Source of the DNA: Anaerolineales bacterium
GTDB lineage: Bacteria > Chloroflexota > Anaerolineae > Anaerolineales > UBA4823
DNA length: 64,000 nucleotides
Assembly (NCBI GenBank): GCA_003105035.1
Contig: PQAL01000003.1
Span: forward strand, 1 to 64,000
Direction of reading: 5' to 3'
Shown here: positions 1-64,000 of the stretch, one piece after another
Numbering within the stretch: the stretch's first letter is position 1
How the letters are laid out: each line of letters starts with the position of its first letter
Translations under genes and position numbers: made by a program
The notes under the pieces: model-generated
What the model was told of the DNA's origin: nothing
Databases searched by the model: none
Seen by the model: only the letters and a program-made list of their open reading frames with translations

Positions 1-554
1 GAAACCGCCTCGGCTTCACCGCCATACCAGCGTAAGAGGTCAATCATATGGATATCCTCTTCAGAATAATGATCGAAGAGAGACGGATTGACTGCGCGCT
101 CACGGTGTTTCTCTGCCACGCATAACGTCACCTGGTGACCAGTAAACAGGTCTTTCGCCTGTTTATACAATGGGGAAAAGCGGCGGTTGAAGGCGATCAT
201 GAACACCCTGCCACCCCGCTCAGCCACATCACCCAGGAGGGCCGTCTCCCGGCTGGAAAGCGTCGCCGGCTTTTCCACCAGCACATCCACGCCCGCCTGG
301 AGTAATGTCCGCACGATTTCAAAATGGGTAGGCGAGGGGGTCAATACCACGGCTGCCTGAAGGCCTTGACAGATAAAATCCGGTAGATCGGTGACCCCAC
401 TGGGTATTTTATAAAGGTTGCGGTACCGATCAGCCGTCTCGGGGCGGCGGCTCATGACAGCCGCCAGATCCGCAGTCTCCAGGTTAGCCAGCACCGGCAG
501 GTATGCTCGCTGAGCCATTCGTCCCAGCCCAATTATTCCGATCCGTGTTTTCAT
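1..554 (-). CDS. Gfo/Idh/MocA-family NAD(P)-dependent oxidoreductase (C-terminus beyond the window)
   Basis: The minus-strand frame opens with MKTRIGIIGLGRMAQ, a Rossmann GxGxxG dinucleotide-binding fold, and continues to a VLVEKPATLS segment. The EKP motif is the family hallmark and supplies the catalytic-site lysine of Gfo/Idh/MocA enzymes. About 184 residues are present and the rest lies before position 1. The ATG overlaps the TGA of the upstream MoaD-like gene as ATGA, so translation is probably coupled. Members oxidise or isomerise sugars, inositols and sugar acids, which fits the operon. The substrate cannot be read from the sequence. Confidence 0.85.
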   Translation of the reverse strand, partial: MKTRIGIIGLGRMAQRAYLPVLANLETADLAAVMSRRPETADRYRNLYKIPSGVTDLPDFICQGLQAAVVLTPSPTHFEIVRTLLQAGVDVLVEKPATLSSRETALLGDVAERGGRVFMIAFNRRFSPLYKQAKDLFTGHQVTLCVAEKHRERAVNPSLFDHYSEEDIHMIDLLRWYGGEAEAV

Positions 555-823
555 ATAATTCCGCTGGTGCAGCAACCGCCGCTAATGTGCGGAAAAACCA
601 TGACCTCATCATCTGGCGTGACCAGCCTGTCTGGCGGCACCTGACTCAAACCGGTCTGGTTTATCACCGCAATATTCTTTTGTTCATCGAGATCCAGCCC
701 CAAAGCGAGCAGCTGATTAAGCAAATCAGCTACTGTCGCATTGTCTGGCAGGCTGAGGGTGGTGCTCGCCATCCCCATTTCCTGGCGAAGCCCACCTAAA
801 AACTTTACCGTGATTGCGATCAT
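551..823 (-). CDS. MoaD/ThiS-family sulfur-carrier protein with a C-terminal extension
   Basis: This 90-residue beta-grasp protein (start MIAITVKFLGG) resembles MoaD/ThiS carriers, whose C-terminal Gly-Gly is adenylated and thiocarboxylated for pterin dithiolene synthesis. It sits directly after an AOR gene, sharing an ATGA overlap at both ends. AOR-linked MoaD-like proteins are usually taken to serve tungstopterin assembly. The oddity is the end: the protein reads PHISGG and then seven more residues, CCTSGII, so the diglycine is not terminal. The second copy at 63218 ends cleanly in SGG. Either the tail is processed or this copy is not activated in the usual way. Confidence 0.85.
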   Translation of the reverse strand: MIAITVKFLGGLRQEMGMASTTLSLPDNATVADLLNQLLALGLDLDEQKNIAVINQTGLSQVPPDRLVTPDDEVMVFPHISGGCCTSGII

Positions 824-2664
824 ACCAGTGCAGGTATCTCCGCCAGACCAAGTTTTTCTAAGGTTTCAGGGCGCGGGTGACCCTGGGCATCCCAGCCCCT
901 CACGGCATAGTACTCGTCGAGCATCACATCCAACATCTGGTTGCTGATAAAATGCCCCTCCGCCGGGCCGTTGGTCACTGCTTCACTCATACGCGGAGGT
1001 AGGGCATCATCCTGTCGGGTGATGCCCTCGCGCACCATAATCTGGCGTTCCAGGTTAGATATGCGCTCGCCAATTGTCATCAGCTCCGGAGCAAAATTGT
1101 AACCTGTGATGGCTAGCATCGTCTCTGGCGTGGGGGCGGTACTGAACTTGTACGCCCCACGCACCACGGTGCATAAGCCGAGGCTATCGATGTAGGCGCG
1201 GTTGTCCTGGAGGGTCTTAACCAGCTGCCCCTTCCCTTCCACGGCGTACCGGTCGTATTTCTTACCCATCAGTTCCTCGCTCACTGTATAGCCACCCACA
1301 TTGTGGCATGCGCCTCGGACAGAGGTGGCGTAGGCCAATCCCATACCGTGGAAGCCACGGGGATCATAGGCGGCAAAAGTCATAAATTTTGATTGAAGGA
1401 TATATTTTCCCCATTCAGGCCGGGCCTGGATAATACCCCTGGCGCCGTCGGCGATAATGGCTCCTAAGCCGCGCCGTTGTGCGATGAACCGGAGCATTTC
1501 CAGCAAGGCTTGCCCATCACCAAAGCGAACTTCCAGCCCATCGTTATCCTGTGCAGAGACCAAGCCGCGCTCAAACAGCTCCATCGTCATCGCCACCAGG
1601 TTGCCAGCCGTGATGGTATCCATGCCAAGCTGATCACACAGCTCGTTGGCAGCAATGACAGCCCCCATATCATTGATGCCACAAGAAGGACCTAACAAAC
1701 CGATGCTTTCAAATTCCGGCCGCGCTTTCGCACCGGCAAAAGGACCTTCTTTGACTTCTCCCATCTGCCCGCAGGCTACACTGCAGCGGTAGCAGGCATA
1801 ATTACGCACGTGGTATTGGTCATGTAAGGTCTGCCCGTAGACACCCTGCACTTTCTCAGGGAGCTCCCAGGAGGTTTGGAAATTACGCGTGGGCATACAA
1901 CCAAGTGCATTGATCGGCTCAACCAGCTGGGCGGTGCCCAACTCGCGGTGCTTTGCACGCGATGTCTTCAGGTCAATGTTGGCGTTTTTCGCGATCTCTT
2001 TGCACATGGCGGCGTCGGCCAGGGGCACGGGGACATCTCCCCAAACAGCCATAGCCTTGACTTTTTTCGAGGCCAGCACCGCACCACCACCACCCCGGCC
2101 GAATGCCCGCCCATCATCCACAAAGATGGATGAGAATGCCACGCGATTTTCTGCAGCTGGTCCGATGCTCATCGTAGCCCATTTCGGCTTGCGATCGGGC
2201 AGCTGTCCCAGCAGCCTTGCGCGAGCTTCCATCGGTTCAAGCCCTTGCCAACCGTCATCGTCCAAAAACTTCACGTCCTCTTTCTCAATTACCAAAGCCG
2301 TCCAGCACTTAGACACACCTTCTAAAATCAAACCGTCAAATCCGGCTTCGCGCAAGCGCGGCCCAAAATTTCCGCTGGAATTGGAGCACAAATAACGCCC
2401 GGTCTCCAGCCCTTTGGTCGTCAGCTCAAACTTGGTAGTGGAAACCAACGGAGTTCCCGTCATCGGGCCGACAAAGAAAGCCATTTTATTTTCAGGATCC
2501 AGCGGCTTGACCTGCGGAGACACCTCCCGCGCATACCACTCGGCTCCCAGGCCACGCGCGCCTAAAAATAGACGCAGCTTCTCATCTGGAATAGTTTCGA
2601 TCGAATATTGCCGGGTGGTCAAATTTATCCTGAGCAACCGACCCAAATAGCCACCTGAAAACAT
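820..2664 (-). CDS. aldehyde:ferredoxin oxidoreductase (tungsten AOR family), copy 1
   Basis: This 614-residue protein has the full length of archaeal AORs. It opens with FSGGYLGRLLRINLT and carries CYRCSVAC at C291, C294 and C298 plus C498, the CX2CX3C...C ligand set of the [4Fe-4S] cluster. The family oxidises aldehydes to carboxylic acids, using a tungsten bis-pyranopterin and passing electrons to ferredoxin in the cytoplasm. A strong Shine-Dalgarno (TAGGAGG) precedes the ATG. Upstream is a SucCD-like CoA ligase and downstream a MoaD-like protein, suggesting aldehyde oxidation to an acid that is then CoA-activated, or the reverse. The aldehyde is unknown. Confidence 0.95.
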   Translation of the reverse strand: MFSGGYLGRLLRINLTTRQYSIETIPDEKLRLFLGARGLGAEWYAREVSPQVKPLDPENKMAFFVGPMTGTPLVSTTKFELTTKGLETGRYLCSNSSGNFGPRLREAGFDGLILEGVSKCWTALVIEKEDVKFLDDDGWQGLEPMEARARLLGQLPDRKPKWATMSIGPAAENRVAFSSIFVDDGRAFGRGGGGAVLASKKVKAMAVWGDVPVPLADAAMCKEIAKNANIDLKTSRAKHRELGTAQLVEPINALGCMPTRNFQTSWELPEKVQGVYGQTLHDQYHVRNYACYRCSVACGQMGEVKEGPFAGAKARPEFESIGLLGPSCGINDMGAVIAANELCDQLGMDTITAGNLVAMTMELFERGLVSAQDNDGLEVRFGDGQALLEMLRFIAQRRGLGAIIADGARGIIQARPEWGKYILQSKFMTFAAYDPRGFHGMGLAYATSVRGACHNVGGYTVSEELMGKKYDRYAVEGKGQLVKTLQDNRAYIDSLGLCTVVRGAYKFSTAPTPETMLAITGYNFAPELMTIGERISNLERQIMVREGITRQDDALPPRMSEAVTNGPAEGHFISNQMLDVMLDEYYAVRGWDAQGHPRPETLEKLGLAEIPALV

Positions 2665-2681
2665 AGGTACCTCCTAAATTA

Positions 2682-3560
2682 TTACAATATGCGTTGCTTC
2701 AATAACATCGGGATTTGTGACGGCGTATCCGCAATCGTCACGCCTGCTTCACGTAAAGCCTTTATTTTTTGTTCGGCTCCTCCGGAGCCTGAGCGAATGA
2801 TAGCACCTGCATGCCCAAACCGGCGCCCTGCGGGTGCCGCCCGCCCGGCAATAAGGGCCACCACCGGTTTGCTCATGGTGGCAATATACTCAGCTGCCCG
2901 TTCCTCGGTAGTGCCCCCAATTTCACCTACCAACGCAACACCTTTTGTCGCCGGGTCAGCTTCAAAGCGCTTTAGGACCTCGACGAATTCGGTGCACACC
3001 ACCGGATCACCGCCGATGCCTACTGCAGCAGTTTGGCTTAGGCCAGCTTCAGCCAAATTGGCGATGACCTCATAACTCAGCGTGGCACTACGGCCTACCA
3101 CACCCACTCCCTCTGCAGTACCCTGGCGAAAGATACTCGCAGGAATAATCCCGAGCTTACCGATACCCGGCACAAAAAGACCGGGACAATTAGGGCCAAT
3201 CACCGTTACGCCGGAACTCCTTGCGCGGGCTTTGATCTCCATCGTATCTCGCATGGGGATATGCTCGGTGACGATGACAATCAGTTGCAGCTTGCAATCG
3301 ATGGCTTCCATGGCAGCCTGGCGAGCTGCAACCGCTGGAACAAATATCACGGAAGCGTTTGCTCCTTCATTTGACACGCAATCTGCTACCGTATTATATA
3401 CAGGTAGACCTTCAATAACTTGTCCGCCTCGGCCGGGCGTTACACCCGCTACGAGCGGAGTGCCAGCTTCGAGCATCCAATGTGTTTGCGCTTGTCCGAC
3501 CCTACCAGTTATGCCTTGCACGATAGCGCGGGTCGATTTGTCTACCCAGAAAGCTGCCAT
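2682..3560 (-). CDS. sucD: succinyl-CoA synthetase-like alpha subunit (ADP-forming acyl-CoA ligase)
   Basis: The 292-residue protein has the CoA-binding N-terminal fold (VQGITGRVGQAQTHWMLEAG) and a ligase domain ending in GHAGAIIRSGSGGAEQKI, which contains the phosphohistidine of SucD-type enzymes. With the beta subunit just upstream (3-bp gap) it would interconvert an acyl-CoA and ADP/phosphate with the free acid and ATP. In a sugar-acid/AOR operon the substrate need not be succinate. Malate-CoA ligase (MtkB-like) or another short-chain acid ligase is possible. Confidence 0.88.
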   Translation of the reverse strand: MAAFWVDKSTRAIVQGITGRVGQAQTHWMLEAGTPLVAGVTPGRGGQVIEGLPVYNTVADCVSNEGANASVIFVPAVAARQAAMEAIDCKLQLIVIVTEHIPMRDTMEIKARARSSGVTVIGPNCPGLFVPGIGKLGIIPASIFRQGTAEGVGVVGRSATLSYEVIANLAEAGLSQTAAVGIGGDPVVCTEFVEVLKRFEADPATKGVALVGEIGGTTEERAAEYIATMSKPVVALIAGRAAPAGRRFGHAGAIIRSGSGGAEQKIKALREAGVTIADTPSQIPMLLKQRIL

Positions 3561-3563
3561 TAT

Positions 3564-4703
3564 CTAGCTCACCAATCCTGCTAACCTGGAAACAGCATCC
3601 TCGGTCTGCACCACTCGGATTACATGGACATTCGGCGCCGTTTCCAGCATAGCCCAGGCTTCTTCCTGTTGATTACCTAAAATCTTCACCACCAACGGAC
3701 GTTCGCCTGGAATCGTTTGCAACGCAGCGACAATCCCTTTCGAGGCTTCCAGCATGCGGTTAATTCCACCATATAAATTAATGATTGCCCCGCGTACCTG
3801 AGGTGGTTCCATGATAAGCTCCAGCGCCCCCTGCACCAGAGTTGCGGAAATGCCACCGCCAGTATCCAGAAAATTCGCTGGATTAAGACCTTGTTGCTTG
3901 AGCAAATCAATTGTGCACATTCCCAGGCCAGCACCGCTGGTAATCACGCCGATATCGCCGTCCAGCGGGACATAAGACACACCCAATTCTCGGGCGCGTA
4001 ATTCGCGGGATGAGAGCGACGAGCGGTAAACTTCTGCCAGCTCCGGATGGCGTGGCAAGCTGTTATCGTCCACCTCCAGTTTGCAATCCAGCAGAGCGAG
4101 GCTGGCATCGGTCAGGACTGCTAAAGGATTGATTTCCAGAAGAATTGCATCCAGGTCGGCAGCAGCACGGTAGAGCGTCACCAGCACGTGGGCCAAGGCT
4201 TCGATATTGACGTCTTCAACCCGGGCTTGGCTTAACCACTGGCGAACCCGGTATACCGGTAAAATATCACCTGGCTCTACCGGCAATTGCCAGATGGCCT
4301 GATGACCACTTTGCGCAGTATTCTCAATATCCATACCGCCAGCAAAGCTCACCACCAGGTCAATCCTATCTGAAGCAGAATTGGTAATCACGCCTGCATA
4401 GATCTCGCGGGTGATTGGCATGGCTTTCTCAACCAATACCGTAGTCACCTGACAGCCCAGCAACTCATGACCTAAAAGGCTGTGGGCGGCCTCAGTGACA
4501 GCCTCAATGGAACTGCACAGCTTTACTCCGCCAGCTTTGCCACGCCCGCCCGTCGGTATCAATGCCTTAACTGCGAAGGCCAAACCACCCAGCTCGCGGG
4601 CAACTGCTGTGGCTGCCTCGGGCGTTTGAGCCACCTGACCAGGCGGGACCTGCAGCCCGTAAGCTGCAACCAGACGTTTAGCCAGATGTTCAGAAATGAT
4701 CAA
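3564..4703 (-). CDS. sucC: succinyl-CoA synthetase-like beta subunit (ATP-grasp)
   Basis: This ATP-grasp protein has the beta-subunit layout: KLIISEHLAKRLVAAYGLQVPPGQ at the N-terminus, GGRGKAGGVKLC nucleotide loop, LEINPLAVL metal-binding segment and a C-terminal GGGISATLVQGALELI ligase domain. The frame stays open upstream to an ATG at 4811, but that would overlap the cupin gene by about 90 bp. A TTG at 4703, eight bases after a GAGGA ribosome-binding site, gives 379 residues, close to the usual SucC length, and a 19-bp gap to the cupin. I therefore prefer the TTG start. It pairs with the alpha subunit downstream. Confidence 0.87.
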   Translation of the reverse strand: MIISEHLAKRLVAAYGLQVPPGQVAQTPEAATAVARELGGLAFAVKALIPTGGRGKAGGVKLCSSIEAVTEAAHSLLGHELLGCQVTTVLVEKAMPITREIYAGVITNSASDRIDLVVSFAGGMDIENTAQSGHQAIWQLPVEPGDILPVYRVRQWLSQARVEDVNIEALAHVLVTLYRAAADLDAILLEINPLAVLTDASLALLDCKLEVDDNSLPRHPELAEVYRSSLSSRELRARELGVSYVPLDGDIGVITSGAGLGMCTIDLLKQQGLNPANFLDTGGGISATLVQGALELIMEPPQVRGAIINLYGGINRMLEASKGIVAALQTIPGERPLVVKILGNQQEEAWAMLETAPNVHVIRVVQTEDAVSRLAGLVS

Positions 4704-4722
4704 CTTATTTCCTCGGTGTGTC

Positions 4723-5058
4723 TCAATACAGCGGTGGTGCAAACACGCATAATATGAATAATGGCGTGGATTCTGGATTACACAAGGCATGGGCAACCCC
4801 TGGGAGAGCAAGGGCTACATCACCTGGCTCCACATCCTCCCACTGGTCACCGATCTGAGCCTGGCCGCGCCCAGAAATAACAAAATGGATTTCTGTCTCG
4901 CCCTCGTGGGCATGGGAAATAAACTCACCACCCGGCTCTATGCGTAGATGGTGAGCACTCATGGCTTCGGTTTCAACGCGGGTAACCAGATCCCTTGAGA
5001 AGCAGTCTATCTGCCCAGGCTCAGCTGGCCAGGCACGGGTTGCACCATGTATGATCAT
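4723..5058 (-). CDS. cupin-domain protein
   Basis: This 111-residue single-domain cupin has a recognisable metal-binding core: a first motif GGEFISHAHEGETEIHFVISG and a second PGDVALALPGVAHALCN. The histidine and glutamate spacing fits a mononuclear metal site. Such small cupins serve as sugar or keto-acid isomerases, or as metabolite sensors. Nothing here fixes the reaction. It lies between the hydroxyacid dehydrogenase gene and the CoA-ligase genes, with gaps of about 20-30 bp, so it is co-transcribed with them. Confidence 0.8.
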   Translation of the reverse strand: MIIHGATRAWPAEPGQIDCFSRDLVTRVETEAMSAHHLRIEPGGEFISHAHEGETEIHFVISGRGQAQIGDQWEDVEPGDVALALPGVAHALCNPESTPLFILCVFAPPLY

Positions 5059-5088
5059 CGTCTTCTCCTTTAGTGAAGTGCCGGCGTT

Positions 5089-6078
5089 TTACAGAGGGCC
5101 TTGATTCGCGACCGCATACGCATCGGGATTGACCAATCCGACCGGTTTTTCACCGCCCAGTACCTGGACGATGTTTTCCGCGGCCATCCTCCCCATGCGT
5201 AAAACGGTTTCCGTGGTTTGGGCACCCAGATGGGGTTCCAGTAACACCTTGTCGCCCAGATGCAGCAGGGGGCTATCCTTGGGCGGCTCATCAGCAAACA
5301 CATCCAACCCGGCACCGGCCAGGCGATTTTCTGCCAACGCTTTATAGAGAGCTGCTTCATCGATCAGTCCACCCCGGGCGGTGTTAACCAGGTATGCGCC
5401 GGGTTTCATGAGGCTTAATTCTTTCTCACCAATTAGTTTCTGCGTATCCGCCGTGAGCACGGCATGCAGTGTGACAATGTCAGACTCAGCCAATAACTCG
5501 TTCAGCTCCACAAAGCGCACATGGTGTTCATCAGCAAAGGCCTTGTCCTGGTAAACATCATAGGCCAGGAACTTGACCTGGAAGCCTTCCAATCGCACCA
5601 CAACTTCTTTACCAATGCGGCCGAGGCCGACTAATCCGACAGTTTTGCCCGCCAGCTCAGTTCCGATAATGCGACTCCACCCACCCGATTTCACCACCAT
5701 GTCATGATAAGCCAGTTTCCTGGTCAACGCCATAATCAACGCAACCGTCATTTCGGCTACCGCCACCTGATTCGCACCGGGCGTGTTGGTTACAACCACA
5801 CCGGCGCGTGTAGCAGCAGCGACGTCTATATTGTCCACGCCCACGCCATGTTTTGCGACCACCTTCAGGCGAGGCGCGGCAGCAATTACCGCGGCGGTCA
5901 TGGCATCATTGCCAACCAATATCGCATCGACATCACCGACAAGTGAAATCATTTCTGCTTCTTTGAGTGGCTGATCTTGCTCCGGTGTAACAATCTCATA
6001 ACCAGCATCCTGAAGGACCCGCCAATGATCGCCTTGCATTTTACGGAACGAACGCGCCGTCACGAGCACTTTTGACAT
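5089..6078 (-). CDS. D-isomer-specific 2-hydroxyacid dehydrogenase (SerA/GhrB-like)
   Basis: This 329-residue NAD-dependent dehydrogenase has the family signature GLVGLGRIGKEVVVRL, with catalytic residues visible as NTARGGLIDE (Arg), DVFADEPP (Glu) and LEPHLGAQT (His). It has no ACT regulatory domain, so it is unlikely to be the long form of phosphoglycerate dehydrogenase. In an operon rich in sugar-acid enzymes, a glyoxylate/hydroxypyruvate or other 2-keto-acid reductase role is as likely as serine synthesis. Confidence 0.9.
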   Translation of the reverse strand: MSKVLVTARSFRKMQGDHWRVLQDAGYEIVTPEQDQPLKEAEMISLVGDVDAILVGNDAMTAAVIAAAPRLKVVAKHGVGVDNIDVAAATRAGVVVTNTPGANQVAVAEMTVALIMALTRKLAYHDMVVKSGGWSRIIGTELAGKTVGLVGLGRIGKEVVVRLEGFQVKFLAYDVYQDKAFADEHHVRFVELNELLAESDIVTLHAVLTADTQKLIGEKELSLMKPGAYLVNTARGGLIDEAALYKALAENRLAGAGLDVFADEPPKDSPLLHLGDKVLLEPHLGAQTTETVLRMGRMAAENIVQVLGGEKPVGLVNPDAYAVANQGPL

Positions 6079-6093
6079 TATCTATCTCCTGTA

Positions 6094-7617
6094 TCACGGT
6101 AGTGCACTGAATCGATTGAATGGGTCTTGCATTCTATCATGCATGTCTTTGAACATATCAAATAAATAATCGTAGCGTGGCTTGGTGGTAAGGTTTGGCT
6201 GGAAGGTTGGCCCCAAGCGGATCGTACGTTCAGCGCCGGTACGCTCATCGGGGTACACCCCCGCGCCCACTCCGGCCAAAATCGCCGCGCCGAGTACACT
6301 TCCCTCAAAGACCTGGAATGTGACTACCGGTTTCTGATAAATGTCAGCCTTAATTTGAGACCAAAGGGCGCTCTGCGCACCACCGCCGGTCGTGCGTACC
6401 TCGGCCACGCTATTTCCAGCGGCCTCAATGGCTTCCAGGGCACGTCTGAGCTCAAAGGTTACACCCTCCATAATCGCCCGGGAGATGGCACCCTTGTTGG
6501 TGCGCAAGCTCATGCCAAAGAAAACGCCACGCGCATAAGCTGTCCCAAAGGTCCGCTCGCCCATCATGTATGGGAAAAACAGCAGACCTTCCGCTCCCGG
6601 CTCAACAGCTGCGGCATAATCATCGAGTATCGCATAGGGCGAGCGACCTGTCTGGCGACCCTGGGCGATTTCCTCCTGGCAGAAGGAATCCTTGAACCAT
6701 TTCAATGTCCCGCCGGTCGAGTCAATAATCCCAAACGGAATCCAGCCCGGCATTACATGGTGTAAATTCATCAAGCGTGCATCCTGGACAGGTTCACTGG
6801 TGAACACGGATAAGTGTGAGGCGGTTCCGGTGATATCACAGGCTGAGCCTGGCTGGGTGATGCCGGCGGCCAGGAGCGCACACAGCATGTCTCCCCCACC
6901 GGCAACTACGGGTGTGCCTGGTAACAAACCGGTTGCAGTTGCTGCTGCTGAGGTTACGGTGCCAATGACATGTGCAGCTGGGTAGGGTGGAGGGAGTTTG
7001 TCCATGTCCAATCCCATCCGGCTAACCATATCTTCAGACCAGGTTTCGCGCTTAGCATCTAAGAGAAAAGAGCCAGATGCTTCTGAATAGTCAATCGCCG
7101 CAACCCCGGTTAGACAGTAGTTGATAAAGTCTTTGGGGACGACAAATTTCCAAGTACGCCGATAGATTTCCGGCTCATTAACCTGCAGCCACTTGATCTT
7201 GAATCCAAACCAGGAGGCAGCCGGTGGCGAACCTGAGATAAGTTGAGCCGAGGCCGCATCGGGGCGCAGCTTAAATTCATTGACCAGGCTGGCGCTACGC
7301 TTATCACACCACAGCTGCACACCATGCGATATCAGCTCGCCTCCAGGGCCTAGAGGCACCGTTCCATGCATCTGACCACTGACACCCACGCCTAATACCT
7401 GTTGGGGTGAGATCGCGGCCTTCTGTAACACCGATTGGATGTTTGCGGCCGTCGTATCCCACCACACCTGGGGATCCTGTTCGGCCCATCCTGCACGCGG
7501 TGTCTGTAAAATTAACTCCTGAGAGCTGCTGGCAATCACCACGCCAGTCAGGTCAATCAGTGCTGCCCGGCTGCTCTGTGTGCCGATATCTATACCGAGT
7601 AAATACTTATTGGCCAT
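6094..7617 (-). CDS. xylB: FGGY-family carbohydrate kinase (xylulokinase-like)
   Basis: The 507-residue protein begins YLLGIDIGTQSSRAALID, the phosphate-1 motif of FGGY kinases, carries the substrate-contacting VSGQMHGTVPL, and has a C-terminal ATP-binding GGGAQSALWSQIKADI. Length and the QMHG motif match xylulokinases. Family members phosphorylate ketopentoses and related polyols, so the exact sugar is uncertain. It lies 15 bp upstream of the hydroxyacid dehydrogenase gene. A start ATG follows CGGAGACG. Confidence 0.87.
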   Translation of the reverse strand: MANKYLLGIDIGTQSSRAALIDLTGVVIASSSQELILQTPRAGWAEQDPQVWWDTTAANIQSVLQKAAISPQQVLGVGVSGQMHGTVPLGPGGELISHGVQLWCDKRSASLVNEFKLRPDAASAQLISGSPPAASWFGFKIKWLQVNEPEIYRRTWKFVVPKDFINYCLTGVAAIDYSEASGSFLLDAKRETWSEDMVSRMGLDMDKLPPPYPAAHVIGTVTSAAATATGLLPGTPVVAGGGDMLCALLAAGITQPGSACDITGTASHLSVFTSEPVQDARLMNLHHVMPGWIPFGIIDSTGGTLKWFKDSFCQEEIAQGRQTGRSPYAILDDYAAAVEPGAEGLLFFPYMMGERTFGTAYARGVFFGMSLRTNKGAISRAIMEGVTFELRRALEAIEAAGNSVAEVRTTGGGAQSALWSQIKADIYQKPVVTFQVFEGSVLGAAILAGVGAGVYPDERTGAERTIRLGPTFQPNLTTKPRYDYLFDMFKDMHDRMQDPFNRFSALP

Positions 7618-7740
7618 AGTCGTCTCCGTGTATCAATTCAAGCAAAACAAAGTCCCAAGGTATGCAGTGGAATTTAGTTAACTAGCCAAATAACACCTGG
7701 AGATGGTGCGCATGATTTACCGAAGGGACAAGGGGATTTT

Positions 7741-8460
7741 TTAATATCGGTGGACTATCTTTCCCAGCGGGAGATTCATCTCAATAATGCCGTAGTAGCC
7801 GCAAATAATGCGCTCAGGCTTCAGAATGTCCAGGGGGTCAATGTCTGAGTGCTCAAAGGAGATGGAGCCACGCCCCTTAAAGAAATGCCCAGGTAAAGCG
7901 TTCACCGTGCCGGCGGTCAAGACCAATTGTCGCAGCGGCGGCTCGCCTTCTTCAGCAGCAGGGATGTTTTTCAGAGAAAATACTCCCGAGGTTCCCCACG
8001 GAATATCGTCATAACTGGCAGGCTCGTCAATCGTGGTCTGAATGGTTAATATCTTGGTGCCGACCCGCTCTACCTCTCCGCGGGCAATTTCCTTATCCAG
8101 GCGCACATTGATCGTCGCCAGCTTCTTGCAGAACCCCCAGATTTCCCGCCCTGCTGCCAGGGGGATTTCAGTGGTCACATACAGATAGGGCTCATATGTG
8201 CCCACGTAGTCTTTAAATTTTGCCTGGACATAGATGCAGGCTTCTCCACAGGCTCCTTGAGTGCCCATTGGAACCCAGGATACGAAGGCGATAACATTGT
8301 TACCCCACGGCTCCATTGGTTCAGGTAATACGGAGCGAATGGCATCCAGGTTGGCTTCATACTGGACCATCACCACCTGCGCATCGCGCCAGATAAGGGG
8401 TGGTTTTGAATACAGCGGTGCTATTACGGGGTTGGTGTAACCCCACTGTTCGAGTTTCAT
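7741..8460 (-). CDS. acetoacetate decarboxylase family protein
   Basis: This 239-residue protein matches the acetoacetate-decarboxylase fold: TEIPLAAGREIWGFCKKLATI holds the Schiff-base lysine pair K112-K113. The canonical motif is GFPKK, whereas here the residue before the lysines is Cys (C111). The family includes decarboxylases as well as aldolase-dehydratases acting on keto-acids, so a keto-sugar-acid substrate is plausible. A ribosome-binding site (AGGAGG) precedes the ATG. The 123-bp gap downstream is one of the largest in this transcription unit. Confidence 0.85.
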   Translation of the reverse strand: MKLEQWGYTNPVIAPLYSKPPLIWRDAQVVMVQYEANLDAIRSVLPEPMEPWGNNVIAFVSWVPMGTQGACGEACIYVQAKFKDYVGTYEPYLYVTTEIPLAAGREIWGFCKKLATINVRLDKEIARGEVERVGTKILTIQTTIDEPASYDDIPWGTSGVFSLKNIPAAEEGEPPLRQLVLTAGTVNALPGHFFKGRGSISFEHSDIDPLDILKPERIICGYYGIIEMNLPLGKIVHRY

Positions 8461-8544
8461 GGCATCCTCCTGTAGTTTATTTATCTCTTAATAATAATGT
8501 CTACTCTAACGCTGCTTATCGCGATTCAGATCATACACTACGGT

Positions 8545-8922
8545 TCACTTTTTCTGGATCGTTATCCAGAAAAACTCTAGCGGTACACTGTTTGGATTGC
8601 GGGTTGTGTGGAACGGTCCGAAGGGGACGTAGAAGGTGTCACCTGCAGCAACTTCATATTCCTTGTCTTCAACACCCATGATTCCCTTACCACGCACAAA
8701 GTAATATATTTCTTCACGGTCCGGGTGAACATGGCCCTTGGTTTTGCAACCAGGATAAACAATCGTGTAGCCAGCGTGAAGAACGCCTCCCTCGGTGTCT
8801 TTCGGGAGGACAAGATTGAACACGTCGCGACGGATCTGGTCACCTTCTTCGCGCAGTAGTGCAGCAAAGCCACTTGCGCCTGTCTCAACCGGAACCTTGA
8901 ACATCTCAACCATTTTCTCCAT
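8545..8922 (-). CDS. cupin-domain protein
   Basis: This 125-residue cupin has the metal motif PGCKTKGHVHPDREEIYYFVRGKG followed by AGDTFYVPFGPFHTTRN. Three histidines and a glutamate are in place for a metal centre. It belongs to the small stand-alone cupin group often encoded with sugar-acid catabolic genes. A good ribosome-binding site (TAAGGAG) precedes the ATG. It lies between the GntR regulator and the decarboxylase in the same direction. Its reaction cannot be assigned. Confidence 0.82.
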   Translation of the reverse strand: MEKMVEMFKVPVETGASGFAALLREEGDQIRRDVFNLVLPKDTEGGVLHAGYTIVYPGCKTKGHVHPDREEIYYFVRGKGIMGVEDKEYEVAAGDTFYVPFGPFHTTRNPNSVPLEFFWITIQKK

Positions 8923-8978
8923 ATTACTATCTCCTTAGTTAATGAATGTACCGATTTTGTCTGAACCGTGTGTTGGCT

Positions 8979-9004
8979 GCCAAGAATGTTCATGGATTCT
9001 TGGC
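8979..9004 (-). other. intercistronic hairpin after the GntR gene
   Basis: A perfect 9-bp stem (GCCAAGAAT / ATTCTTGGC, loop of 8) abuts the stop codon of the GntR gene. No T-run follows it, so it is more likely a processing or mRNA-end stabilising hairpin than a terminator. Confidence 0.5.
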
Positions 9005-9781
9005 TTATATGGGAGTTATCTCCAATTTCTCACTCTCCATGAGTAATCTCATGCGGTCGCCGCGATGACGGGATTTGTAATAATCAATTGGTCGTCCATC
9101 TTCCAGATACACAGTACTTTCAATCATTAACAGCGGGCTGCCAACTTTTACGCTGAGTAGTTGAGCTTCTGCCTCATTCGCCCCAACCGCTTCAACGAAA
9201 CTCTTGGCTCGATAGGTTTTATAACCCGCACTCTCTCGCAGGTATTTATACAAACCGGTATGGGTCAGGTCGGCCTCCAGCAAGCTCGGGCATAATTCGT
9301 ATGGAACATAAGAGTTCACGATCACCACGGGAAGGTTTTGGACATAACGCACCCGCCGGATTTCGATGACGGTCGCGTCGGGGTCAAGCTCGAGTTCACG
9401 AGCCACCACCAGCGTGGGTGTGATGCGGTGCAATTCTAAAACCCGGGTAACCACCTCAAAGCCGCGCTCAACCATATCGTCATAGAAACCAATCGGCCGG
9501 TTGACCAGGCCCTCGATCATCTTAGGCTCAGCGACAAATGTACCACAGCCCTGCTCACGGCGAAGCAAACCGAGAGTCACCAGGGCATCCAGAGATTTTC
9601 GGATGGTAGTCCGGCTGAGTGAGAAGTACTCACATAAATCCTCTTCCACGGGAATCTGCTCGCCGACCTTCCAGTTTCCGGATTCAATTTCCTGCTTTAA
9701 TAATTCAGAGAGCTGGTAGTGGTAGGGAACCGGTGTATCCCGTTTTATTCTAGTGGAATCGAGCGACTCAAGCCGGATCAT
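9005..9781 (-). CDS. GntR-family (HutC/UTRA) transcriptional regulator
   Basis: The 258-residue protein has an N-terminal winged helix-turn-helix (residues about 20-85; YHYQLSELLKQEIESGNW, then LSRTTIRKSLDALVTLGLL) and a C-terminal UTRA ligand-binding domain typical of HutC-subfamily regulators. These bind sugar phosphates or similar metabolites and usually repress catabolic genes. It is the only regulator in the 25-kb unit. It is thus the best candidate for the operators at 25487-25515 and 33383-33411, which are TTGTA/TACAA-rich like many GntR sites. That link is inference. Confidence 0.92.
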   Translation of the reverse strand: MIRLESLDSTRIKRDTPVPYHYQLSELLKQEIESGNWKVGEQIPVEEDLCEYFSLSRTTIRKSLDALVTLGLLRREQGCGTFVAEPKMIEGLVNRPIGFYDDMVERGFEVVTRVLELHRITPTLVVARELELDPDATVIEIRRVRYVQNLPVVIVNSYVPYELCPSLLEADLTHTGLYKYLRESAGYKTYRAKSFVEAVGANEAEAQLLSVKVGSPLLMIESTVYLEDGRPIDYYKSRHRGDRMRLLMESEKLEITPI

Positions 9782-9810
9782 GATGGATTTATCCCCTTTC
9801 TACGGATGAT

Positions 9811-10461
9811 TCATTTCCCGCGTGCACGTTGGACAGCTTCGGCAAAGCGCTGGGCATGCGCTGTCAGGCCTGCCCAGTTTCTTTCCTTGATCAGTTTTGG
9901 ATCAGTTAAACTTGCGCCGACTGCCACGGCAGCCGCACCTGCGGTGATAAAGGCGGGAATATTATCCAGGGAGACACCACCCGTGGGCAAAAGACGCACA
10001 TACGGCAGTGGGCCGAGGATGTCCTTGATATATTGTGGGCCGACGGTGGAAGCCGGGAAAACCTTGACGATGTCGGCGCCACACTCCCACGCCGCTAAAA
10101 TTTCTGTGGGTGTAAAAGCACCCGGCACGATAATCTTGTTATATCGCCGGGCTAACTCGATCAGGGCGGGATTAAAGTTTGGCGCCACCAGGAACTGCGC
10201 CCCAGCCAAAAGCGCTGCTCGGCCGGTCTCCGGATCCAGTACGGTACCCGCACCAAGTAGGATTCGGTCTCCCCACTCTTGAGCAATCGTATGAATGGCG
10301 TCCAGTGCATTGGGGGTTCCCATGGTAAACTCGATCACCCGCACGCCACCTGCCTCGATGGCCTCTGCGATGGGCACCAGCTCAGCTGGCTCCTTTAAGC
10401 GGACAATCGCCACAAGCCCGTGATCCAACAAAAATCGTAGTTGTTCATCTTTGTTCATCAT
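9811..10461 (-). CDS. eda: 2-dehydro-3-deoxyphosphogluconate (KDPG) aldolase, copy 1
   Basis: This 216-residue class I aldolase has VRVIEFTMGTPNALDAI (catalytic Glu), LLGAGTVLDPE and the Schiff-base lysine in DIVKVFPAS, followed by LLPTGGV. It cleaves KDPG-type 2-keto-3-deoxy-6-phospho sugar acids to pyruvate and glyceraldehyde 3-phosphate in the cytoplasm. It overlaps the stop codon of the upstream sugar kinase by one base (TAATG). The pair therefore forms a kinase-aldolase module. Confidence 0.93.
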   Translation of the reverse strand: MMNKDEQLRFLLDHGLVAIVRLKEPAELVPIAEAIEAGGVRVIEFTMGTPNALDAIHTIAQEWGDRILLGAGTVLDPETGRAALLAGAQFLVAPNFNPALIELARRYNKIIVPGAFTPTEILAAWECGADIVKVFPASTVGPQYIKDILGPLPYVRLLPTGGVSLDNIPAFITAGAAAVAVGASLTDPKLIKERNWAGLTAHAQRFAEAVQRARGK

Positions 10462-11441
10462 TACCTCTGTATCTTGGTCTGTACGTTTTCGACCTGTGCT
10501 TTAAGTTCGGCTGGGGTTACCCAGGTGTAATCGCCAGGTATTGAATGCTTGATGGCTGCCAGGGCATCACCATAGGCCACAGCCTTATTAAGGTCGCCAG
10601 TCAGATAACCAAAGAGAAAGCCGGCATCATATGAATCGCCGGTACCCATCCGGTCGATCAGTTCCAAACTGATGGTTCTCCCCGTGTAAACTTTACCATC
10701 GGCAAGGGCCAGGCTGCGCCAGATATTGCGAAGAACACTCGGTGCTTCGCGCAGGGTGATCGCCACTACCGGCACATTCCACCGCCCGGCAATTTCCCGG
10801 GCTACCTCTTCAGCCTCCCCCTCGAGACCCAAGACCGCATTCGCTTCATCCAGTGTGGTAAATAAAATGGTCACATCCTTGAGCAAGCCGGTGATGCATT
10901 CCCGCGCCGCTTCCTTTGACCACAGCCGGGCGCGAAAATTGATGTCAAGGCTGACCACGCACCCAGCTTGTTTGGCCGCGGTGATTGCCTCTACAGAGGC
11001 TTCAGCACAGCTTGCGCTAAGCGCAGGGGTGATGCCGCTGATGTGAAAGGCTTTTGCCCCATTCAGTATAGTAGCCCAATCCACTTCACCGGGCTTCAGT
11101 TGGCTGATAGCGGAATGCGCCCGGTCGTATATCACCTGGCTGGCGCGTGTAGAGGCACCCATTTCATAAAAGTATAATCCTACCCGGCCATCCTTTGCCC
11201 ATATAATGTTGGAGGTATCAACGTTTTGTTCCCTTGCCCGGTTCGCAATCATCCGCCCCATTGGGCTATCGACCAGGCGGGAGACCCAGGCAGTCCGCAT
11301 ACCGAGCCGCGCCAATCCAGTTGCGGTATTCAACTCGGCACCACTAATACCCACTTCAAATTTGTGGGCCTGCTCAAGACGTTGAAAATTCGGCGGTGTA
11401 AGCCGGATCATCGTCTCTCCGAATGTTACTATGTCATACAT
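10461..11441 (-). CDS. kdgK: PfkB-family sugar kinase (2-keto-3-deoxygluconate kinase-like), copy 1
   Basis: The 326-residue ribokinase-fold protein begins YDIVTFGETMIRLTPPN and ends with the anion-hole/base motif DRMGTGDSYDAGFLFG, a DxxGxGD variant with Thr in place of the usual Ala. These features match KDG kinases, which feed KDPG aldolase. It is translationally coupled to the aldolase gene that follows. The substrate could equally be 2-keto-3-deoxygalactonate. Confidence 0.88.
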   Translation of the reverse strand: MYDIVTFGETMIRLTPPNFQRLEQAHKFEVGISGAELNTATGLARLGMRTAWVSRLVDSPMGRMIANRAREQNVDTSNIIWAKDGRVGLYFYEMGASTRASQVIYDRAHSAISQLKPGEVDWATILNGAKAFHISGITPALSASCAEASVEAITAAKQAGCVVSLDINFRARLWSKEAARECITGLLKDVTILFTTLDEANAVLGLEGEAEEVAREIAGRWNVPVVAITLREAPSVLRNIWRSLALADGKVYTGRTISLELIDRMGTGDSYDAGFLFGYLTGDLNKAVAYGDALAAIKHSIPGDYTWVTPAELKAQVENVQTKIQR

Positions 11442-11504
11442 TATCTAAGGATCCTTTCACAATCAATCTATGTTAGCCTGCCAAGCCTATAATTCGTTTA
11501 TATG

Positions 11505-12650
11505 CTACCTTGTTGCACGAACACCGGCGCTGGATAATGCCCGTTTTACTTCAGCCAGTACCGCTTTTTCATCGATCATCGTAATGTCACCGGGCGTTTC
11601 CTGAACCAACATTCCATGGGCTGCACCCCACTGGACGGCTGCATCCAAATCCTTGCCTTTAAGCAGCGCAGCCAGCACCCCGGAGGCGAACGAGTCGCCA
11701 CCACCCGTGCGGTCAGCGATGGGAATATCCCGGCGGATAGGCGCCACGTGGAGCTTATCTTCGGCTGTGTCGTAGAGCACGCCTCCCCAGCTCACCAGGT
11801 CAGCATTGGTTGCTCCCCGCCATTGCGTACCAATCAGGCTGAGATTCGGAAAATCCTTCGCAACTTTCCGCACCGTCTGCTGATAAGCATCCAGCCACGA
11901 CTCAAAGGATGCATCGTCCGGCACCGGTGTAGTATAGCCCAGCGCATCTGACAGGTCGCTATCATTACCGACTAAGAACCCAAGGTACGGAGTGATCTTC
12001 TGGTTGATTTCCCTGGCGCGGTTCTTATTGGGCTCGACCTTGGAGCGGTAGTTCAGGTCGGCAGCCACGAAGGTGCCCAGCTCATTTGCCTTACTCACGC
12101 CTTCCAATGCCAGGTCAGCCGAGGTGGGCGAAATGAGGGTGAAAATCCCACCCGTGCTGAATACGCGCACGCCTTCTTTACCAAACAAGCCATCCCAATC
12201 CAGGTCACCCACGCGTAGCTCGCGCACCGCTGAATGAGCACGGTAATAGAGCGTATCCGAGGGAATAACCCCTTTACCGGCATAAGTAAAATTGAGCCCG
12301 TTCATCAGCGTGCCCTTGGAATCCGTCGAAAAGCGGGAACCGTCATTCTTGGTGTTGTACCAGATAATTTTGCTGGTATCCACCCCTGCAGTACGGAGCT
12401 GATTGCGGATATTTTTGCCAATATAGTCATCCACCAGAGCGGTCAGGACAGCCGTTCGCAGACCAAAAGTATATGCGAGGCCACAGGCCACATTCGTCTC
12501 ACCGCCACCCTGGAAGACGCGCATCTGACGGGCCAATGCCGTAGGTACATCATAGGGGTCCAGGCGAAGCATCACTTCACCCAGAGCAACCCCGTCGTAA
12601 TGACAGGCTTCTGCTGGCTTGATTTCGCGGAAATTTACGATCTTGGCCAT
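11505..12650 (-). CDS. PfkB-family sugar kinase (KDG kinase-like), copy 2
   Basis: This 381-residue kinase is about 50 residues longer than its neighbour and only distantly similar to it. It has GGGETNVACGLAYTFGLRTAVLTALVDD near the N-terminus and DRTGGGDSFASGVLAALL at the catalytic end (GGGD variant). Kinases of this type act on 2-keto-3-deoxy sugar acids. It sits next to a second KDPG-type aldolase, giving the operon two kinase-aldolase pairs that may serve different epimers. Confidence 0.86.
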   Translation of the reverse strand: MAKIVNFREIKPAEACHYDGVALGEVMLRLDPYDVPTALARQMRVFQGGGETNVACGLAYTFGLRTAVLTALVDDYIGKNIRNQLRTAGVDTSKIIWYNTKNDGSRFSTDSKGTLMNGLNFTYAGKGVIPSDTLYYRAHSAVRELRVGDLDWDGLFGKEGVRVFSTGGIFTLISPTSADLALEGVSKANELGTFVAADLNYRSKVEPNKNRAREINQKITPYLGFLVGNDSDLSDALGYTTPVPDDASFESWLDAYQQTVRKVAKDFPNLSLIGTQWRGATNADLVSWGGVLYDTAEDKLHVAPIRRDIPIADRTGGGDSFASGVLAALLKGKDLDAAVQWGAAHGMLVQETPGDITMIDEKAVLAEVKRALSSAGVRATR

Positions 12651-12667
12651 GTTGGCGTCCTTAAGAC

Positions 12668-13342
12668 CTATTTTTTCCGTGCTTCGCGAATCCAGGCGAG
12701 CACCTGCGCCACGCGCCCTGAGATTGCTTCATAGTCACCCGCATCAATTAAGTCCTTGCGAACGAGGTTTCCTCCAATACCCACCACAGTGACACCTGCC
12801 TTAAACCAGGCGGTGACGCTTTCCTGCGTGGCTTCAACACCACCAGTGGGCATGATGCGTGTCCAGGGGCACGGCCCAAGAATGGATTTTACAAATTGCG
12901 GGCCGCCTACCGAATCGCCTGGGAAGACCTTGACGATCTCCACACCCAATTCTTCTGCTTCCGCAATTTCGGAAGCTGAGCCGCACCCGGGGCTGTAAGG
13001 GATTTTACGTCGATTGCACAGGCGCGCTACTTCCGGGTTGAGGTTAGGCCCGACGATAAAGTTTGCCCCACTGGCGATATATAGTGCGGCAGTAGGTGCG
13101 TCGACGATTGAGCCGGCACCAAGGATAACTTTAGGAAGTGTTTTAGCTACATACTGGGAGAGCTCGCTGAAGACTTGCGGGGCAAAATCGCCGCGATTGG
13201 TAAACTCGACGGTACGCACCCCACCCGCGGCACAGGCTGCCACGATTTTCTTGGCGACATCAACATCCTTGTGATAAAACACCGGAATGAGACCCGTATC
13301 GACCATTGCGTTCAGTACTTCTAATCTGGGAAAACTAGCCAT
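12668..13342 (-). CDS. KDPG / 4-hydroxy-2-oxoglutarate aldolase, copy 2
   Basis: The 224-residue aldolase carries VRTVEFTNRGDFAPQVF (Glu), VILGAGSIVDAP, the Schiff-base lysine in EIVKVFPGDSVGG and IMPTGGVEAT. It is the same family as the aldolase at 9811 but differs in the active-site loops, for example GDSVGG instead of ASTVGP. A different stereoisomer or chain length is therefore likely. It precedes its partner kinase by 17 bp. The start has a clear AAGGAG site. Confidence 0.91.
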   Translation of the reverse strand: MASFPRLEVLNAMVDTGLIPVFYHKDVDVAKKIVAACAAGGVRTVEFTNRGDFAPQVFSELSQYVAKTLPKVILGAGSIVDAPTAALYIASGANFIVGPNLNPEVARLCNRRKIPYSPGCGSASEIAEAEELGVEIVKVFPGDSVGGPQFVKSILGPCPWTRIMPTGGVEATQESVTAWFKAGVTVVGIGGNLVRKDLIDAGDYEAISGRVAQVLAWIREARKK

Positions 13343-13398
13343 AGGTATTCATACTCCTTAATCGATATTTATCGTTATCGTTCAAGTTTACGCCTTGG

Positions 13399-14058
13399 TT
13401 AAATGCGCTGGTATTTTTCAAGCCCTTTGAGCAGCGACTTGGTCTCGTGAATCAAGCGAGTTTGCTCACGCTCGCGATCCTCGATATCCTGCGCATCCTT
13501 GAGCACGGCTTCCACCAGGTTGGATAGCACCACGATCACGCCATCCCGGTCTCCCACGATCAAATCGCCAGGGTTGACAGTGACCCCTCCAACGTTAACT
13601 GGCTCGTTGGCTGCTACCGTCTTGAACCTTCCGACTGTCGTGGCCGGGCAAATGCTGCGGGAGAACACAGGGAAACCGAAATCACGCTCAATCTCTTCTA
13701 CATCCCTCACACCACCATCCAGTACCGCCCCCTCGATACCGTTAACTACTGCGCCAGCCGTCATTAGACCACCCCAGACTGCAACATCACGGAAGCCGTC
13801 AATGGCAATCACGATGACACTACCCGCTGGACTCTGATCGATGAGCTCCAAAGCATGGCTGGGAGGGATCCTCTCGGTAGTTGGTTCTTCGCGCACGGTC
13901 ACTGCGGGTCCAACGATTTTGACCTTCATGAAAGGCTTGATCTCATGGTCCATATGGCCAGAGAACCCCAACCCCCACAACGCATCAGCTACCGAAGCGG
14001 TGGTAATCTTGCGAAAGGCCTGGATAATTTCAGGCGAAATGGCACTTTGTACAGTCAT
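13399..14058 (-). CDS. RraA-like aldolase/decarboxylase family protein
   Basis: This 219-residue protein has the RraA/HMG-aldolase core GAVLDGGVRDVEEIERDFGFPVFSRSICP. The GGxRD motif supplies the Arg and Asp that bind the metal-chelated keto acid in 4-hydroxy-4-methyl-2-oxoglutarate and 4-carboxy-4-hydroxy-2-oxoadipate aldolases. RraA itself is an RNase E inhibitor. In this sugar-acid operon an aldolase or oxaloacetate-decarboxylase-type activity is more likely. Confidence 0.85.
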   Translation of the reverse strand: MTVQSAISPEIIQAFRKITTASVADALWGLGFSGHMDHEIKPFMKVKIVGPAVTVREEPTTERIPPSHALELIDQSPAGSVIVIAIDGFRDVAVWGGLMTAGAVVNGIEGAVLDGGVRDVEEIERDFGFPVFSRSICPATTVGRFKTVAANEPVNVGGVTVNPGDLIVGDRDGVIVVLSNLVEAVLKDAQDIEDREREQTRLIHETKSLLKGLEKYQRI

Positions 14059-14080
14059 TTTTCATCCTTTTTCGCAAGCA

Positions 14081-15052
14081 TCATTCTTTCGGCAAGGCCA
14101 GGTCATGCGCCGCCAGTAATTTGTCCAACAACTGGCTGTCTTCAACAGGGAGAGCCCATTCGCCAGCCGCGACTGTCTCTTCGATCTGAGAGGGCTTACG
14201 TGCGCCTACGATCGCCGAGGTGACTTCCGGGCACCGCAATACCCATGCAATAGCCAATTGCGCCACGGTCAAGCCGTGTTTGGCAGCAATCGGACGTAAT
14301 TGTTCTACCAGCTCCAGGTGAGTTTTGAGCCGAGGATCCTGAAAGTCCGGGTCAGTTAAGCGGTGGTCATCGGCTGCTAAATGTCCCAGGCGATCCTGGA
14401 ATTTTCCAGTGAGTAACCCTTTTTGCATTGGACTATAGACCACCACCCCAATCTGGTTGGCAGCACAATATCCCATCAATTCCCTTTCAAAGTCGCGTTT
14501 CAGCATGCTGTAAGGTGGCTGGAGGGACGCGACGCGATGGATCGGTTGGACTCGCTTGAGCTGCTCAACGCTGAAGTTGCTGACGCCAATGTAACGAACC
14601 TTGCCTTCCTTTACCAGGTCAGCCATCGTACTCCAACCTTCTTCAATATCCTCATCCGGGTTCGGCCAGTGGATTTGGTATAGATCGATCTCGTCCACTC
14701 CGAGACGGCGAAGGCTGGCATCAAACTGAGCGCGCACGCTCTGTTTCTTTAATTGGGCAGTTACTTTCTTGGTTGAATCCCATACCAGGCTGCACTTTGT
14801 CGCCAGAATAGGCCGACGGGGAAGTTTCTTCAACGCCATGCCGACCACTTCTTCGGAGTGGCCCAAGCCGTAGACTGCCGCGGTGTCAATCCAGTTTATG
14901 CCAAGCTCCATCGCCCGCACAATCGTACCCACGGAGGCTTGATCGTCCTGCGGTCCCCAACTCCATACCCAATCACCCCCGCCCAAGGCCCAGCTGCCAT
15001 AGCCAATGGTCGTGAATTGTAGATCTGTCCAGCCCAGTTTTCTCGTTTGCAT
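14081..15052 (-). CDS. aldo/keto reductase
   Basis: A 323-residue (alpha/beta)8 NADPH-dependent reductase. The catalytic tetrad is visible: Asp and Tyr in DTAAVYGLGHSEEVVG, Lys in PILATKCSL and His in YQIHWPNPDE. The C-terminal VGARKPSQIEE is the usual NADP-phosphate-binding segment. It resembles the general stress/sugar-reducing AKR group found with uronate and aldose catabolic genes. The substrate is unknown. It sits 22 bp before the RraA-like gene. Confidence 0.92.
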   Translation of the reverse strand: MQTRKLGWTDLQFTTIGYGSWALGGGDWVWSWGPQDDQASVGTIVRAMELGINWIDTAAVYGLGHSEEVVGMALKKLPRRPILATKCSLVWDSTKKVTAQLKKQSVRAQFDASLRRLGVDEIDLYQIHWPNPDEDIEEGWSTMADLVKEGKVRYIGVSNFSVEQLKRVQPIHRVASLQPPYSMLKRDFERELMGYCAANQIGVVVYSPMQKGLLTGKFQDRLGHLAADDHRLTDPDFQDPRLKTHLELVEQLRPIAAKHGLTVAQLAIAWVLRCPEVTSAIVGARKPSQIEETVAAGEWALPVEDSQLLDKLLAAHDLALPKE

Positions 15053-15066
15053 ATGTCTCCAGTCCT

Positions 15067-15369
15067 TTATGTGGCCCGCTGTGTACGGACGAGGATCGTA
15101 TTGCGTAACTTACTGACCGCTCCTTCAAAATCACTAAAAGCGTCTTCGGCCTCTTGAGACCCTGGTTGCGCGGCTTTCAACGCCTCCACAGCTTTCCAGC
15201 AACGCTCGATCATTGGCTTGGCCTCAGCGGTGCGGATAAACAAGGTCGTTTTGGCTTCCTGTAAATCCTTGACGAGCAGTTTCATCTCTTCTTTGTGTTG
15301 AGCCGCTACTACGTCCTCCAGGCTTATCGCCGTTTCTAGCACTTGGTCAAATAATGTCTTGTCTGCCAC
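15067..15369 (-). CDS. small helical protein of unknown function
   Basis: This 100-residue protein is predicted to be almost wholly helical and charged (for example EEMKLLVKDLQEAKTTLF), with no recognised motif, signal peptide or membrane segment. It starts with GTG after a GAGGTG site and lies between the DUF362 and aldo/keto reductase genes with 11- and 14-bp gaps. The spacing and strand support a real gene. I cannot name a family. Confidence 0.65.
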   Translation of the reverse strand: MADKTLFDQVLETAISLEDVVAAQHKEEMKLLVKDLQEAKTTLFIRTAEAKPMIERCWKAVEALKAAQPGSQEAEDAFSDFEGAVSKLRNTILVRTQRAT

Positions 15370-15380
15370 GCTTCACCTCG

Positions 15381-16331
15381 TTATGCTGAAATAACCTGAT
15401 ACTCAGATTCACTCTTGACGCCCAAGCCCAGCTCAATCGCCCGCTTGATCACTGGCATCTCCCAGACCGGGGCTTGAATAAGGTTCTCGCGTGGGTAGGT
15501 CTGCAGGATCTTGACCCCTTCGACATCCAACGCGATCCGGTCACCGGATGCCAGGATGACATTCGGTTCGACCACTTCACCATTATCGGGGCCGCCGGTG
15601 ATGAATGACTTGCGGCCATCCATGATGATCAGATCAGGCCCAACCGGTAAACTCAGCTCGATCATCTTCAGATACATGGGCTCGTCGGTCTTCCCGTTGT
15701 CAAAATCGGCATGCATATACTGCATCTCCACCGGATGCGTCAGGCCGACGGTAAGCTTGAGGCTCATGGTGAAGGTGGCCAGGAAATGGTGCTTCATGCA
15801 GGGGAGATATACGATCTTGTCAAAACTTTTAAGCGACTGGTGGTAAGCCACACCTTTCCACCATCTTGCTTGTTCACCCAAGCGGACTTCCATCCATGGT
15901 CCCGAGTCGAAATCAATCACCGGTAAATCCAATGCTTTCGCCGTTTCAAAGACGTCCATGGCCCTTAGCACCTTGCTTGTAGGCATCCATGGCCAGCCTG
16001 AGCGTTCGCCCAGGGTAAGGTTTGTGATGCCTTCACCACGCAGCACTTCGACCACCGCGGTAAGGAAACCCAGGTCTGTGGAAGCCGGATACGCATCGTC
16101 ACTGTTAAAATTGGCTTTCAACAAGACCCGGTCTTGCGGCTGGAGTGCTTTGCGCACACCGCCGATGGCATCCACTGCAGCTTTTACCGCAACCTTGAGG
16201 TCACGGTCAGTGGTCACAGCTTTTGAAACAAGCGCGTGCCCATCACGAGTATATACATTTACGGGGCGATGCCGCCAATCGTTGACTTCTTCCACCTTCC
16301 GCTCTAGTTTAAGATACTCTTCTTGACGCAT
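15381..16331 (-). CDS. DUF362-domain protein
   Basis: The 316-residue protein matches the DUF362 family: DRVLLKANFNSDDAYPASTDLGFLTAVVEVLR, followed later by HFLATFTMSLKLTVGLTHP and ALDVEGVKIL. It lacks the cysteine-rich ferredoxin domain that some DUF362 proteins carry. DUF362 proteins are commonly encoded among anaerobic redox genes, but their biochemical role is not settled. The start ATG has a strong AGGAGG site and the gene lies 21 bp after the SDR gene. Confidence 0.82.
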   Translation of the reverse strand: MRQEEYLKLERKVEEVNDWRHRPVNVYTRDGHALVSKAVTTDRDLKVAVKAAVDAIGGVRKALQPQDRVLLKANFNSDDAYPASTDLGFLTAVVEVLRGEGITNLTLGERSGWPWMPTSKVLRAMDVFETAKALDLPVIDFDSGPWMEVRLGEQARWWKGVAYHQSLKSFDKIVYLPCMKHHFLATFTMSLKLTVGLTHPVEMQYMHADFDNGKTDEPMYLKMIELSLPVGPDLIIMDGRKSFITGGPDNGEVVEPNVILASGDRIALDVEGVKILQTYPRENLIQAPVWEMPVIKRAIELGLGVKSESEYQVISA

Positions 16332-16352
16332 ATTGCCTCCTATTATTCTAAA

Positions 16353-17111
16353 TCATCGAGCCAGGAATGCACCATCGACGGGCAGGAGAACGCCATGCAC
16401 ATAGTCGGATGCAGAGGATGATAGGAAAATTAACGCACCAACCAAATCCTCTGGCAAGCCCCACCGCCCGGCTGGAACCCGATCCATAATGAGTTTATTA
16501 CGGGCAGGGTCTTCCATTAGCGGGATATTCATTTCGGTGGCCATATATCCTGGAGCGATGGCATTTACATTTATTCCCTTGCCAGACCATTCATTTGCCA
16601 GGGCTTTCGTCATCTGGGCTACACCCCCCTTGCTGGCAGCATAACCCACAGTCAGGTAACCTCCGCCAAAACTTAACAGCGAGGCGATGTTTACAATTTT
16701 ACCGTGTCCTTGTTTCAGCATGTGCTGCCCGGCCAGCTGTGCAAGAAAAAAGACCGAATTTAGATTCACTTCCAAAACGATATCCCAATCGGCTTCGGTC
16801 ATCGCTTCGGCCTGGCTCCAGCGAGTGATACCGGCATTATTCACAAGGATGTCCAGGCCACCCAGCGCCTTCACTGCTTCATCAAAACCACGCTTGAGCT
16901 CATCCCGGTGAGAGAGATCCGCTTGAACACCTACAACACGCTTCCCCTGAGCCCCCATCTCCTTGGCGATGGCTTGAATGTTATCCGCCATATCAATCAG
17001 CGCCAGTTCAGCACCTGCCTCATGTAAACCCTGTGCCATGCCTCGACCCAACCCACGCGCTGCACCAGTAATAATTGCTCTTTTCCCTTCGATCGAAAAA
17101 CTGGTAGTCAT
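16353..17111 (-). CDS. short-chain dehydrogenase/reductase (KduD-like)
   Basis: This 252-residue SDR has TGAARGLGRGM (TGxxxGxG cofactor loop), NNAGIT, the catalytic Ser in VNIASLLSFGGG and the YAASKGG YxxxK pair. It ends GVLLPVDGAFLAR, typical of classical SDRs. Sequence style and context (KDG kinases and KDPG aldolases) suit a 2-dehydro-3-deoxy-gluconate or other sugar-acid dehydrogenase. The exact substrate is inferred only from the neighbours. Confidence 0.9.
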   Translation of the reverse strand: MTTSFSIEGKRAIITGAARGLGRGMAQGLHEAGAELALIDMADNIQAIAKEMGAQGKRVVGVQADLSHRDELKRGFDEAVKALGGLDILVNNAGITRWSQAEAMTEADWDIVLEVNLNSVFFLAQLAGQHMLKQGHGKIVNIASLLSFGGGYLTVGYAASKGGVAQMTKALANEWSGKGINVNAIAPGYMATEMNIPLMEDPARNKLIMDRVPAGRWGLPEDLVGALIFLSSSASDYVHGVLLPVDGAFLAR

Positions 17112-17147
17112 TATCTCTCTCCTTGTGCTGTCAGCTCGGGCAAACCC

Positions 17148-18191
17148 TTAGTTCAATGAGCAATCCAGGTGTACTTTAACCATATCCGGATGTCCGTGAG
17201 CAACCATGGCCAACGCCTGCGGCCCTTCCGAGAGTGGAAAGGAATGGGTGTTAATCGGTAGAACCTTTAACTGCCCTTTGCGTATCAGCTCCACTGCTTC
17301 ATCGAATACAGTTGGCCCACCGAGAGAACCCATGACGGTTAACTCCTTGGGCATGATGGTATTAAAATCGATCAGCTGCAACTCTTTCTCAAACACGCCG
17401 GTGACTACTACCCGGCCGCGGGGAGCAGCGGTACGCAGGGCTAATGTTGCCCCGTCCGATACTCCTGTCGCTTCGATCACAACGTTAAAATCCTGATCCT
17501 TCGTAACTATGGGAGCTGCGTCCGCCACTGAAAGTTCAGAAATATTGATTGTTGTATCTGCGCCCATCTTTTTTGCCAGATCGAGCTTGAAAGGCGAGCG
17601 GCTTACCGCCACCACCTGGTCGGCACCAAAGAAACGTGCCGTCTGTACCGCCATCAGTCCGACCGTCCCGCAGCCGATCACAGCCACTCGATCACCCGGG
17701 CCGATGCCCGCCCGGCGCGCCAGCCACAACCCGACAGTACACGGCTCCACCAGCGCGCCTTCCTGAAAGGATAGGTCATACAGGTGATGGGCATGAGCAG
17801 CTGGCACTGTCAGGTACTCCGCATAGGCACCGTCCCGATTGAACACGCCCATCTCTACCCGCTCGGGGCAAATATTGTGTAAGCCCTGCTGGCATAAAGC
17901 ACAGTGGCCACAACCCATTCCGCACTCACCGGTCACACGCTCGCCAGGCTCGAAATCCTGCACCCTGGAACCGACCTCGACCACAACACCAGCCCATTCA
18001 TGACCGACAGTAATTGGCAAGGATGCCCCCCCGGTGCGATAGATACCAAGCTCCTGCCGGTACACTTCCACATCGCTGTGACAGACCCCTACCCGCTTAA
18101 CCTGCACCAGTAATTCATCTGGTGTAGGTATAGGAACTGGTATGTCGGTATAAACAGCCTGTTCGTAGCCGATGATGCGTACTGCCTTCAT
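17148..18191 (-). CDS. zinc-dependent medium-chain alcohol/polyol dehydrogenase
   Basis: The 347-residue MDR protein has catalytic zinc ligands in GVCHSDVEVY and GHEWAGVVVEVG. The structural zinc lobe GMGCGHCALCQQGLHNIC holds four cysteines, and the Rossmann loop is VIGCGTVGLMAVQTARFFGA. It resembles sorbitol, threonine and L-iditol dehydrogenases. In this operon it probably oxidises a sugar, polyol or aldonate taken up by the importer encoded upstream. Confidence 0.92.
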   Translation of the reverse strand: MKAVRIIGYEQAVYTDIPVPIPTPDELLVQVKRVGVCHSDVEVYRQELGIYRTGGASLPITVGHEWAGVVVEVGSRVQDFEPGERVTGECGMGCGHCALCQQGLHNICPERVEMGVFNRDGAYAEYLTVPAAHAHHLYDLSFQEGALVEPCTVGLWLARRAGIGPGDRVAVIGCGTVGLMAVQTARFFGADQVVAVSRSPFKLDLAKKMGADTTINISELSVADAAPIVTKDQDFNVVIEATGVSDGATLALRTAAPRGRVVVTGVFEKELQLIDFNTIMPKELTVMGSLGGPTVFDEAVELIRKGQLKVLPINTHSFPLSEGPQALAMVAHGHPDMVKVHLDCSLN

Positions 18192-18213
18192 AGATCAATC
18201 CTCACAACCCAGA

Positions 18214-19068
18214 TCAACCGATCGCTTCTTGATAAATTTTCTGTAGCTCAGCGATAAAATCATCAAAAGTGTGGCGTTGATAGCTCAACCCCGCCTGAGA
18301 CCCGGTCGTATCGTACCAGGCTGGCCAGTTGGGCGTATCCATGAAGGTTGCGGTTTCGAAGGGTGTATCGAATGCCCTACATATCGCCTCAGAATAACCC
18401 TGACCCGTTGTACGCCAGGTACTTCCACCAGCGATCTGCCAAATCTTACCCAGCGCGCTGGCGTTCCCCACACAGTTTGCTACCGCCAAAGCAGCATCTT
18501 GCAAGTGGATGAATTCTACCTTTTGATCCTGGGTAAAAAACCACGGGCGGGGAAGCTCAAGCAAAGCGGGCACGGAGATACCCGAGATACGCAGGATCGC
18601 GGCGGGTATTCCACTTGACAGAACATCACGCTCATTCTGTACCTTGGTTTGACCGTAGAAATCAATCGGTTGCTGAGGATGATCTAAACCAACCACCTCA
18701 CTTTGAGCAACGCCGTAGGTTGCTACAGATGAGGCCATAACAAGCTTAGACCCGGCCTGCATGGCAGATAATAATGCCCTGGTGCCTTCGATGTTTACCG
18801 CGTGGGTTAAATCCTGGTTAATTTCACTGAGTGGCGGCATGATAGCCGCCAGGTGAATTACCCAATCAACCCCGGAACAGAGCCGGGAGAGGGCGGATTG
18901 GTCTCGCAGATCACCCGTGATGACCTCCATGGCCGACTGCCCGGAGGTAAAATCAAAGTCAACCTCGGGTAAATCGAAAATGCGTATATGGTCGCCGCGC
19001 CTGGCTAACAGGAAAGCGACCTGCCGTCCAAGATTACCGGCACCACCCGTAATAGCTACGATACTCAT
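18214..19068 (-). CDS. NAD-dependent epimerase/dehydratase-family (extended SDR) protein
   Basis: This 284-residue protein starts MSIVAITGGAGNLGRQVAFLL (TGxxGxxG NAD loop) and has the catalytic YGQTK tetrad segment after PIDF. It is short for a nucleotide-sugar epimerase. Members of similar size include uronate dehydrogenases, which would fit a pathway feeding KDG kinase and KDPG aldolase. Function beyond the family is inference. Confidence 0.86.
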   Translation of the reverse strand: MSIVAITGGAGNLGRQVAFLLARRGDHIRIFDLPEVDFDFTSGQSAMEVITGDLRDQSALSRLCSGVDWVIHLAAIMPPLSEINQDLTHAVNIEGTRALLSAMQAGSKLVMASSVATYGVAQSEVVGLDHPQQPIDFYGQTKVQNERDVLSSGIPAAILRISGISVPALLELPRPWFFTQDQKVEFIHLQDAALAVANCVGNASALGKIWQIAGGSTWRTTGQGYSEAICRAFDTPFETATFMDTPNWPAWYDTTGSQAGLSYQRHTFDDFIAELQKIYQEAIG

Positions 19069-19073
19069 AATGT

Positions 19074-20177
19074 TCAGTCACGAGGCGCGGATATGGCCTT
19101 GCCAGTTTCCTTATCAAAAAAGCGCATGAAGACCGGGTCAAATTTCAGGTAAACCGGTTGATGGCGCTGGACCGTGAATGAGGTCGGTGTTACCGCCTGG
19201 AAACGCACATCCGTCATATCGACTGCCACAATACTATAATCACACAGGTTCTCTTCCACAAAGACTTCACCCGCAGCATCATAAGGTATGTCGCTATCCG
19301 TGGTTACCGCGACATTAAACGGGCGGATGCCCAGGGTAAGATTTCCGGGCAGTTTTTCGCCTCCAGCCTGCATCCACTCCGGCAGTGGGAACTGCCGGTC
19401 ACCAGAGCGAAACATCCACTGTCCATCGCAGAGATTGGGTGAGCCTTCCAGGAAATTCATAGGAGGTTCGCCCACGAAGCCAGCCACAAAATTATCGGCT
19501 GGATCACGATAAATTTCAGCCGGGGTTCCTATCTGGCGGATGGTGCCCTCATGCATCACCACCACGCGATCAGCCATCGCCATGGCTTCTTCCTGGTCGT
19601 GGGTCACATAGATCATAGTAAAACCTTTTTCCAGGTGCAGTCGCTTGATGATCTGGCGCATGCGGTGGCGCTGGCGTGTATCAAGATGCGAGATGGGCTC
19701 GTCTAGCAAGAAACAAGCTGGCTCGCGCACCAGGGCTCGCGCCAGGCCAACACGTTGTGCCTGACCACCACTCAGATCACTCGGCACACGGTCCATCAGG
19801 CGAGTAAGCTCCAATAATTGGGCATACTCCTGTACCTTTGCATCAACTTTCTCCTTATCCCAACCTGCTGAGCGGAGCGGGAATGCCAGGTTTTCATAGA
19901 CCGTCAGAGTAGGGTACAAGGCATAGGTCTCAAATGCCATTGCCACTTTTCGATCGCGTGGGCGTAGCAGGTTTACCGGCTTGCCGTCAAAGTAAATCGT
20001 TCCACTGGTGATATCCTCCAGGCCTGCGATCATACGCATGGTGGAAGATTTACCGCAGCCTGAAGGGCCTAACAGGGCAATAAACTCACCATCCTTGACC
20101 TCAAAATTAATACCCCGCACAGCCTCAACTTTATTGCCATATGTTTTTGAAACATTTTCAAGAGTAATGGTTGCCAC
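19074..20177 (-). CDS. CUT1-type sugar ABC transporter ATPase, subunit 2
   Basis: The 367-residue MalK/UgpC-like ATPase has Walker A GPSGCGKSS (about 38-45), signature LSGGQ (135-139), FLLDEP Walker B and a canonical H-loop VTHDQ (H193). Its C-terminal regulatory TOBE-type domain follows residue 240. The Q-loop reads MAFETYALYP, with Glu83 where Gln is usual. It starts with GTG and directly follows a second, different ATPase gene. Two unequal ATPases plus a small membrane protein recall the GlpSTPQUV-type glycerol importer layout. Confidence 0.92.
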   Translation of the reverse strand: MATITLENVSKTYGNKVEAVRGINFEVKDGEFIALLGPSGCGKSSTMRMIAGLEDITSGTIYFDGKPVNLLRPRDRKVAMAFETYALYPTLTVYENLAFPLRSAGWDKEKVDAKVQEYAQLLELTRLMDRVPSDLSGGQAQRVGLARALVREPACFLLDEPISHLDTRQRHRMRQIIKRLHLEKGFTMIYVTHDQEEAMAMADRVVVMHEGTIRQIGTPAEIYRDPADNFVAGFVGEPPMNFLEGSPNLCDGQWMFRSGDRQFPLPEWMQAGGEKLPGNLTLGIRPFNVAVTTDSDIPYDAAGEVFVEENLCDYSIVAVDMTDVRFQAVTPTSFTVQRHQPVYLKFDPVFMRFFDKETGKAISAPRD

Positions 20178-20182
20178 GGAAT

Positions 20183-21325
20183 TTACCTCGCTTCTGCCAT
20201 TTCGCCGTTAGAATGCCTCCCATTCAGCTTGCCGGATGGATGCTGAATGGCCTTGGTTTTGTAGAATAGATGCATGTTCTCTGCTTTTAACGATAGCCAG
20301 ATGGACTCACGGCGATTGGGAACCACCGTTGGCTCAGTGATCACGCGTATTAAACCATTACCCAATTTGGCAGAGATAATATTGCAATAACCCATGTGCT
20401 CAACGATGTAAACCTCACCCGCTACCTGGTGATCCGTATCTTGCTGAGATGCCACGGTGATCTCAGAAGCACGTACTCCGAGCCGATAACCTTCTTTCTC
20501 ACCATTCAAGTGCTGCGCCAGCTGCGGGGGCACCTCCAGACAGTCATCGCAATCCTGAATCTGGAAGAAAAGCTTTCCATCATCACCTTTGGGTGTGATG
20601 TCCAAAAAGCTCATGGGTGGCTCGCCAACGAAGGAAGCAACAAACTCATTCACGGGTTGGTAATAAACTTCATTGGGTGTACCAATCTGCTGTAAGTGAC
20701 CCTCGCGCAGGATGGCGATCCGGTCACCGAGTGCCAGCGCCTCACGCGAGGCCGTTGTGACGAGCACGATGGTGGCATTCATGTCAGCAGACATGGCTTT
20801 GAGCTCACCGCGCATGCGGTTACGGAGTTTAGCATCCAGGTGTCCAATGGGCTCGTCGAGCAGGTACAGGTTGGCTGGGCGGATGATGGCACGGCCTAAG
20901 GCCACTCTCTGTCGCTGGCCGCCACTTAGAAATCCGGGGCGCCGGTCGAGCAGATCAGTGATCTGCAGTGTGCGAGCCGTTCGATCCACGCGCTCATCAA
21001 TCTCTGCCTTTGACATCTCCCTGGCACGTAAGGGGAAAGCCAGGTTGTCACGCACGGACATGTGCGAGTATAGGGCATAGTTCTCAAAGGCCATGGCCAT
21101 GTCGCGGCTTTCAGGGGCGACACCAACCAATGACACACCATCCCGAATGATATCGCCGCTTGTGGGTTTTAATATTCCTGCCAGGAGCTTTAGGGTTGTG
21201 CTCTTCCCAGCACCGGATGGACCGTAGATAACCAGGAATTCCTGGTCGCGAACATCAAAATTGAGGTCGCGTACTCCAAAGGTCGAAAGACCATAACGCT
21301 TGGTGACGTCCTTTAATTCGATCAT
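20183..21325 (-). CDS. CUT1-type sugar ABC transporter ATPase, subunit 1 (atypical Q- and H-loops)
   Basis: This 380-residue ATPase has Walker A GPSGAGKST (35-43), signature LSGGQ (133-137) and Walker B LYLLDEP. Its Q-loop is MAFENYALYS (Glu81 instead of Gln). The H-loop reads LVTTASREAL, with Thr191 in place of the conserved switch histidine. The sister ATPase keeps that histidine, so the pair would form one near-canonical and one degenerate ATP site. The start ATG overlaps the stop of the small membrane-protein gene (ATGA). Confidence 0.92.
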   Translation of the reverse strand: MIELKDVTKRYGLSTFGVRDLNFDVRDQEFLVIYGPSGAGKSTTLKLLAGILKPTSGDIIRDGVSLVGVAPESRDMAMAFENYALYSHMSVRDNLAFPLRAREMSKAEIDERVDRTARTLQITDLLDRRPGFLSGGQRQRVALGRAIIRPANLYLLDEPIGHLDAKLRNRMRGELKAMSADMNATIVLVTTASREALALGDRIAILREGHLQQIGTPNEVYYQPVNEFVASFVGEPPMSFLDITPKGDDGKLFFQIQDCDDCLEVPPQLAQHLNGEKEGYRLGVRASEITVASQQDTDHQVAGEVYIVEHMGYCNIISAKLGNGLIRVITEPTVVPNRRESIWLSLKAENMHLFYKTKAIQHPSGKLNGRHSNGEMAEAR

Positions 21326-21588
21326 GCGATTTCACCTTCGAATACCACTTCAGCGGATTCGCTTTCCTGGATTTGTTTCTGGGTCGCCAGATAATTCTTG
21401 CGAATTTTCCAGTACCCCCACAACCAATTGAACACGGCTCCTGCAAGCGCTACTATCGTCATCACAATAACGGATGTCCGTTGTGATGCGAAAAGTTTCT
21501 CGATCCAGAGCAGCCACACGATGCCCACACCGACGAATATCTGGAAGGATGAAAAGCTTAAGTCCCAAATGATCGGAAAGGTTAACAT
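21322..21588 (-). CDS. small two-helix membrane protein of the sugar importer
   Basis: This 88-residue protein has two hydrophobic helices (FSSFQIFVGVGIVWLLWIEK and VIVMTIVALAGAVFNWLWGY) and a charged C-terminal tail. A longer open frame would run back into the permease gene. The ATG at 21588, after AGAGGAC, avoids that overlap. It lies between the MalG-type permease and the first ATPase. A small membrane protein (GlpU) has an equivalent place in rhizobial GlpSTPQUV importers, and I infer a comparable accessory role. Confidence 0.72.
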   Translation of the reverse strand: MLTFPIIWDLSFSSFQIFVGVGIVWLLWIEKLFASQRTSVIVMTIVALAGAVFNWLWGYWKIRKNYLATQKQIQESESAEVVFEGEIA

Positions 21589-21601
21589 AGTAGTCCTCTC
21601 T

Positions 21602-22462
21602 TTAGCCTCGGACAGCCCCGAAGGTGAGGCCGCGCACCATATAGCGCTGTAAGATGAGCACAAAGATCAACATGGGCAACACGCTGATCGTTGCAGCGGC
21701 TGCCACAGGACCCCACAAAATTCCGCGTAGGGTGAAGAAGGATTCGACGCCCACAGTGATGGTACGGGCCGCATCGCGGGTAAGGATGTAGGCAAAAAGA
21801 AACTCATTCCACGAGAAGAGTAAGCAGAAGATGGCTGTAACTGCGATACCAGGCATCGCCAGAGGAAGCACCACCTTCCTGAGCACCTGCAAGCGGTTGT
21901 AGCCATCCAGGCGAGCCGAATCTTCCAGCTCGCGTGGGATATCCTGGAAGAAGGAGACCATCAGCCAGATGGCAAACGGTAGGTTGAACATGGTGTAGCT
22001 GATAATTAACGCTCCAGGCTTATCAAGGCCTACTTGCAGGAAATTACCCACCGCGGTATTGCCGATTTCTTTGAATATCAGAAAGTAAGGTAGTACGACG
22101 GCAATAGCCGGGAACATTTTTGTCGTCAGGATGAAGAACAGGATATTTCCACCACCCGGGTTGTAACGGGCAAAGCTATATGAGGCAAGCGCACTCAATA
22201 CGATCACGATGATGGTCGAAGTGACTGCAACAAGGATCGTATTCTTTACGAAAACCAGAAAATTAGCCTGATGGAGGGCATACCTGTAGTTGTCAAGGGT
22301 TGGCTTGAAGATGAAGTGGGGTGGCGACACCATAATATCGGTGGCCGGCTTGAAAGATGTGAGGATGAGCCAGAGAATAGGAAAGAGTGAGACAGATAGA
22401 AATCCTATGATGAGTGCATATCGTAGAATTTCGAAGGCTTTAGAATTCCGTTGTTGTAACAT
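21602..22462 (-). CDS. sugar ABC transporter permease, MalG type
   Basis: A 286-residue inner-membrane protein with six predicted helices and the permease EAA-type loop DSARLDGYNRLQVLRKVVLPLAMPGIA, which docks on the ATPases. The N-terminus (LFPILWLILTSFKP) is typical of the second CUT1 permease. It forms the translocation pore with the MalF-type subunit encoded 12 bp upstream. The substrate is unknown but is probably a sugar, polyol or sugar acid. Confidence 0.94.
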   Translation of the reverse strand: MLQQRNSKAFEILRYALIIGFLSVSLFPILWLILTSFKPATDIMVSPPHFIFKPTLDNYRYALHQANFLVFVKNTILVAVTSTIIVIVLSALASYSFARYNPGGGNILFFILTTKMFPAIAVVLPYFLIFKEIGNTAVGNFLQVGLDKPGALIISYTMFNLPFAIWLMVSFFQDIPRELEDSARLDGYNRLQVLRKVVLPLAMPGIAVTAIFCLLFSWNEFLFAYILTRDAARTITVGVESFFTLRGILWGPVAAAATISVLPMLIFVLILQRYMVRGLTFGAVRG

Positions 22463-22474
22463 GTGGGTATCTCC

Positions 22475-23413
22475 TTATCTTTGTCCAGCACGCTTGGCGA
22501 GCCGGGCAAGTAAGGGCCTGAGGGCATAGCCACTTGCCAGGATCACAGCAAACATAAAGAGCAAGGCCATGGTCGAAGCATAATCCATACGGAAAAATAC
22601 CAGACCCTGGCGGTAGAGGTAATACGTCAACGTCTCCGTCACAGAGCCCGGTCCGCCGCGGGTCAGAGTGGCTACGCTATCATAAAGACGCAGGCAGTCA
22701 ATCGTCCGCAAGATAAATACCAGGATGAGCACAGGTGACAGCATGGGGAAAGTGAGAGTGCGTAAAACTCGAGTTGTGGAAGCGCCATCCAGCTCAGCCG
22801 CTTCAAAAGGCTCTTTAGGCAGAGATTGCAAGCCCGCCAGAACGATTAGAGCTACAAACGGCACCCACAGCCAGACATCGAAGATGATCACACTCCACAG
22901 GCCCAGCTTGATGTCACCCAGCCAGTTGGGCTGCCATGGCAAGCCGAGTATTTTTAAAAAGTAGTTGTAGACACCAAACTGGGTGTCATACAAATACCTC
23001 CAGAAAAGACCCGTAACTGCCGGCGCTGTTGCGAGAGGAAGAATCAACAGACTGCGAATCAAACCCTTGCCCTTCGTCGCGCCTGAAATCAAAAAGGCGA
23101 GGACGATCCCGAGCCCCATTTCAATGACGATGGCAAAGAAGGTGAACTTCAAGGTTGTGCCCACCGATTGCCAAAAATACTCCTCGTGCAGTACTTCCCG
23201 ATAGTTTCGTAAACCAACGAACCCCTGGATACCGCCCATGGTAAGGTCAGCCTGGCGGAATGATACATCGATCGCATAGAAAAGCGGTACGAGGGCAAAA
23301 AACAGGATAATGATCATGGCCGGCGCAATCAGCAGCACCGAATACCAATTATCTGATATGGTTCTTCGGGTCTTTTTGGTCGACCTGGAATTCTTGATTG
23401 CTAATGATTCCAT
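22475..23413 (-). CDS. sugar ABC transporter permease, MalF type
   Basis: This 312-residue membrane protein has about six transmembrane helices and the cytoplasmic loop EAAELDGASTTRVLRTLTFPMLSP, the EAA motif that contacts the ATPases. It follows the solute-binding lipoprotein gene after 87 bp that contain a strong hairpin. Together with the next permease, the small membrane protein and the two ATPases it completes a CUT1 importer. Confidence 0.94.
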   Translation of the reverse strand: MESLAIKNSRSTKKTRRTISDNWYSVLLIAPAMIIILFFALVPLFYAIDVSFRQADLTMGGIQGFVGLRNYREVLHEEYFWQSVGTTLKFTFFAIVIEMGLGIVLAFLISGATKGKGLIRSLLILPLATAPAVTGLFWRYLYDTQFGVYNYFLKILGLPWQPNWLGDIKLGLWSVIIFDVWLWVPFVALIVLAGLQSLPKEPFEAAELDGASTTRVLRTLTFPMLSPVLILVFILRTIDCLRLYDSVATLTRGGPGSVTETLTYYLYRQGLVFFRMDYASTMALLFMFAVILASGYALRPLLARLAKRAGQR

Positions 23414-23458
23414 CTTTATCTCCCAACCGAGCGGGTTAATATACTGCCAGACAGATGC

Positions 23459-23483
23459 TGGGGCCGGGTCGAGCCCGGCCCCA
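23459..23483 (-). other. stable intercistronic hairpin between binding protein and permease genes
   Basis: A perfect 10-bp stem (TGGGGCCGGG / CCCGGCCCCA, loop TCGAG) lies just after the binding-protein stop codon. No T-run follows. Hairpins at this position in importer operons often protect the upstream mRNA segment, so that the binding protein is made in excess of the permeases. Confidence 0.6.
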
Positions 23484-23500
23484 ATCGAAAATAGTCGAGC

Positions 23501-24934
23501 TTATCTAAACACGGAGCATGTATCTCCGCCACAGATCTTGACAAACTCGTCGTACAGCTCCTGGAGGGTCGCCTCCGGCGTCTTTTCTCCTGCCGCTGCC
23601 TGGTGGTAGATCGGTCCCATGGCATTGTACAGCTTGGCGCCGTACGGGCTGAAGAACAGATTGGACACGGTGTTCTTCATGTTATCAAACACCTTCAACA
23701 GGTAAGCAAAGTGCCCGGTCTTCGGCCAGCTTTCAGGGGTATTGAACTGCGGGTCAGTCAGTACACTGACGCGGGTCGTTGATCCACCCATGGATGCAAA
23801 CTTGGTCTGGGCTGCTTTACCAGCCACGTAGGCCACAAAGTCCATGGCTTCCTTCGGGTGCTTCGACGAGCTCGACACACCCATCAGGAATGCACCGATG
23901 TATGTGGTATTCTCAATACCAGTCCCGATGCCCATCTTGGCACCCGGGCAGGTGTTCTCAGTGTTGGCTGCGTTCGGCCACTGATCCAGGAAGAAGTTGG
24001 CTGTCATGGCGATCTGGCAGTCCTGCATCTGGTTCATCACACCGTCATAGGTCACGGTCAGAGCTGCCGGTGGAGCATAGGGCAGCAGATCATTCACGTA
24101 CCAGTCCAAAGCCCACTCGTTTCCTGCATCCTTAACCAAGATTGAGCCATCAGCTCCCAGCCAGTCACTACCCTTGTACAGGATCATGCCGGAGAGCTCG
24201 TCCTGGATCTCCTGGAACCGTCCAGCCATCAGGCCGATCCCGTAGAAGTCCTTGGTCAGTGTTTCACCCTTCAGGGTCTCGCCTGACTTGCGGGTGAAGA
24301 ATTCAGCGATATCCTTGGTCTGCTCCCACGTCTGGGGTGCGGCCAGGTCATAGCCATATTTGGCTTTGAAGGCTGCCTGCTCGGTCGGGTCATCGAATAG
24401 GTCCTGCCGGAAGAAGTTACCTTGGGTATAGGTGTAGTACGGCAGACCCCAGATGTGGCCTTTGTACTTGGTGGTGATTTCTGCCAGTACGGGCGCAATA
24501 TCATCATAGGCCACCTTATCAGGATTGGCAGCGATGTAGTCATCCATCGGCAGAATGTAGCCGTTCTCAGCGAAACCAGCCTTCTCAGCGGTCTCGATGT
24601 TGTACACGTCGTAAGCACCCGTCTCTCCCACAGCCTCGATGATCTGCTTGTCATACAGCTGGGCATTGTCGATACCAACAATGGTCACCTTCACGCAGTT
24701 CTCGGCTTCAAAGTCACTCACGATGGCCGTCATGGCATCGGTATAGAACCCGGCAATGGTCGACCAGGTGATGGGCACCCGGTCGGCATCGTTACAGGTG
24801 GTGGCTACAGGTTCGGTTGTTGTCGCCGGTGCGGCAGTCTCCGGAGCAGTGGTAGTTGCCTTGGTTCCGCAAGCAGCCAGTACCATCGCACCAACCATCA
24901 ATATGCACAAAATTTTCCACAAATTGCCTTTCAT
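23501..24934 (-). CDS. extracellular solute-binding lipoprotein of the sugar importer
   Basis: The preferred start is the ATG at 24934, after GGAGGAG, giving 477 residues. The frame itself opens slightly earlier. The lipoprotein signal runs MKGNLWKILC to LAAC, with lipid-attached Cys22, followed by a Thr/Ala-rich linker. The mature part is a cluster-B-type sugar-binding protein (VPITWSTIAGFYTDAMTAIV...). It would capture the substrate outside the membrane for the MalF/MalG-type permeases. It is the first gene of the long minus-strand unit, about 585 bp downstream of the promoter at 25526-25553. Confidence 0.94.
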   Translation of the reverse strand: MKGNLWKILCILMVGAMVLAACGTKATTTAPETAAPATTTEPVATTCNDADRVPITWSTIAGFYTDAMTAIVSDFEAENCVKVTIVGIDNAQLYDKQIIEAVGETGAYDVYNIETAEKAGFAENGYILPMDDYIAANPDKVAYDDIAPVLAEITTKYKGHIWGLPYYTYTQGNFFRQDLFDDPTEQAAFKAKYGYDLAAPQTWEQTKDIAEFFTRKSGETLKGETLTKDFYGIGLMAGRFQEIQDELSGMILYKGSDWLGADGSILVKDAGNEWALDWYVNDLLPYAPPAALTVTYDGVMNQMQDCQIAMTANFFLDQWPNAANTENTCPGAKMGIGTGIENTTYIGAFLMGVSSSSKHPKEAMDFVAYVAGKAAQTKFASMGGSTTRVSVLTDPQFNTPESWPKTGHFAYLLKVFDNMKNTVSNLFFSPYGAKLYNAMGPIYHQAAAGEKTPEATLQELYDEFVKICGGDTCSVFR

Positions 24935-25315
24935 CGGATATTCTCCTCCATGCAAGCAAAAATGGGTAAATAGATTGATCCAAATGTTTTTCTTTTTGAA
25001 CCGTCCGAGTGGTATATCACTGGTCTTTATCTGACTAACGTCTACCGCAGGATATTACCATTTGGACTCTGTACAGTTCCTTGAGGCAAAATCGCTGTAT
25101 CTTCCTAGCAACCTCAGGATTCACCCAGGTAAATCTCTGTTTACGTGTCTTCCTTAGAGCTACACCTCCTTTTAATCCGAAAAGGTTATCCGAGCATATT
25201 CTTGATACAGGTCGTACTCACGATCCATATGCCTGTCAATTTGACGCAATCGTACCTGACAGGAAGCCAGTATTAACCTCGGAGACAACGAATAAGCAGC
25301 GATCAGGTTACCAAC

Positions 25316-25346
25316 AATAAAAAAAGTGCCACGAAATCCGTGACAC
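25316..25346 (-). terminator. intrinsic terminator inside the importer leader
   Basis: On the minus strand an 8-bp stem with one mismatch (GTGTCACG / CGTGGCAC, loop GATTT) is followed directly by seven Ts. It lies about 175-205 bases downstream of the predicted start site and about 380 bases before the first gene. Transcripts from that promoter would therefore stop here unless antitermination occurs. Confidence 0.75.
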
Positions 25347-25486
25347 AGGGGAACCTCTATGAAACTAGTTCAACAGGGCGTACATCGAAATAATTGAATA
25401 ACACATGCGGTGTGCAACCGTCATCGTATATTTAATAATTAACCTTGTTGTAGTTTATTTTTGTTATTCCAAAAGCGATTGAGAAT

Positions 25487-25515
25487 ATTGTAGTAATGTA
25501 ATATTGTCATTACAA
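25487..25515. promoter_or_regulatory. operator-like element O1
   Basis: A 29-bp element containing the dyad GTAATG-N9-CATTAC, with TTGTA on its left edge. It overlaps the predicted transcription start of the importer promoter. The element at 33383-33411 matches it at 26 of 29 positions without gaps. The likely binder is the GntR-family regulator at 9005. Confidence 0.75.
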
Positions 25516-25525
25516 TACAAGCGGC

Positions 25526-25553
25526 AGTATAACATTTTTTTATACACTGTCAA
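25526..25553 (-). promoter_or_regulatory. sigma-70 type promoter of the 25-kb unit
   Basis: On the minus strand, TTGACA (25553-25548), a 16-bp spacer and TATACT (25531-25526). Ten bases separate the -10 box from operator O1. The same boxes, spacer and offset recur at 33422-33449. Confidence 0.8.
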
Positions 25554-25988
25554 TAGTTATATTAGAGCGTGAGATCGAAGGTGAAAACTAACTTCCCAAA
25601 TTATAGGCATAACACCCCTATGAAGAAACGGTGTCAATCAAAAGACTGTGTTTTGTATACATGCCTCACCACGGGAAATGACCTGAATTCTTCATCGATA
25701 GATCGGAATTAGAGCGATTATTACACAATGACTTCCTTTGAAAGACAAATCTAATCATTCGCCCCAGCTCGCCGGGATCACAATAATAAGCTGTGTGGGC
25801 AAATTCATGACAAGGCGTATATGATTCAAATGACCACTTGCGAAAACACGGAACCAATCAGTTATAATTTCCGCTGCATCCCGCTCGATGTCACTCACTA
25901 GCCATGAATATGAACGAAGAGAGTTTATCGATATTAACAAGAGACATTTGAAGGCTTGACACACGTTCGATGAAAGAAGATTACAGGT
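25554..25988. other. intergenic region between the importer promoter and larE
   Basis: About 435 bases with no convincing gene. A TTGACA at 25956-25961 is followed 17 bases later by GATTAC, a poor -10 box lying very close to the larE start. I see no clear larE promoter and no riboswitch that I can name. Confidence 0.4.
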
Positions 25989-26798
25989 ATGATCCTTGAA
26001 GAGAAGTATGAAAATCTAAAAAAACTGCTCAGTGAAATGCAATCGGTGATTGTGGCTTATTCCGGGGGCGTCGATAGTACCCTGCTGCTTAAAATCGCTC
26101 ACGATGTCCTTGGTGAACACGCAATTGCATTAACTGCCGTTTCGGCCAGCATGCCCAGAAGTGATCTAGATGAGTCTCGCCAAATTGCCGAGCTTCTCGG
26201 TGTTAAACAGGTAATCGTCGAAGGCCATGAATTAGCAGACCCGCGCTATACAGAAAACACGCCAAACCGGTGTTATTTTTGTAAACAGAATGTATACACC
26301 ACGATGGTTGAATACTCCGTACAACACGGCTATCGGTATATCCTGGATGGAACAAATGCTGATGATCTGAATGACCATCGGCCAGGCAGGCAAGCGGCAT
26401 TAGAAAAAGGCTTGCGCAGCCCTCTGATGGAAGTCGGTCTCACAAAGGCTGATATTCGGGCTCTGGCCCGCCAATTTAAACTGCCGAACTGGAATAAGCC
26501 TTCCGCTGCCTGCTTATCCTCACGTATCCCGTACGGAACCCCGATCGAGATTTCCACTCTGCATCAGATAGAACAGGCCGAGCATATCCTTCGCCAAATG
26601 GGTTTTTCACAGGTGCGGGTTCGCTATCATAACCAGATCGCCCGTATAGAAATGGAGCCGGCGGACTTTACCATCGCCTTGGAAAAACGGCTTGAAATTG
26701 CCAGCCGAATAAAAGAATTGGGGTTTTTATACATCACCCTTGATTTGAATGGATTCAGGTCGGGAAGCATGAATGAGGTTCTAGAGAGAAATGGATAA
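25989..26798 (+). CDS. larE: LarE, ATP-dependent sacrificial sulfur transferase (nickel-pincer cofactor)
   Basis: The 269-residue protein has the PP-loop VIVAYSGGVDSTLLLKIA (about 19-36), which binds ATP. NRCYFCKQNVY carries cysteines of the region that donates sulfur in LarE enzymes. LarE adenylates and then sulfurises the pyridinium biscarboxylate mononucleotide made by LarB, a step in building the nickel-pincer nucleotide of lactate racemase. It overlaps larB by 8 bp and is followed by larC, so larE-larB-larC is one operon. The LarA-like enzyme lies 30 kb away at 56700. Confidence 0.95.
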   Translation: MILEEKYENLKKLLSEMQSVIVAYSGGVDSTLLLKIAHDVLGEHAIALTAVSASMPRSDLDESRQIAELLGVKQVIVEGHELADPRYTENTPNRCYFCKQNVYTTMVEYSVQHGYRYILDGTNADDLNDHRPGRQAALEKGLRSPLMEVGLTKADIRALARQFKLPNWNKPSAACLSSRIPYGTPIEISTLHQIEQAEHILRQMGFSQVRVRYHNQIARIEMEPADFTIALEKRLEIASRIKELGFLYITLDLNGFRSGSMNEVLERNG

Positions 26799-27573
26799 TA
26801 TCAAAATACGGCAGATCCTCACGGATTTATCTAATCAGCAAATCGATATTGATAGTGCGTTGAACCTGCTTCGAGACTTTCCCTACGCCGATTTGGGCTA
26901 TGCCAGGTTGGATTCGCATCGCGCATTACGCAAGGGTGCGGGGGAGGTGGTTTTTTGCGAGTACAAGACACCCGAGCAGGTAGCTTCCATTTTTGAGCGG
27001 ATAAAGCAATTGCATGGAAAGGTGATGGGCACGCGAGTCTCTGCTGAGATGGCCAAATTTGTCAGGCTACAGCTACCGGAAGCGCATTATGATGCCATCT
27101 CACGCCTGCTCGTCTTGCAAGATGATCTACCTATACCCCCCGATGATGCGCAACCAATGGTAGCCGTCATCACGGGTGGAACTGCGGATATTCCAGTGGC
27201 CGAGGAAGCGGTACAGACGCTGGAATTCTTGGGTCAAAAAGTCGTGCGCGTCTATGACGTCGGCGTTGCGGGATTGCACCGTTTACTCGACCAGAGAGAC
27301 GTCCTCATGAATGCCGATGTAATCATTTCCATCGCAGGGATGGAAGGAGCCTTAACCAGCGTCGTCGCCGGATTGGTTGCCTGCCCGGTGATTGGAGTGC
27401 CAACCAGCGTGGGCTACGGCAGCAGTTTTGGCGGCCTGGCACCTTTGCTGGCAATGCTAAATTCCTGTGCCCCCGGTGTGGCCGTAGTGAATATTGACAA
27501 TGGCTTTGGCGCCGCCCAAATGGCTTTCGCCATCCTTGAGCGAATAAGAGTCAATTGTACAAAAGGAACCTAG
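26791..27573 (+). CDS. larB: LarB, NaAD carboxylase/hydrolase (nickel-pincer cofactor)
   Basis: This 260-residue protein has a variable N-terminal half and a C-terminal PurE/AIR-carboxylase-like domain (VAVITGGTADIPVAEEAVQTLEFLG, then GVPTSVGYGSSFGGLAPLLAMLNSCAPG). LarB carboxylates nicotinic acid adenine dinucleotide and splits off AMP, the first committed step to the nickel-pincer cofactor. The start ATG lies inside the end of larE, and larC follows after 3 bp. Confidence 0.95.
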   Translation: MDNIKIRQILTDLSNQQIDIDSALNLLRDFPYADLGYARLDSHRALRKGAGEVVFCEYKTPEQVASIFERIKQLHGKVMGTRVSAEMAKFVRLQLPEAHYDAISRLLVLQDDLPIPPDDAQPMVAVITGGTADIPVAEEAVQTLEFLGQKVVRVYDVGVAGLHRLLDQRDVLMNADVIISIAGMEGALTSVVAGLVACPVIGVPTSVGYGSSFGGLAPLLAMLNSCAPGVAVVNIDNGFGAAQMAFAILERIRVNCTKGT

Positions 27574-27576
27574 CCT

Positions 27577-28782
27577 ATGAAAATCGGCTATCTCGATTGC
27601 CCATCAGGTATCAGCGGAGATATGTTCTTAAGTGCCCTGGTGGATTGTGGCGCTCCGCTTGATGATATAAAAGAGCGCTTAGCTCTCTTGCCTATTCAGG
27701 GTTTCAAAATTACCTCCAAGCGGGTTAATAAGGCGGGATTGACCGCAATCCAGGTTGATGTGCTGGTAGATGATCGGGTTACAGAACGCAAGTTGGCAGA
27801 GATAATCAACCTCATTTTGCAAAGCCCATTGTCTGAAAATATCAAGGGGAAGGCAGTGGAAGTATTTCGAAGGATTGGTGAGGTCGAGGCCCTGATCCAT
27901 GGCTTGGAAGTAGAAGAAATACATTTACATGAGCTTGGGGGCTTGGACACGATTGTCGACGTGGTGGGAGTCTTGCTGGGTATGGAATTACTCGGAATTG
28001 ATAGGCTCATTGCCTCACCGCTCCCCCTCGGCTCAGGCACTATCCAATCGGCTCATGGAACGCTCCCATTACCTGCACCAGCTTCCCTGGCTTTATTAAA
28101 AGGTGTTCCCATCCATGGAAGCGAGATAAATAAAGAACTGGTTACACCGACCGGCGCAGCCTTATTAACCAGCCTGGTGCAGGAATTTGGCATCATTCCA
28201 GCCATGCGGTTAGAGAAAATTGGTTATGGCGCAGGTAAACGGGATTTACCAACCCCCAACGTTTTACGCTTATTGATCGGGGAAAGCATGGAACCAACCT
28301 TGTCCAGTTATTCATTGCAGACAGAGAAATTGGTATGCCTCGAATGCAATATCGATAACATGAATCCTGAAATTTACTCGTATCTCTCCGAAAGGCTTTT
28401 TAATACCGGTGCGCTGGATGTTTCTCTTACGCCTGTTTATATGAAGAAGAATCGCCCGGGCTCTCTGGTCACGGTGCTGTGTACCGAAGATGACACAGAG
28501 AAATTAATGGAAATCATTTTTTCCGAAACTACCACATTGGGTATACGCAAATATTCTGTTGATCGCTATTCAGTGGAACGGCACATCACGCAGGTGAGCA
28601 CACCTTATGGGGCAGTGAACATCAAATTTTCGAAAAAGGGCGATAAAAGCTGGAACTACACACCCGAGTATGAGGATTGCAGACGATTAGCCTTACAACA
28701 CAATATCCCCATCCAAAAAATATATCGAGCTGCGGAATTTGCTGCGGAAGAGCATCTTCAAAACCTGTTTCTAGCTGAATAA
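27577..28782 (+). CDS. larC: LarC, nickel insertase (nickel-pincer cofactor)
   Basis: The 401-residue protein starts KIGYLDCPSGISGDMFLSALVD, the LarC signature, and has GLEVEEIHLHELGGLDTIVDVVG, a His/Glu-rich stretch likely to contact nickel. LarC is a CTP-dependent cyclometallase that inserts nickel into the dithiolate precursor. It is encoded here as one continuous frame. In Lactobacillus plantarum the protein needs a frameshift between larC1 and larC2. It is the last gene of the larEBC operon. Confidence 0.95.
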   Translation: MKIGYLDCPSGISGDMFLSALVDCGAPLDDIKERLALLPIQGFKITSKRVNKAGLTAIQVDVLVDDRVTERKLAEIINLILQSPLSENIKGKAVEVFRRIGEVEALIHGLEVEEIHLHELGGLDTIVDVVGVLLGMELLGIDRLIASPLPLGSGTIQSAHGTLPLPAPASLALLKGVPIHGSEINKELVTPTGAALLTSLVQEFGIIPAMRLEKIGYGAGKRDLPTPNVLRLLIGESMEPTLSSYSLQTEKLVCLECNIDNMNPEIYSYLSERLFNTGALDVSLTPVYMKKNRPGSLVTVLCTEDDTEKLMEIIFSETTTLGIRKYSVDRYSVERHITQVSTPYGAVNIKFSKKGDKSWNYTPEYEDCRRLALQHNIPIQKIYRAAEFAAEEHLQNLFLAE

Positions 28783-29112
28783 ACGAAAACAAGCGGTCAA
28801 ATTAACATCCATATCTCAGCCCTATTCGCAATATTACGATGCAGCATCCGGGTTGTCGCCCCAGCGTTGGTGGTTTTTCACCCACAGAACCAACATATTG
28901 ATTTATTAGGCTCGATAATCCTTATGACAATATAAGAATAATTATCCACCGTGCATCTTACCTTGGTGGATATTGATAGATCGTTACTCCAATCAACGAA
29001 AAATATACTCAGACTGTGCCGAGATGATATCAAAAAGTCAGCTGAGATTAAAAATTCGGGGCAGCCTCATTTACCAGTCAGGTAGAATCGGCTGCCCTTA
29101 TTTTCTAAGAGA
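28783..29112. other. intergenic region between convergent units
   Basis: The 330 bases after larC hold no gene that I can support. The main element is the bidirectional hairpin at 29059-29097, next to the convergent sugar-isomerase gene. Confidence 0.5.
29059..29097. terminator. bidirectional terminator between larC and the convergent sugar-isomerase gene
   Basis: An 8-bp perfect stem (GGGCAGCC / GGCTGCCC) encloses an inner TACC/GGTA stem. It is followed by TTATTTTC on the plus strand and a T-rich tract on the minus strand. It lies between two convergent genes. Confidence 0.75.
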
Positions 29113-29985
29113 TCAGGCAAGTTTATTGCGCATGAAAGTCAAAGCTTCCTTAGCCTGGTGGTCAAGCTGAGCTTCGTCTGCGCCGACACTCAGGTCACGC
29201 CAAACACGGATAGAGTGGCCTACCTCCCCGCCAGGCTTGATAAATGGTTCCATCACCACGTGTCCCTGGTAGTTTATTTTCTTTAATGCCTGGGCTATTT
29301 CATCCCACGGCATCCGCCCCTGTCCTGGCGGTTTGCGGTTTGTTTCACCGATATGGAAATGTCCCAACCGGTCGCCAACCGAGGTAATGGCAGCACCAAT
29401 GTTGTCTTCTTCAATGTTCATGTGAAACGCATCCAGGAGCAGCTTAACATTTGGGCTGCCGATTGCGTCCACAAAAGCCACTCCTTCTGCGGCAGTGTTC
29501 AGCAAGAAATGCTCAAAGCGGTTCACGATCTCAAGGCAGTAGGTGATGCCATAGTCTTCAGCTACTTTGCTGATTTCCTTAACACAGCGAGCACTGCGTT
29601 CGAGATACGGGCGTTTGTCGATGAGGTTACTGGGAAAGACCGCTGGCCAGGAGGAATAGTTAATGCCACCAAAAACCTTGCCACCCATGAAATGAATAAC
29701 ATCCAAAATTTTATAGGCGTAATCAAGACCTGCCTGGCGGACTGAAGCTGACTCGCTAGCCAGGTCCCTGTCGTGTGAAAAGCCAATACAGTAGGTGAGT
29801 TCAAGCCCCCGGTCATTCGCCATTTGGCGCAGGTTTTCCTGTTCTGCCTTGGGCATACTCAGCAGTTCATCCGGTTGGACTTCCAAAATATCAAAACCAA
29901 GCCGGGCAACTTTATCCACAAAGTATTTATAATCCCCCGTCCATTTCTCGGTCCAATAAGCAAAGTATATTCCGATTTTATTCAT
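29113..29985 (-). CDS. sugar phosphate isomerase/epimerase (AP endonuclease-2 fold)
   Basis: This 290-residue TIM-barrel protein has the metal-binding pattern of ketose 3-epimerases and hydroxypyruvate isomerases: YCLEIVNRFEHFLLNTA, VKLLLDAFHMNIEED, HFHIGETNRKPPGQG and HVVMEPFIKPGG. The Glu, Asp, His and Glu of these segments would bind a divalent metal. It resembles the D-psicose/D-tagatose 3-epimerase group. It is the last gene of a minus-strand operon that shares its promoter type with the large sugar-acid unit. Confidence 0.88.
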   Translation of the reverse strand: MNKIGIYFAYWTEKWTGDYKYFVDKVARLGFDILEVQPDELLSMPKAEQENLRQMANDRGLELTYCIGFSHDRDLASESASVRQAGLDYAYKILDVIHFMGGKVFGGINYSSWPAVFPSNLIDKRPYLERSARCVKEISKVAEDYGITYCLEIVNRFEHFLLNTAAEGVAFVDAIGSPNVKLLLDAFHMNIEEDNIGAAITSVGDRLGHFHIGETNRKPPGQGRMPWDEIAQALKKINYQGHVVMEPFIKPGGEVGHSIRVWRDLSVGADEAQLDHQAKEALTFMRNKLA

Positions 29986-30120
29986 ACCACCTTACTCCTT
30001 GTGTTTTAGAAATATCGGCTGCTCGGAAAATTCTTGAAAATTGATCTGGTGATTGATTCCTGTAAATATATAAACGACCATCAGTCGGACTGGTGGCTAC
30101 GATACATGGAATTCGGGCTA

Positions 30121-31068
30121 TCACCCAATCACCTGCAATACAATCTTGCCTCTGACCCCACCAGCTTCAAGCTGGCGATGCCCTGCTGCCACTTCCTCCA
30201 GGGGGATCACCGAGTCAATGACTGGTTTCAGCTGCTGGCGTTCGACGAGCACGCGTAGCGCCTCCAGCTTTGCCCTAGCCCGTTCCATGAAACCAAAATA
30301 GATGGTTATGTTTTTAGGATTTGCTGCACTCAAATCGCCTGTGCTGTTGACGCAGGTCACTGCGCGGCCATGGGGTTTGATGATATTGATACTTTGGGCA
30401 AGCAGATTTCCTCCCACGGTATCATACACACCATCCACTCCTTCGCCACCTGTCTCACGCTGCACTGCAGTGACAAAATCTTCGGCATGATAATCAATGG
30501 CCAAATCGACCCCAAGGGACTTAACCATCTCCTGGTTTTCCTTTCGGCATGTTCCTAACACCCGTGCTCCAGCTTCTTTCGCTATTTGTACCGCTAGCGA
30601 ACCTACTCCACCTGCGGCTGCATGCACCAGCAGCGTGGCACCTGGCTTCGGCTGTAAAAATTGCATGGCATCCCAGGCTGTCATGCCCGCAAGGGGCAAT
30701 GCAGATGCTTCTATAAAGCTTAAATTCCTGGGCTTATGGGCTACAATCGATTCATCGGAAACCTGATATTCAGCGTTACTGCCCTGCCCTGTCCAGATTG
30801 ATGGTGAGTAATACACTTCATCGCCTGGCTTGAAGGCTTTAACACCTACCCCTACTGCCTCAACAACCCCGGCAGCATCATAACCCAAGACCGCAGGTGG
30901 TTTTACCCCTGCCCATCTACCAGCCTTGCGAATCTTATAATCTACAGGATTTATTGCGGCTGCGTACACTCGCACCAGGACTTCTGTAGCCTGCGGTACC
31001 GGTTTGGGCCAATCAGCCTCTTGAAATACTTCTGGCCCTCCGAATGCAGTAATGATCATTGCTTTCAT
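30121..31068 (-). CDS. NADPH:quinone reductase-like medium-chain dehydrogenase (zinc-free)
   Basis: The preferred start is the ATG at 31068, eight bases after AAAGGAG. An in-frame GTG at 31077 abuts that site and is too close to it. The 315-residue MDR protein begins MKAMIITAFGGPEVF, has AAAINPVDYKIR and the Rossmann loop HAAAGGVGSLAVQIAKEAGA. It lacks the zinc-ligand cysteines, so it belongs to the quinone oxidoreductase/enoyl-reductase branch. It is probably co-transcribed with the flanking sugar genes. Its substrate is unknown. Confidence 0.87.
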   Translation of the reverse strand: MKAMIITAFGGPEVFQEADWPKPVPQATEVLVRVYAAAINPVDYKIRKAGRWAGVKPPAVLGYDAAGVVEAVGVGVKAFKPGDEVYYSPSIWTGQGSNAEYQVSDESIVAHKPRNLSFIEASALPLAGMTAWDAMQFLQPKPGATLLVHAAAGGVGSLAVQIAKEAGARVLGTCRKENQEMVKSLGVDLAIDYHAEDFVTAVQRETGGEGVDGVYDTVGGNLLAQSINIIKPHGRAVTCVNSTGDLSAANPKNITIYFGFMERARAKLEALRVLVERQQLKPVIDSVIPLEEVAAGHRQLEAGGVRGKIVLQVIG

Positions 31069-31331
31069 ACAATCCACTCCTTTATAAACCGCATATTATG
31101 AAGATATCACCGCTAAACTCCCTGGCTTTCCTCAAACCAGGTCTGCTCTTCAATAAGCACAAGGCGTGATCCGGCAGGGATCGTCAGCAATTTACAGCTG
31201 CCTTGAACCACTAGTGAATGAAGTGCAGCTTAGATCGCCCTTGTTCGCCGATGATTTCCAATCAACCATTGGTATTCCAAGTCTACTTGCCACGCAACAC
31301 CCGAACAAGGATTATCTTCACTCAGGAGTTC
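31069..31331. other. 263-bp intergenic gap within the operon
   Basis: No gene, hairpin or promoter that I can support. It is the largest gap in the 29-33 kb operon, so an internal promoter cannot be excluded. Confidence 0.35.
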
Positions 31332-32351
31332 CTATGCCACATCGATGACCACCTTCATACTCTTGTCGCCAAATTTATCAATGTAGCGATAGGCCTCAAT
31401 GTAGTTGTCGATCGAATAGTGCTTGGAAACCAGCGGCTCGGTTATGATGCCACCTGAGCCTATGAGTTCCACGGCACGGATATAATCGGGACGTTTGTAC
31501 ATCAGAGTGCCGCGAATGTTCAACTCCCGGTCTTGCACGGTGGACATATCCAGGCGGGGCTTATCGCCAAACACACCCACAATAACTATTGTGCCGCCTT
31601 TTTGGATATTCGCCACTGCTTCTGTAATCGTTGCTTCCACTCCCACACACTCAAAAGCCACATCAAAACCATCATTACCAAAAACACGCCTAGCAGCATC
31701 TGCCAGGTTTTCTTGCTTGGGATTGCTGGTGTTTGCTAGTCCACATTGGCGGGCTACTTCAAGACGGTAGTCACTTAAATCAGTGATCAAGACCTGTGCG
31801 CCTGCTGCGCGGGTAGTTTGTGCAACCAGGTTACCAATGGGCCCCGCACCTAAAACCACGGCGCGATGCCCAGCCAACTTTCCGACTCGCTCCACGGCAT
31901 GGACCGCTACGGCGGCAGGTTCCACCAGAGCTCCTTGCTCAAAGGTAAACGTATCCGGCAGGCTTATGATCATGTCTGCAGATGTGGTCCATAATTCCTG
32001 GGCACAGCCGGGCGCTTGAAAACCCTGCACTTTTAATTTGTCGCAAATGTGATAATCCCCGCGGCGGCACGGTGCACATTCGCCACACACAATTTGTGGC
32101 ATCGAAGTTACCTTTGTGCCAGGCATGAGTCCGGCGACCCCCGGCCCAACAGCTTCGAGCACCGCAGAGAACTCGTGCCCCTGCACCACCGGATAGCTCG
32201 TGAGGGGATGTTTACCGTGATATACATGGATATCTGAACCACACACCCCAATACGCTGGACACGTAACAAAACTTCACCTTGCCCGGGTGTGGGTGCAGG
32301 AACATCGTGAAGTTCAATTTCCCCAGCTTTAGTCATTACCGCTTGTTTCAT
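31332..32351 (-). CDS. zinc-dependent sorbitol/sugar-acid dehydrogenase (MDR)
   Basis: I start at the ATG at 32351 (MKQAVMTKAGEIELHDVPAP), giving 339 residues, because the open frame upstream reads like non-coding sequence. Zinc ligands are in GVCGSDIHVYHG and GHEFSAVLEAVG, and the structural lobe is CGECAPCRRGDYHIC. The Rossmann loop is VLGAGPIGNLVAQ. It resembles L-threonine, L-galactonate and sorbitol dehydrogenases. It is the second gene after the promoter at 33422-33449. Confidence 0.9.
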   Translation of the reverse strand: MKQAVMTKAGEIELHDVPAPTPGQGEVLLRVQRIGVCGSDIHVYHGKHPLTSYPVVQGHEFSAVLEAVGPGVAGLMPGTKVTSMPQIVCGECAPCRRGDYHICDKLKVQGFQAPGCAQELWTTSADMIISLPDTFTFEQGALVEPAAVAVHAVERVGKLAGHRAVVLGAGPIGNLVAQTTRAAGAQVLITDLSDYRLEVARQCGLANTSNPKQENLADAARRVFGNDGFDVAFECVGVEATITEAVANIQKGGTIVIVGVFGDKPRLDMSTVQDRELNIRGTLMYKRPDYIRAVELIGSGGIITEPLVSKHYSIDNYIEAYRYIDKFGDKSMKVVIDVA

Positions 32352-32389
32352 GAAATGCCTCGCTTTCTTTAAGTGATAGATTGGGTAAA

Positions 32390-33184
32390 TTACGCAACAG
32401 ACTTCAACCAGCCGCCGTCCACATAATAAGTGGAACCTACACAATAACTGGCGCGCGGCGAACAGAGAAATACAAAAAAGTCAGCCAATTCTTCAGGGGT
32501 CGCAAACCGCCCAATAGGCGCATTATCCCTGGCAATTCGGTCGAGGTATTGATCCACCGTTACATCAGTGCCCGCCGTCAATTGCGCAGCCGTCTTCTTC
32601 CAATCAGGGGTAAGGATCAACCCCGGATTGATACAATTGACGCGAATGTTGTATTTGATCACCTCGTCAGCCAGGCACTTCGAAAACATGATAAGGGCTG
32701 CTTTGGTGACGTTATAAATTGGCTCATAACCGAGCGGTTGTTTACCGCATATGGAGGCATTATGGATTATTACCCCCCCATTACGCTTTTGCATTAAAGG
32801 CACCAGACCGCGCGCCAACCTGACTGCCGCCATGACATGCAGTTCCCAATAGTACTGCCATTTGTCATCGGGAGCGTTCAGGATAGTCTCGTTGCTGCCG
32901 GTGCCGGCATTATTGATCAGTATATCCACGCCACCAAAAGCCTGGCCGGCTTTGGTGATCACCGTGGAGATATCCTCAGGCATTGATAGGTCTGCCTTGA
33001 CGCCAATTGCTGTTACCCCGTAAGTAGCTGCAATCTCAGAAGCCATTTCACTGACCCTGGCCGCATTGCGGGCGCAAATCAGAACGTGCACACCTTCCTT
33101 TGCCAGGCCATGAGCAACGGCCAGTCCGATGCCAACACTTCCCCCTGTGATAACGGCCACTTTATCCTTGAGTTCGAGATCCAT
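32390..33184 (-). CDS. short-chain dehydrogenase/reductase
   Basis: A 264-residue classical SDR with TGGSVGIGLAVAHGL (cofactor loop), NNAGTGS, a Ser in HNASICGK and YNVTK (YxxxK). Its C-terminus GSTYYVDGGWLKS is typical of the group. It is the first gene of the 29-33 kb operon, about 230 bases downstream of the predicted transcription start at 33415. A sugar, sugar-acid or polyol substrate is likely but not shown. Confidence 0.9.
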   Translation of the reverse strand: MDLELKDKVAVITGGSVGIGLAVAHGLAKEGVHVLICARNAARVSEMASEIAATYGVTAIGVKADLSMPEDISTVITKAGQAFGGVDILINNAGTGSNETILNAPDDKWQYYWELHVMAAVRLARGLVPLMQKRNGGVIIHNASICGKQPLGYEPIYNVTKAALIMFSKCLADEVIKYNIRVNCINPGLILTPDWKKTAAQLTAGTDVTVDQYLDRIARDNAPIGRFATPEELADFFVFLCSPRASYCVGSTYYVDGGWLKSVA

Positions 33185-33382
33185 TTTGAACTCCTTAACT
33201 TTCAGAGTTACCTGACATTGAATATACTAATGACATCTCACCCAAGCCTGATAAAGCATGAATAGGGTAGTTAAGCCAATATTTCCTTATAAACCCGGTA
33301 GAGGTATTCTATTTTACTCTCTTGCATTAGATGCGCTCTACAGGAGATGATATTGTTTTGCTTTGAGAAACTATTCTTGAAA

Positions 33383-33411
33383 ATTGTAGTAATGTTGTAT
33401 TGTAATTACAA
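33383..33411. promoter_or_regulatory. operator-like element O2
   Basis: This 29-bp element is the gapless counterpart of the one at 25487-25515, with only three differing bases. It retains the ATTGTAGTAATG left part and the ATTACAA right part. It lies 10 bases downstream of the -10 box of its promoter, as in the other copy. Confidence 0.75.
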
Positions 33412-33421
33412 GTACGCGAAA

Positions 33422-33449
33422 AGTAAAGCATCGTTTTGATGAGTGTCAA
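33422..33449 (-). promoter_or_regulatory. sigma-70 type promoter of the 29-33 kb operon
   Basis: On the minus strand, TTGACA (33449-33444), a 16-bp spacer and TTTACT (33427-33422). Spacer and distance to the operator equal those of the promoter at 25526-25553. Confidence 0.75.
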
Positions 33450-34164
33450 TGGGTGCGTGTATACCGATCAATCGCAAATGGTAGCTGCTATACGGGTTGA
33501 TATGCTCTGGGCATACACAACAACCGACACCTACATCAGCGCGCGCAACATTTGCAAAGCATCATGGATAAACAGCGATCCTGGCTGATAGCTTGTCACA
33601 CATTAACTGGATCGAGGCCATGCACCTTAGCATCAATTGACAGCGGTTCGACTTTTGCAACACCGAAGTCGTCTTTGATTTGCTGGCTTGTATCCAACCA
33701 GGCGGAATAAATGTGGAGAATAAACTAAAAACCCACCTTCAACAGGCTATTTGATTCACATGCGTGCATCAGATCAAAGAGTCTCCCCCTTGCGAGGCGC
33801 TCAACCAATGATGTAAAAGGACGAATCTAGAAAAACGCTCTTCCCAACCAGTGTCCTGCTGTTTTCGTCCAATCCATTGCATGACTTGTAGGTCAAGTAT
33901 ATTGGATGAGGTTGGTAAAGTCCTGTCAACGGATTGGCATCCAGTGGATTCAGATAACTATTAAGAAACCATGCAAGCGCTTTAATAATCATGTGAACCA
34001 TTATTAAAGACGATTGGTTTGGAGAATGAGATCTTATATATTTACTGCTTATATTTCTACCTGAGTGATTTTTAAATGAGCACAATTTTAAATACATATA
34101 TCGCTCTAAAACCAAACGGTGGTAGGCTCAGGAAAATCCAGAATTATTCAGCAGAACCACATCT
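33450..34164. other. AT-rich intergenic region with a dispersed repeat
   Basis: Over 700 bases without a supported gene. It contains copy A of a 156-bp dispersed repeat (33775-33930) and a stop-bounded minus-strand frame at about 33598-33726 that reads like the tail of a lost gene (HIYSAWLDTSQQ...). Confidence 0.5.
33775..33930. repeat. dispersed 156-bp repeat, copy A
   Basis: Starts CAAAGAGTCTCCCCCTTGCG and ends AAAGTCCTGTCAAC. It aligns over its whole length with 44202-44357, with two single-base indels and short blocks of strong identity separated by variable bases. No coding frame is conserved between the two copies. Confidence 0.75.
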
Positions 34165-35361
34165 TTATTTGAAGGGAATAAAGCTCACCAGGACCGTCAT
34201 CCCCCACCTCAACCCGGGAGCAGCATCTTCCAATTTTATGCGAGTGACATAGGTGATATCTCCCCGGACTTCCTGAAAAGTATCCCGGATTGTAGTTACT
34301 GTTCCGCTCATTATATTATCTGGAAATGCATCGGCTGCCACTTCCACAACCTGACCCAATTCAATATTTACCACATCAATCTCAGTTAGGTCTATTGTTT
34401 CCACATACCATTCTGATAAATCTGCCCACTTAGCAACAGGCTGTCCTATCATGACAAGCTCGCCTTCGTTAAGGTTTAATTCAACCAAGGTCCCATTCGC
34501 TGGAGCTCGTAAATCAAACTGCTCAAGCGTTGCCTGGGCAGCTGCCAGGTTCTCTTTGGCGGCAGAAACCCGAGCATTTACTAAATTCAGCGAATCTGTG
34601 TCCGGACCATGTGAGACATCGCTAAAATGCGCTTCTGTTAATTTTCGTTGGGTTTTTGAAGCTTCCAAGGAATCCTGCGCCTGCTGTAAAATAAAAGTGT
34701 ATCCTTCGCCTTGCAAATCATCTAGCCGTAGAGCTGCCTGGTCATAAGCTTGCTGAGCCTCTGTCAGCTGCACCTGGTAGAAAGCGCGTGTCGTATCGTC
34801 CTCCGCTTCATCCTCGTAATCATTGTAATTGTCATTAGCACTTTCCAGCTGTTTCTCAGCAAGCACCAGCTGAGCTTTTGCACCGGCAATTTCATTCTGG
34901 AGTTGGTCACCGGTGATGGAATCAAGATGGCTTTGCGCATCCCACTCAGCCTGGCGGGCTGCCTGGAGATCAAAAAAAGCCTGGTTCGTTACCGCTTCCT
35001 GGGCATCGTATAGATCCTGCAGTGCTTGCTGTGCAGCCAGCAACTCCAGCTCAGCGGATTTTACAGATGCCTCAGTTTGCTGTTTTCCTCCCAAACGGGC
35101 AATCACCTGACCTGTTGACACCGTTTCACCTTCCTGCACCAGAATTTCAACCACCTCGCCAGTAGCAGCAAAGGAGAGGGTGGCAAATACCCTGGGGACC
35201 AGGTGCCCTTCAATGGTCATTACACCATCGTCCATGAACAATTCAGGTCCGTTTGCCTGGCTGTCGGTTGACACAACTTCAGGTGTATTTGCCTGGCAGC
35301 CTGCAAGCATAATCAGGCTGATCAATAAAGCACTTAGAACATGGATGAATTTAAATCTCAT
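34165..35361 (-). CDS. HlyD/MacA-family efflux adaptor lipoprotein
   Basis: The 398-residue protein has a lipoprotein signal ending LAGC (Cys22), a biotinyl-lipoyl-like half (VEILVQEGETVSTGQVIARLGGKQ), and a long Ala/Glu/Gln-rich coiled-coil hairpin (about 100-270). A second lipoyl half (LRAPANGTLVELNLNEGELV) and a beta-barrel domain follow. MacA-type adaptors link a MacB-type permease to export. It lies 8 bp after the FtsX/MacB permease gene, in an ATPase-permease-adaptor operon. The exported substrate is unknown. Confidence 0.9.
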   Translation of the reverse strand: MRFKFIHVLSALLISLIMLAGCQANTPEVVSTDSQANGPELFMDDGVMTIEGHLVPRVFATLSFAATGEVVEILVQEGETVSTGQVIARLGGKQQTEASVKSAELELLAAQQALQDLYDAQEAVTNQAFFDLQAARQAEWDAQSHLDSITGDQLQNEIAGAKAQLVLAEKQLESANDNYNDYEDEAEDDTTRAFYQVQLTEAQQAYDQAALRLDDLQGEGYTFILQQAQDSLEASKTQRKLTEAHFSDVSHGPDTDSLNLVNARVSAAKENLAAAQATLEQFDLRAPANGTLVELNLNEGELVMIGQPVAKWADLSEWYVETIDLTEIDVVNIELGQVVEVAADAFPDNIMSGTVTTIRDTFQEVRGDITYVTRIKLEDAAPGLRWGMTVLVSFIPFK

Positions 35362-35369
35362 AAAGGCTC

Positions 35370-37955
35370 CTACTCGTAACGGATAACGTCCAATATTTGT
35401 GTGCGTGATGCCCGCCTGGCTGGGAAAATTGCAGCAAGCTGTGAAACCAACAGGGCGATTGATATGCCAGCGATCACAGCCCCTACAGGCATGATAAAGT
35501 TGATCTTATAGCCCGACATGGCAGTCATCGACCACAGGAAGATGCGCGTCAGCAAGATGCCGAAACCCAGGCCAAGCACCCCTCCGATCAAGCCCATCAG
35601 CAGAGACTCTGCCAGCACCATTACCAGTGTCTGCTCACGCGTCAGGCCGATGCTGCGCAGCATGCCGATCTCCCGCGCTCTCTCTACAACATTCATCGTC
35701 AGGGTATTGACCACCCCCAGAGCTCCGACGAGCAAGGCAATGACTGCCATCACATCAAACATGCTGTAGGCCTGGTTGAGCAGCGTCAGAACTTGATCGA
35801 TTAGTGACTGGTTTGAGGCGATGGAGAGGTGTTGCCGATCAGCGTAGGTTTCTTGAATGCGCTGCTGTACTTCTGTTGTTAGATATCCATCCGCAAGTTT
35901 CACCAGGTAGGCCCCAGCCTCGGAAGTCTTAAAATAACGGCGCATATCCTGCCAGTTTCCCTGGACTGCCAGGCCCTGGTTGTAGAAATTTACCACCACC
36001 GCTGCAATTGAGAAATCCCGCTCGCCACTGCGTGTTCTCAGGCTCAGGGTATCTCCAACATTTAATCCATATTTCTCTGCCAGAACACTGGAGATAAAAA
36101 GCGTATTCCCTTCACTAAGTTTTTCATAGGCTGCCTCTCCATCGACTTGACTATCACTGAAAACAAAAGAGGTCACTTTGTCGTAGGTTTGTGTATCAAT
36201 CCCCATGAAGACCAGATCTTCGGTCTTTTCATCCGGAGTCTGCCATTTCACATCCAGGGTACGCATGGGAGTCACTGCTTCAACACCAGGTATGGCTTCC
36301 AACCGGCGCATCACCTGGCTGCGCATGGGAGAAGCGGAGGTGACCAGAAGATCACCGCCCACATACGCGTTGATCCATGTTTCCAGGTCGCCTTTAAAGG
36401 AATCGGTCATCCCACGTGTGATGATGATCATCGAAACGCCGATCATTAATGCCGCCACGGTGAGGGTGGTGCGTAACTTTGACCGTTGGATATTCCTGCT
36501 ACCCAATTGTCCAGCTGCCCCATATAACCAGTGGACAACTGGACGGATTACACGTTGCCAGATACCCACGCTGCCCGGGATGAGCAGCGTCCCGCCGAAA
36601 AATAGACAAACCACGGTGAGGCTGCCCAGCCGGAACTGGACATCGTATGGGAATGGATTGGCAACCAGGATGATAAACGAGATCGATAGGAAGAGGAGAC
36701 CTAATATCCATCCCTGGCGGAGTAGCCAGCCTTCCTTCCGAACCCCACGCACACGCAGGGCTTCAAGCGGTGAGATGCGGCCCGCCTGCCAGGCTGGGAT
36801 GAGCGCCGCAACGAGTGTTACTGCCATACCCACCAGCAGGCTGGAGAGGATGACCTCAGGGGTGATTATTAATGGGATTGAATCCAGGTCCAATAGATAT
36901 GTTAACAAATACGTGGCACCCTGTGATAGTCCGATTCCTAAGATGGCACCAACGCACGAACCAATCAACCCCAAGATTGCAGCTTCTACCAGCACCTGGA
37001 TGGTCACCTGTTGACGGGTGAGACCCAATGTACGCAACAAGCCAAATTCACGTGTGCGTTCAACCACGGTCATGGAAAAAGTATTGTAGATGAGATAGCC
37101 TCCAACGAAAAGCGCCATCCCGCCCATGAAATTTAGTCCGATGGAAAAACCACTCAGCATCTGATTCACTCGGCTGCCCCCTGAAACGGTGGAGGTGACA
37201 GGGTATTCATCCCCCAGCTGTGATTGAAGTTGGGCTTTAACCATAGCGAGTTGATCCGCTGATCCGTAATCCGGTTTTAGCACAATATCGACCTGGTCGA
37301 TTTCACCGTTGCGATGAAAAAGCTCCTGGGCAGTTTTCAGTGGGATCACGCCAAACGCGCCATTGTTATTTTGCCCCACCCCCTTTTTAGCAATCAAACC
37401 AACAACAGTGAATTCCTTGGGACCGTCTTCTGTCAATAATTCGATTATTTTGCCAACTTCTAGTTCATTCTCACTGGCGTAGTTCTCAACCAGCACGATC
37501 TCGCGGCCATTCTCATCTTGAGAGAGAAACTCGCCCTGGGTTATCGTATAGTCTCGTACGCTTAGATCCGTTTGTGAATCGATCCCAAAAACCGAGAAGC
37601 CACCCATATCAAATCCCAGCAGGCTCAGCGGTATGGCAGATTCAGGAACACCGACCGCCAGGGCGGTATGAATCTGCAGGCTTGGAACAGCTGTTTGTAC
37701 AGCTTCGTCATCAATGATCCTGCGCAAGATGCGTTCCGGTAACCCATCTCCATCCGTCCCGGTGTATGTCACGATTAGGTCGGTTTTCCCAGCAGTGCCT
37801 TCGAAAAGCGCTGAAAGTGTATCCAATGCTGTGAGGTTGGTGATACGAATGGCCAGCAATCCAGCCACACCCAGGATGATGCCGAACATGCTTAAAAGCG
37901 TGCGCAAGGGGCGGGAGCACATGGAACGTAGGGTCAGCCATCGCGTGAGCAGCAC
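35370..37955 (-). CDS. MacB/FtsX-type ABC transporter permease (duplicated)
   Basis: This 861-residue permease has two FtsX repeats, each with a large extracytoplasmic (MacB periplasmic core) domain and transmembrane helices. The repeats carry ERTREFGLLRTLGLTRQQV (about 310) and ERAREIGMLRSIGLTREQTL (about 760). About eight helices fit the tandem FtsX layout. The GTG start overlaps the ATPase stop codon by one base (TAGTG). With the neighbouring ATPase and adaptor it would act as a mechanotransmission exporter for peptides, lipids or drugs. Confidence 0.92.
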   Translation of the reverse strand: MLLTRWLTLRSMCSRPLRTLLSMFGIILGVAGLLAIRITNLTALDTLSALFEGTAGKTDLIVTYTGTDGDGLPERILRRIIDDEAVQTAVPSLQIHTALAVGVPESAIPLSLLGFDMGGFSVFGIDSQTDLSVRDYTITQGEFLSQDENGREIVLVENYASENELEVGKIIELLTEDGPKEFTVVGLIAKKGVGQNNNGAFGVIPLKTAQELFHRNGEIDQVDIVLKPDYGSADQLAMVKAQLQSQLGDEYPVTSTVSGGSRVNQMLSGFSIGLNFMGGMALFVGGYLIYNTFSMTVVERTREFGLLRTLGLTRQQVTIQVLVEAAILGLIGSCVGAILGIGLSQGATYLLTYLLDLDSIPLIITPEVILSSLLVGMAVTLVAALIPAWQAGRISPLEALRVRGVRKEGWLLRQGWILGLLFLSISFIILVANPFPYDVQFRLGSLTVVCLFFGGTLLIPGSVGIWQRVIRPVVHWLYGAAGQLGSRNIQRSKLRTTLTVAALMIGVSMIIITRGMTDSFKGDLETWINAYVGGDLLVTSASPMRSQVMRRLEAIPGVEAVTPMRTLDVKWQTPDEKTEDLVFMGIDTQTYDKVTSFVFSDSQVDGEAAYEKLSEGNTLFISSVLAEKYGLNVGDTLSLRTRSGERDFSIAAVVVNFYNQGLAVQGNWQDMRRYFKTSEAGAYLVKLADGYLTTEVQQRIQETYADRQHLSIASNQSLIDQVLTLLNQAYSMFDVMAVIALLVGALGVVNTLTMNVVERAREIGMLRSIGLTREQTLVMVLAESLLMGLIGGVLGLGFGILLTRIFLWSMTAMSGYKINFIMPVGAVIAGISIALLVSQLAAIFPARRASRTQILDVIRYE

Positions 37956-38716
37956 TACCTTTTTGCCTCCAGCGCTTCAAACACCTTGATCACCATGCTT
38001 AATCGGTCAGACATCTCCTGACCATCCGTGAATTGGATCTGTTTGACGATCTTGCCATCGTGGAGAAAGACAACGCGGTTGGCGTATGTTGCTGCGCGTG
38101 CGTCATGCGTCACAGCTACCAGAGCCTGTTCTAATTCCACACAGGAACGTTGCAACAGGTTCATGATCGTGGTCCCGGTCTTTGAATCCAGGTTGCCGGT
38201 TGGCTCATCGGCCAGGATGATGGCCGGTTCAGTGACCAGGGCGCGCGCCAACGCCACGCGCTGTTGCTCGCCACCCGAAAGCTGGTCGGGTTTGTGCTTG
38301 CGCCTGTCTGTTAGGCCGACCAAATCCAGCAGGCGGTCAATGCGAGCCTGGTATTGACGGACGTTTTTACCATCAATTAAGAGCGGTAGGGCAATATTCT
38401 CCTCCGCAGATAATGTTGGCAGCAGGTTAAAAAATTGAAAGACGAAGCCAATGTTATGCCTGCGCACCAGGGTGACTTGCTTATCCCCCAGGACAGAAAG
38501 TTTCTTGCCTGCCAGGATGACCTCTCCATCCGAAGGTGAGTCCAGCCCACCTAACAGATGCAGCAGAGTTGATTTTCCACTGCCTGACGGACCCATGATA
38601 GCAATAAATTCACCCTTATTAACCTGGAAATCCAATCCAGAGAGCGCTTCGACCACCACTTCACCCATTTGATATTTTCTTCGCAGACCTTTTGCTTCTA
38701 ATACGATCTCAGTCAT
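37955..38716 (-). CDS. MacB/LolD-type ABC transporter ATPase
   Basis: The 253-residue ATPase has Walker [20 protein letters not shown]-loop [13 protein letters not shown], signature [15 protein letters not shown], Walker [12 protein letters not shown] and H-loop VTHDARAA. The LFQ/TGNLD style is that of LolD/MacB ATPases, which power FtsX-type permeases. It is translationally coupled to the permease gene. Confidence 0.95.
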
Positions 38717-38780
38717 GCCGTGTTCCTATATCGAAGGAAAATTTGTCATTCTCATAACCCAAACGTGGCTGGTTGGGCTG

Positions 38781-39521
38781 CTACTTTTTGTTCACCCGAA
38801 ACAGCCTGCGTATCAGGCTGGGTGCACCATAACGATCCAGGAAATGTCCCAGTCTCTGACCCATTGCCATGTCCCCTGCAACCTCTTCCTGCGTGCTCAA
38901 GCCACCTTGTTTTAAGATCCGGAAGAATTGTTTTAACTCAGGGGTCATCTTTCCCCAGTATATCAGGTTGAAGGCGATGGCATAGATCAGATATGCAGGC
39001 TCATGGGTGCTGAACCAAAGCCATGGGATGAGCAGGATCAGGAAAGACCAGCGTAGGACCAGCACATCCCCGACCAGCCAGCCAATCACGCCACCAGCCA
39101 GGTTGGTCAGTATCAACCCAATGGGATCGATCACCAGCATACCTCCGATGATCGCTGATTCTCCCCGACCACCCTTGAAGTGGTGATAAAGTGGCCAGTC
39201 ATGCCCAATCAATCCAAATATGGCTATGAGCAAGAAATATGGGGTTGCGGGCTGCCACAGTCTGAACGCCAAAGTAGGAATGAAGACTTTGAGTATATCC
39301 AGGACGGCTGTCAGACACCCGTACCGTGTGCCTACCTGTATGCGCACCATGGAAGCGCTTACTGAGTCAGACTCAAATATAATGTCTGTACTCGGGATAG
39401 GCTGTTGGATCAGCCTCAGGTCAGTATCTGGAGCCACCCGCCTTGTGACCAGGCGAGCGGAAGAAATCGAACCGCACAAGTACCCGATGAGACAAGCAAG
39501 GAAAGCAATCCATAGTTCCAT
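38781..39521 (-). CDS. PlsY-like glycerol-3-phosphate acyltransferase family membrane protein
   Basis: The 246-residue membrane protein has about five to six hydrophobic helices and PlsY-like motifs: GYLCGSISSARLV (motif 1, usually GSIPxG) and GHDWPLYHHFKGGRGE (motif 2, GHxxP...FKGGKG). True PlsY transfers acyl groups from acyl phosphate to glycerol 3-phosphate. Here motif 1 is altered, and the charged 40-residue tail is unusual, so the activity may differ. It precedes the exporter genes and follows the dikinase-like gene. Confidence 0.8.
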   Translation of the reverse strand: MELWIAFLACLIGYLCGSISSARLVTRRVAPDTDLRLIQQPIPSTDIIFESDSVSASMVRIQVGTRYGCLTAVLDILKVFIPTLAFRLWQPATPYFLLIAIFGLIGHDWPLYHHFKGGRGESAIIGGMLVIDPIGLILTNLAGGVIGWLVGDVLVLRWSFLILLIPWLWFSTHEPAYLIYAIAFNLIYWGKMTPELKQFFRILKQGGLSTQEEVAGDMAMGQRLGHFLDRYGAPSLIRRLFRVNKK

Positions 39522-39582
39522 TTTTCCCTCAATAAAATATCAAAGCAGCAATCACCCAATCTCGGTGTTGGAAACGTATAGG

Positions 39583-41994
39583 TCAATTTGACCCTTCATT
39601 CTGCTGAATCTCTGCTTTCGTATGTAAGATTACCTCTCCCCGGTAGCCGTCCACCGTAACCAGCATATCGTCTTTGAGTTCCATAGCACCTGGCACGGAT
39701 ACCACCGCCGGGATCTGATATTCGCGTGCCAGGATCGAGCTGTGTGACAGCATTCCTCCTGATTCGGCGATGATTGCTTTTGTCTGGGCGAAAAGCACCG
39801 ACCAACTCACATCTGAGAATGGGATGACCAACACATCACCGGGCTTCACTTTATTGAAATCTTCCAGCCCATGCACTACCCTGGTCGGACCTGTATAATA
39901 TCCCCTCGAAGTGGGAACTCCAGTGAGTTTATCCTCCTCGTTTGTATCCACCAATGGGGGCACATTGCCATAGATCAAAGTCGGTAGGTGCACGTCCTTG
40001 CAGCTGATTAGCTCTGCCTTGCGTATCTTGGCAAGCAAGCCATAATCCTGGTCCAGTTGTTTGGCGGGTGCTGAGTTTCTTTCATCCACTATGTATGAAA
40101 CAATCTCGTCAATCTCCAACCGATCCAGGTAAAAGATATCCTCAGGCTCGGAAAGCAGACCACGCGCCGTGAAATGGTGTCCGAGCGCAAGGAGGTATGG
40201 TCGGAAGGAGCCATAAGCCTGGGTATATAAAGAGCTGATCTGTTCACGGTACAGGCGAAATTTCCTGGCTTTCCTGTACAACAGGTTCGCCCAATGGGAT
40301 GTCAGCCTGGGTAGGTTTAGGTCCTCATAACGCACCTTGGCCTTATGTGCTTCCTGCACTGGCCCCTGGGTGATGAGCTTCAGTACCATGTCCGGTTTCT
40401 CGCGCCATGGGACTGATGAGAAGTCATTGCCGCTATCCGACAAGTAGCCAAATCGTATCATGAAGCTGGAGACTTTTTCCTGAAACTGGGGGATGCCAGG
40501 TAATTGTTGAAATTCTACATAAGAGGATTGTCTAATGTACTGCTGGGTGGCAGGGTCCAGGTTGTGAAAGTCATGCTGTAGATCCCTCAGGGGTATGTCA
40601 GGAGCGTACTCCAGATGGGCTGTCATGCCTGCCATCAGATCAAACTGGGCTGGATCAACTTCCGCTTTCTTAAGGAAGTATGCAAAGGCTGTGTTATAGA
40701 ACCCCATCAGGAGCGGGATATTTATGTTGTAATAAACCAGAGGATACAGATCACGATAGAGCCTGTTGATTTCGACCCACAGTTCACTTTCATTTTGATT
40801 TCGTGTATTCTGCCAGTTGTAATGTTCAGGTAATAATTTCAGACGTGGATAATCAACCTCAAAACGCTTTCCGAGGTGCCATTTCTTCCAGGCGAATAAT
40901 AACAAGCGGGGCAACAGTCGCATCATCCGCCAGGTTGGCTTAAATTTTTGCTGTCTTTCAGAGCGGGGCAGGATACCCATCATGATCTCCAGGCTTTCGC
41001 GTGGCATGCCAAAGACATCCCAAACTCGCCCCAACGCACTTACATTGAAATAGGTTCGATAATAAAAACTCTTTGCCAGGTCATCGAACTTGAGATCATT
41101 TTTCCCTACCAGCTCGGTTAAAAGTTCAACCCACACGGAGTTGATCAGGGGGATATTGATCGACCATATCAGGGGTTTGATCATCCCCGGCAGTACTTCC
41201 TTGGCAATTCGATTCGAGTAGGTTTCCAGGTTCTTCAGTGAAGGTATCTCGCGCATTTGAACCCAGAAGAGCTCGTGCCCATCATAGACCCACTCAAGGT
41301 CTACCGGCGCTTTGAAAGATTCAGCAATCTGGCGCGTTTGCCGGCATACCATCTCGATCAAGCCGGTCCCAATCGGTGAATGTTGTGGGGATGATTTCCA
41401 CAATCCTGACCGGTTCACCCACCGCAGTGGTGTGATCCCGTCCTGAACCAAGGCCGCTCCAGCTCCCTGCACCGCTTCGACTATCACCTCATCCTCGCCA
41501 GTGATGGGATTGCGCGAGAAGGCAACCCCGGAGACAAGCGGGTTGACCATTTCCTGCAAGATGACCGCCATGTGCAGCTCGCGTTGTTGTAATGGAAGTT
41601 TGTCAAGGTAGGCCTGCACACCGGGTGAATTTACACTGGACCATACGGACAAGATCGCCATCAGGATTGCCTGCTCACCCTGAACATCGAGGATGGTTTT
41701 AAACTGGCCGGCAAATGAGCCTTCCAGCGTATCTTCGACGCTGGCAGACGAGCGCACCGCATAAACACCTGCAGGTTCCAGCACCTCCATCAGCTGCTGA
41801 CTTAATAGTTTAAGGATTGAATCATCATCCTGCAAATAACGATCATAGGCTTCCCAGCTGACTGCATACGTTTTAGGCACACGCAATCCCCTTTGCATCA
41901 ACTGGTGGATATTAAATGCTTTATTTCCCACTGATTTGGGTTGGCGTTGGTCATTGATCTGGACCACATAAAGCCCGCGGTGTAACAAGCTCAT
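39583..41994 (-). CDS. PEP-synthase/rifampin-phosphotransferase-like dikinase
   Basis: This 803-residue protein has an N-terminal PPDK-type ATP-grasp domain (about 20-260; VYAVRSSASVEDTLEGSFAGQFKT and SGVAFSRNPITGE). A long helical middle follows, then a C-terminal phosphohistidine domain with GGMLSHSSILAREYQIPAVVSVPGA. It lacks the PEP/pyruvate-binding barrel that PEP synthase carries after the His domain. Domain order and length therefore match rifampin phosphotransferases, which phosphorylate a small molecule bound by the middle domain. The real substrate is unknown. The gene lies 3 bp after a chelatase-like gene. Confidence 0.85.
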   Translation of the reverse strand: MSLLHRGLYVVQINDQRQPKSVGNKAFNIHQLMQRGLRVPKTYAVSWEAYDRYLQDDDSILKLLSQQLMEVLEPAGVYAVRSSASVEDTLEGSFAGQFKTILDVQGEQAILMAILSVWSSVNSPGVQAYLDKLPLQQRELHMAVILQEMVNPLVSGVAFSRNPITGEDEVIVEAVQGAGAALVQDGITPLRWVNRSGLWKSSPQHSPIGTGLIEMVCRQTRQIAESFKAPVDLEWVYDGHELFWVQMREIPSLKNLETYSNRIAKEVLPGMIKPLIWSINIPLINSVWVELLTELVGKNDLKFDDLAKSFYYRTYFNVSALGRVWDVFGMPRESLEIMMGILPRSERQQKFKPTWRMMRLLPRLLLFAWKKWHLGKRFEVDYPRLKLLPEHYNWQNTRNQNESELWVEINRLYRDLYPLVYYNINIPLLMGFYNTAFAYFLKKAEVDPAQFDLMAGMTAHLEYAPDIPLRDLQHDFHNLDPATQQYIRQSSYVEFQQLPGIPQFQEKVSSFMIRFGYLSDSGNDFSSVPWREKPDMVLKLITQGPVQEAHKAKVRYEDLNLPRLTSHWANLLYRKARKFRLYREQISSLYTQAYGSFRPYLLALGHHFTARGLLSEPEDIFYLDRLEIDEIVSYIVDERNSAPAKQLDQDYGLLAKIRKAELISCKDVHLPTLIYGNVPPLVDTNEEDKLTGVPTSRGYYTGPTRVVHGLEDFNKVKPGDVLVIPFSDVSWSVLFAQTKAIIAESGGMLSHSSILAREYQIPAVVSVPGAMELKDDMLVTVDGYRGEVILHTKAEIQQNEGSN

Positions 41995-41997
41995 TAT

Positions 41998-43275
41998 TTA
42001 CAGCGAGATTTCTTTCAATGGATGTATCACTTGTTTTTCGGGTTTAAGGCAGGTTGCATAAGCGGCCTCAATTTTTTCCTTGATCGCCTGGATCACGAGC
42101 GGATCATCATTCCATGCCCCCAGGTTTATCAATGAAAACCCTTTTGGTACCCTCGCTTTATTCACGAGCTCAGGGATGTCATACTGGCTGTGGATCGAAT
42201 CGGCACTGATGGCGGCTGAGAAATATAACACCGTCTCCACCCCATTTGTCACAAATTGCTCAATGACCTTCGCTGGTTTAGGGTTTTTAAATTCCATCCA
42301 TGCCAGGCTTAGATGATCCCGATGGAAACCATCCTTTTCAAACAGGTCCAGGATATATCGGCGGAACTGGAGCTCGTGTTCAGTTTCGCTAGCAAATTCG
42401 CGATCCCATACATCGGGCTGCCCATGTCCAACTAGAAGCACACCCACCTTAGTTTTGTCAGTTCCACCAAGGTGCTGCTGAGCCCGCTCCAGGAACATGC
42501 GGTGCAGGGTGGATGAATCCCACATCGGACCTGTGTAATAAATGGGAATTTCGTAATCTTCAAGCCTTATCGCCTCGATCAGGTTCTTGCCTTCCAGGGT
42601 ATGGTTGGATACTGAGACAAAAACCTCTGCCACGATCAACTGGCTTGCCCCCTCATTCAAAGCTTGAATGATAGCGGCATCCGGGCGGGGATCATCATCC
42701 AAAAAGCTTATATAGAATCGGGTGGTTTCATCACCCTGAAGGCGAAATTCACGCTCCAGGCTGCTCATCATCCGCTGATGAACCTTTCGGTGGTTGCTGG
42801 AGCCTACCTGGAGGTATTTTTTCCGCAATTGATATACAAAGAAAGGCCTGGCAAGAAATGGGACAAAGGAGATCCGTTGCTCATCAAACTCGCGGAACTG
42901 GTTGAGCCATCCGATCGGATCGTATGTCTCAGGTTCGCCATGGGTGAAATAGATGACCGCAACATGACCGTCGCCGGGGTCTCCCTTTTGACGTGTTAGG
43001 AGAGGTATATGCCGATGGTCTTCTCGCGACAGGAATATTCTAGTTAGGATTGCATAACCACCCAGGAAAAAAAACATCCAAGCCAGCACTGCCAAACCAA
43101 CTCGAACACGGATCATTGGTTGAGAAAAGATGACCAGGCTGCCTAAAAAGCATGCCCAGGTCAGGCTTAAGTACAGGCTCATACGTAATGGGTGCGTGGT
43201 GAGGAATTTAAGAAAAAACACACCAGTTAAAAAAGCTAACATGCAACAAAGTCCCCAGAGCATGGTCTTCTCCAT
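41998..43275 (-). CDS. membrane-anchored class II chelatase-like protein (ferrochelatase/CbiX fold)
   Basis: The 425-residue protein has about three N-terminal hydrophobic helices (residues 5-85) followed by two chelatase-like halves. The first half has VAVIYFTHGEPETYDP. The second has VGVLLVGHGQPDVWD and VLYFSAAISADSIHSQYDIPEL, which resemble the two His-bearing metal sites of CbiX/ferrochelatase. Class II chelatases insert metal into tetrapyrroles, but no tetrapyrrole gene is nearby and the membrane anchor is atypical. I give a fold-level call only. Confidence 0.65.
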   Translation of the reverse strand: MEKTMLWGLCCMLAFLTGVFFLKFLTTHPLRMSLYLSLTWACFLGSLVIFSQPMIRVRVGLAVLAWMFFFLGGYAILTRIFLSREDHRHIPLLTRQKGDPGDGHVAVIYFTHGEPETYDPIGWLNQFREFDEQRISFVPFLARPFFVYQLRKKYLQVGSSNHRKVHQRMMSSLEREFRLQGDETTRFYISFLDDDPRPDAAIIQALNEGASQLIVAEVFVSVSNHTLEGKNLIEAIRLEDYEIPIYYTGPMWDSSTLHRMFLERAQQHLGGTDKTKVGVLLVGHGQPDVWDREFASETEHELQFRRYILDLFEKDGFHRDHLSLAWMEFKNPKPAKVIEQFVTNGVETVLYFSAAISADSIHSQYDIPELVNKARVPKGFSLINLGAWNDDPLVIQAIKEKIEAAYATCLKPEKQVIHPLKEISL

Positions 43276-43489
43276 TTACCATTAATCTAAAAAAAGTAAG
43301 TGGTGAATATTACCAGGATTTTATTCATGGGTCAATTACAAATATGATAAGTCAAACCTGTTATGGTCACTGGGAAGGTCTTGGCAAGTTGGGACAGTTT
43401 TTGCCTTTGCATTAAATTCTCCTCCAAATCTCCATCTTTGTAAGCCAGGTGGATCATTAGCGAACTGAGCAGCTCAGGCCATAGATGTA

Positions 43490-43779
43490 TTAGAGCTCGA
43501 ATTTGCCATTCTCTTCGTTATCCATCGGATGGCCCACATGCCGTTTATCGCGCTCCATCAGACTGCGTAGATAATTGTGGCCATCATCGACGGTAATTTC
43601 TTGGGGTTCATAATACTGGCTGTAGGCTTTCTCTTTATAGCCATTAAAAATCTCAGCCGGGTTTTCAGCCAATCAATATAACGGGGACTTTTACCCTCCG
43701 TTTCCAAAGTGGCTAAATGTATACCAATGGCTTTCTCAAGTGTGATCATCATCAACTCCCGCTTGTCTCTTTTAACCAT
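43490..43779 (-). pseudogene. tyrosine recombinase/integrase fragment, frameshifted and truncated
   Basis: Two overlapping minus-strand frames together read like the core-binding (SAM-like) domain of a phage-type integrase. The first, with a good ribosome-binding site, gives GIHLATLETEGKSPRYIDWLKTRLRFL. The second continues with EPQEITVDDGHNYLRSLMERDKRHVGHP. The frame changes in the region between 43620 and 43690. No catalytic R...HxxR...Y domain follows, so the gene is dead. It marks past mobile-element activity beside the peptide locus. Confidence 0.72.
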
Positions 43780-44057
43780 GGTACCCTCCCTTTCCGAAGA
43801 ATTGGTTGACTGCTGTTGACTAAAAAAGGCGGCAAGGACACTGGAATTATTTATTTTTGACCTATTTTTCGATTTTTAAAAAAGTGATAAAAGTGGGGGA
43901 TGTAAAGGGAAAAACCGCCGTTTGGCAGCTCTAGGTGGAAAAAAACATGCGTTTTTAGGGTATTTATAACCCCTTCTACCCATTTTTAGTGAGCGTGCTT
44001 GCACCGAGCGTCCACCTGCACGATCTTGGTGCGGTAGTGAGCGTAGAGCGGCTCGAA

Positions 44058-44205
44058 GAGTCTCCCCCTTGCGAGGACGCTCAACCAAACATAAGTCTAT
44101 TAAACAAAAAGTGCGCGTGGAGCGGCTCGAAGAGTCTCCCCCTTGCGAGGACGCTCAACCAAACATAAGTCTAATAAACAAAAAGTGAGCGTGGAGACGC
44201 TCAAA
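44058..44205. repeat. 74-bp tandem repeat, two units plus a third partial
   Basis: Units start at 44058 and 44132 with GAGTCTCCCCCTTGCGAGG and differ at only a few bases. A third start at 44206 runs into dispersed repeat copy B. Part of the unit (GTGAGCGTAGAGCGGCTC) also precedes the first full unit at about 44036. Confidence 0.8.
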
Positions 44206-44357
44206 GAGTCTCCCCCTTGCGGGGACGCTCAACCAATGGCTTAAAAGGACGATCCTAAAAAGCAGCATCTCCCAACCAATGTCCTGCCATTTATGGCTCA
44301 GTCCATTGGACACGGACTAAGCGAGTACATTGGTTATGTTATTAAAGTCCAGTCAAC
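44202..44357. repeat. dispersed 156-bp repeat, copy B
   Basis: Counterpart of 33775-33930. It contains the palindrome GTCCATTGGAC and opposed ACCAATG/CATTGGT motifs, so the transcript or single strand could fold. Its first 31 bases are shared with the adjoining tandem units. Confidence 0.75.
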
Positions 44358-44556
44358 ACCAAAATCTAATGGCTGTTTCGTGGATTTTACTACATTTTAA
44401 TAAGAAAATATCGAACATCGATTTAAAAATACTCTACTATCTTTTCAGAACCAACAAAATTCACACTTGTTTAGGTGAAGTAAAAATTGTTAAATTGCGT
44501 TTCAGCTACTGATTAAATTGTAAAACTACCTTGTAATAATCTTAAATAACCGAATA

Positions 44557-44829
44557 TTAGTAATTTGGCTCACAGCCTTGATCTACTTCACCGAAATCTT
44601 CTTCAGAATTATATTGATCATGATTTAGAGTATGGCTTTTTTCTTCCTCTTCACAGGGAGAACAGGTGCAATCCGGCGCGCATTCAGGTCCTCCATCGGT
44701 ACAAGGTTCGCACAGAGGCCGGCATTCTTCTGAAGGTTCACATAAGGTGTCAGGATTCTTCATCGAAGTGACCAATGAAATTGTCGCACCCGTTTTTGAT
44801 ATGGGTGTCTTATTTTTTTTATCCTTCAT
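44557..44829 (-). CDS. cysteine-rich peptide, candidate RiPP precursor
   Basis: This 90-residue peptide has a basic leader-like start (MKDKKNKTPISKTG) and a core with cysteines at 30, 36, 40, 43, 50, 54, 56 and 59, spaced by Glu, Pro and Asp. An acidic Asn/Glu tail with a ninth Cys at 86 follows. It overlaps the end of the radical SAM/SPASM gene by 11 bp, and its ribosome-binding site (AGGAGAG) lies inside that gene. Small Cys-rich peptides beside SPASM enzymes are typically thioether-bridged RiPP precursors (sactipeptides, ranthipeptides). The role is inferred, and the family is not one I recognise. Confidence 0.72.
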   Translation of the reverse strand: MKDKKNKTPISKTGATISLVTSMKNPDTLCEPSEECRPLCEPCTDGGPECAPDCTCSPCEEEEKSHTLNHDQYNSEEDFGEVDQGCEPNY

Positions 44830-46222
44830 AATTCATCTCTCCTATCATCATATTTGACGATCTCTCTATTGACTGCCTGACTTGTCGGATTTCTAGAGCC
44901 ATGCTTTTATCATAATATGGTTTGCCGTCCCTATCAACTATCCATATCCCATTGCCCCACTCTCCAGAATATGGGTTATAAGTGCAGCGTGGGTAAGGCG
45001 CAGAGCGAAAATCTACCCGGCCTTGCGCGGCTGCTTCAGCCAGAGGTCTGCAATCAAAGCATACATAGCGGTATTCGCAATCCTGGCAGACAGCCACATG
45101 GTCTTTAGTGGTATGCCATATACCCTGGAGTTCTGAACAGCAAATAACCTCACAGAGGTTGTTTTGAGCCAGGTAGTTCCCAAGGATATGTTCCCGGGCA
45201 AATATGCATGGCAGGATATCACCAAATTCTGTAATCACCAATTTACCATTTAGGCAAGAATGGCGCGATTTATAATGGGCAATCTTCTTTCTACTAGCTT
45301 TAAAAAGGGGGGTCAGCATGAATCCGTACTGGATTAGAGTCTTATCGACGGGTTGAATCAGGCTTTTTTCGCCCCGACCATTTGGTCGAACTAGATCGGG
45401 TTTTCTCCCATGCAAACCCATTTTCCGTATGAATGACTTTGTAGATTCAACAGATTCTTGATTGGCTTTCATAACTACAGTCTCCACCCTTGTTTCAACA
45501 CCAAATTTCTTCAACAACGCCAGGGAGCTAACTGTTTTTGCATAGCTGCCGGGAGTTTGGGTGACACTATTGTGAATAATTGGATCATCTGAATAAAGTG
45601 ATACTGCCACCTTGATCCCCATCTCTTTTATCTTGAGTATGTTATCGGGAGTGAGCAGGGTCGCATTGGTAAAGATTTCAACAGATGAATATCCAACCTT
45701 TTTTGCAAATCCGGCCAACTCAATAACTGTTTCACCTTTTTCACCCCGATATAAAAGCGGCTCACCACCAATAAATTGACAAGCCTTACACCCAAGTTCT
45801 CGTGCTTGCTTGATCACTCTCAGCCAGTCTTTATACAACATCCGAGACTTCGGTTGAGCGATCGAAGGGGAAAAGTCTTTCGTCAACAAATCGCCCCGGC
45901 TGTTTTGAGGCATGGAATTGGTATAACAGTGAATGCATCGCTGATTACACTCATTTGTCGCGATTTCAAACCACATGAACTTTAGATGGTCATTTTCCAT
46001 TGACCTGGGTAATTCCTGCGGGCAAGCACGTTCAATCTCACCAGCAATACCCATAGAGACAAGTGCGTGCCAATATTGATCATCTTCCACTTTGTATGCA
46101 CATACTTTACAGCCTTGACTATTTATAGAGTAAACAAGGCCTGAGTTGGTATCCATGATGGCGCCTCGCAAGGCGCCCTTAATGAGATACACACCATCTT
46201 TTAAGCTATATTTTGGTGCCAT
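44819..46222 (-). CDS. radical SAM/SPASM peptide-modifying enzyme with PqqD-like N-terminal domain
   Basis: The 467-residue protein has the radical SAM motif CNQRCIHC (C92, C96, C99; CX3CX2C) and a SPASM domain with C323, C339, C379, C382, C388, C391 and C413 for auxiliary [4Fe-4S] clusters. Residues 5-65 (LKDGVYLIKGALRGAIMDTNSGLVYSIN...) resemble PqqD-type peptide-binding domains that grip the precursor leader. Such enzymes make thioether or C-C crosslinks in RiPPs. The next gene is a cysteine-rich peptide, a likely substrate. The product structure is unknown. Confidence 0.88.
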   Translation of the reverse strand: MAPKYSLKDGVYLIKGALRGAIMDTNSGLVYSINSQGCKVCAYKVEDDQYWHALVSMGIAGEIERACPQELPRSMENDHLKFMWFEIATNECNQRCIHCYTNSMPQNSRGDLLTKDFSPSIAQPKSRMLYKDWLRVIKQARELGCKACQFIGGEPLLYRGEKGETVIELAGFAKKVGYSSVEIFTNATLLTPDNILKIKEMGIKVAVSLYSDDPIIHNSVTQTPGSYAKTVSSLALLKKFGVETRVETVVMKANQESVESTKSFIRKMGLHGRKPDLVRPNGRGEKSLIQPVDKTLIQYGFMLTPLFKASRKKIAHYKSRHSCLNGKLVITEFGDILPCIFAREHILGNYLAQNNLCEVICCSELQGIWHTTKDHVAVCQDCEYRYVCFDCRPLAEAAAQGRVDFRSAPYPRCTYNPYSGEWGNGIWIVDRDGKPYYDKSMALEIRQVRQSIERSSNMMIGEMNYEG

Positions 46223-46263
46223 CAGGATAAATCAGCCCAAGATCGATCTGGTGATATTTAAAA

Positions 46264-47187
46264 TTACCCTTTTTTGAAATGACCATCTAAGAAATCAAGT
46301 ACCTTTTTTACATTCTCTGGAGTCTCAAACATCGGATCAGCATGCTCGGCTCCTTGTAGCAATTCTAACATCACCTTATCTCTGCCGAGAACACTAGCTA
46401 ATTTCGAGGCAAAATTGATCGATTGTTGAACCGGAACAACTGCATCCATCGTCCCGTGCTGCAAGAAAAACGGGGGTGCACCTTTTCGGATATATGTTTC
46501 AGGGTTGGCTGCTTTGACGAGCTCAGGGACTTCGATAATCGTGTGCCCCAGTAACAGTGATTCGGGTGAATTCGGCCCGCAGTGCAACTGGTCATCCGGC
46601 GGTTTTAGCCCATTTTCTTCCAGTTGAGCATCCATCTTCATAAAATCATTCGGCCCGTACCAAGAAATAACTGCTTGAACATTGCATTGTTGCTCCGGAT
46701 TCCCTAATTCTTTATCCTCAAGCTCTGCTATACCCTCAGAGACCCCCAGCATGGAGGCAAGGTATCCTCCCGCTGAGCCTCCCCAGGCGGCGACTCGCTG
46801 CGCGTCAATACCGATCCGGTCGGCGTTAGCTCTGATCCAGCGTACAGCAGCTTTCACATCCTGAACTAGGGCAGGAAATTTTGCTTGCCAACTCAGCCGG
46901 TAATTCGTAGCAACAACAGCATATCCTCTCTTAAGCCCTTCCAGCATCGGCACCACCTGCATATCTGCCTTATCGCAGCCCATGAACGCGCCTCCATGGA
47001 GCTGCAGGATCACCGGGTATGGAGCTGGAAAACCGTCTGGAAGATAGATATCCAGCTTTTGTGAGGGTGAGATTGACGCATATGGTATATCGAGCATCTT
47101 GTGTTTAATATGATCGGTATTTGCCTTCGGAGGTGTCTGCTGGATGCCATAATGGGGCGGAGGCGTAAGGGAAATGGTGTCTGTCAT
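46264..47187 (-). CDS. alpha/beta hydrolase (esterase/acetylesterase-like)
   Basis: This 307-residue hydrolase has the oxyanion-hole motif LQLHGGAFMG, the nucleophile elbow AAWGGSAGGYLAS (Ser in GxSxG) and a C-terminal GAEHADPMF with the catalytic His. No signal peptide is seen. It resembles BD-FAE-type feruloyl/acetyl esterases. It is the first gene before the radical SAM and peptide genes, in the same direction with a 41-bp gap. It might act on the same pathway or be a chance neighbour. A secreted paralogue is at 50702. Confidence 0.88.
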   Translation of the reverse strand: MTDTISLTPPPHYGIQQTPPKANTDHIKHKMLDIPYASISPSQKLDIYLPDGFPAPYPVILQLHGGAFMGCDKADMQVVPMLEGLKRGYAVVATNYRLSWQAKFPALVQDVKAAVRWIRANADRIGIDAQRVAAWGGSAGGYLASMLGVSEGIAELEDKELGNPEQQCNVQAVISWYGPNDFMKMDAQLEENGLKPPDDQLHCGPNSPESLLLGHTIIEVPELVKAANPETYIRKGAPPFFLQHGTMDAVVPVQQSINFASKLASVLGRDKVMLELLQGAEHADPMFETPENVKKVLDFLDGHFKKG

Positions 47188-47280
47188 GCTTTCCTCTCTG
47201 TAGATGTTTCAGTGTTCAATATACTCCTAATTTCTCTATAGCAGTTATTTTTCGTTAACAAGCACTAAAGATTTACCACA

Positions 47281-47291
47281 AAACTCAGTTG
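47281..47291. promoter_or_regulatory. AACTCAGTT-type motif shared with the IclR control region
   Basis: AAACTCAGTTG at 47281-47291 matches exactly the motif at 58262-58272 in the IclR/LarA-like control region. It contains the dyad AACT-C-AGTT. It lies in the divergent intergenic region at 47188-47512. Confidence 0.5.
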
Positions 47292-47386
47292 CTGACCGAC
47301 AGAGCAAATTATAAGCACTTCATACGAGTACTCATTCTGTTATACATGAATGTGATTGAGTATTAATAGAATGGACATGCATTTTA

Positions 47387-47415
47387 TTGACAAATGCTTG
47401 AAAATTTGGTATTCT
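47387..47415 (+). promoter_or_regulatory. sigma-70 type promoter of the nitroreductase-CoA transferase operon
   Basis: TTGACA (47387-47392), a 17-bp spacer and TATTCT (47410-47415). A palindrome AGTATTATACT lies at 47421-47431 near the predicted start site. TTTCACCTGA, shared with the IclR region, is at 47443-47452. The first gene starts at 47513 with GGAGGAG upstream. Confidence 0.75.
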
Positions 47416-47512
47416 AACGTAGTATTATACTGTAAAACTCATTTTCACCTGACGGCACTGTGCAACATTACAAATAGAATATTTCCTTATACCCTCATAA
47501 TCGGGAGGAGAA

Positions 47513-48187
47513 ATGTCAGATACATATAGTCTTGTAGATGCTACCATGAAAGTTATCCTGGATCGGCGTAGCATCCGCGAATATACGGAGGAGCCAGTCT
47601 CAGCCCAAGACCTAGACCTGATCCTTGAAGCTGCACGCCAGGCACCCTCGGGTGAAAACGCTCAGCCATGGCGCTTCATTGTCGTTACCGATCCGGAGAT
47701 GCGCAAGAAACTTGGCGCACTCGCAGGTGGGGGGAGCGGTCGCCGCTTCACATCCGAATTCGTTACCAAGCAGATGCAGGAGCGCTTTGCCAGCTTACAG
47801 GATGAAGAGAAGAAAAAGGCTGCATTTGAAAAACTGACTTCCGGTAAAGTGTCTGCTTTCCTGGCTGATGCCCCGCTGGATCTGGTTGTCTGTGGCAAGA
47901 AAAATGTCTGGGATATGCCGTTTGACACCTCTGCAGCCATCGAGAATATCCTACTCATGGTGACAGCCCTGGACCTGGGTGCTTGCTGGGTGATTGCCCC
48001 CTGCATTGATATCCGCGATGAAGAACGTATCAAAGCATTGCTGGGTATGCCAGAAGAATTTAAAGCCGTGAGCATAATTTCCATCGGCCATCCCACCCGT
48101 CCCCATCGGCCACGCCCACGCTTGCCTATCAAAGATCTGGTCTTCACCGAAAAATGGGGCGAAGCATATTATAAGGATCAGCCATGA
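47513..48187 (+). CDS. nitroreductase-family flavoprotein
   Basis: The 224-residue protein has the N-terminal FMN-binding RRSIREYTEEPV and QAPSGENAQPWRFIVV, and a C-terminal ALDLGACWVIAP...KAVSIISIGHP, all typical of NfsB/Frp-like nitroreductases. It would be an FMN-dependent NAD(P)H oxidoreductase. It heads an operon with a two-subunit CoA-transferase and a ferredoxin, so its natural role may be reducing an enone- or enoyl-type intermediate rather than a nitro group. Confidence 0.9.
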   Translation: MSDTYSLVDATMKVILDRRSIREYTEEPVSAQDLDLILEAARQAPSGENAQPWRFIVVTDPEMRKKLGALAGGGSGRRFTSEFVTKQMQERFASLQDEEKKKAAFEKLTSGKVSAFLADAPLDLVVCGKKNVWDMPFDTSAAIENILLMVTALDLGACWVIAPCIDIRDEERIKALLGMPEEFKAVSIISIGHPTRPHRPRPRLPIKDLVFTEKWGEAYYKDQP

Positions 48188-48651
48188 ACGATAAAAAAAC
48201 CATCCCCCTCGATTACGCCAACGGATTGATCTATGAGCTGGAAAAAGCTTTTTGGGATGAACGCGGGCGGGGTGCACGCTTCCGCATGACCACTGTCGGC
48301 CGGCAATATTACCGTGAACGCATCCGCCCAGCCCTTGAAGCCCCTGATCTGGAGCAAATCCTGAAAACCGTGCAAGCAACCCTGGAGTCTGAAGGTATCG
48401 CCGGGCAGGTCTCTTATGACCAGGATGGTCGCTTGCTAAGGCTGACAGTCAAAGGATGCCTTCACGGGCAGGTCGAAGACCGCATGACCTCCCACGGGAT
48501 CGAGCCATTTACCTGTGTTCCGGCTAATCTGATTGTCCTGGCAGTTGAGGAAAAGCTCGACCGTCCAATTGAGCTGGCCGAGATAAAGAAGGACGAAAAT
48601 GGCTGCCATTTATTGTTGGTGCTGTTCGACAAGCGACCTTCCCTCGATTAA
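48184..48651 (+). CDS. unknown protein in the CoA-transferase operon
   Basis: This 155-residue soluble protein overlaps the nitroreductase gene by 4 bp (ATGA) and precedes the CoA-transferase by 8 bp, so it is a genuine operon member. It has conserved-looking elements (LTVKGCLHGQ, then PFTCVPANLIVLAVEEKLDRPIELAEIKK) with two cysteines that could bind a metal or cofactor. I do not recognise the family. The Cys/Glu layout recalls V4R-like small-molecule-binding domains only loosely. Confidence 0.7.
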   Translation: MNDKKTIPLDYANGLIYELEKAFWDERGRGARFRMTTVGRQYYRERIRPALEAPDLEQILKTVQATLESEGIAGQVSYDQDGRLLRLTVKGCLHGQVEDRMTSHGIEPFTCVPANLIVLAVEEKLDRPIELAEIKKDENGCHLLLVLFDKRPSLD

Positions 48652-48659
48652 GGACCATC

Positions 48660-49559
48660 ATGTCCAAGTTATCCACCCTACATGACGCAGTAGCAAGCAT
48701 TCCCTCTGGTTCGCACCTAGCGCTCTCTGGTTTTGCCATCACGCGCTGCACCATGGCCTTCGCCCGCGAGGTCATCCGCATGGGGATCAACCATCTGACC
48801 ATCTCCCAATGTGTTGGGGCGATGGATGCCGATATGCTGGTGGGTGCCGGCGCAGTTGACCGGATCATCTACGGCGGTGGTTCACTGGATCGCTTCGGCA
48901 GGCTGAATTGCGTGAATCGGGGAATCGAGTCAGGTACCCTGGCCGCAGAAGAGTACAGCAGCCTGTCGGTCGCCTTCAGGTATCTGGCGGGCGCGCTTGG
49001 AGTTCCATTCATGCCCATCCGCTCCCTGCGCGGCTCCGATCTGATGACCAACCTCAAGGAGCGCTCTTCATCCGAGATTGCCAGTATCACCGATCCATTT
49101 ACCGGGCAAGAGTGGCCGGTCCTGAAGCCGCTCACGCCGGATGTGGCGATCGTTCAGGTGCAGACCGCCGATGAGGAAGGTAACGCCTGCATCCTTGGAC
49201 CACGTTGGGATAATAATGAGCAGGTGCGCGCCAGCCAGCGCGCCATCGTGATCGCTGAGCATGTCGTCTCATGCGAAACCATCTGCCAGGACCCCGAGCG
49301 CACCACCATACCGGGCCTGTTTGTGTCCCACGTGGTTGAGCTACCGTTTTCGGCTCACCCAACCTCGGTCTATCAATCGTATGATTATGATGCGGAGCAC
49401 ATCCAGGCCTATGTAGAAGCCACCCAGACTCCCGATGCTTTTCATGCCTACCTGGATGAATATGTGTATGGGGTTGAAGACCATTGGGCATATCTTGAGA
49501 AGGTGGGTGGTCTTAAGCATCTCAGTCGCCTTAAAGCCGACCCAGTGATGGGATACTAG
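48660..49559 (+). CDS. two-subunit CoA-transferase, subunit A (GctA-like)
   Basis: The 299-residue protein resembles the alpha subunits of glutaconate-type family I CoA-transferases: SGSHLALSGFAITRCTMAFAREVIR, VGAGAVDRIIYGGG and DVAIVQVQTADEEGNACILGP. With subunit B it would move CoA between a donor acyl-CoA and a carboxylic acid. It follows TAAGGACC and pairs with the gene at 49568. The acid is unknown. Aromatic, dicarboxylic or ring-cleavage acids are all possible. Confidence 0.9.
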   Translation: MSKLSTLHDAVASIPSGSHLALSGFAITRCTMAFAREVIRMGINHLTISQCVGAMDADMLVGAGAVDRIIYGGGSLDRFGRLNCVNRGIESGTLAAEEYSSLSVAFRYLAGALGVPFMPIRSLRGSDLMTNLKERSSSEIASITDPFTGQEWPVLKPLTPDVAIVQVQTADEEGNACILGPRWDNNEQVRASQRAIVIAEHVVSCETICQDPERTTIPGLFVSHVVELPFSAHPTSVYQSYDYDAEHIQAYVEATQTPDAFHAYLDEYVYGVEDHWAYLEKVGGLKHLSRLKADPVMGY

Positions 49560-49567
49560 GAGGAGCC

Positions 49568-50332
49568 ATGCCATTCGAATATACCCCCTCCGAATTAATG
49601 GCTGTCGCTGGCGCCCGCGAGCTGCACGACGGAGAAGTCGTCGCGGTTGGGTTGGGCTTGCCGGTCGTGGCGTCTTTCCTGGCCAAGCACACCCATGCCC
49701 CCAAGATGACTATTTTGTTTGAATTAGGGGTGATCGATCCCCAGCCAGTGGACCAGGGGGTTGGGTTAGCCGACCCGCGCGTCTGGTACCGGGCCAATGT
49801 GCTCAGCAGTTTTGTGGATATTCTGGGCGAAGTGCTGCATCGCGGTCGGGTGGATGTGGGCTTCTTAGGTGGCCTTGAGGTTGACCAATATGGCAACCTG
49901 AATACCTCGCTCCTGGGCGACCCAAAAGGAAAATTTCGCCACATGATCGGCAGTGGAGGGGCGAACGATATCGCCTCCTGCGCCAAGCGCACCATTATCA
50001 TCATGCGCCATGAAGAGCGCAAGATCAGGCAGGCTATATCCTTTATCACCAGCCCAGGCTATCTCACCGGGAATGACAGCCGCAGCCAGGCCGGTCTGCT
50101 GGGTGGGCCAAGCCGGGTCATCACCGATAAGGCCATCTTCTCATTTCATCCAGAGACTAAGCAGATGATGCTTTCATCCATCCATCCGGGTATCACCCTG
50201 GAAGAGGTGTTGGGTACCATGGGTTTCAAGCCTGCCGTGCCAGAGCACATCGCATACACCGAGCCACCCACTCCCGAACAGGTGCGCCTGATCCGGGAAG
50301 TCATCGATCCACGCCATATGTACATGGGCTAA
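49568..50332 (+). CDS. two-subunit CoA-transferase, subunit B (GctB-like)
   Basis: The 254-residue protein has DGEVVAVGLGLPVVASFLAKHTHAPKMTILFELGVIDP. The Glu of FELG is at the position of the catalytic glutamate of GctB-type subunits, which forms the glutamyl-CoA thioester. GGLEVDQYGNLNTSLLG and GSGGANDIASCAKRTIIIM are typical of beta subunits. It starts after GGAGGAGCC and lies 8 bp from subunit A. Confidence 0.9.
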   Translation: MPFEYTPSELMAVAGARELHDGEVVAVGLGLPVVASFLAKHTHAPKMTILFELGVIDPQPVDQGVGLADPRVWYRANVLSSFVDILGEVLHRGRVDVGFLGGLEVDQYGNLNTSLLGDPKGKFRHMIGSGGANDIASCAKRTIIIMRHEERKIRQAISFITSPGYLTGNDSRSQAGLLGGPSRVITDKAIFSFHPETKQMMLSSIHPGITLEEVLGTMGFKPAVPEHIAYTEPPTPEQVRLIREVIDPRHMYMG

Positions 50333-50363
50333 GGTACGGTATTCTTACAGGTAAGGGAAGCTT

Positions 50364-50585
50364 ATGCCATACGTTGTAATTGAACAATGCATATCCTGCG
50401 GAGCGTGTGTGTCAGGTTGTGAAAGCAATGCCATCACCGAGGGGGAGACCCAATCCCACATCGATGTGACGATCTGTATCGAGTGTGGCACCTGCCAGAT
50501 GAACTGTCCATCCGATGCAATCATCTTCGTAGTGGAAACCGAGACAGATATACAGCGTGTAACTAATAAAGTGGATCAAAAATAA
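50364..50585 (+). CDS. 2[4Fe-4S] ferredoxin
   Basis: This 73-residue ferredoxin has two CX2CX2CX3C clusters, CISCGACVSGC and CIECGTCQMNCP, typical of clostridial-type low-potential carriers. It closes the nitroreductase-CoA transferase operon and could pair with the nitroreductase, or with an AOR that yields reduced ferredoxin. The ATG follows AGGTAAGGGAAG. Confidence 0.93.
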   Translation: MPYVVIEQCISCGACVSGCESNAITEGETQSHIDVTICIECGTCQMNCPSDAIIFVVETETDIQRVTNKVDQK

Positions 50586-50659
50586 AAATAAGTTCTTTTT
50601 TCTCAATCTCCAGTAAGGTTATTAAATTTTGCGTTCATTGGTAGTTCCTCCTTAAAAAC

Positions 50660-50686
50660 AGAATGCTCCCTGGCCGGGAGCGTTCT
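50660..50686 (-). terminator. intrinsic terminator of the secreted hydrolase gene
   Basis: An 11-bp stem (AGAATGCTCCC / GGGAGCGTTCT, one G-T pair, loop of 5). On the minus strand it is followed by GTTTTTAAGG, so it terminates the gene at 50702-51748. It may also stop the ferredoxin transcript less efficiently. Confidence 0.75.
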
Positions 50687-50701
50687 GCATAATAGCCTTA
50701 T

Positions 50702-51748
50702 TTACTTAAGGTATTTGTCAAGGAAATTTATCACCAGTGCCAGGTTCTCAGAGGTTGTGAACTGCGAACCACCATGCCCTGCACCATCTATCAGTATGAA
50801 AGTTACTTTATCTGCTCCAATAACTGGACTTAATGCATCTGCAAGGTTCTTCCCTTGTATGGGTGGAATATTACAATCCGCTGAACCATTTTGGATGAAG
50901 AAGGGAGCATCATCAGGCGTGATGTAGTTCATTGGATTTGTGGTTTTTACCAGGTCAGGCACGGTCTGGATGGGGGTACCTACCAATTGGGATTCTGGAG
51001 AGCTAGCATCATTGTGATTTTGTGGACAATTAGTGCCGGCAAACTGCTCGTCCATAGCCAGAAAGTCAATCGGACCAAACCAGTCTACCACTGCCTGTAC
51101 GCAGCTGGATTGATCAGCATTTCCTAAGTCAGCACCTTCCAGTTCAGTCACGCCACAGGTAGTACCAAGCAATGAAACCAGATTACCGCCTGCAGAAGCT
51201 CCCCAGGCACCGAATTTATCTGGATTCAGGTTATATTTGTCTGCATTCGCTCGCAAGAATCGCACAGCGGCTTTGGCATCATTAATTTGCGCTGGATATT
51301 TGGCTTCACCGCTTAAACGATAATTTATGCTGGCAACTGCGTAACCGTCTGCAAGTAACTGGTCCACACCAGCCAGGCCTGTTCCATCACTTTTATCACC
51401 CATCATGAATCCACCTCCATGAACCATGATCACCACAGGGAAAGGTCCACTACCCGTGTTAGGAATATAGAGGTCAAGTTTATCCGTTGGCGAAACTGTC
51501 GTGTAGGCTAAGTCCGCATATGTTGGTGCAACAGAAGCAATTGTGCCTGAGCTCGCAGGATTGCCAGGTCCGCCTTGGGGCATGACATTGGTTGGTTGTG
51601 TTGCTTGTGCAGCTGTTGGCTCTATTGGGGTTATCGATGGTGTTGCATGCGTAGCAACCGTCCCGCATCCCGTTGTACCAAATGCCAGGAATAGCGATAT
51701 GGTAATTGTTGCCAAATAAAAAAAACACTTTTGATATAGATTTTTCAT
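50702..51748 (-). CDS. lipoprotein alpha/beta hydrolase (esterase-like)
   Basis: The 348-residue protein has a lipoprotein-type signal ending TTGC (Cys28), a Thr/Pro-rich linker and a hydrolase domain. That domain carries VIMVHGGGFMMGDKSDG (oxyanion hole), AWGASAGGNLVSLLG (Ser nucleophile) and IDGAGHGGSQF (His). It is a paralogue of the cytoplasmic-type hydrolase at 46264. It probably cleaves esters on extracellular sugars or polymers. It is transcribed alone. Confidence 0.9.
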   Translation of the reverse strand: MKNLYQKCFFYLATITISLFLAFGTTGCGTVATHATPSITPIEPTAAQATQPTNVMPQGGPGNPASSGTIASVAPTYADLAYTTVSPTDKLDLYIPNTGSGPFPVVIMVHGGGFMMGDKSDGTGLAGVDQLLADGYAVASINYRLSGEAKYPAQINDAKAAVRFLRANADKYNLNPDKFGAWGASAGGNLVSLLGTTCGVTELEGADLGNADQSSCVQAVVDWFGPIDFLAMDEQFAGTNCPQNHNDASSPESQLVGTPIQTVPDLVKTTNPMNYITPDDAPFFIQNGSADCNIPPIQGKNLADALSPVIGADKVTFILIDGAGHGGSQFTTSENLALVINFLDKYLK

Positions 51749-51902
51749 TTTATCCTCGTTTTAATTTTGTTTAATCGCATTTAGCGTTATCAAAGGCGCA
51801 GTTGAATATCGCCCTTATTTCGATATAAACCTTAATTATTTATCTATGGATAGATATGGGCTTCCTGATCAGAAACTCATAATGCCACTGGTGTGATTAA
51901 GA

Positions 51903-53009
51903 TCAAAATCCCAGGACATACTCACCGATGTCTAGATCCTTTTGTAATGTTTGCAGTGCTTTTTGCACTCCCGGTGTGATCTCGATCCCTTCTGCCTGGT
52001 TATGTAAAGTGTTGTAATATTCCTTCTCCCCTGCTGTATAGATGCGCGGCTGGTCGGAGACTTTGCGTGACGCACGCAGCTCGCGCATCATATTACCGGT
52101 GCTGTGTTTGAATTCGTTCAATGGGACGAAGTTTTCTACATTGATCGCCAGGAAAAAGTGCCCGATACGCAGAAATTGGGTTTTCCCTTCGTGATCCTTA
52201 TCATGCAGCATGGAAAGATAAGCCCCGCTCTGGAAAGCGGCTGAGAAGATCTCGACGAAGGTTGATAATCCGTAGCCTTTATGCCCTCCCATCGCTTCAC
52301 CCGATCCTCCCAGGGGAAGTAAAGCTACCTGGTTGGCATTCATATTGGCAATGATCTGGCTGCTCTCAGTTACTGAATTGCCCTGGGCATCGATCACCCA
52401 GCCTTCGGGAATAGGTTTACCAGCACGGGCAGCGACCTCGATCTTACCCCGCGGGATGACCGATGTGGCCGCGTCGTACATATACGGAAATTCTTCATCG
52501 GTGGGGGCTGCCACCGCGATCGGGTTGGTCCCCAGCATCGGCTCCGTTCCAAAGGTGGGAGCGGTAGATGGGTGGGCATTGGTTACACTCAGCCCAACCT
52601 GGCCTTCCTTCACAGCCATTAGCGGGTAGTAACCTGCCACACCGTAGTGGCTGGAGTTGCGCACTGCCACGGCACCTAGGCCATATTGTTTGGCTTTTTG
52701 GATAGCGATGCGCATCGCCTGTGTTCCCACCACCATCCCCATCCCGTTACCCCCATCGACCACTGCCGTGGTTGGGCTTTCTTTGACTACTTTCCAATTC
52801 GTTAGCGGAAGCTGAAGGCCAGCCTTGATCCGTTCGTGGTACATCTTTAGATGGGCCACACCATGCGACCGTACCCCCCATAGGTCAGAGGTGATCAACA
52901 CGTCTGCAATGATCGTGGCGTCTTCTGTGGGAATCCCCATTTTCTCCAGGGCTAAGATCATGAATCGGATTAAGTCCTTAACTGGTACGCGCACGTTTTC
53001 CTCTGTCAT
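51903..53009 (-). CDS. Ldh2/malate-lactate dehydrogenase-family oxidoreductase
   Basis: This 368-residue NAD(P)-dependent enzyme has IADVLITSDLWGVRSHGVAHLKMYHERIKAG, VRNSSHYGVAGYYPLMA (catalytic-site His) and GGHKGYGLSTFVEIFSAAFQSG. The Ldh2 family (malate, lactate, ureidoglycolate, 2,3-diketogulonate) is structurally distinct from classical LDH. As the last gene of the LarA-GlcDF operon it could oxidise the 2-hydroxyacid that the LarA-like enzyme racemises. Confidence 0.92.
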   Translation of the reverse strand: MTEENVRVPVKDLIRFMILALEKMGIPTEDATIIADVLITSDLWGVRSHGVAHLKMYHERIKAGLQLPLTNWKVVKESPTTAVVDGGNGMGMVVGTQAMRIAIQKAKQYGLGAVAVRNSSHYGVAGYYPLMAVKEGQVGLSVTNAHPSTAPTFGTEPMLGTNPIAVAAPTDEEFPYMYDAATSVIPRGKIEVAARAGKPIPEGWVIDAQGNSVTESSQIIANMNANQVALLPLGGSGEAMGGHKGYGLSTFVEIFSAAFQSGAYLSMLHDKDHEGKTQFLRIGHFFLAINVENFVPLNEFKHSTGNMMRELRASRKVSDQPRIYTAGEKEYYNTLHNQAEGIEITPGVQKALQTLQKDLDIGEYVLGF

Positions 53010-53029
53010 TGCATTCTCCTAATCTATTT

Positions 53030-54412
53030 TCACTCTGGGAACATCTTCCCCGGATTCAGGATATTCAGTGGATCCAAGGCAGTTTTGATCTTTCTTTGAA
53101 CATCAATAGATGCCTGGCCTAAGGCATGCTCCAAGTAAGGTCGTTTGAGCAGGCCGACGCCATGTTCACCCGAGAGCGTGCCGCCCAGGCTCAATGAAGC
53201 CATGAAGATCTCCGGGACCATCTGCTCTACTTTTGCCCACTGCTCAGGGTCGCGCTTATCGAACAGGATGTTCGGGTGCAGGTTGCCATCGCCAGCATGT
53301 CCAAAGATCACCACCGGCAAACCGTATTTCTCGCTGATAGCCCGTATTCGCCGGATAATCTCCGGGATGGCGCTGCGCGGCACGGTAATATCTTCACCTA
53401 GTTTGTTGGGGGCCCGTCGAGCCAGTGAGGGGGAGATGGACCGCCGCGCCTTCCACAGGCTGGTTCGCTCTGCTTCCGATTTAGCCGTCCTTACCTTCAC
53501 TGCTCCGTTTTCCTGGCAGAGCTTGTCACAGGCGTCGATTTCCCGCAGCACTGTGCTTTCATCGTTCCCATCTGTCTCAATGATCAAGGATGCCTCGATC
53601 TCGGTGTTCAAACCCAGGTGCATGGCTTCTTCGATACAGCAGATGGCAGTCTGGTCCATCAGCTCCAGGCTGGCGGGCACGATCCCTGCTGCCAGGATGG
53701 CTGTGACAGTCTGGGAGGCATCATCCAACGCAGCGAACTCCGCCAGGGCGGTCTTAGCGAAGCGCGGTTTGGTGATCAGCCTGACCAGTACTTCCGTTAT
53801 GATCCCCAGCGTTCCTTCCGAGCCGGTGAAAAGTCCGTTCAGGTCATACCCTGTGACATCTTTGATGGGTTTTCCGCCTGTTCGCAAGATCCTCCCATCT
53901 GCCAGCACGATAGTAAGTCCCAGTACGTAATCACCGGTCAAACCGTATTTCAAGCAGCGTGGACCACCCGCGTTACAAGCCACGTTGCCTCCGATCGATG
54001 AGTGGCGGATACTGGAGGGATCGGGAGGATAAAATAACCCCAGCTTCTCCACCGCTGCTTGCAGGTCAGCAGTCACAACCCCAGCTTCAACCCTGGCAGT
54101 TGAATTTTCCAGGTCGATCTCGAGGATATGGTTCATGCGCGTCAGGCTCAGGGCAATAGATCCACTGGGGAGCGGCACGGATGCTGCAGCCAGCCCCGAT
54201 CCCAATCCACGCGGCACGATCGGGGTGTGCCTGGTGGCAGCGATTTTGACCACCTGGCTGACCTGCTCAGTCGTCTCCGGCAGCACCACCACCTCTGGGG
54301 TACCTTCCAAGAAGGTCCCATCGTAACTGTATGCGGCCAGGTCTTCGGGAGTGGATAACACACCCTTCTTCCCGACCGAACGGATTAAGTCGTCGATTAG
54401 ATCATGCTGCAT
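53030..54412 (-). CDS. glcD: glycolate oxidase/D-lactate dehydrogenase FAD subunit (GlcD-like)
   Basis: The flavoprotein (460 residues from the ATG at 54412) has the FAD-binding PRGLGSGLAAASVPLPSGSIALSL, a PPDPSSIRHSSIGGNVACNAGG loop and a C-terminal cap ending ILNPGKMFPE. I choose 54412, nine bases after AGGA. An ATG seven codons earlier has no clear site. It still overlaps glcF by 11 bp. GlcD-type enzymes oxidise glycolate or D-lactate and pass electrons to the Fe-S subunit. Confidence 0.92.
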   Translation of the reverse strand: MQHDLIDDLIRSVGKKGVLSTPEDLAAYSYDGTFLEGTPEVVVLPETTEQVSQVVKIAATRHTPIVPRGLGSGLAAASVPLPSGSIALSLTRMNHILEIDLENSTARVEAGVVTADLQAAVEKLGLFYPPDPSSIRHSSIGGNVACNAGGPRCLKYGLTGDYVLGLTIVLADGRILRTGGKPIKDVTGYDLNGLFTGSEGTLGIITEVLVRLITKPRFAKTALAEFAALDDASQTVTAILAAGIVPASLELMDQTAICCIEEAMHLGLNTEIEASLIIETDGNDESTVLREIDACDKLCQENGAVKVRTAKSEAERTSLWKARRSISPSLARRAPNKLGEDITVPRSAIPEIIRRIRAISEKYGLPVVIFGHAGDGNLHPNILFDKRDPEQWAKVEQMVPEIFMASLSLGGTLSGEHGVGLLKRPYLEHALGQASIDVQRKIKTALDPLNILNPGKMFPE

Positions 54413-55685
54413 TGTCTGTCCTGTAAGCTTCATCCAGTAACATGATGGGGTGGGTTACCCTGAGGTTCAATCCTCGCCGCCTGACCGCAGAATTCAGCTG
54501 CATCTGGCAGCCCGGGCAGCCTGAGGCGACTACCTGGGCACCGGTAGCAACCAGGTTGTCTAGCTTGCGCTCCATCACTTTCACAGAAGTCTGATAATGG
54601 GTGATCAGCTGGCTACCCGCCGAGCCGCAGCACCAATCGGCTTCAGGCAGCTCGACGAATTCCAACCCATCCACTAGCGAAAGTAAATAACGCGGCTGCT
54701 GCCACACTTTTTGCCCCCGCCGCAGGTGGCAGGGATCATGGTAGGTCAGGCGCGCTTGGAGTCTTTCTGTGGGTTTTTCAAGGGGGATGTCTGCCAGGAA
54801 TTCGCTCACATCGCGTACTTTGGCACTGAAAGCCTGCGCTCGCGCTTCCCAGCCGGCTTCGTCTTGCAGCAGAACGACATAATCCTTCAGCGTCGATCCG
54901 CAGGTGGCGCAATCAGTCACAATGACCTCCACCCCGCTCTTTTCATATAGCTCAATATTATGCTTGGCTTGTTGCCGCACCAGGTCGAGACGCCCATATC
55001 CCCGGGCTGGCATGCCGCAGCATTGTACTTCCCTGGGCGTGATCACCGTACAGCCATTGCGCGCCAATACTCGCACGGTGGCTTTGCTCTCATCCGGGTA
55101 AAGCAGGTTCTGCACACAGCCTAAAAAGAAACCCACCCGGTATCGGCTTTGCCCCAGCGCCTCGGTGACTTCCGGCAAGGACTGCCTTAATGGGCGTCGA
55201 GGGAGGTGTGGCAACATGGCTTCCAGGTCACGCACCTTTTCAGGGAGTAGTCGACCCACACCTAGTTGATAGAATAATTTACGCAATCCTGAACGTTCAT
55301 ATATCCGTAGTGGCAGGGTGGCTGTTTCCATTCTCCCCGGATTTGGAATCATGCCGCCGAATAGCAACTGCTTCCAGCCAGTCCGCCTGGTTTGTTCACC
55401 CACATAGCGCATCGCCAGGACCAGTTCGGCTGGCCGGATCCCCACGGGGCAGATTTCATTGCATGCCAAGCACGCGAAGCAGGCATTCATTTGCTCCAAC
55501 AGGTTGGTTGTTAGCTTAAGCTCACCTTCCAGGCTCTTGCGCGCTAGAACCACCCGGCCGCGTGGGCTGGCAGGTTCAGAGAGATGCTCCCGGTAGGTCG
55601 GGCAGACAGCCAGGCACAATCCACAGCGGATGCAGTTCAAGTATTCAGTTTCTCTTGGTCTTTCGACCTCTGGGATGGCATCCAT
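54402..55685 (-). CDS. glcF: glycolate oxidase iron-sulfur subunit (GlcF-like)
   Basis: The 427-residue protein has two [4Fe-4S] ferredoxin motifs, CIRCGLCLAVCPTY and CFACLACNEICPVG, and two C-terminal CCG domains (VQCCGMPARG and DWCCGSAGSQ). It transfers electrons from GlcD to a membrane or other acceptor. A 25-bp gap separates it from the upstream alcohol dehydrogenase. Overlap with glcD supports a two-subunit complex. Confidence 0.93.
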   Translation of the reverse strand: MDAIPEVERPRETEYLNCIRCGLCLAVCPTYREHLSEPASPRGRVVLARKSLEGELKLTTNLLEQMNACFACLACNEICPVGIRPAELVLAMRYVGEQTRRTGWKQLLFGGMIPNPGRMETATLPLRIYERSGLRKLFYQLGVGRLLPEKVRDLEAMLPHLPRRPLRQSLPEVTEALGQSRYRVGFFLGCVQNLLYPDESKATVRVLARNGCTVITPREVQCCGMPARGYGRLDLVRQQAKHNIELYEKSGVEVIVTDCATCGSTLKDYVVLLQDEAGWEARAQAFSAKVRDVSEFLADIPLEKPTERLQARLTYHDPCHLRRGQKVWQQPRYLLSLVDGLEFVELPEADWCCGSAGSQLITHYQTSVKVMERKLDNLVATGAQVVASGCPGCQMQLNSAVRRRGLNLRVTHPIMLLDEAYRTDNAA

Positions 55686-55710
55686 TGGGTAAAAAAACGT
55701 TGGTATATTC

Positions 55711-56700
55711 CTAGGACCAACCAGAGGCGTCTAGGATGACCTTAAGGATTTTGTCGTCATGCTGTTCGTACAATGTGAATGCCCTGGCAGCTTCCTGGAT
55801 TGGGATGCGATGGCTCACCAGCCATGCCAGCTCAGCATGATGTGCCAGGTAGAGCTCACTCGCCCGGCTCAGGTAGTCGCTCCAGTCGGGGGTGACCACA
55901 GCTACAAGTACGGCGTTCTTGCGAAAGAAGACCTCATATTCAATGGGGTAGACTGGCTGGTCTGGGACGCCGAAGCACAGGACGGTGCCTTGCTTACTCA
56001 CCAGGTCAAGGCAGTCATTCAAGGTTTGCGTCTGGTGACCAACCGCTTCGATGCATATATCGAAGAGCAGCAGCTCTTTTTCTTCCTGGCGCAAGGTATG
56101 CACTGCTTGACCACTACGCAACGCGATCGTCTGGTTTGCGCCTAATCTTTCTGCTACCTTGCATCGAGAAGGGATGGGATCGATACCAGTGATCGACGCT
56201 GCCCCGCGTTTCTTGAGTAGCCAGCAGAAGAACAAACCAATTGACCCTAGACCCACAACGGCCACTGATTTTCCCTGCAGCTCACCGAGCTGGTCGACCG
56301 CATTCAAAACTGTCGATAGTGGTTGGATCAAGCAACTGTCATCACATTGAGCCAGAGCTTCAGGCAGGTGGATCGCTTTACTGGCCAAGGCGGTGTAGTA
56401 TTCAGCCAGTCCCTGGTCGCCCTCGGGGATGGCCAGAACGATCTCGCCCGGCTTGAACAAACCTGACTGGCTCTCGACCACCTCCCCCACACTCTCATGG
56501 ATGGGGTTACCCACTGGGAGTGGGAATTGGATATAGCGTTTGTTTCCGTTGAAAAATGAGATATCACTCCCGCATAACGATAGCCAGCGGGTCTTAATCA
56601 GCAACTGTTCGGATGGACCAGGAACCAAGGTCGGAATCGGTACTTCCAGTTTTTCGAAAATCCGCGGCCGGACCAACTGCAAGGCTTTCATCATAGGCAT
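55711..56700 (-). CDS. medium-chain alcohol dehydrogenase-like protein (atypical zinc sites)
   Basis: This 329-residue MDR protein has SLCGSDISFFNG (catalytic Cys), PVGNPIHESVGEVVESQ and the Rossmann loop VVGLGSIGLFFCWLL. The usual GHE zinc motif reads NPIHES, and the four-cysteine structural lobe is missing, so only the catalytic site may bind metal. It overlaps the larA-like stop codon by one base (TAATG). It likely dehydrogenates the same hydroxy compound or a derivative. Confidence 0.83.
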   Translation of the reverse strand: MPMMKALQLVRPRIFEKLEVPIPTLVPGPSEQLLIKTRWLSLCGSDISFFNGNKRYIQFPLPVGNPIHESVGEVVESQSGLFKPGEIVLAIPEGDQGLAEYYTALASKAIHLPEALAQCDDSCLIQPLSTVLNAVDQLGELQGKSVAVVGLGSIGLFFCWLLKKRGAASITGIDPIPSRCKVAERLGANQTIALRSGQAVHTLRQEEKELLLFDICIEAVGHQTQTLNDCLDLVSKQGTVLCFGVPDQPVYPIEYEVFFRKNAVLVAVVTPDWSDYLSRASELYLAHHAELAWLVSHRIPIQEAARAFTLYEQHDDKILKVILDASGWS

Positions 56701-58007
56701 TATCCGTTCACCTTTTCAACCACTGGTAATGTGAGCAGTGCATGCGGAACAATTAGAACCTTGCATACAGAGCCGAGTTCACCAACAGCCATCGCCAGGG
56801 CGGTATCCATTGAAGCTGCAGGTGTCATCTTGCAGTCCGCAACCAGCTCGGGGCACTCACTGCCCACGATGATCACCCGGTTGTGTTCCAGCACTTTGGC
56901 AAGCACGAAGGCCCGTTGCTGGCCAGGTGGGTAGCCATGCTGCCTCGCATCTTCCAGGATCGATAGGACATCTGCTGCTTCTTTCATAGCCTTCCAGAAG
57001 CGCTGCTCGCCCACACCTATTCCAGCTCCTTCTTCACAGCGTGCCGGAATGATATACATCCCTCCAGGACAGGCCACCGGAGTTGGAGCGAAATATAAAT
57101 ATGAAGGGGCTCGGCTGGCCTGGTAGATATTGGAATCTTTTGGATATCCCACACCCCCAATCACAATGTCATATTGGTAAGGGATGCTTACCTCATAAAC
57201 CGATCTGGCAAATGCTACCAGCTCCCGGTAAGCCAGTATAGGGTCGCCCGCTTTCACCATCAGGATATGTTTTTCATCATCCAGAACGACATTCACAATG
57301 AAGCGCAGACCTGCTCGTCGAGCTGCTTCAGTAACAGCCTCCTGAAACGGGTTCCCGTCAATCTTCCCCAAGCGGGTACATGGGTCATCAACGAAGGCAG
57401 GCCCGTGGGTGTGGGCAATCAGGGCTTCACCTGCTGCACCCACTGCTAGGGTCTTGCTCCCACCAGAATAACCGGCATACTGGTGCGGCTCAACTATCCC
57501 TGTAGCGATCAGCAAGTCTGCCTCGATCGCTGCCCGGTTTGCCTGCACGGGTACTCCTGCCGGGGTTATCCCTAGATCTACCAGCATATTCAGGTTCTGC
57601 GGCTCATTGTCGATAACCCGGTAGCGGTTGACGATCTCTGCCCCTAGCTTGGCAACCTTTTCGGTCGGTGTGGATGGACGGTGCATTCCTGTCCCGCACA
57701 GCAGCGTCACATCCTCATCATGTACGCCGGCAGCTTCCAACTGGCGTAGGATGGGGGGAACCAGCAGGTGATCCGGGCTGGCTCGGGTCGTATCCGTGAA
57801 CACGATACAGGCTTTCATGCCTGGCTTGGCAAGCTGTATCAGTGGGGGAGAGCCGACGGGAAAGTCCAGCGCTTCCTGGATGGCTGCTTGTGGATCAGCA
57901 AGAATTCCCTTGTCCTGGGAGACAGCCACATCTACATGGAACCCTGCGGGCAGGCTGAACTCAAGAAAGGATTTGCTGTATGGAACCCGATAAAGTCGAT
58001 CAGTCAT
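56700..58007 (-). CDS. LarA-family nickel-dependent 2-hydroxyacid racemase/epimerase
   Basis: The 435-residue protein carries LarA-type motifs: DTTRASPDH, LLCGTGMHRPST, GIVEPHQYAGYSGGSKTLAVG (His and the Lys that tethers the nickel-pincer nucleotide) and ALIAHTHGPAF. LarA enzymes racemise or epimerise 2-hydroxyacids through hydride transfer to the cofactor made by LarB/E/C, which are encoded at 25989-28782. Homologues use many substrates besides lactate. This copy heads an operon with an alcohol dehydrogenase, GlcF, GlcD and Ldh2, consistent with oxidation of both enantiomers. Confidence 0.88.
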   Translation of the reverse strand: MTDRLYRVPYSKSFLEFSLPAGFHVDVAVSQDKGILADPQAAIQEALDFPVGSPPLIQLAKPGMKACIVFTDTTRASPDHLLVPPILRQLEAAGVHDEDVTLLCGTGMHRPSTPTEKVAKLGAEIVNRYRVIDNEPQNLNMLVDLGITPAGVPVQANRAAIEADLLIATGIVEPHQYAGYSGGSKTLAVGAAGEALIAHTHGPAFVDDPCTRLGKIDGNPFQEAVTEAARRAGLRFIVNVVLDDEKHILMVKAGDPILAYRELVAFARSVYEVSIPYQYDIVIGGVGYPKDSNIYQASRAPSYLYFAPTPVACPGGMYIIPARCEEGAGIGVGEQRFWKAMKEAADVLSILEDARQHGYPPGQQRAFVLAKVLEHNRVIIVGSECPELVADCKMTPAASMDTALAMAVGELGSVCKVLIVPHALLTLPVVEKVNG

Positions 58008-58075
58008 TCGGCATCAATTTTATCCGATGAATGGATTTATATAAATCTGAACAACTATCGTAAAGCTTATTCAGT

Positions 58076-58103
58076 AGTTTCACCTGATGAAATTAAGTTT
58101 CAT
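58076..58103. promoter_or_regulatory. left arm of a 28-bp inverted repeat, with a KdgR-like palindrome
   Basis: Contains AGTTTCACCTGATG, repeated inverted at 58209-58222. It also contains the 17-bp near-perfect palindrome ATGAAATTAAGTTTCAT (58087-58103), which resembles KdgR-type IclR operators. It overlaps the predicted start of the minus-strand promoter. Confidence 0.7.
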
Positions 58104-58106
58104 TAT

Positions 58107-58135
58107 AGGATAGCATTTCAAAGGAGTTGCGTCAA
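58107..58135 (-). promoter_or_regulatory. promoter of the LarA-like operon
   Basis: On the minus strand, TTGACG (58135-58130), a 17-bp spacer and TATCCT (58112-58107), with TATAAT five bases further on. The start site would fall inside the palindrome at 58087-58103, a repressing arrangement. Confidence 0.65.
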
Positions 58136-58194
58136 GTTACAAATATCATACCGCGCGAATGCAAAAGCATGACAGCTTAATGGAGTTCCACACT

Positions 58195-58222
58195 ATGAAA
58201 TTAGTTGACATCAGGTGAAACT
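58195..58222. promoter_or_regulatory. right arm of the 28-bp inverted repeat
   Basis: Reads ATGAAATTAGTTGACATCAG followed by GTGAAACT. Its reverse complement matches the left arm over the first 14 bases and the last seven. It overlaps the -35 box and spacer of the iclR promoter, so a bound regulator would cover it. Confidence 0.65.
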
Positions 58223-58233
58223 TCTGCTATACT
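58205..58233 (+). promoter_or_regulatory. promoter of the IclR-AOR operon
   Basis: TTGACA (58205-58210), a 17-bp spacer and TATACT (58228-58233), close to consensus. Transcription would start at about 58240. Confidence 0.8.
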
Positions 58234-58240
58234 AATTTGT

Positions 58241-58271
58241 GAAACTCAGTTCTATTACACGAAACTCAGTT
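58241..58271. promoter_or_regulatory. two direct repeats GAAACTCAGTT at the iclR start site
   Basis: Copies at 58241-58251 and 58261-58271 are spaced exactly 20 bp apart, about two helical turns, so proteins on them would face the same side. Each holds the dyad AACT-C-AGTT. They lie just downstream of the predicted start. Confidence 0.65.
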
Positions 58272-58303
58272 GTTTGTAAATCAAATTAATCGGAGAATGC
58301 TGC

Positions 58304-59116
58304 TTGCCTCAAGCGGTGCGTGCTGTTGAAAGAGCCCTCGATATCCTTCTGTGCTTCAGAACGGATCGCTCCAGCCTTTCCCTGACCGAGATCGCCGAGC
58401 AGGTGGGCATGAACAAGAGCACCATCCACCGCCTGCTTGCTACCCTTGAAAGCAAGCACTTTATCATCAGGGATAAAGCGACCGGGATGTATCAGCTGGG
58501 TTACCTATTTGTCGAGCTGGCCTCGATCATCCTGCAGGATCTCGATCTCCGCCAATTAGCCAAACCGTACCTCCAGCAGCTATCTGATCGGAGCGGTGAA
58601 ACAGTCGACCTGGCGATACTCAGCGATGGCCATGTAGTCTACTTGCAGGTGATCGAAAGCACCCAGCGAGTCAAGATTGCCGCCGCTGTTGGAGAACGGC
58701 TGCCCGCGACTTGCACTGCCACCGGGAAGGCTTTTCTTGCCTATCTACCCGAGAGCCAGGTTCGTCAGATCCTCGATCAGGATTCAACCAGGTACACCGA
58801 AAGAACACTGACTTCACTGGAAAAATTGCTAGCAAATTTACGCGAGACCCGCACTCGCGGGTTTTCAATTTCAGAGCAGGAATATGAAATCGAGATCAAT
58901 GCTGTCGCGGCCCCGATCATGGATGCCAATGGTTCCCCGGTAGCGGTGATAGCCATCGTTGGGCCTTCTTACCGCATGCCCCCTGAGCGGTTGCAGAGCC
59001 TTGGACAACTATTGAAGGAAACCACCGATGCTCTCTCCCGGGAAGTGGGGCAGGCTACCTTGCCAACCATATTATCGAATATCAATTACTCATCCACTAA
59101 CGTAAATAACCTATAG
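58304..59116 (+). CDS. IclR-family transcriptional regulator
   Basis: This 270-residue regulator has an N-terminal winged helix (LSLTEIAEQVGMNKSTIHRLLATLESKHFI) and a C-terminal effector domain (about 85-250; ATCTATGKAFLAYLPE and ISEQEYEIEINAVAAPI). It starts with TTG, eight bases after CGGAG. A nearby ATG at 58297 is out of frame. It is divergent from the LarA-like operon and probably autoregulates through the sites in between. IclR effectors are usually small acids, here perhaps the hydroxyacid or keto-acid being degraded. Confidence 0.93.
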   Translation: MPQAVRAVERALDILLCFRTDRSSLSLTEIAEQVGMNKSTIHRLLATLESKHFIIRDKATGMYQLGYLFVELASIILQDLDLRQLAKPYLQQLSDRSGETVDLAILSDGHVVYLQVIESTQRVKIAAAVGERLPATCTATGKAFLAYLPESQVRQILDQDSTRYTERTLTSLEKLLANLRETRTRGFSISEQEYEIEINAVAAPIMDANGSPVAVIAIVGPSYRMPPERLQSLGQLLKETTDALSREVGQATLPTILSNINYSSTNVNNL

Positions 59117-59122
59117 AAAGGC

Positions 59123-59488
59123 ATGATGATGGAGAAATTACCGTTTGTCAAAGCTGCAGAAGTTGAAGGTGAATATCGCCTCCCACCGCGTGTCTCCAAG
59201 CTATTGTTGGCGCCCAAATTTGGTGGGGTCCAAAATGTATCCATGGGGATGAACATCACAGAAGTTGGCAGCATGATACCCGACCATGTCCATGACGAAT
59301 CTGAAGAAGTCTTATTTCTCATCAGCGGACGGGCAAAGATTGTCATCGAGGGAGAAGGTGAGTGGGAGATCGGTCCTGAAACTGCCTTCTATTCACCGCT
59401 CGGTAAGAAACATCGTGTTGAAAACATTGGCGACGAGCCGCTCAAACTGGTCTGGGTATATTGCCCTCCGTTGCCTAATCATCGCTAA
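59123..59488 (+). CDS. cupin-domain protein
   Basis: The 121-residue cupin has IPDHVHDESEEVLFLISGRAKIVI and PETAFYSPLGKKHRVENIG, a complete metal site with three His and a Glu. Three successive ATGs (59123, 59126, 59129) follow AGAAAGG, and the third has the best spacing. It lies 6 bp after the IclR gene. Like the cupins at 4723 and 8545 it may be a sugar-acid isomerase, or a mutarotase-like or sensor protein. Confidence 0.83.
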   Translation: MMMEKLPFVKAAEVEGEYRLPPRVSKLLLAPKFGGVQNVSMGMNITEVGSMIPDHVHDESEEVLFLISGRAKIVIEGEGEWEIGPETAFYSPLGKKHRVENIGDEPLKLVWVYCPPLPNHR

Positions 59489-59520
59489 TAAATATCAAAT
59501 ACTTATAAGGAGTAAATGCT

Positions 59521-60435
59521 ATGTTTGAAGAAACCCGTGAATATGTAAAGACTCTTGGATTACCCACAGGTGACCTGTATGATATGCCGTCTTCACCGCA
59601 CCGTTTCCCAGATGGGGCAGCCTTCCGGATCGAGGTCCCTACGATCAACTCAGCTGAAGCGGTTGGGTCCTTACTCGAAACTGCTTGTAAAAACGGCATC
59701 ACCATCAACCGTGTTACCGAGACCTACGGTATGTTCCGCCATACGCGCGAGGAGATCAAGGAGTACTGCAAGCTGTGCCATGACTACGGTGCCGAGCTAC
59801 TGATGTCCACCGGGCCGCGTGCCACCTATGACACGGGTGCCACAGTGCTTTCACCCCAGGGCGTACGCATCAGCTACCGACTGCGCGGGATGGACCAGGT
59901 CCTCAGGGGTGTTGAGGATATCAAGCGTGGCTATGACCTGGGTGTGCGTGGCTTCCTTATCTACGATGAGGGCATGTTGTGGCTGGTGGGTCAGATGCGT
60001 AAGGATGGTGCATTGCCGAAGGATATCGTTTTCAAGACTTCTGCCCACCTTGGGCAGTGCAACCCCTGCTCGTTCAGGCTCCTAGAAAGTTTGGGCGCCG
60101 ACAGCATCAACCCGGTGCGCGACCTGCAGATCCCAATGATCGCCGCGTTACGTGCGGCAGTGAAGGTACCCCTGGATGTTCATACCGATAATCCCCCTGG
60201 CTCAGGTGGTTTCATCCGTGTCTACGAAGCCCCCGAGATCGTCCGTGTGGCTGCACCCGTGCATTGCAAAACCGGTAACTCCTGCGTCAGTGGGCATGGA
60301 GAAATGACATCATGTGCCGAGGGAAAGAGAATGGCTGACCAGGCGAGCATTGTAGTCGAGATGGTCAATAAATATTACCCAGAATTTAAACAATCTCCCA
60401 CACGATGCAGCGACCTGCATATCCCAGAGGTTTAG
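59521..60435 (+). CDS. TIM-barrel protein (U32 peptidase-like or carboxylase-like), function unknown
   Basis: This 304-residue protein has an alternating alpha/beta pattern and motifs such as GITINRVTETYGMFRHT, GVRGFLIYDEGMLWLVGQMRKDG, VFKTSAHLGQCNPCSFRLLESLGADSINPVRDLQIPMIAALR and VPLDVHTDNPPGSGGFIR. The barrel resembles U32-peptidase and related TIM-barrel proteins, but I cannot assign the catalytic residues. CNPC suggests a metal or redox site. It has a strong TAAGGAG site and is co-transcribed with the creatininase-family and AOR genes. Confidence 0.7.
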   Translation: MFEETREYVKTLGLPTGDLYDMPSSPHRFPDGAAFRIEVPTINSAEAVGSLLETACKNGITINRVTETYGMFRHTREEIKEYCKLCHDYGAELLMSTGPRATYDTGATVLSPQGVRISYRLRGMDQVLRGVEDIKRGYDLGVRGFLIYDEGMLWLVGQMRKDGALPKDIVFKTSAHLGQCNPCSFRLLESLGADSINPVRDLQIPMIAALRAAVKVPLDVHTDNPPGSGGFIRVYEAPEIVRVAAPVHCKTGNSCVSGHGEMTSCAEGKRMADQASIVVEMVNKYYPEFKQSPTRCSDLHIPEV

Positions 60436-60480
60436 TCTCACACGAGTACATGATCATATTACCAGAAAAGAGGCGACATT

Positions 60481-61446
60481 ATGGGTAGCTGGCAAATCCC
60501 TCCTGAGTGTGGACACATGGAACGTTCCTCTGGCGTTTACTACCAGACCATGAACATGACCGAGATCAATACTCGGCTCAAGAATAACGATCTGATCATC
60601 ATCCCAGTAGGCAGCACTGAATGTCATGGTGCGGCCCAGCCGCTGGGAGAAGACACGTTCCTTGTGTCGCGTATGGCCGAGCAGGTGGCGCTGAAAACTG
60701 GCTGTACCGTGGCCGAACCGGTATGGTATGGCTCGCATCCCTATAACCACCTGGGAATGCCCGGGACAATTGTGGTCCCGGAAGATGCATTCTTAGCCAA
60801 CCTGCGGGCTATCATTGCAGGATTATGGAATACTGGCTTCCGCAAGCAAATCTTCTTAAACGGTCATGGCCAGGAGGAAGTCATTCCCCTGGCATTGCAC
60901 CAGTTTGCCAAGAAATACCAGGTGCCCTGTATCCTCATCTCGCTTCACTGGCCAACCGTGATCCACGACTTCCTGAAGGATAAAGCCCATGGCGGTCCAT
61001 TTGATACACCATTCCAGCATGCCTGCGAAGTTGAAGCCTCATATTCCCTGGCATTGTTCCCCGAATTTATGCAAATGGATCTGGCCGTGGATACCAAACC
61101 AGAAGGATTCCTGCCTCCAGGCTATGTGGATAAAGGCGGTGAGGTGTACCACGCTCCCATCAAGGGCCACGAACACGTTGGATTGGGTGGGACCGAGGTG
61201 CAGGTTTATCCTGAGGGCGTAATTGGCCGACCGACCCTGGCTGATGCAGAAAAAGCCAAACCTGGTATTGAAGCTTGCATGGATTTCATGGTCAAGCTGA
61301 TCGACGATATCCTGGTCCGTTTCCCTGCTGGAGAGCTGCCTCCGACAGAGAAAGTGACCCAGCGGGACAAAGAAGAGATTGATGCCTTACTGAAGGGCCC
61401 GTTGAATGGTGGTAAGCATATCTACACAGTAGCTTATCCACCGTAA
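60481..61446 (+). CDS. creatininase-family amidohydrolase
   Basis: The 321-residue protein has the family metal-binding motif PVGSTECHGAAQPLGEDTFLV, with GSHPYNHLGMPGTIVVPEDAF and FLNGHGQEEVIP. These correspond to the E-x-HG, D and NGHG metal and catalytic residues of creatininase. Members hydrolyse cyclic or linear amides (creatinine, formamide in the MftE and FAPy families). A link to the AOR is positional only. An AAGAGGCG site precedes the ATG. Confidence 0.88.
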   Translation: MGSWQIPPECGHMERSSGVYYQTMNMTEINTRLKNNDLIIIPVGSTECHGAAQPLGEDTFLVSRMAEQVALKTGCTVAEPVWYGSHPYNHLGMPGTIVVPEDAFLANLRAIIAGLWNTGFRKQIFLNGHGQEEVIPLALHQFAKKYQVPCILISLHWPTVIHDFLKDKAHGGPFDTPFQHACEVEASYSLALFPEFMQMDLAVDTKPEGFLPPGYVDKGGEVYHAPIKGHEHVGLGGTEVQVYPEGVIGRPTLADAEKAKPGIEACMDFMVKLIDDILVRFPAGELPPTEKVTQRDKEEIDALLKGPLNGGKHIYTVAYPP

Positions 61447-61497
61447 ACCGTTTTTTGATGAGCATTTTGGCATAGATTGTATACTCGAGGATTGGTT

Positions 61498-63210
61498 ATG
61501 AGATTATTGAGGGTAAATATGGATCAGGCAACAGTAAGCTGGGAAGCAGCGCCTCCAGTTTATGAGCGCTTGGGAGGCCGCGCCCTGATCGCCAGACTAT
61601 TGCTTGAAGAGGTGCCTCCCACCCGTGAAGCCTTAGGGCCATATAATAAGCTGATCTTTGCTCCAGGCTTATTGGGCGGTTGTGGGGTAACAGCTGCGGG
61701 ACGCCTGTCGGTGGGAGGAAAAAGCCCACTCACCCGAGGCACAAAAGAAGCCAACGCAGGCGGCACTGCGGGAGATTACCTTGGAAGATGGGAGATCAAG
61801 GCAGTTGTCGTCGAACGCAAGGCACCTGTGGGGCACTGGTTCATCTTGCATATCCACGGAGATTCTGCAGAATTGATCCCAGCCGATGACGTACTTGGTT
61901 TGGGCACATATGCTACCTCAGATTTGCTCCAGGAACGTTATGGTGAAGGCTGTGCGGTCATCTCGATTGGCCAGGCTGGCGAGATGTTCTTGAGAGGTGC
62001 AGGTATCTGCGTGACCGGAGAGGGTGGTCAGCGTAGCAACCATGCTGCCCGTGGTGGTCTGGGAGCCGTGATGGGCAGCAAGGGACTGAAAGCCATCGTG
62101 ATCGATAAGCCGGTTGGTAAGATTATCCCTGCCGCTGATGGCAACTTGCTACGCACAGCTACCAAGACCTTCGCCCAAAAACTGATCAATGACCCCAAGC
62201 TGGGCACACAAGGCTCGCAGCATCTTTATGGAACAGCTTCGATTGTTGCTGCTGTTAATGAGATGGGTTCCTTCCCAACCCGAAACTTCAGCAACGGTAA
62301 TTTCGAAGCTGCTGAAACATTGCGCGGTGAATACCTGCGCGAAGTTATCCTGCAGCGTGGAGGCCAAGTTGGTACACGCTGTATGCCGGGGTGTGTAATC
62401 GCTTGTCGGAATGTCTATGTTGATGAAGCTAAAGTACCGATTGTTGGCACCTTGCAATATGAGACTATTGCACTTTTAGGTTCTAACCTTGGTCTTGGTA
62501 ATCTCGATGAGGTTGCCAGGCTGAACCGCATGTGCAACGATTTTGGCCTGGATACGATCGAGACTGGGGCTGCCTTGGGCGTCGCAATCGAAGCAGGTTA
62601 TGGGAAGTTCGGTGATTTTGAATCAATCCAAACGTTGTTAATGCAAGTGGGCGAAGGGACGGTTCTTGGCCGGTTGATCGGCAACGGCGCAGTTGTGACC
62701 GGTCAGGTGCTCGGCATCCGGCGTGTTCCCGCGGCAGTTGGCCAGGCAATACCGGGCTACGACCCGCGCAGCCTCAAGGGCAATGGCGTCACTTATGCCA
62801 CCTCACCCCAGGGTGCCGACCATACGGCTGGGAACGCCTTCGGGGCCCGTAAAGAAGTCAACCCACTGGGCATCGAAGGCCAGAAAGCTCTCTCGCTCAA
62901 GCTGCAGATTATCGCTGCCATGCTGGATAGCACCGGACTGTGCCTGTTTGCCAGACCGCCCATCATCGCCAACCCCCAACTCATGGTGGATATGGTCAAT
63001 GGCCGTTACGGCTGGGGCTGGACGGTGGATGACTATAACCGGTTCAATCGTGAGGTCTTGCGCACCGAGCTTGAGTTTAATCGCCGCTCAGGTCTGACTG
63101 CTGCTGATTACCGCATCCCTGAGTTCATGCATACTGAGCCACTGCCGCCTCATCAAGCCACTTTTGATGTGCCGGATGCAGACCTCGACACGGTGTTTGA
63201 TACTCTTTAG
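61498..63210 (+). CDS. aldehyde:ferredoxin oxidoreductase (tungsten AOR family), copy 2
   Basis: I choose the ATG at 61498, six bases after CGAGGA, giving 570 residues. An upstream in-frame ATG at 61477 lacks a site. The protein has RLGGRALIARLLLEE and the cluster ligands CMPGCVIAC (C295, C299, C303) plus C482. The spacing is CX3CX3C, against CX2CX3C in copy 1, so the two belong to different AOR subgroups. It lies 52 bp after the creatininase-family gene and is followed by its MoaD-like partner. The aldehyde is unknown. Confidence 0.94.
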   Translation: MRLLRVNMDQATVSWEAAPPVYERLGGRALIARLLLEEVPPTREALGPYNKLIFAPGLLGGCGVTAAGRLSVGGKSPLTRGTKEANAGGTAGDYLGRWEIKAVVVERKAPVGHWFILHIHGDSAELIPADDVLGLGTYATSDLLQERYGEGCAVISIGQAGEMFLRGAGICVTGEGGQRSNHAARGGLGAVMGSKGLKAIVIDKPVGKIIPAADGNLLRTATKTFAQKLINDPKLGTQGSQHLYGTASIVAAVNEMGSFPTRNFSNGNFEAAETLRGEYLREVILQRGGQVGTRCMPGCVIACRNVYVDEAKVPIVGTLQYETIALLGSNLGLGNLDEVARLNRMCNDFGLDTIETGAALGVAIEAGYGKFGDFESIQTLLMQVGEGTVLGRLIGNGAVVTGQVLGIRRVPAAVGQAIPGYDPRSLKGNGVTYATSPQGADHTAGNAFGARKEVNPLGIEGQKALSLKLQIIAAMLDSTGLCLFARPPIIANPQLMVDMVNGRYGWGWTVDDYNRFNREVLRTELEFNRRSGLTAADYRIPEFMHTEPLPPHQATFDVPDADLDTVFDTL

Positions 63211-63217
63211 GTGAGAC

Positions 63218-63442
63218 GTGAAATTATCCGTTGAGCTCTTCGGCCAACTCTCTCCTCTTTCTCCTCGGCGGCAGACCCTGGACGTGGCAGACTCTGCCAC
63301 AGTCCAGGATGCCGTCAGTCTCTTGGGATTGAATCCAGGAGAGATTGGCTTGATCACCATCAATGGCGTACAAAGTGAGCTGCGTGATCAGATACCCGCT
63401 GATTGTCGCTTGTGTTTCTTTCCATATTTATCCGGTGGATAA
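63218..63442 (+). CDS. MoaD/ThiS-family sulfur-carrier protein, copy 2
   Basis: This 74-residue beta-grasp protein ends in FFPYLSGG, the terminal Gly-Gly that is adenylated and thiocarboxylated. It starts with GTG seven bases after the AOR stop codon (TTTAGGTGAG). Its direct adjacency to the AOR suggests that it supplies dithiolene sulfur for the tungstopterin. Copy 1 at 551 differs in having seven residues after the diglycine. Confidence 0.88.
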   Translation: MKLSVELFGQLSPLSPRRQTLDVADSATVQDAVSLLGLNPGEIGLITINGVQSELRDQIPADCRLCFFPYLSGG

Positions 63443-63492
63443 GGAGTTGAAGATTTGTTAGTGTTAGTGCACATACTTGATTAAGGAGAAGC

Positions 63493-64000
63493 ATGCGCAT
63501 CCTGACTGTCGAACAACTTTGTAAGAATTTTGGTGGTTTGAAAGCCATTTGTAATCTTGATTTTCATGTCGATGAAGGCGAGATCTTAGGCATCATCGGC
63601 CCGAATGGCTCTGGCAAGACCACTGTACTCAACCTAATCACGGGTTTCCTGAAACCCAACTCCGGCAAGATCACTTTCCGGGGGGAAGATATCACCGGTC
63701 AGCCGCGCTATAAGATCAACCAAAAAGGTATTGCCCGCACCTTCCAGCTGTGCAAGCCATTCCTCGATTTCACTGCTCAGCAAAATGTGATGGTGGGCAG
63801 GATGTACGGTCAGGATCCATGTGCGAATATGAAAACTGCCGCCAACGAGTCGGATGAGATTCTCGATAGGGTTGGTTTACTCAACAAATCTTGCATTTTA
63901 GTGAAAGATCTGCGAGTGATGGAGCGCAAAAGGTTGGAATTAGCCAGGGCCTTGGCGACCAAGCCCACCTTGCTGCTCCTGGATGAGCTCATGGCTGGGT
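63493..64000 (+). CDS. livG: branched-chain amino acid-type ABC transporter ATPase (LivG-like), truncated by window end
   Basis: The visible 169 residues carry Walker A GPNGSGKTTVLNLITGFL, Q-loop ARTFQLCKPFLDFTAQQN and Walker B LLLLDELMAG. The signature region reads LRVMERKRLELARAL, where LSxGxxRR is expected, so it departs from consensus. LivG-type ATPases serve importers of branched-chain amino acids, amides and also aromatic or short acids. It starts after AAGGAG and probably continues a transporter operon beyond the window. Confidence 0.9.
   Translation, partial: MRILTVEQLCKNFGGLKAICNLDFHVDEGEILGIIGPNGSGKTTVLNLITGFLKPNSGKITFRGEDITGQPRYKINQKGIARTFQLCKPFLDFTAQQNVMVGRMYGQDPCANMKTAANESDEILDRVGLLNKSCILVKDLRVMERKRLELARALATKPTLLLLDELMAG

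Follow-up and report, generated by a model that had tools for sequence, protein, structure and literature searches.

A family of radical SAM/SPASM enzymes with Cys-Xaa-Pro partner peptides: a candidate peptide maturation system of bacteria and archaea

In the sactipeptide systems (SkfB, AlbA, CteB, StsB) an enzyme with an RRE-like N-terminus, a radical SAM core and a SPASM/Twitch C-terminus adjoins a Cys-bearing precursor. CteB binds the substrate cysteine at an open site of auxiliary cluster I (Aux I), and the same was proposed for AlbA in a study which also cautions against predicting function from SPASM sequence clusters (PMC6231123). In anSMEcpe the Aux I ligands include an extra cysteine, Cys261 (PMC5715301). 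A gene pair of similar layout was found in a stretch of 64,000 nucleotides (the window) from contig PQAL01000003.1 of an Anaerolineales bacterium, and its features are listed in Table 1. The comparisons given below suggest that a RiPP-type maturation system is probably built around this pair, with Cys-Xaa-Pro (C-x-P) as its unit and cysteine thioether formation as its most likely chemistry.

The gene pair and its peptide

The enzyme and peptide genes share 11 bp (44819-44829) on the minus strand, and the coordinates confirmed the initial annotation, which had described a 90-residue peptide overlapping a radical SAM/SPASM gene by this length. The eight closely spaced cysteines that it reported were also found, at residues 30-59, with the ninth Cys outside that stretch. 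Proline occurs at exactly the +2 position of six of the nine cysteines, compared with 0.90 expected in shuffled sequences (p<=0.00005; six or more were never reached in about 20,000 trials), and this composition is not due to chance. A six-frame scan of the window gave 1572 stop-to-stop frames of at least 25 aa, two of which passed a CxP filter of at least three C-x-P units with at least 60% of Cys in C-x-P. These were the peptide itself and a frame at 9704-10282, a weak case with three of its four cysteines in the motif. The ISLVT-type leader motif recurs in six bacterial peptides that have no signal sequence, with a chance of 0.003-0.033 per shuffled leader for a motif that was chosen after the fact.

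The BD-FAE type hydrolase upstream of the enzyme is a possible operon partner of the pair, but no such gene was present beside the relatives of the enzyme in the neighbourhoods inspected. Downstream of the peptide gene, positions 44036-44257 contain a 74-nt direct repeat in three tandem copies, the two others matching the first at 96% and 68% identity. A 425-aa protein with a hydrophobic N-terminus and weak matches to ferrochelatase and CbiX is encoded at 41998-43275, adjoining a PEP-synthase-like gene at 39583-41994.

Table 1. Positions of the features discussed. Coordinates refer to the window unless a locus is named.
Feature	Coordinates	Strand	Basis or remark
BD-FAE type alpha/beta hydrolase	46264..47187	-	PF20434 1.7e-63; 41 bp upstream of the enzyme, same strand
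Radical SAM/SPASM enzyme (putative peptide maturase), 467 aa	44819..46222	-	Pfam Radical_SAM 1e-17
RRE/PqqD-like N-terminal domain (predicted), residues 1-65	46028..46222	-	AlphaFold2 model; PF05402 in relatives; CteB profile match
CX3CX2C radical SAM cluster motif (C92, C96, C99)	45926..45949	-	Cys in 14/14 family sequences covering the motif
SPASM domain, residues 318-422, seven Cys, ends YNPYSGEW	44957..45271	-	nearest named SPASM model TIGR04193, 77 bits vs cut-off 175
Shine-Dalgarno-like AGGAGAG	44837..44843	-	read from sequence; within the end of the enzyme gene, 7 nt 5' of the peptide ATG
Putative precursor of 90 aa (C-x-P at six of nine Cys)	44557..44829	-	
Leader motif ISLVT, residues 17-21	44767..44781	-	cf. 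IFCVT, IFCTT, IFSVT, IFDVT, LILVT, IICVS in relatives
Core CEPSEECRPLCEPCTDGGPECAPDCTCSPC, residues 30-59	44653..44742	-	
C-terminal CEPNY, residues 86-90	44560..44574	-	fused actinobacterial tails end alike, in position and form
Tat/C-x-P/peptidoglycan-binding proteins, Deltaproteobacteria type	L017:7272-7790; L027:7271-7837; L123:1583-2167; L124:801-1388		

The enzyme family and the C-x-P rule

No match was obtained when the window enzyme served as single query against genome and viral collections; finding the family required an alignment with GwsS. A scan of 84,980 species genomes with a profile built from the window enzyme and two Elizabethkingia GwsS proteins returned eleven full-length relatives, from Deltaproteobacteria (L017, L027), Clostridia (L018, L019, L021, L025), Bathyarchaeota (L020, L022), Aminicenantes (L026), Planctomycetes (L023) and Acetothermia (L024). 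Searches of the groups around these added four more (L123, L124, L125, L126), giving 15 relatives with 28-40% identity to the window enzyme and a family of 16. All 16 score 290 bits or more to the A2 profile. A profile made from the first eleven relatives separates sharply, members scoring 297-614 bits, against 165 or less for the remaining radical SAM proteins in their genomes. The Planctomycetes enzyme (L023:7239-8102) and one of the added members (L126:6646-8310) carry an extra C-terminal PqqD-like domain, and the former is followed by a gene for an HprK-related kinase A (TIGR04352, 113/200 bits).

The family is rare, occurring in about 1-2% of the genomes sampled in the groups around its members. 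Apart from the window's own enzyme, no member was found in 60 genomes of the same family and order, nor in 396 genomes of the class, and a TIGR04193 search of the phylum gave no match besides the window. The lack of relatives in near genomes, together with a GC content of 0.44 for the gene (0.43-0.44 for the locus) compared with 0.51 for the window, suggests horizontal acquisition. A tblastn search of plasmids with the peptide gave matches at E>=2 only. No Pfam or NCBIfam 20.0 model and no paper in the open-access literature searched describes a C-x-P radical SAM family, which is apparently undescribed. Two proteins from near genomes (L007, L008; 27-28% identity) were rejected as members, as they belong to a different radical SAM system. 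In these genomes, which are of the window genome's family, the radical SAM gene is followed by a conserved peptide of 64-71 aa ending PAIVYLAPLEA...VC(D/E)PLGGGK (L007:1109-1324, L008:1120-1314), a candidate for a separate RiPP pair.

A clear C-x-P peptide lies immediately upstream or downstream of 13 of the 16 enzymes, window included, while two have weak candidates and one has none. The initial annotation had proposed a search for homologues of the peptide beside the same enzyme family. Peptides of the same pattern were found there in several phyla, so that the pairing survives the refuting condition set in that annotation, and the short putative precursor gene beside a modifying enzyme, conserved as a pair across genomes, is a feature of RiPP systems. 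In these 13 peptides proline occupies the +2 position of 145 of 158 cysteines. The middle residue is variable (Ser 43, Asn 20, Ala 17, Tyr 11, Arg 8, Thr 8, Gly 7, Pro 5 and others).

The surroundings of the unit differ between groups. The Clostridial cores are repeats of CYPDCNPCSPCSPCRPSEW behind leaders with IFxVT, and in the L019 peptide 10 of 11 cysteines are in C-x-P. The Deltaproteobacterial precursor has a twin-arginine signal (SRRxFI) and up to nineteen C-x-P units followed by a PG_binding_1 domain (1e-13), and would thus attach a putatively modified peptide domain to the cell wall. The Bathyarchaeal units are spread out and include all 13 cysteines of the L020 peptide, while a secreted peptide in G1606 (L126) ends CNPENKSCNPTGGPCGPNT. 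The weak candidates end SDSCRPGDCRPN, preceded by IICVS (L025), and CGPVLCPP (L023). No CxP peptide was found on the 6.9-kb contig of the Acetothermia enzyme, which has lost the third cysteine of CX3CX2C. The order of enzyme first and precursor last, which had been thought uncommon, proved not to be peculiar to the window: the precursor lies 3' of the enzyme in Deltaproteobacteria and Clostridia but 5' in Bathyarchaeota, Aminicenantes and G1606, and actinobacteria have it joined to the enzyme.

In Clostridia the C-x-P peptide is followed by two small genes, GNAT-like where tested. Just past these lie convergent, homologous-looking genes (L018:3256-4230, L019:8676-9590, L021:8657-9592) which encode 12-14 cysteines and have no NCBIfam match; the L018 copy, the only one scanned against Pfam, had no match there.

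None of 16,501 frames passed the C-x-P filter in 815 kb from 69 other loci, mostly grasp-with-spasm loci of Bacteroidota. As this set is AT-rich, a fairer control is given by 15 further radical SAM hits, of which several come from the same genomes and four are SPASM genes of the window's genome, and no C-x-P frame was found beside these. The shuffles and control loci exclude chance as the source of the C-x-P pattern. Cys-rich proteins often bind metals and the Deltaproteobacterial form bears a peptidoglycan-binding domain, so that these could be unmodified metal-binding or structural proteins with the enzyme as a chance or unrelated neighbour; however the association is repeated in several phyla, fused forms exist in another clade, and CxP peptides are absent beside the other radical SAM genes of the controls, which leaves this explanation very improbable. 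Since the relatives of the enzyme in several phyla adjoin peptides with the same C-x-P pattern, the SPASM enzyme very probably has the window peptide as its substrate. We regard the family as a real one, rare, common to bacteria and archaea, and with what appears from the sequences to be a clear substrate rule.

The acidic residues beside cysteine, which the initial annotation had read as a clue to ranthipeptides, are a local feature of the window peptide, the shared element being C-x-P. A PapB-like enzyme would link Cys to Asp or Glu at the beta or gamma carbon, and both the many Glu and Asp residues near Cys in the window peptide and the tolerance of PapB to spacing (PMC9413430) would suit such a reaction. 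However, Asp or Glu occurs at +4 (CX3[D/E]) of just 19 of the 158 cysteines in the 13 peptides, the Deltaproteobacterial and Bathyarchaeal cores contain almost no acidic residues, and the L017-type core has neither Asp nor Glu, so that ranthipeptide chemistry is unlikely.

The cysteines of the enzyme and the probable chemistry

Pfam detected the radical SAM core alone in the window enzyme. An AlphaFold2 model (mean pLDDT 79) predicted an RRE-like domain, a barrel and a SPASM domain in succession, the first 65 residues forming four short strands, two helices and a further strand with a pLDDT of about 70-90. This predicted fold agrees with the PqqD-like N-terminus of the initial annotation; PF05402 (PqqD) matches 3/15 family sequences and not the window protein. 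The CteB profile match to the enzyme starts at profile position 24. The best solved relatives were SkfB (4.5e-33), anSME (1.4e-18) and CteB (2.3e-18) by profile, and SkfB, SuiB, MoaA, TigE, CteB and anSME by fold. The TM-scores to solved enzymes were only about 0.45-0.6, and the active-site argument is therefore not rested on the model. The closest NCBIfam models scored far under their cut-offs, with 77.2/175 bits for TIGR04193 (SPASM half only), 66.7/625 for StsB and 53/850 for AlbA; the sulfatase maturase and HxsC models gave 34/349 and 50.8/267.9 bits.

An alignment of 15 family sequences shows exactly seven SPASM cysteines (C323, C339, C379, C382, C388, C391, C413), which do not vary wherever these positions can be read. 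Exactly three of these (C323, C339, C391) belong to Aux I; the alignment contains no counterpart of anSMEcpe Cys261 and no extra conserved cysteine between C323 and C339. With three Aux I cysteines and no match to Cys261, the Aux I iron site of the family enzymes is predicted to be open. Opposite anSMEcpe Asp277, the residue that follows the Aux I Cys, the HMMER alignment places Ile, Val or Asn (PCI/V/N-F) in the family. We take Asp277 to be the catalytic base for formylglycine formation.

These residues bear on a second possible chemistry, in which the C-x-P cysteines would be oxidised to formylglycine or thioaldehyde as by anSME (C/S-x-P-x-R), giving a peptide with many aldehydes. The sulfatase motif also starts C-x-P, anSME ranks second by profile among the solved relatives and high by fold, and the Deltaproteobacterial units CTPS and CSPT resemble sulfatase sites. 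We nevertheless give this chemistry little credence, since Arg occupies the +4 position in only 4 of 145 units, the additional Aux I ligand (PMC5715301) is missing, and Asp277 has no equivalent in the family. The open Aux I site and the lack of a match to Asp277 favour thioether formation over formylglycine.

Radical chemistry might also leave the cysteine sulfur out, for instance by epimerisation, C-C bond formation or oxidation at the proline or middle residue, with Cys acting as recognition element or metal ligand. This would be consistent with a unit in which only C and P are constant, and the fold library also returned the non-thioether maturases SuiB and TigE. It is still a doubtful explanation, as a seven-Cys SPASM domain with an open Aux I fits thiolate binding and the strict retention of cysteine would otherwise be hard to explain.

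In the favoured thioether mechanism the RRE-like domain would bind the leader of the peptide at its I-x-x-V-T region, after which the enzyme would cleave S-adenosylmethionine reductively and act on the cysteines of the Cys-Xaa-Pro units. The most likely product would be a set of intramolecular thioethers, each joining the sulfur of a C-x-P cysteine to a carbon of a nearby residue, and the thiolate would be held on the open iron site of Aux I during the reaction. As only Cys and Pro are constant and the middle residue can be any, including Gly and Pro, the attack is expected to fall on an alpha carbon of the backbone or on a proline carbon and not on an acidic side chain. The modified stretch of the Deltaproteobacterial proteins would leave the cell by Tat and be retained on the peptidoglycan, a form which points to a role different from antibiosis. 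Support for the RiPP and thioether reading comes from the RRE-like fold, from SkfB as the best solved relative and from the predicted open Aux I site. Against it, the scores to SkfB, anSME and CteB are far below family thresholds and three of the nine window-peptide cysteines lie outside C-x-P; in addition, repeats such as CSPCSPC have only x and P between cysteines, which would require very small rings or a longer-range pairing that is invisible in the sequence.

Fused forms and relation to described systems

In a tree of the family and outgroup enzymes, a clade with 100/98 support also took in L127, L128 and plasmid proteins of Streptomyces, Rhizobium sullae and Paraburkholderia. Eighteen radical SAM proteins of a related clade (L009-L013, L128, L130-L141), from plasmids of Streptomyces, Embleya, Amycolatopsis, Rhizobium and Paraburkholderia and from G1559, have lost the Aux II half of SPASM and carry a C-terminal C-x-P tail instead, and RefSeq annotates them as single genes. 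One of them, L131, is from Streptomyces anthocyanicus. Across these proteins 81 of 87 tail cysteines are in C-x-P, including all eight in the L012 tail, DSCHPSCAPDPCQPTCAPRCSPSCSPCAPFRRCWPTYR. Several tails end in CxPxY (CQPNYD, CEPSYD, CNPKYN, CDPAY), and the matching end of the window peptide accounts for its isolated ninth cysteine. The Streptomyces fused genes usually precede a gene for a PIMT-like methyltransferase (265/380 bits to TIGR04188). L127 has at most one weak CxP peptide candidate.

The tails are read as substrates joined to their enzyme. Alternatively some of their cysteines might ligate a cluster, but the number (3-8) and spacing of the cysteines vary. The fused proteins are possibly self-modifying and, as we know of no earlier self-modifying radical SAM peptide, would then be the first. 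Since the fused clade is without Aux II, the same chemistry need not apply to all of these enzymes.

The constancy of the C-x-P unit in changing surroundings, in bacteria, archaea and fused forms, provides a testable prediction of the site of radical SAM action, and a link to the proline or middle residue would give a cross-link of new geometry whose recognition rule is compact and portable. We tentatively propose, as a reading that may or may not hold, a new class of ribosomal peptide modification with Cys-Xaa-Pro as its unit, possibly a thioether to the proline or middle residue, in bacteria and archaea. It would occur in three layouts, as a separate precursor, as a Tat-exported peptidoglycan-bound domain, and as a radical SAM enzyme that modifies its own fused core.

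The fused clade, with its putative core joined to the modifying enzyme, follows the same logic as the borosins, in which a methyltransferase is fused to its core peptide (PMC8429565); the borosin enzyme is an N-methyltransferase, whereas here a radical SAM enzyme would modify itself, and the window proteins are not fused. By sequence the closest SPASM half is that of the grasp-with-spasm protein GwsS (C.DCE.RY.C.DCR...C.YNPY, 41.6% over 89 aa). The GwsS examined has no CX3CX2C, and its partners are an ATP-grasp ligase and a precursor of the non-Cys type. Membership of this group was rejected on the TIGR04193 score and the absence of an ATP-grasp gene among the genes examined at 39.5-50.6 kb of the window. 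The anaerobic sulfatase maturases share the SPASM family and a substrate motif starting C-x-P, but differ in the conserved Arg at +4, in Asp277, in a fully ligated Aux I with Cys261 and in having a sulfatase as substrate, and the enzyme was not placed among them. Ranthipeptides (PapA/PapB, freyrasin) also combine repeated Cys units in the precursor with a SPASM enzyme; assignment to them was rejected, as the regular CX3 Asp/Glu acceptor spacing of PapA is not conserved here. Repeat peptides adjoining radical SAM enzymes are likewise found in the His-Xaa-Ser (HxsA/HxsB/HxsC) and ACGX systems, which have another repeat unit and, for HxsC, a model that the window enzyme matches far below its cut-off. 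HxsA has a C-terminal peptidoglycan-binding domain of the same kind as the L017 precursor, whose domain is matched by the HxsA model.

The sactipeptide systems are the nearest in overall design, and the window enzyme has both the CX3CX2C motif and the SPASM/Twitch cysteines of their maturases. They differ in the C-x-P unit, which is shared by the precursors here and which to our knowledge has not been described for sactipeptides. The system is not filed as a sactipeptide system, because the enzyme falls below the curated sactisynthase cut-offs and the defining thioether is a predicted one, yet by analogy it would work like one, with C-x-P as its own unit.
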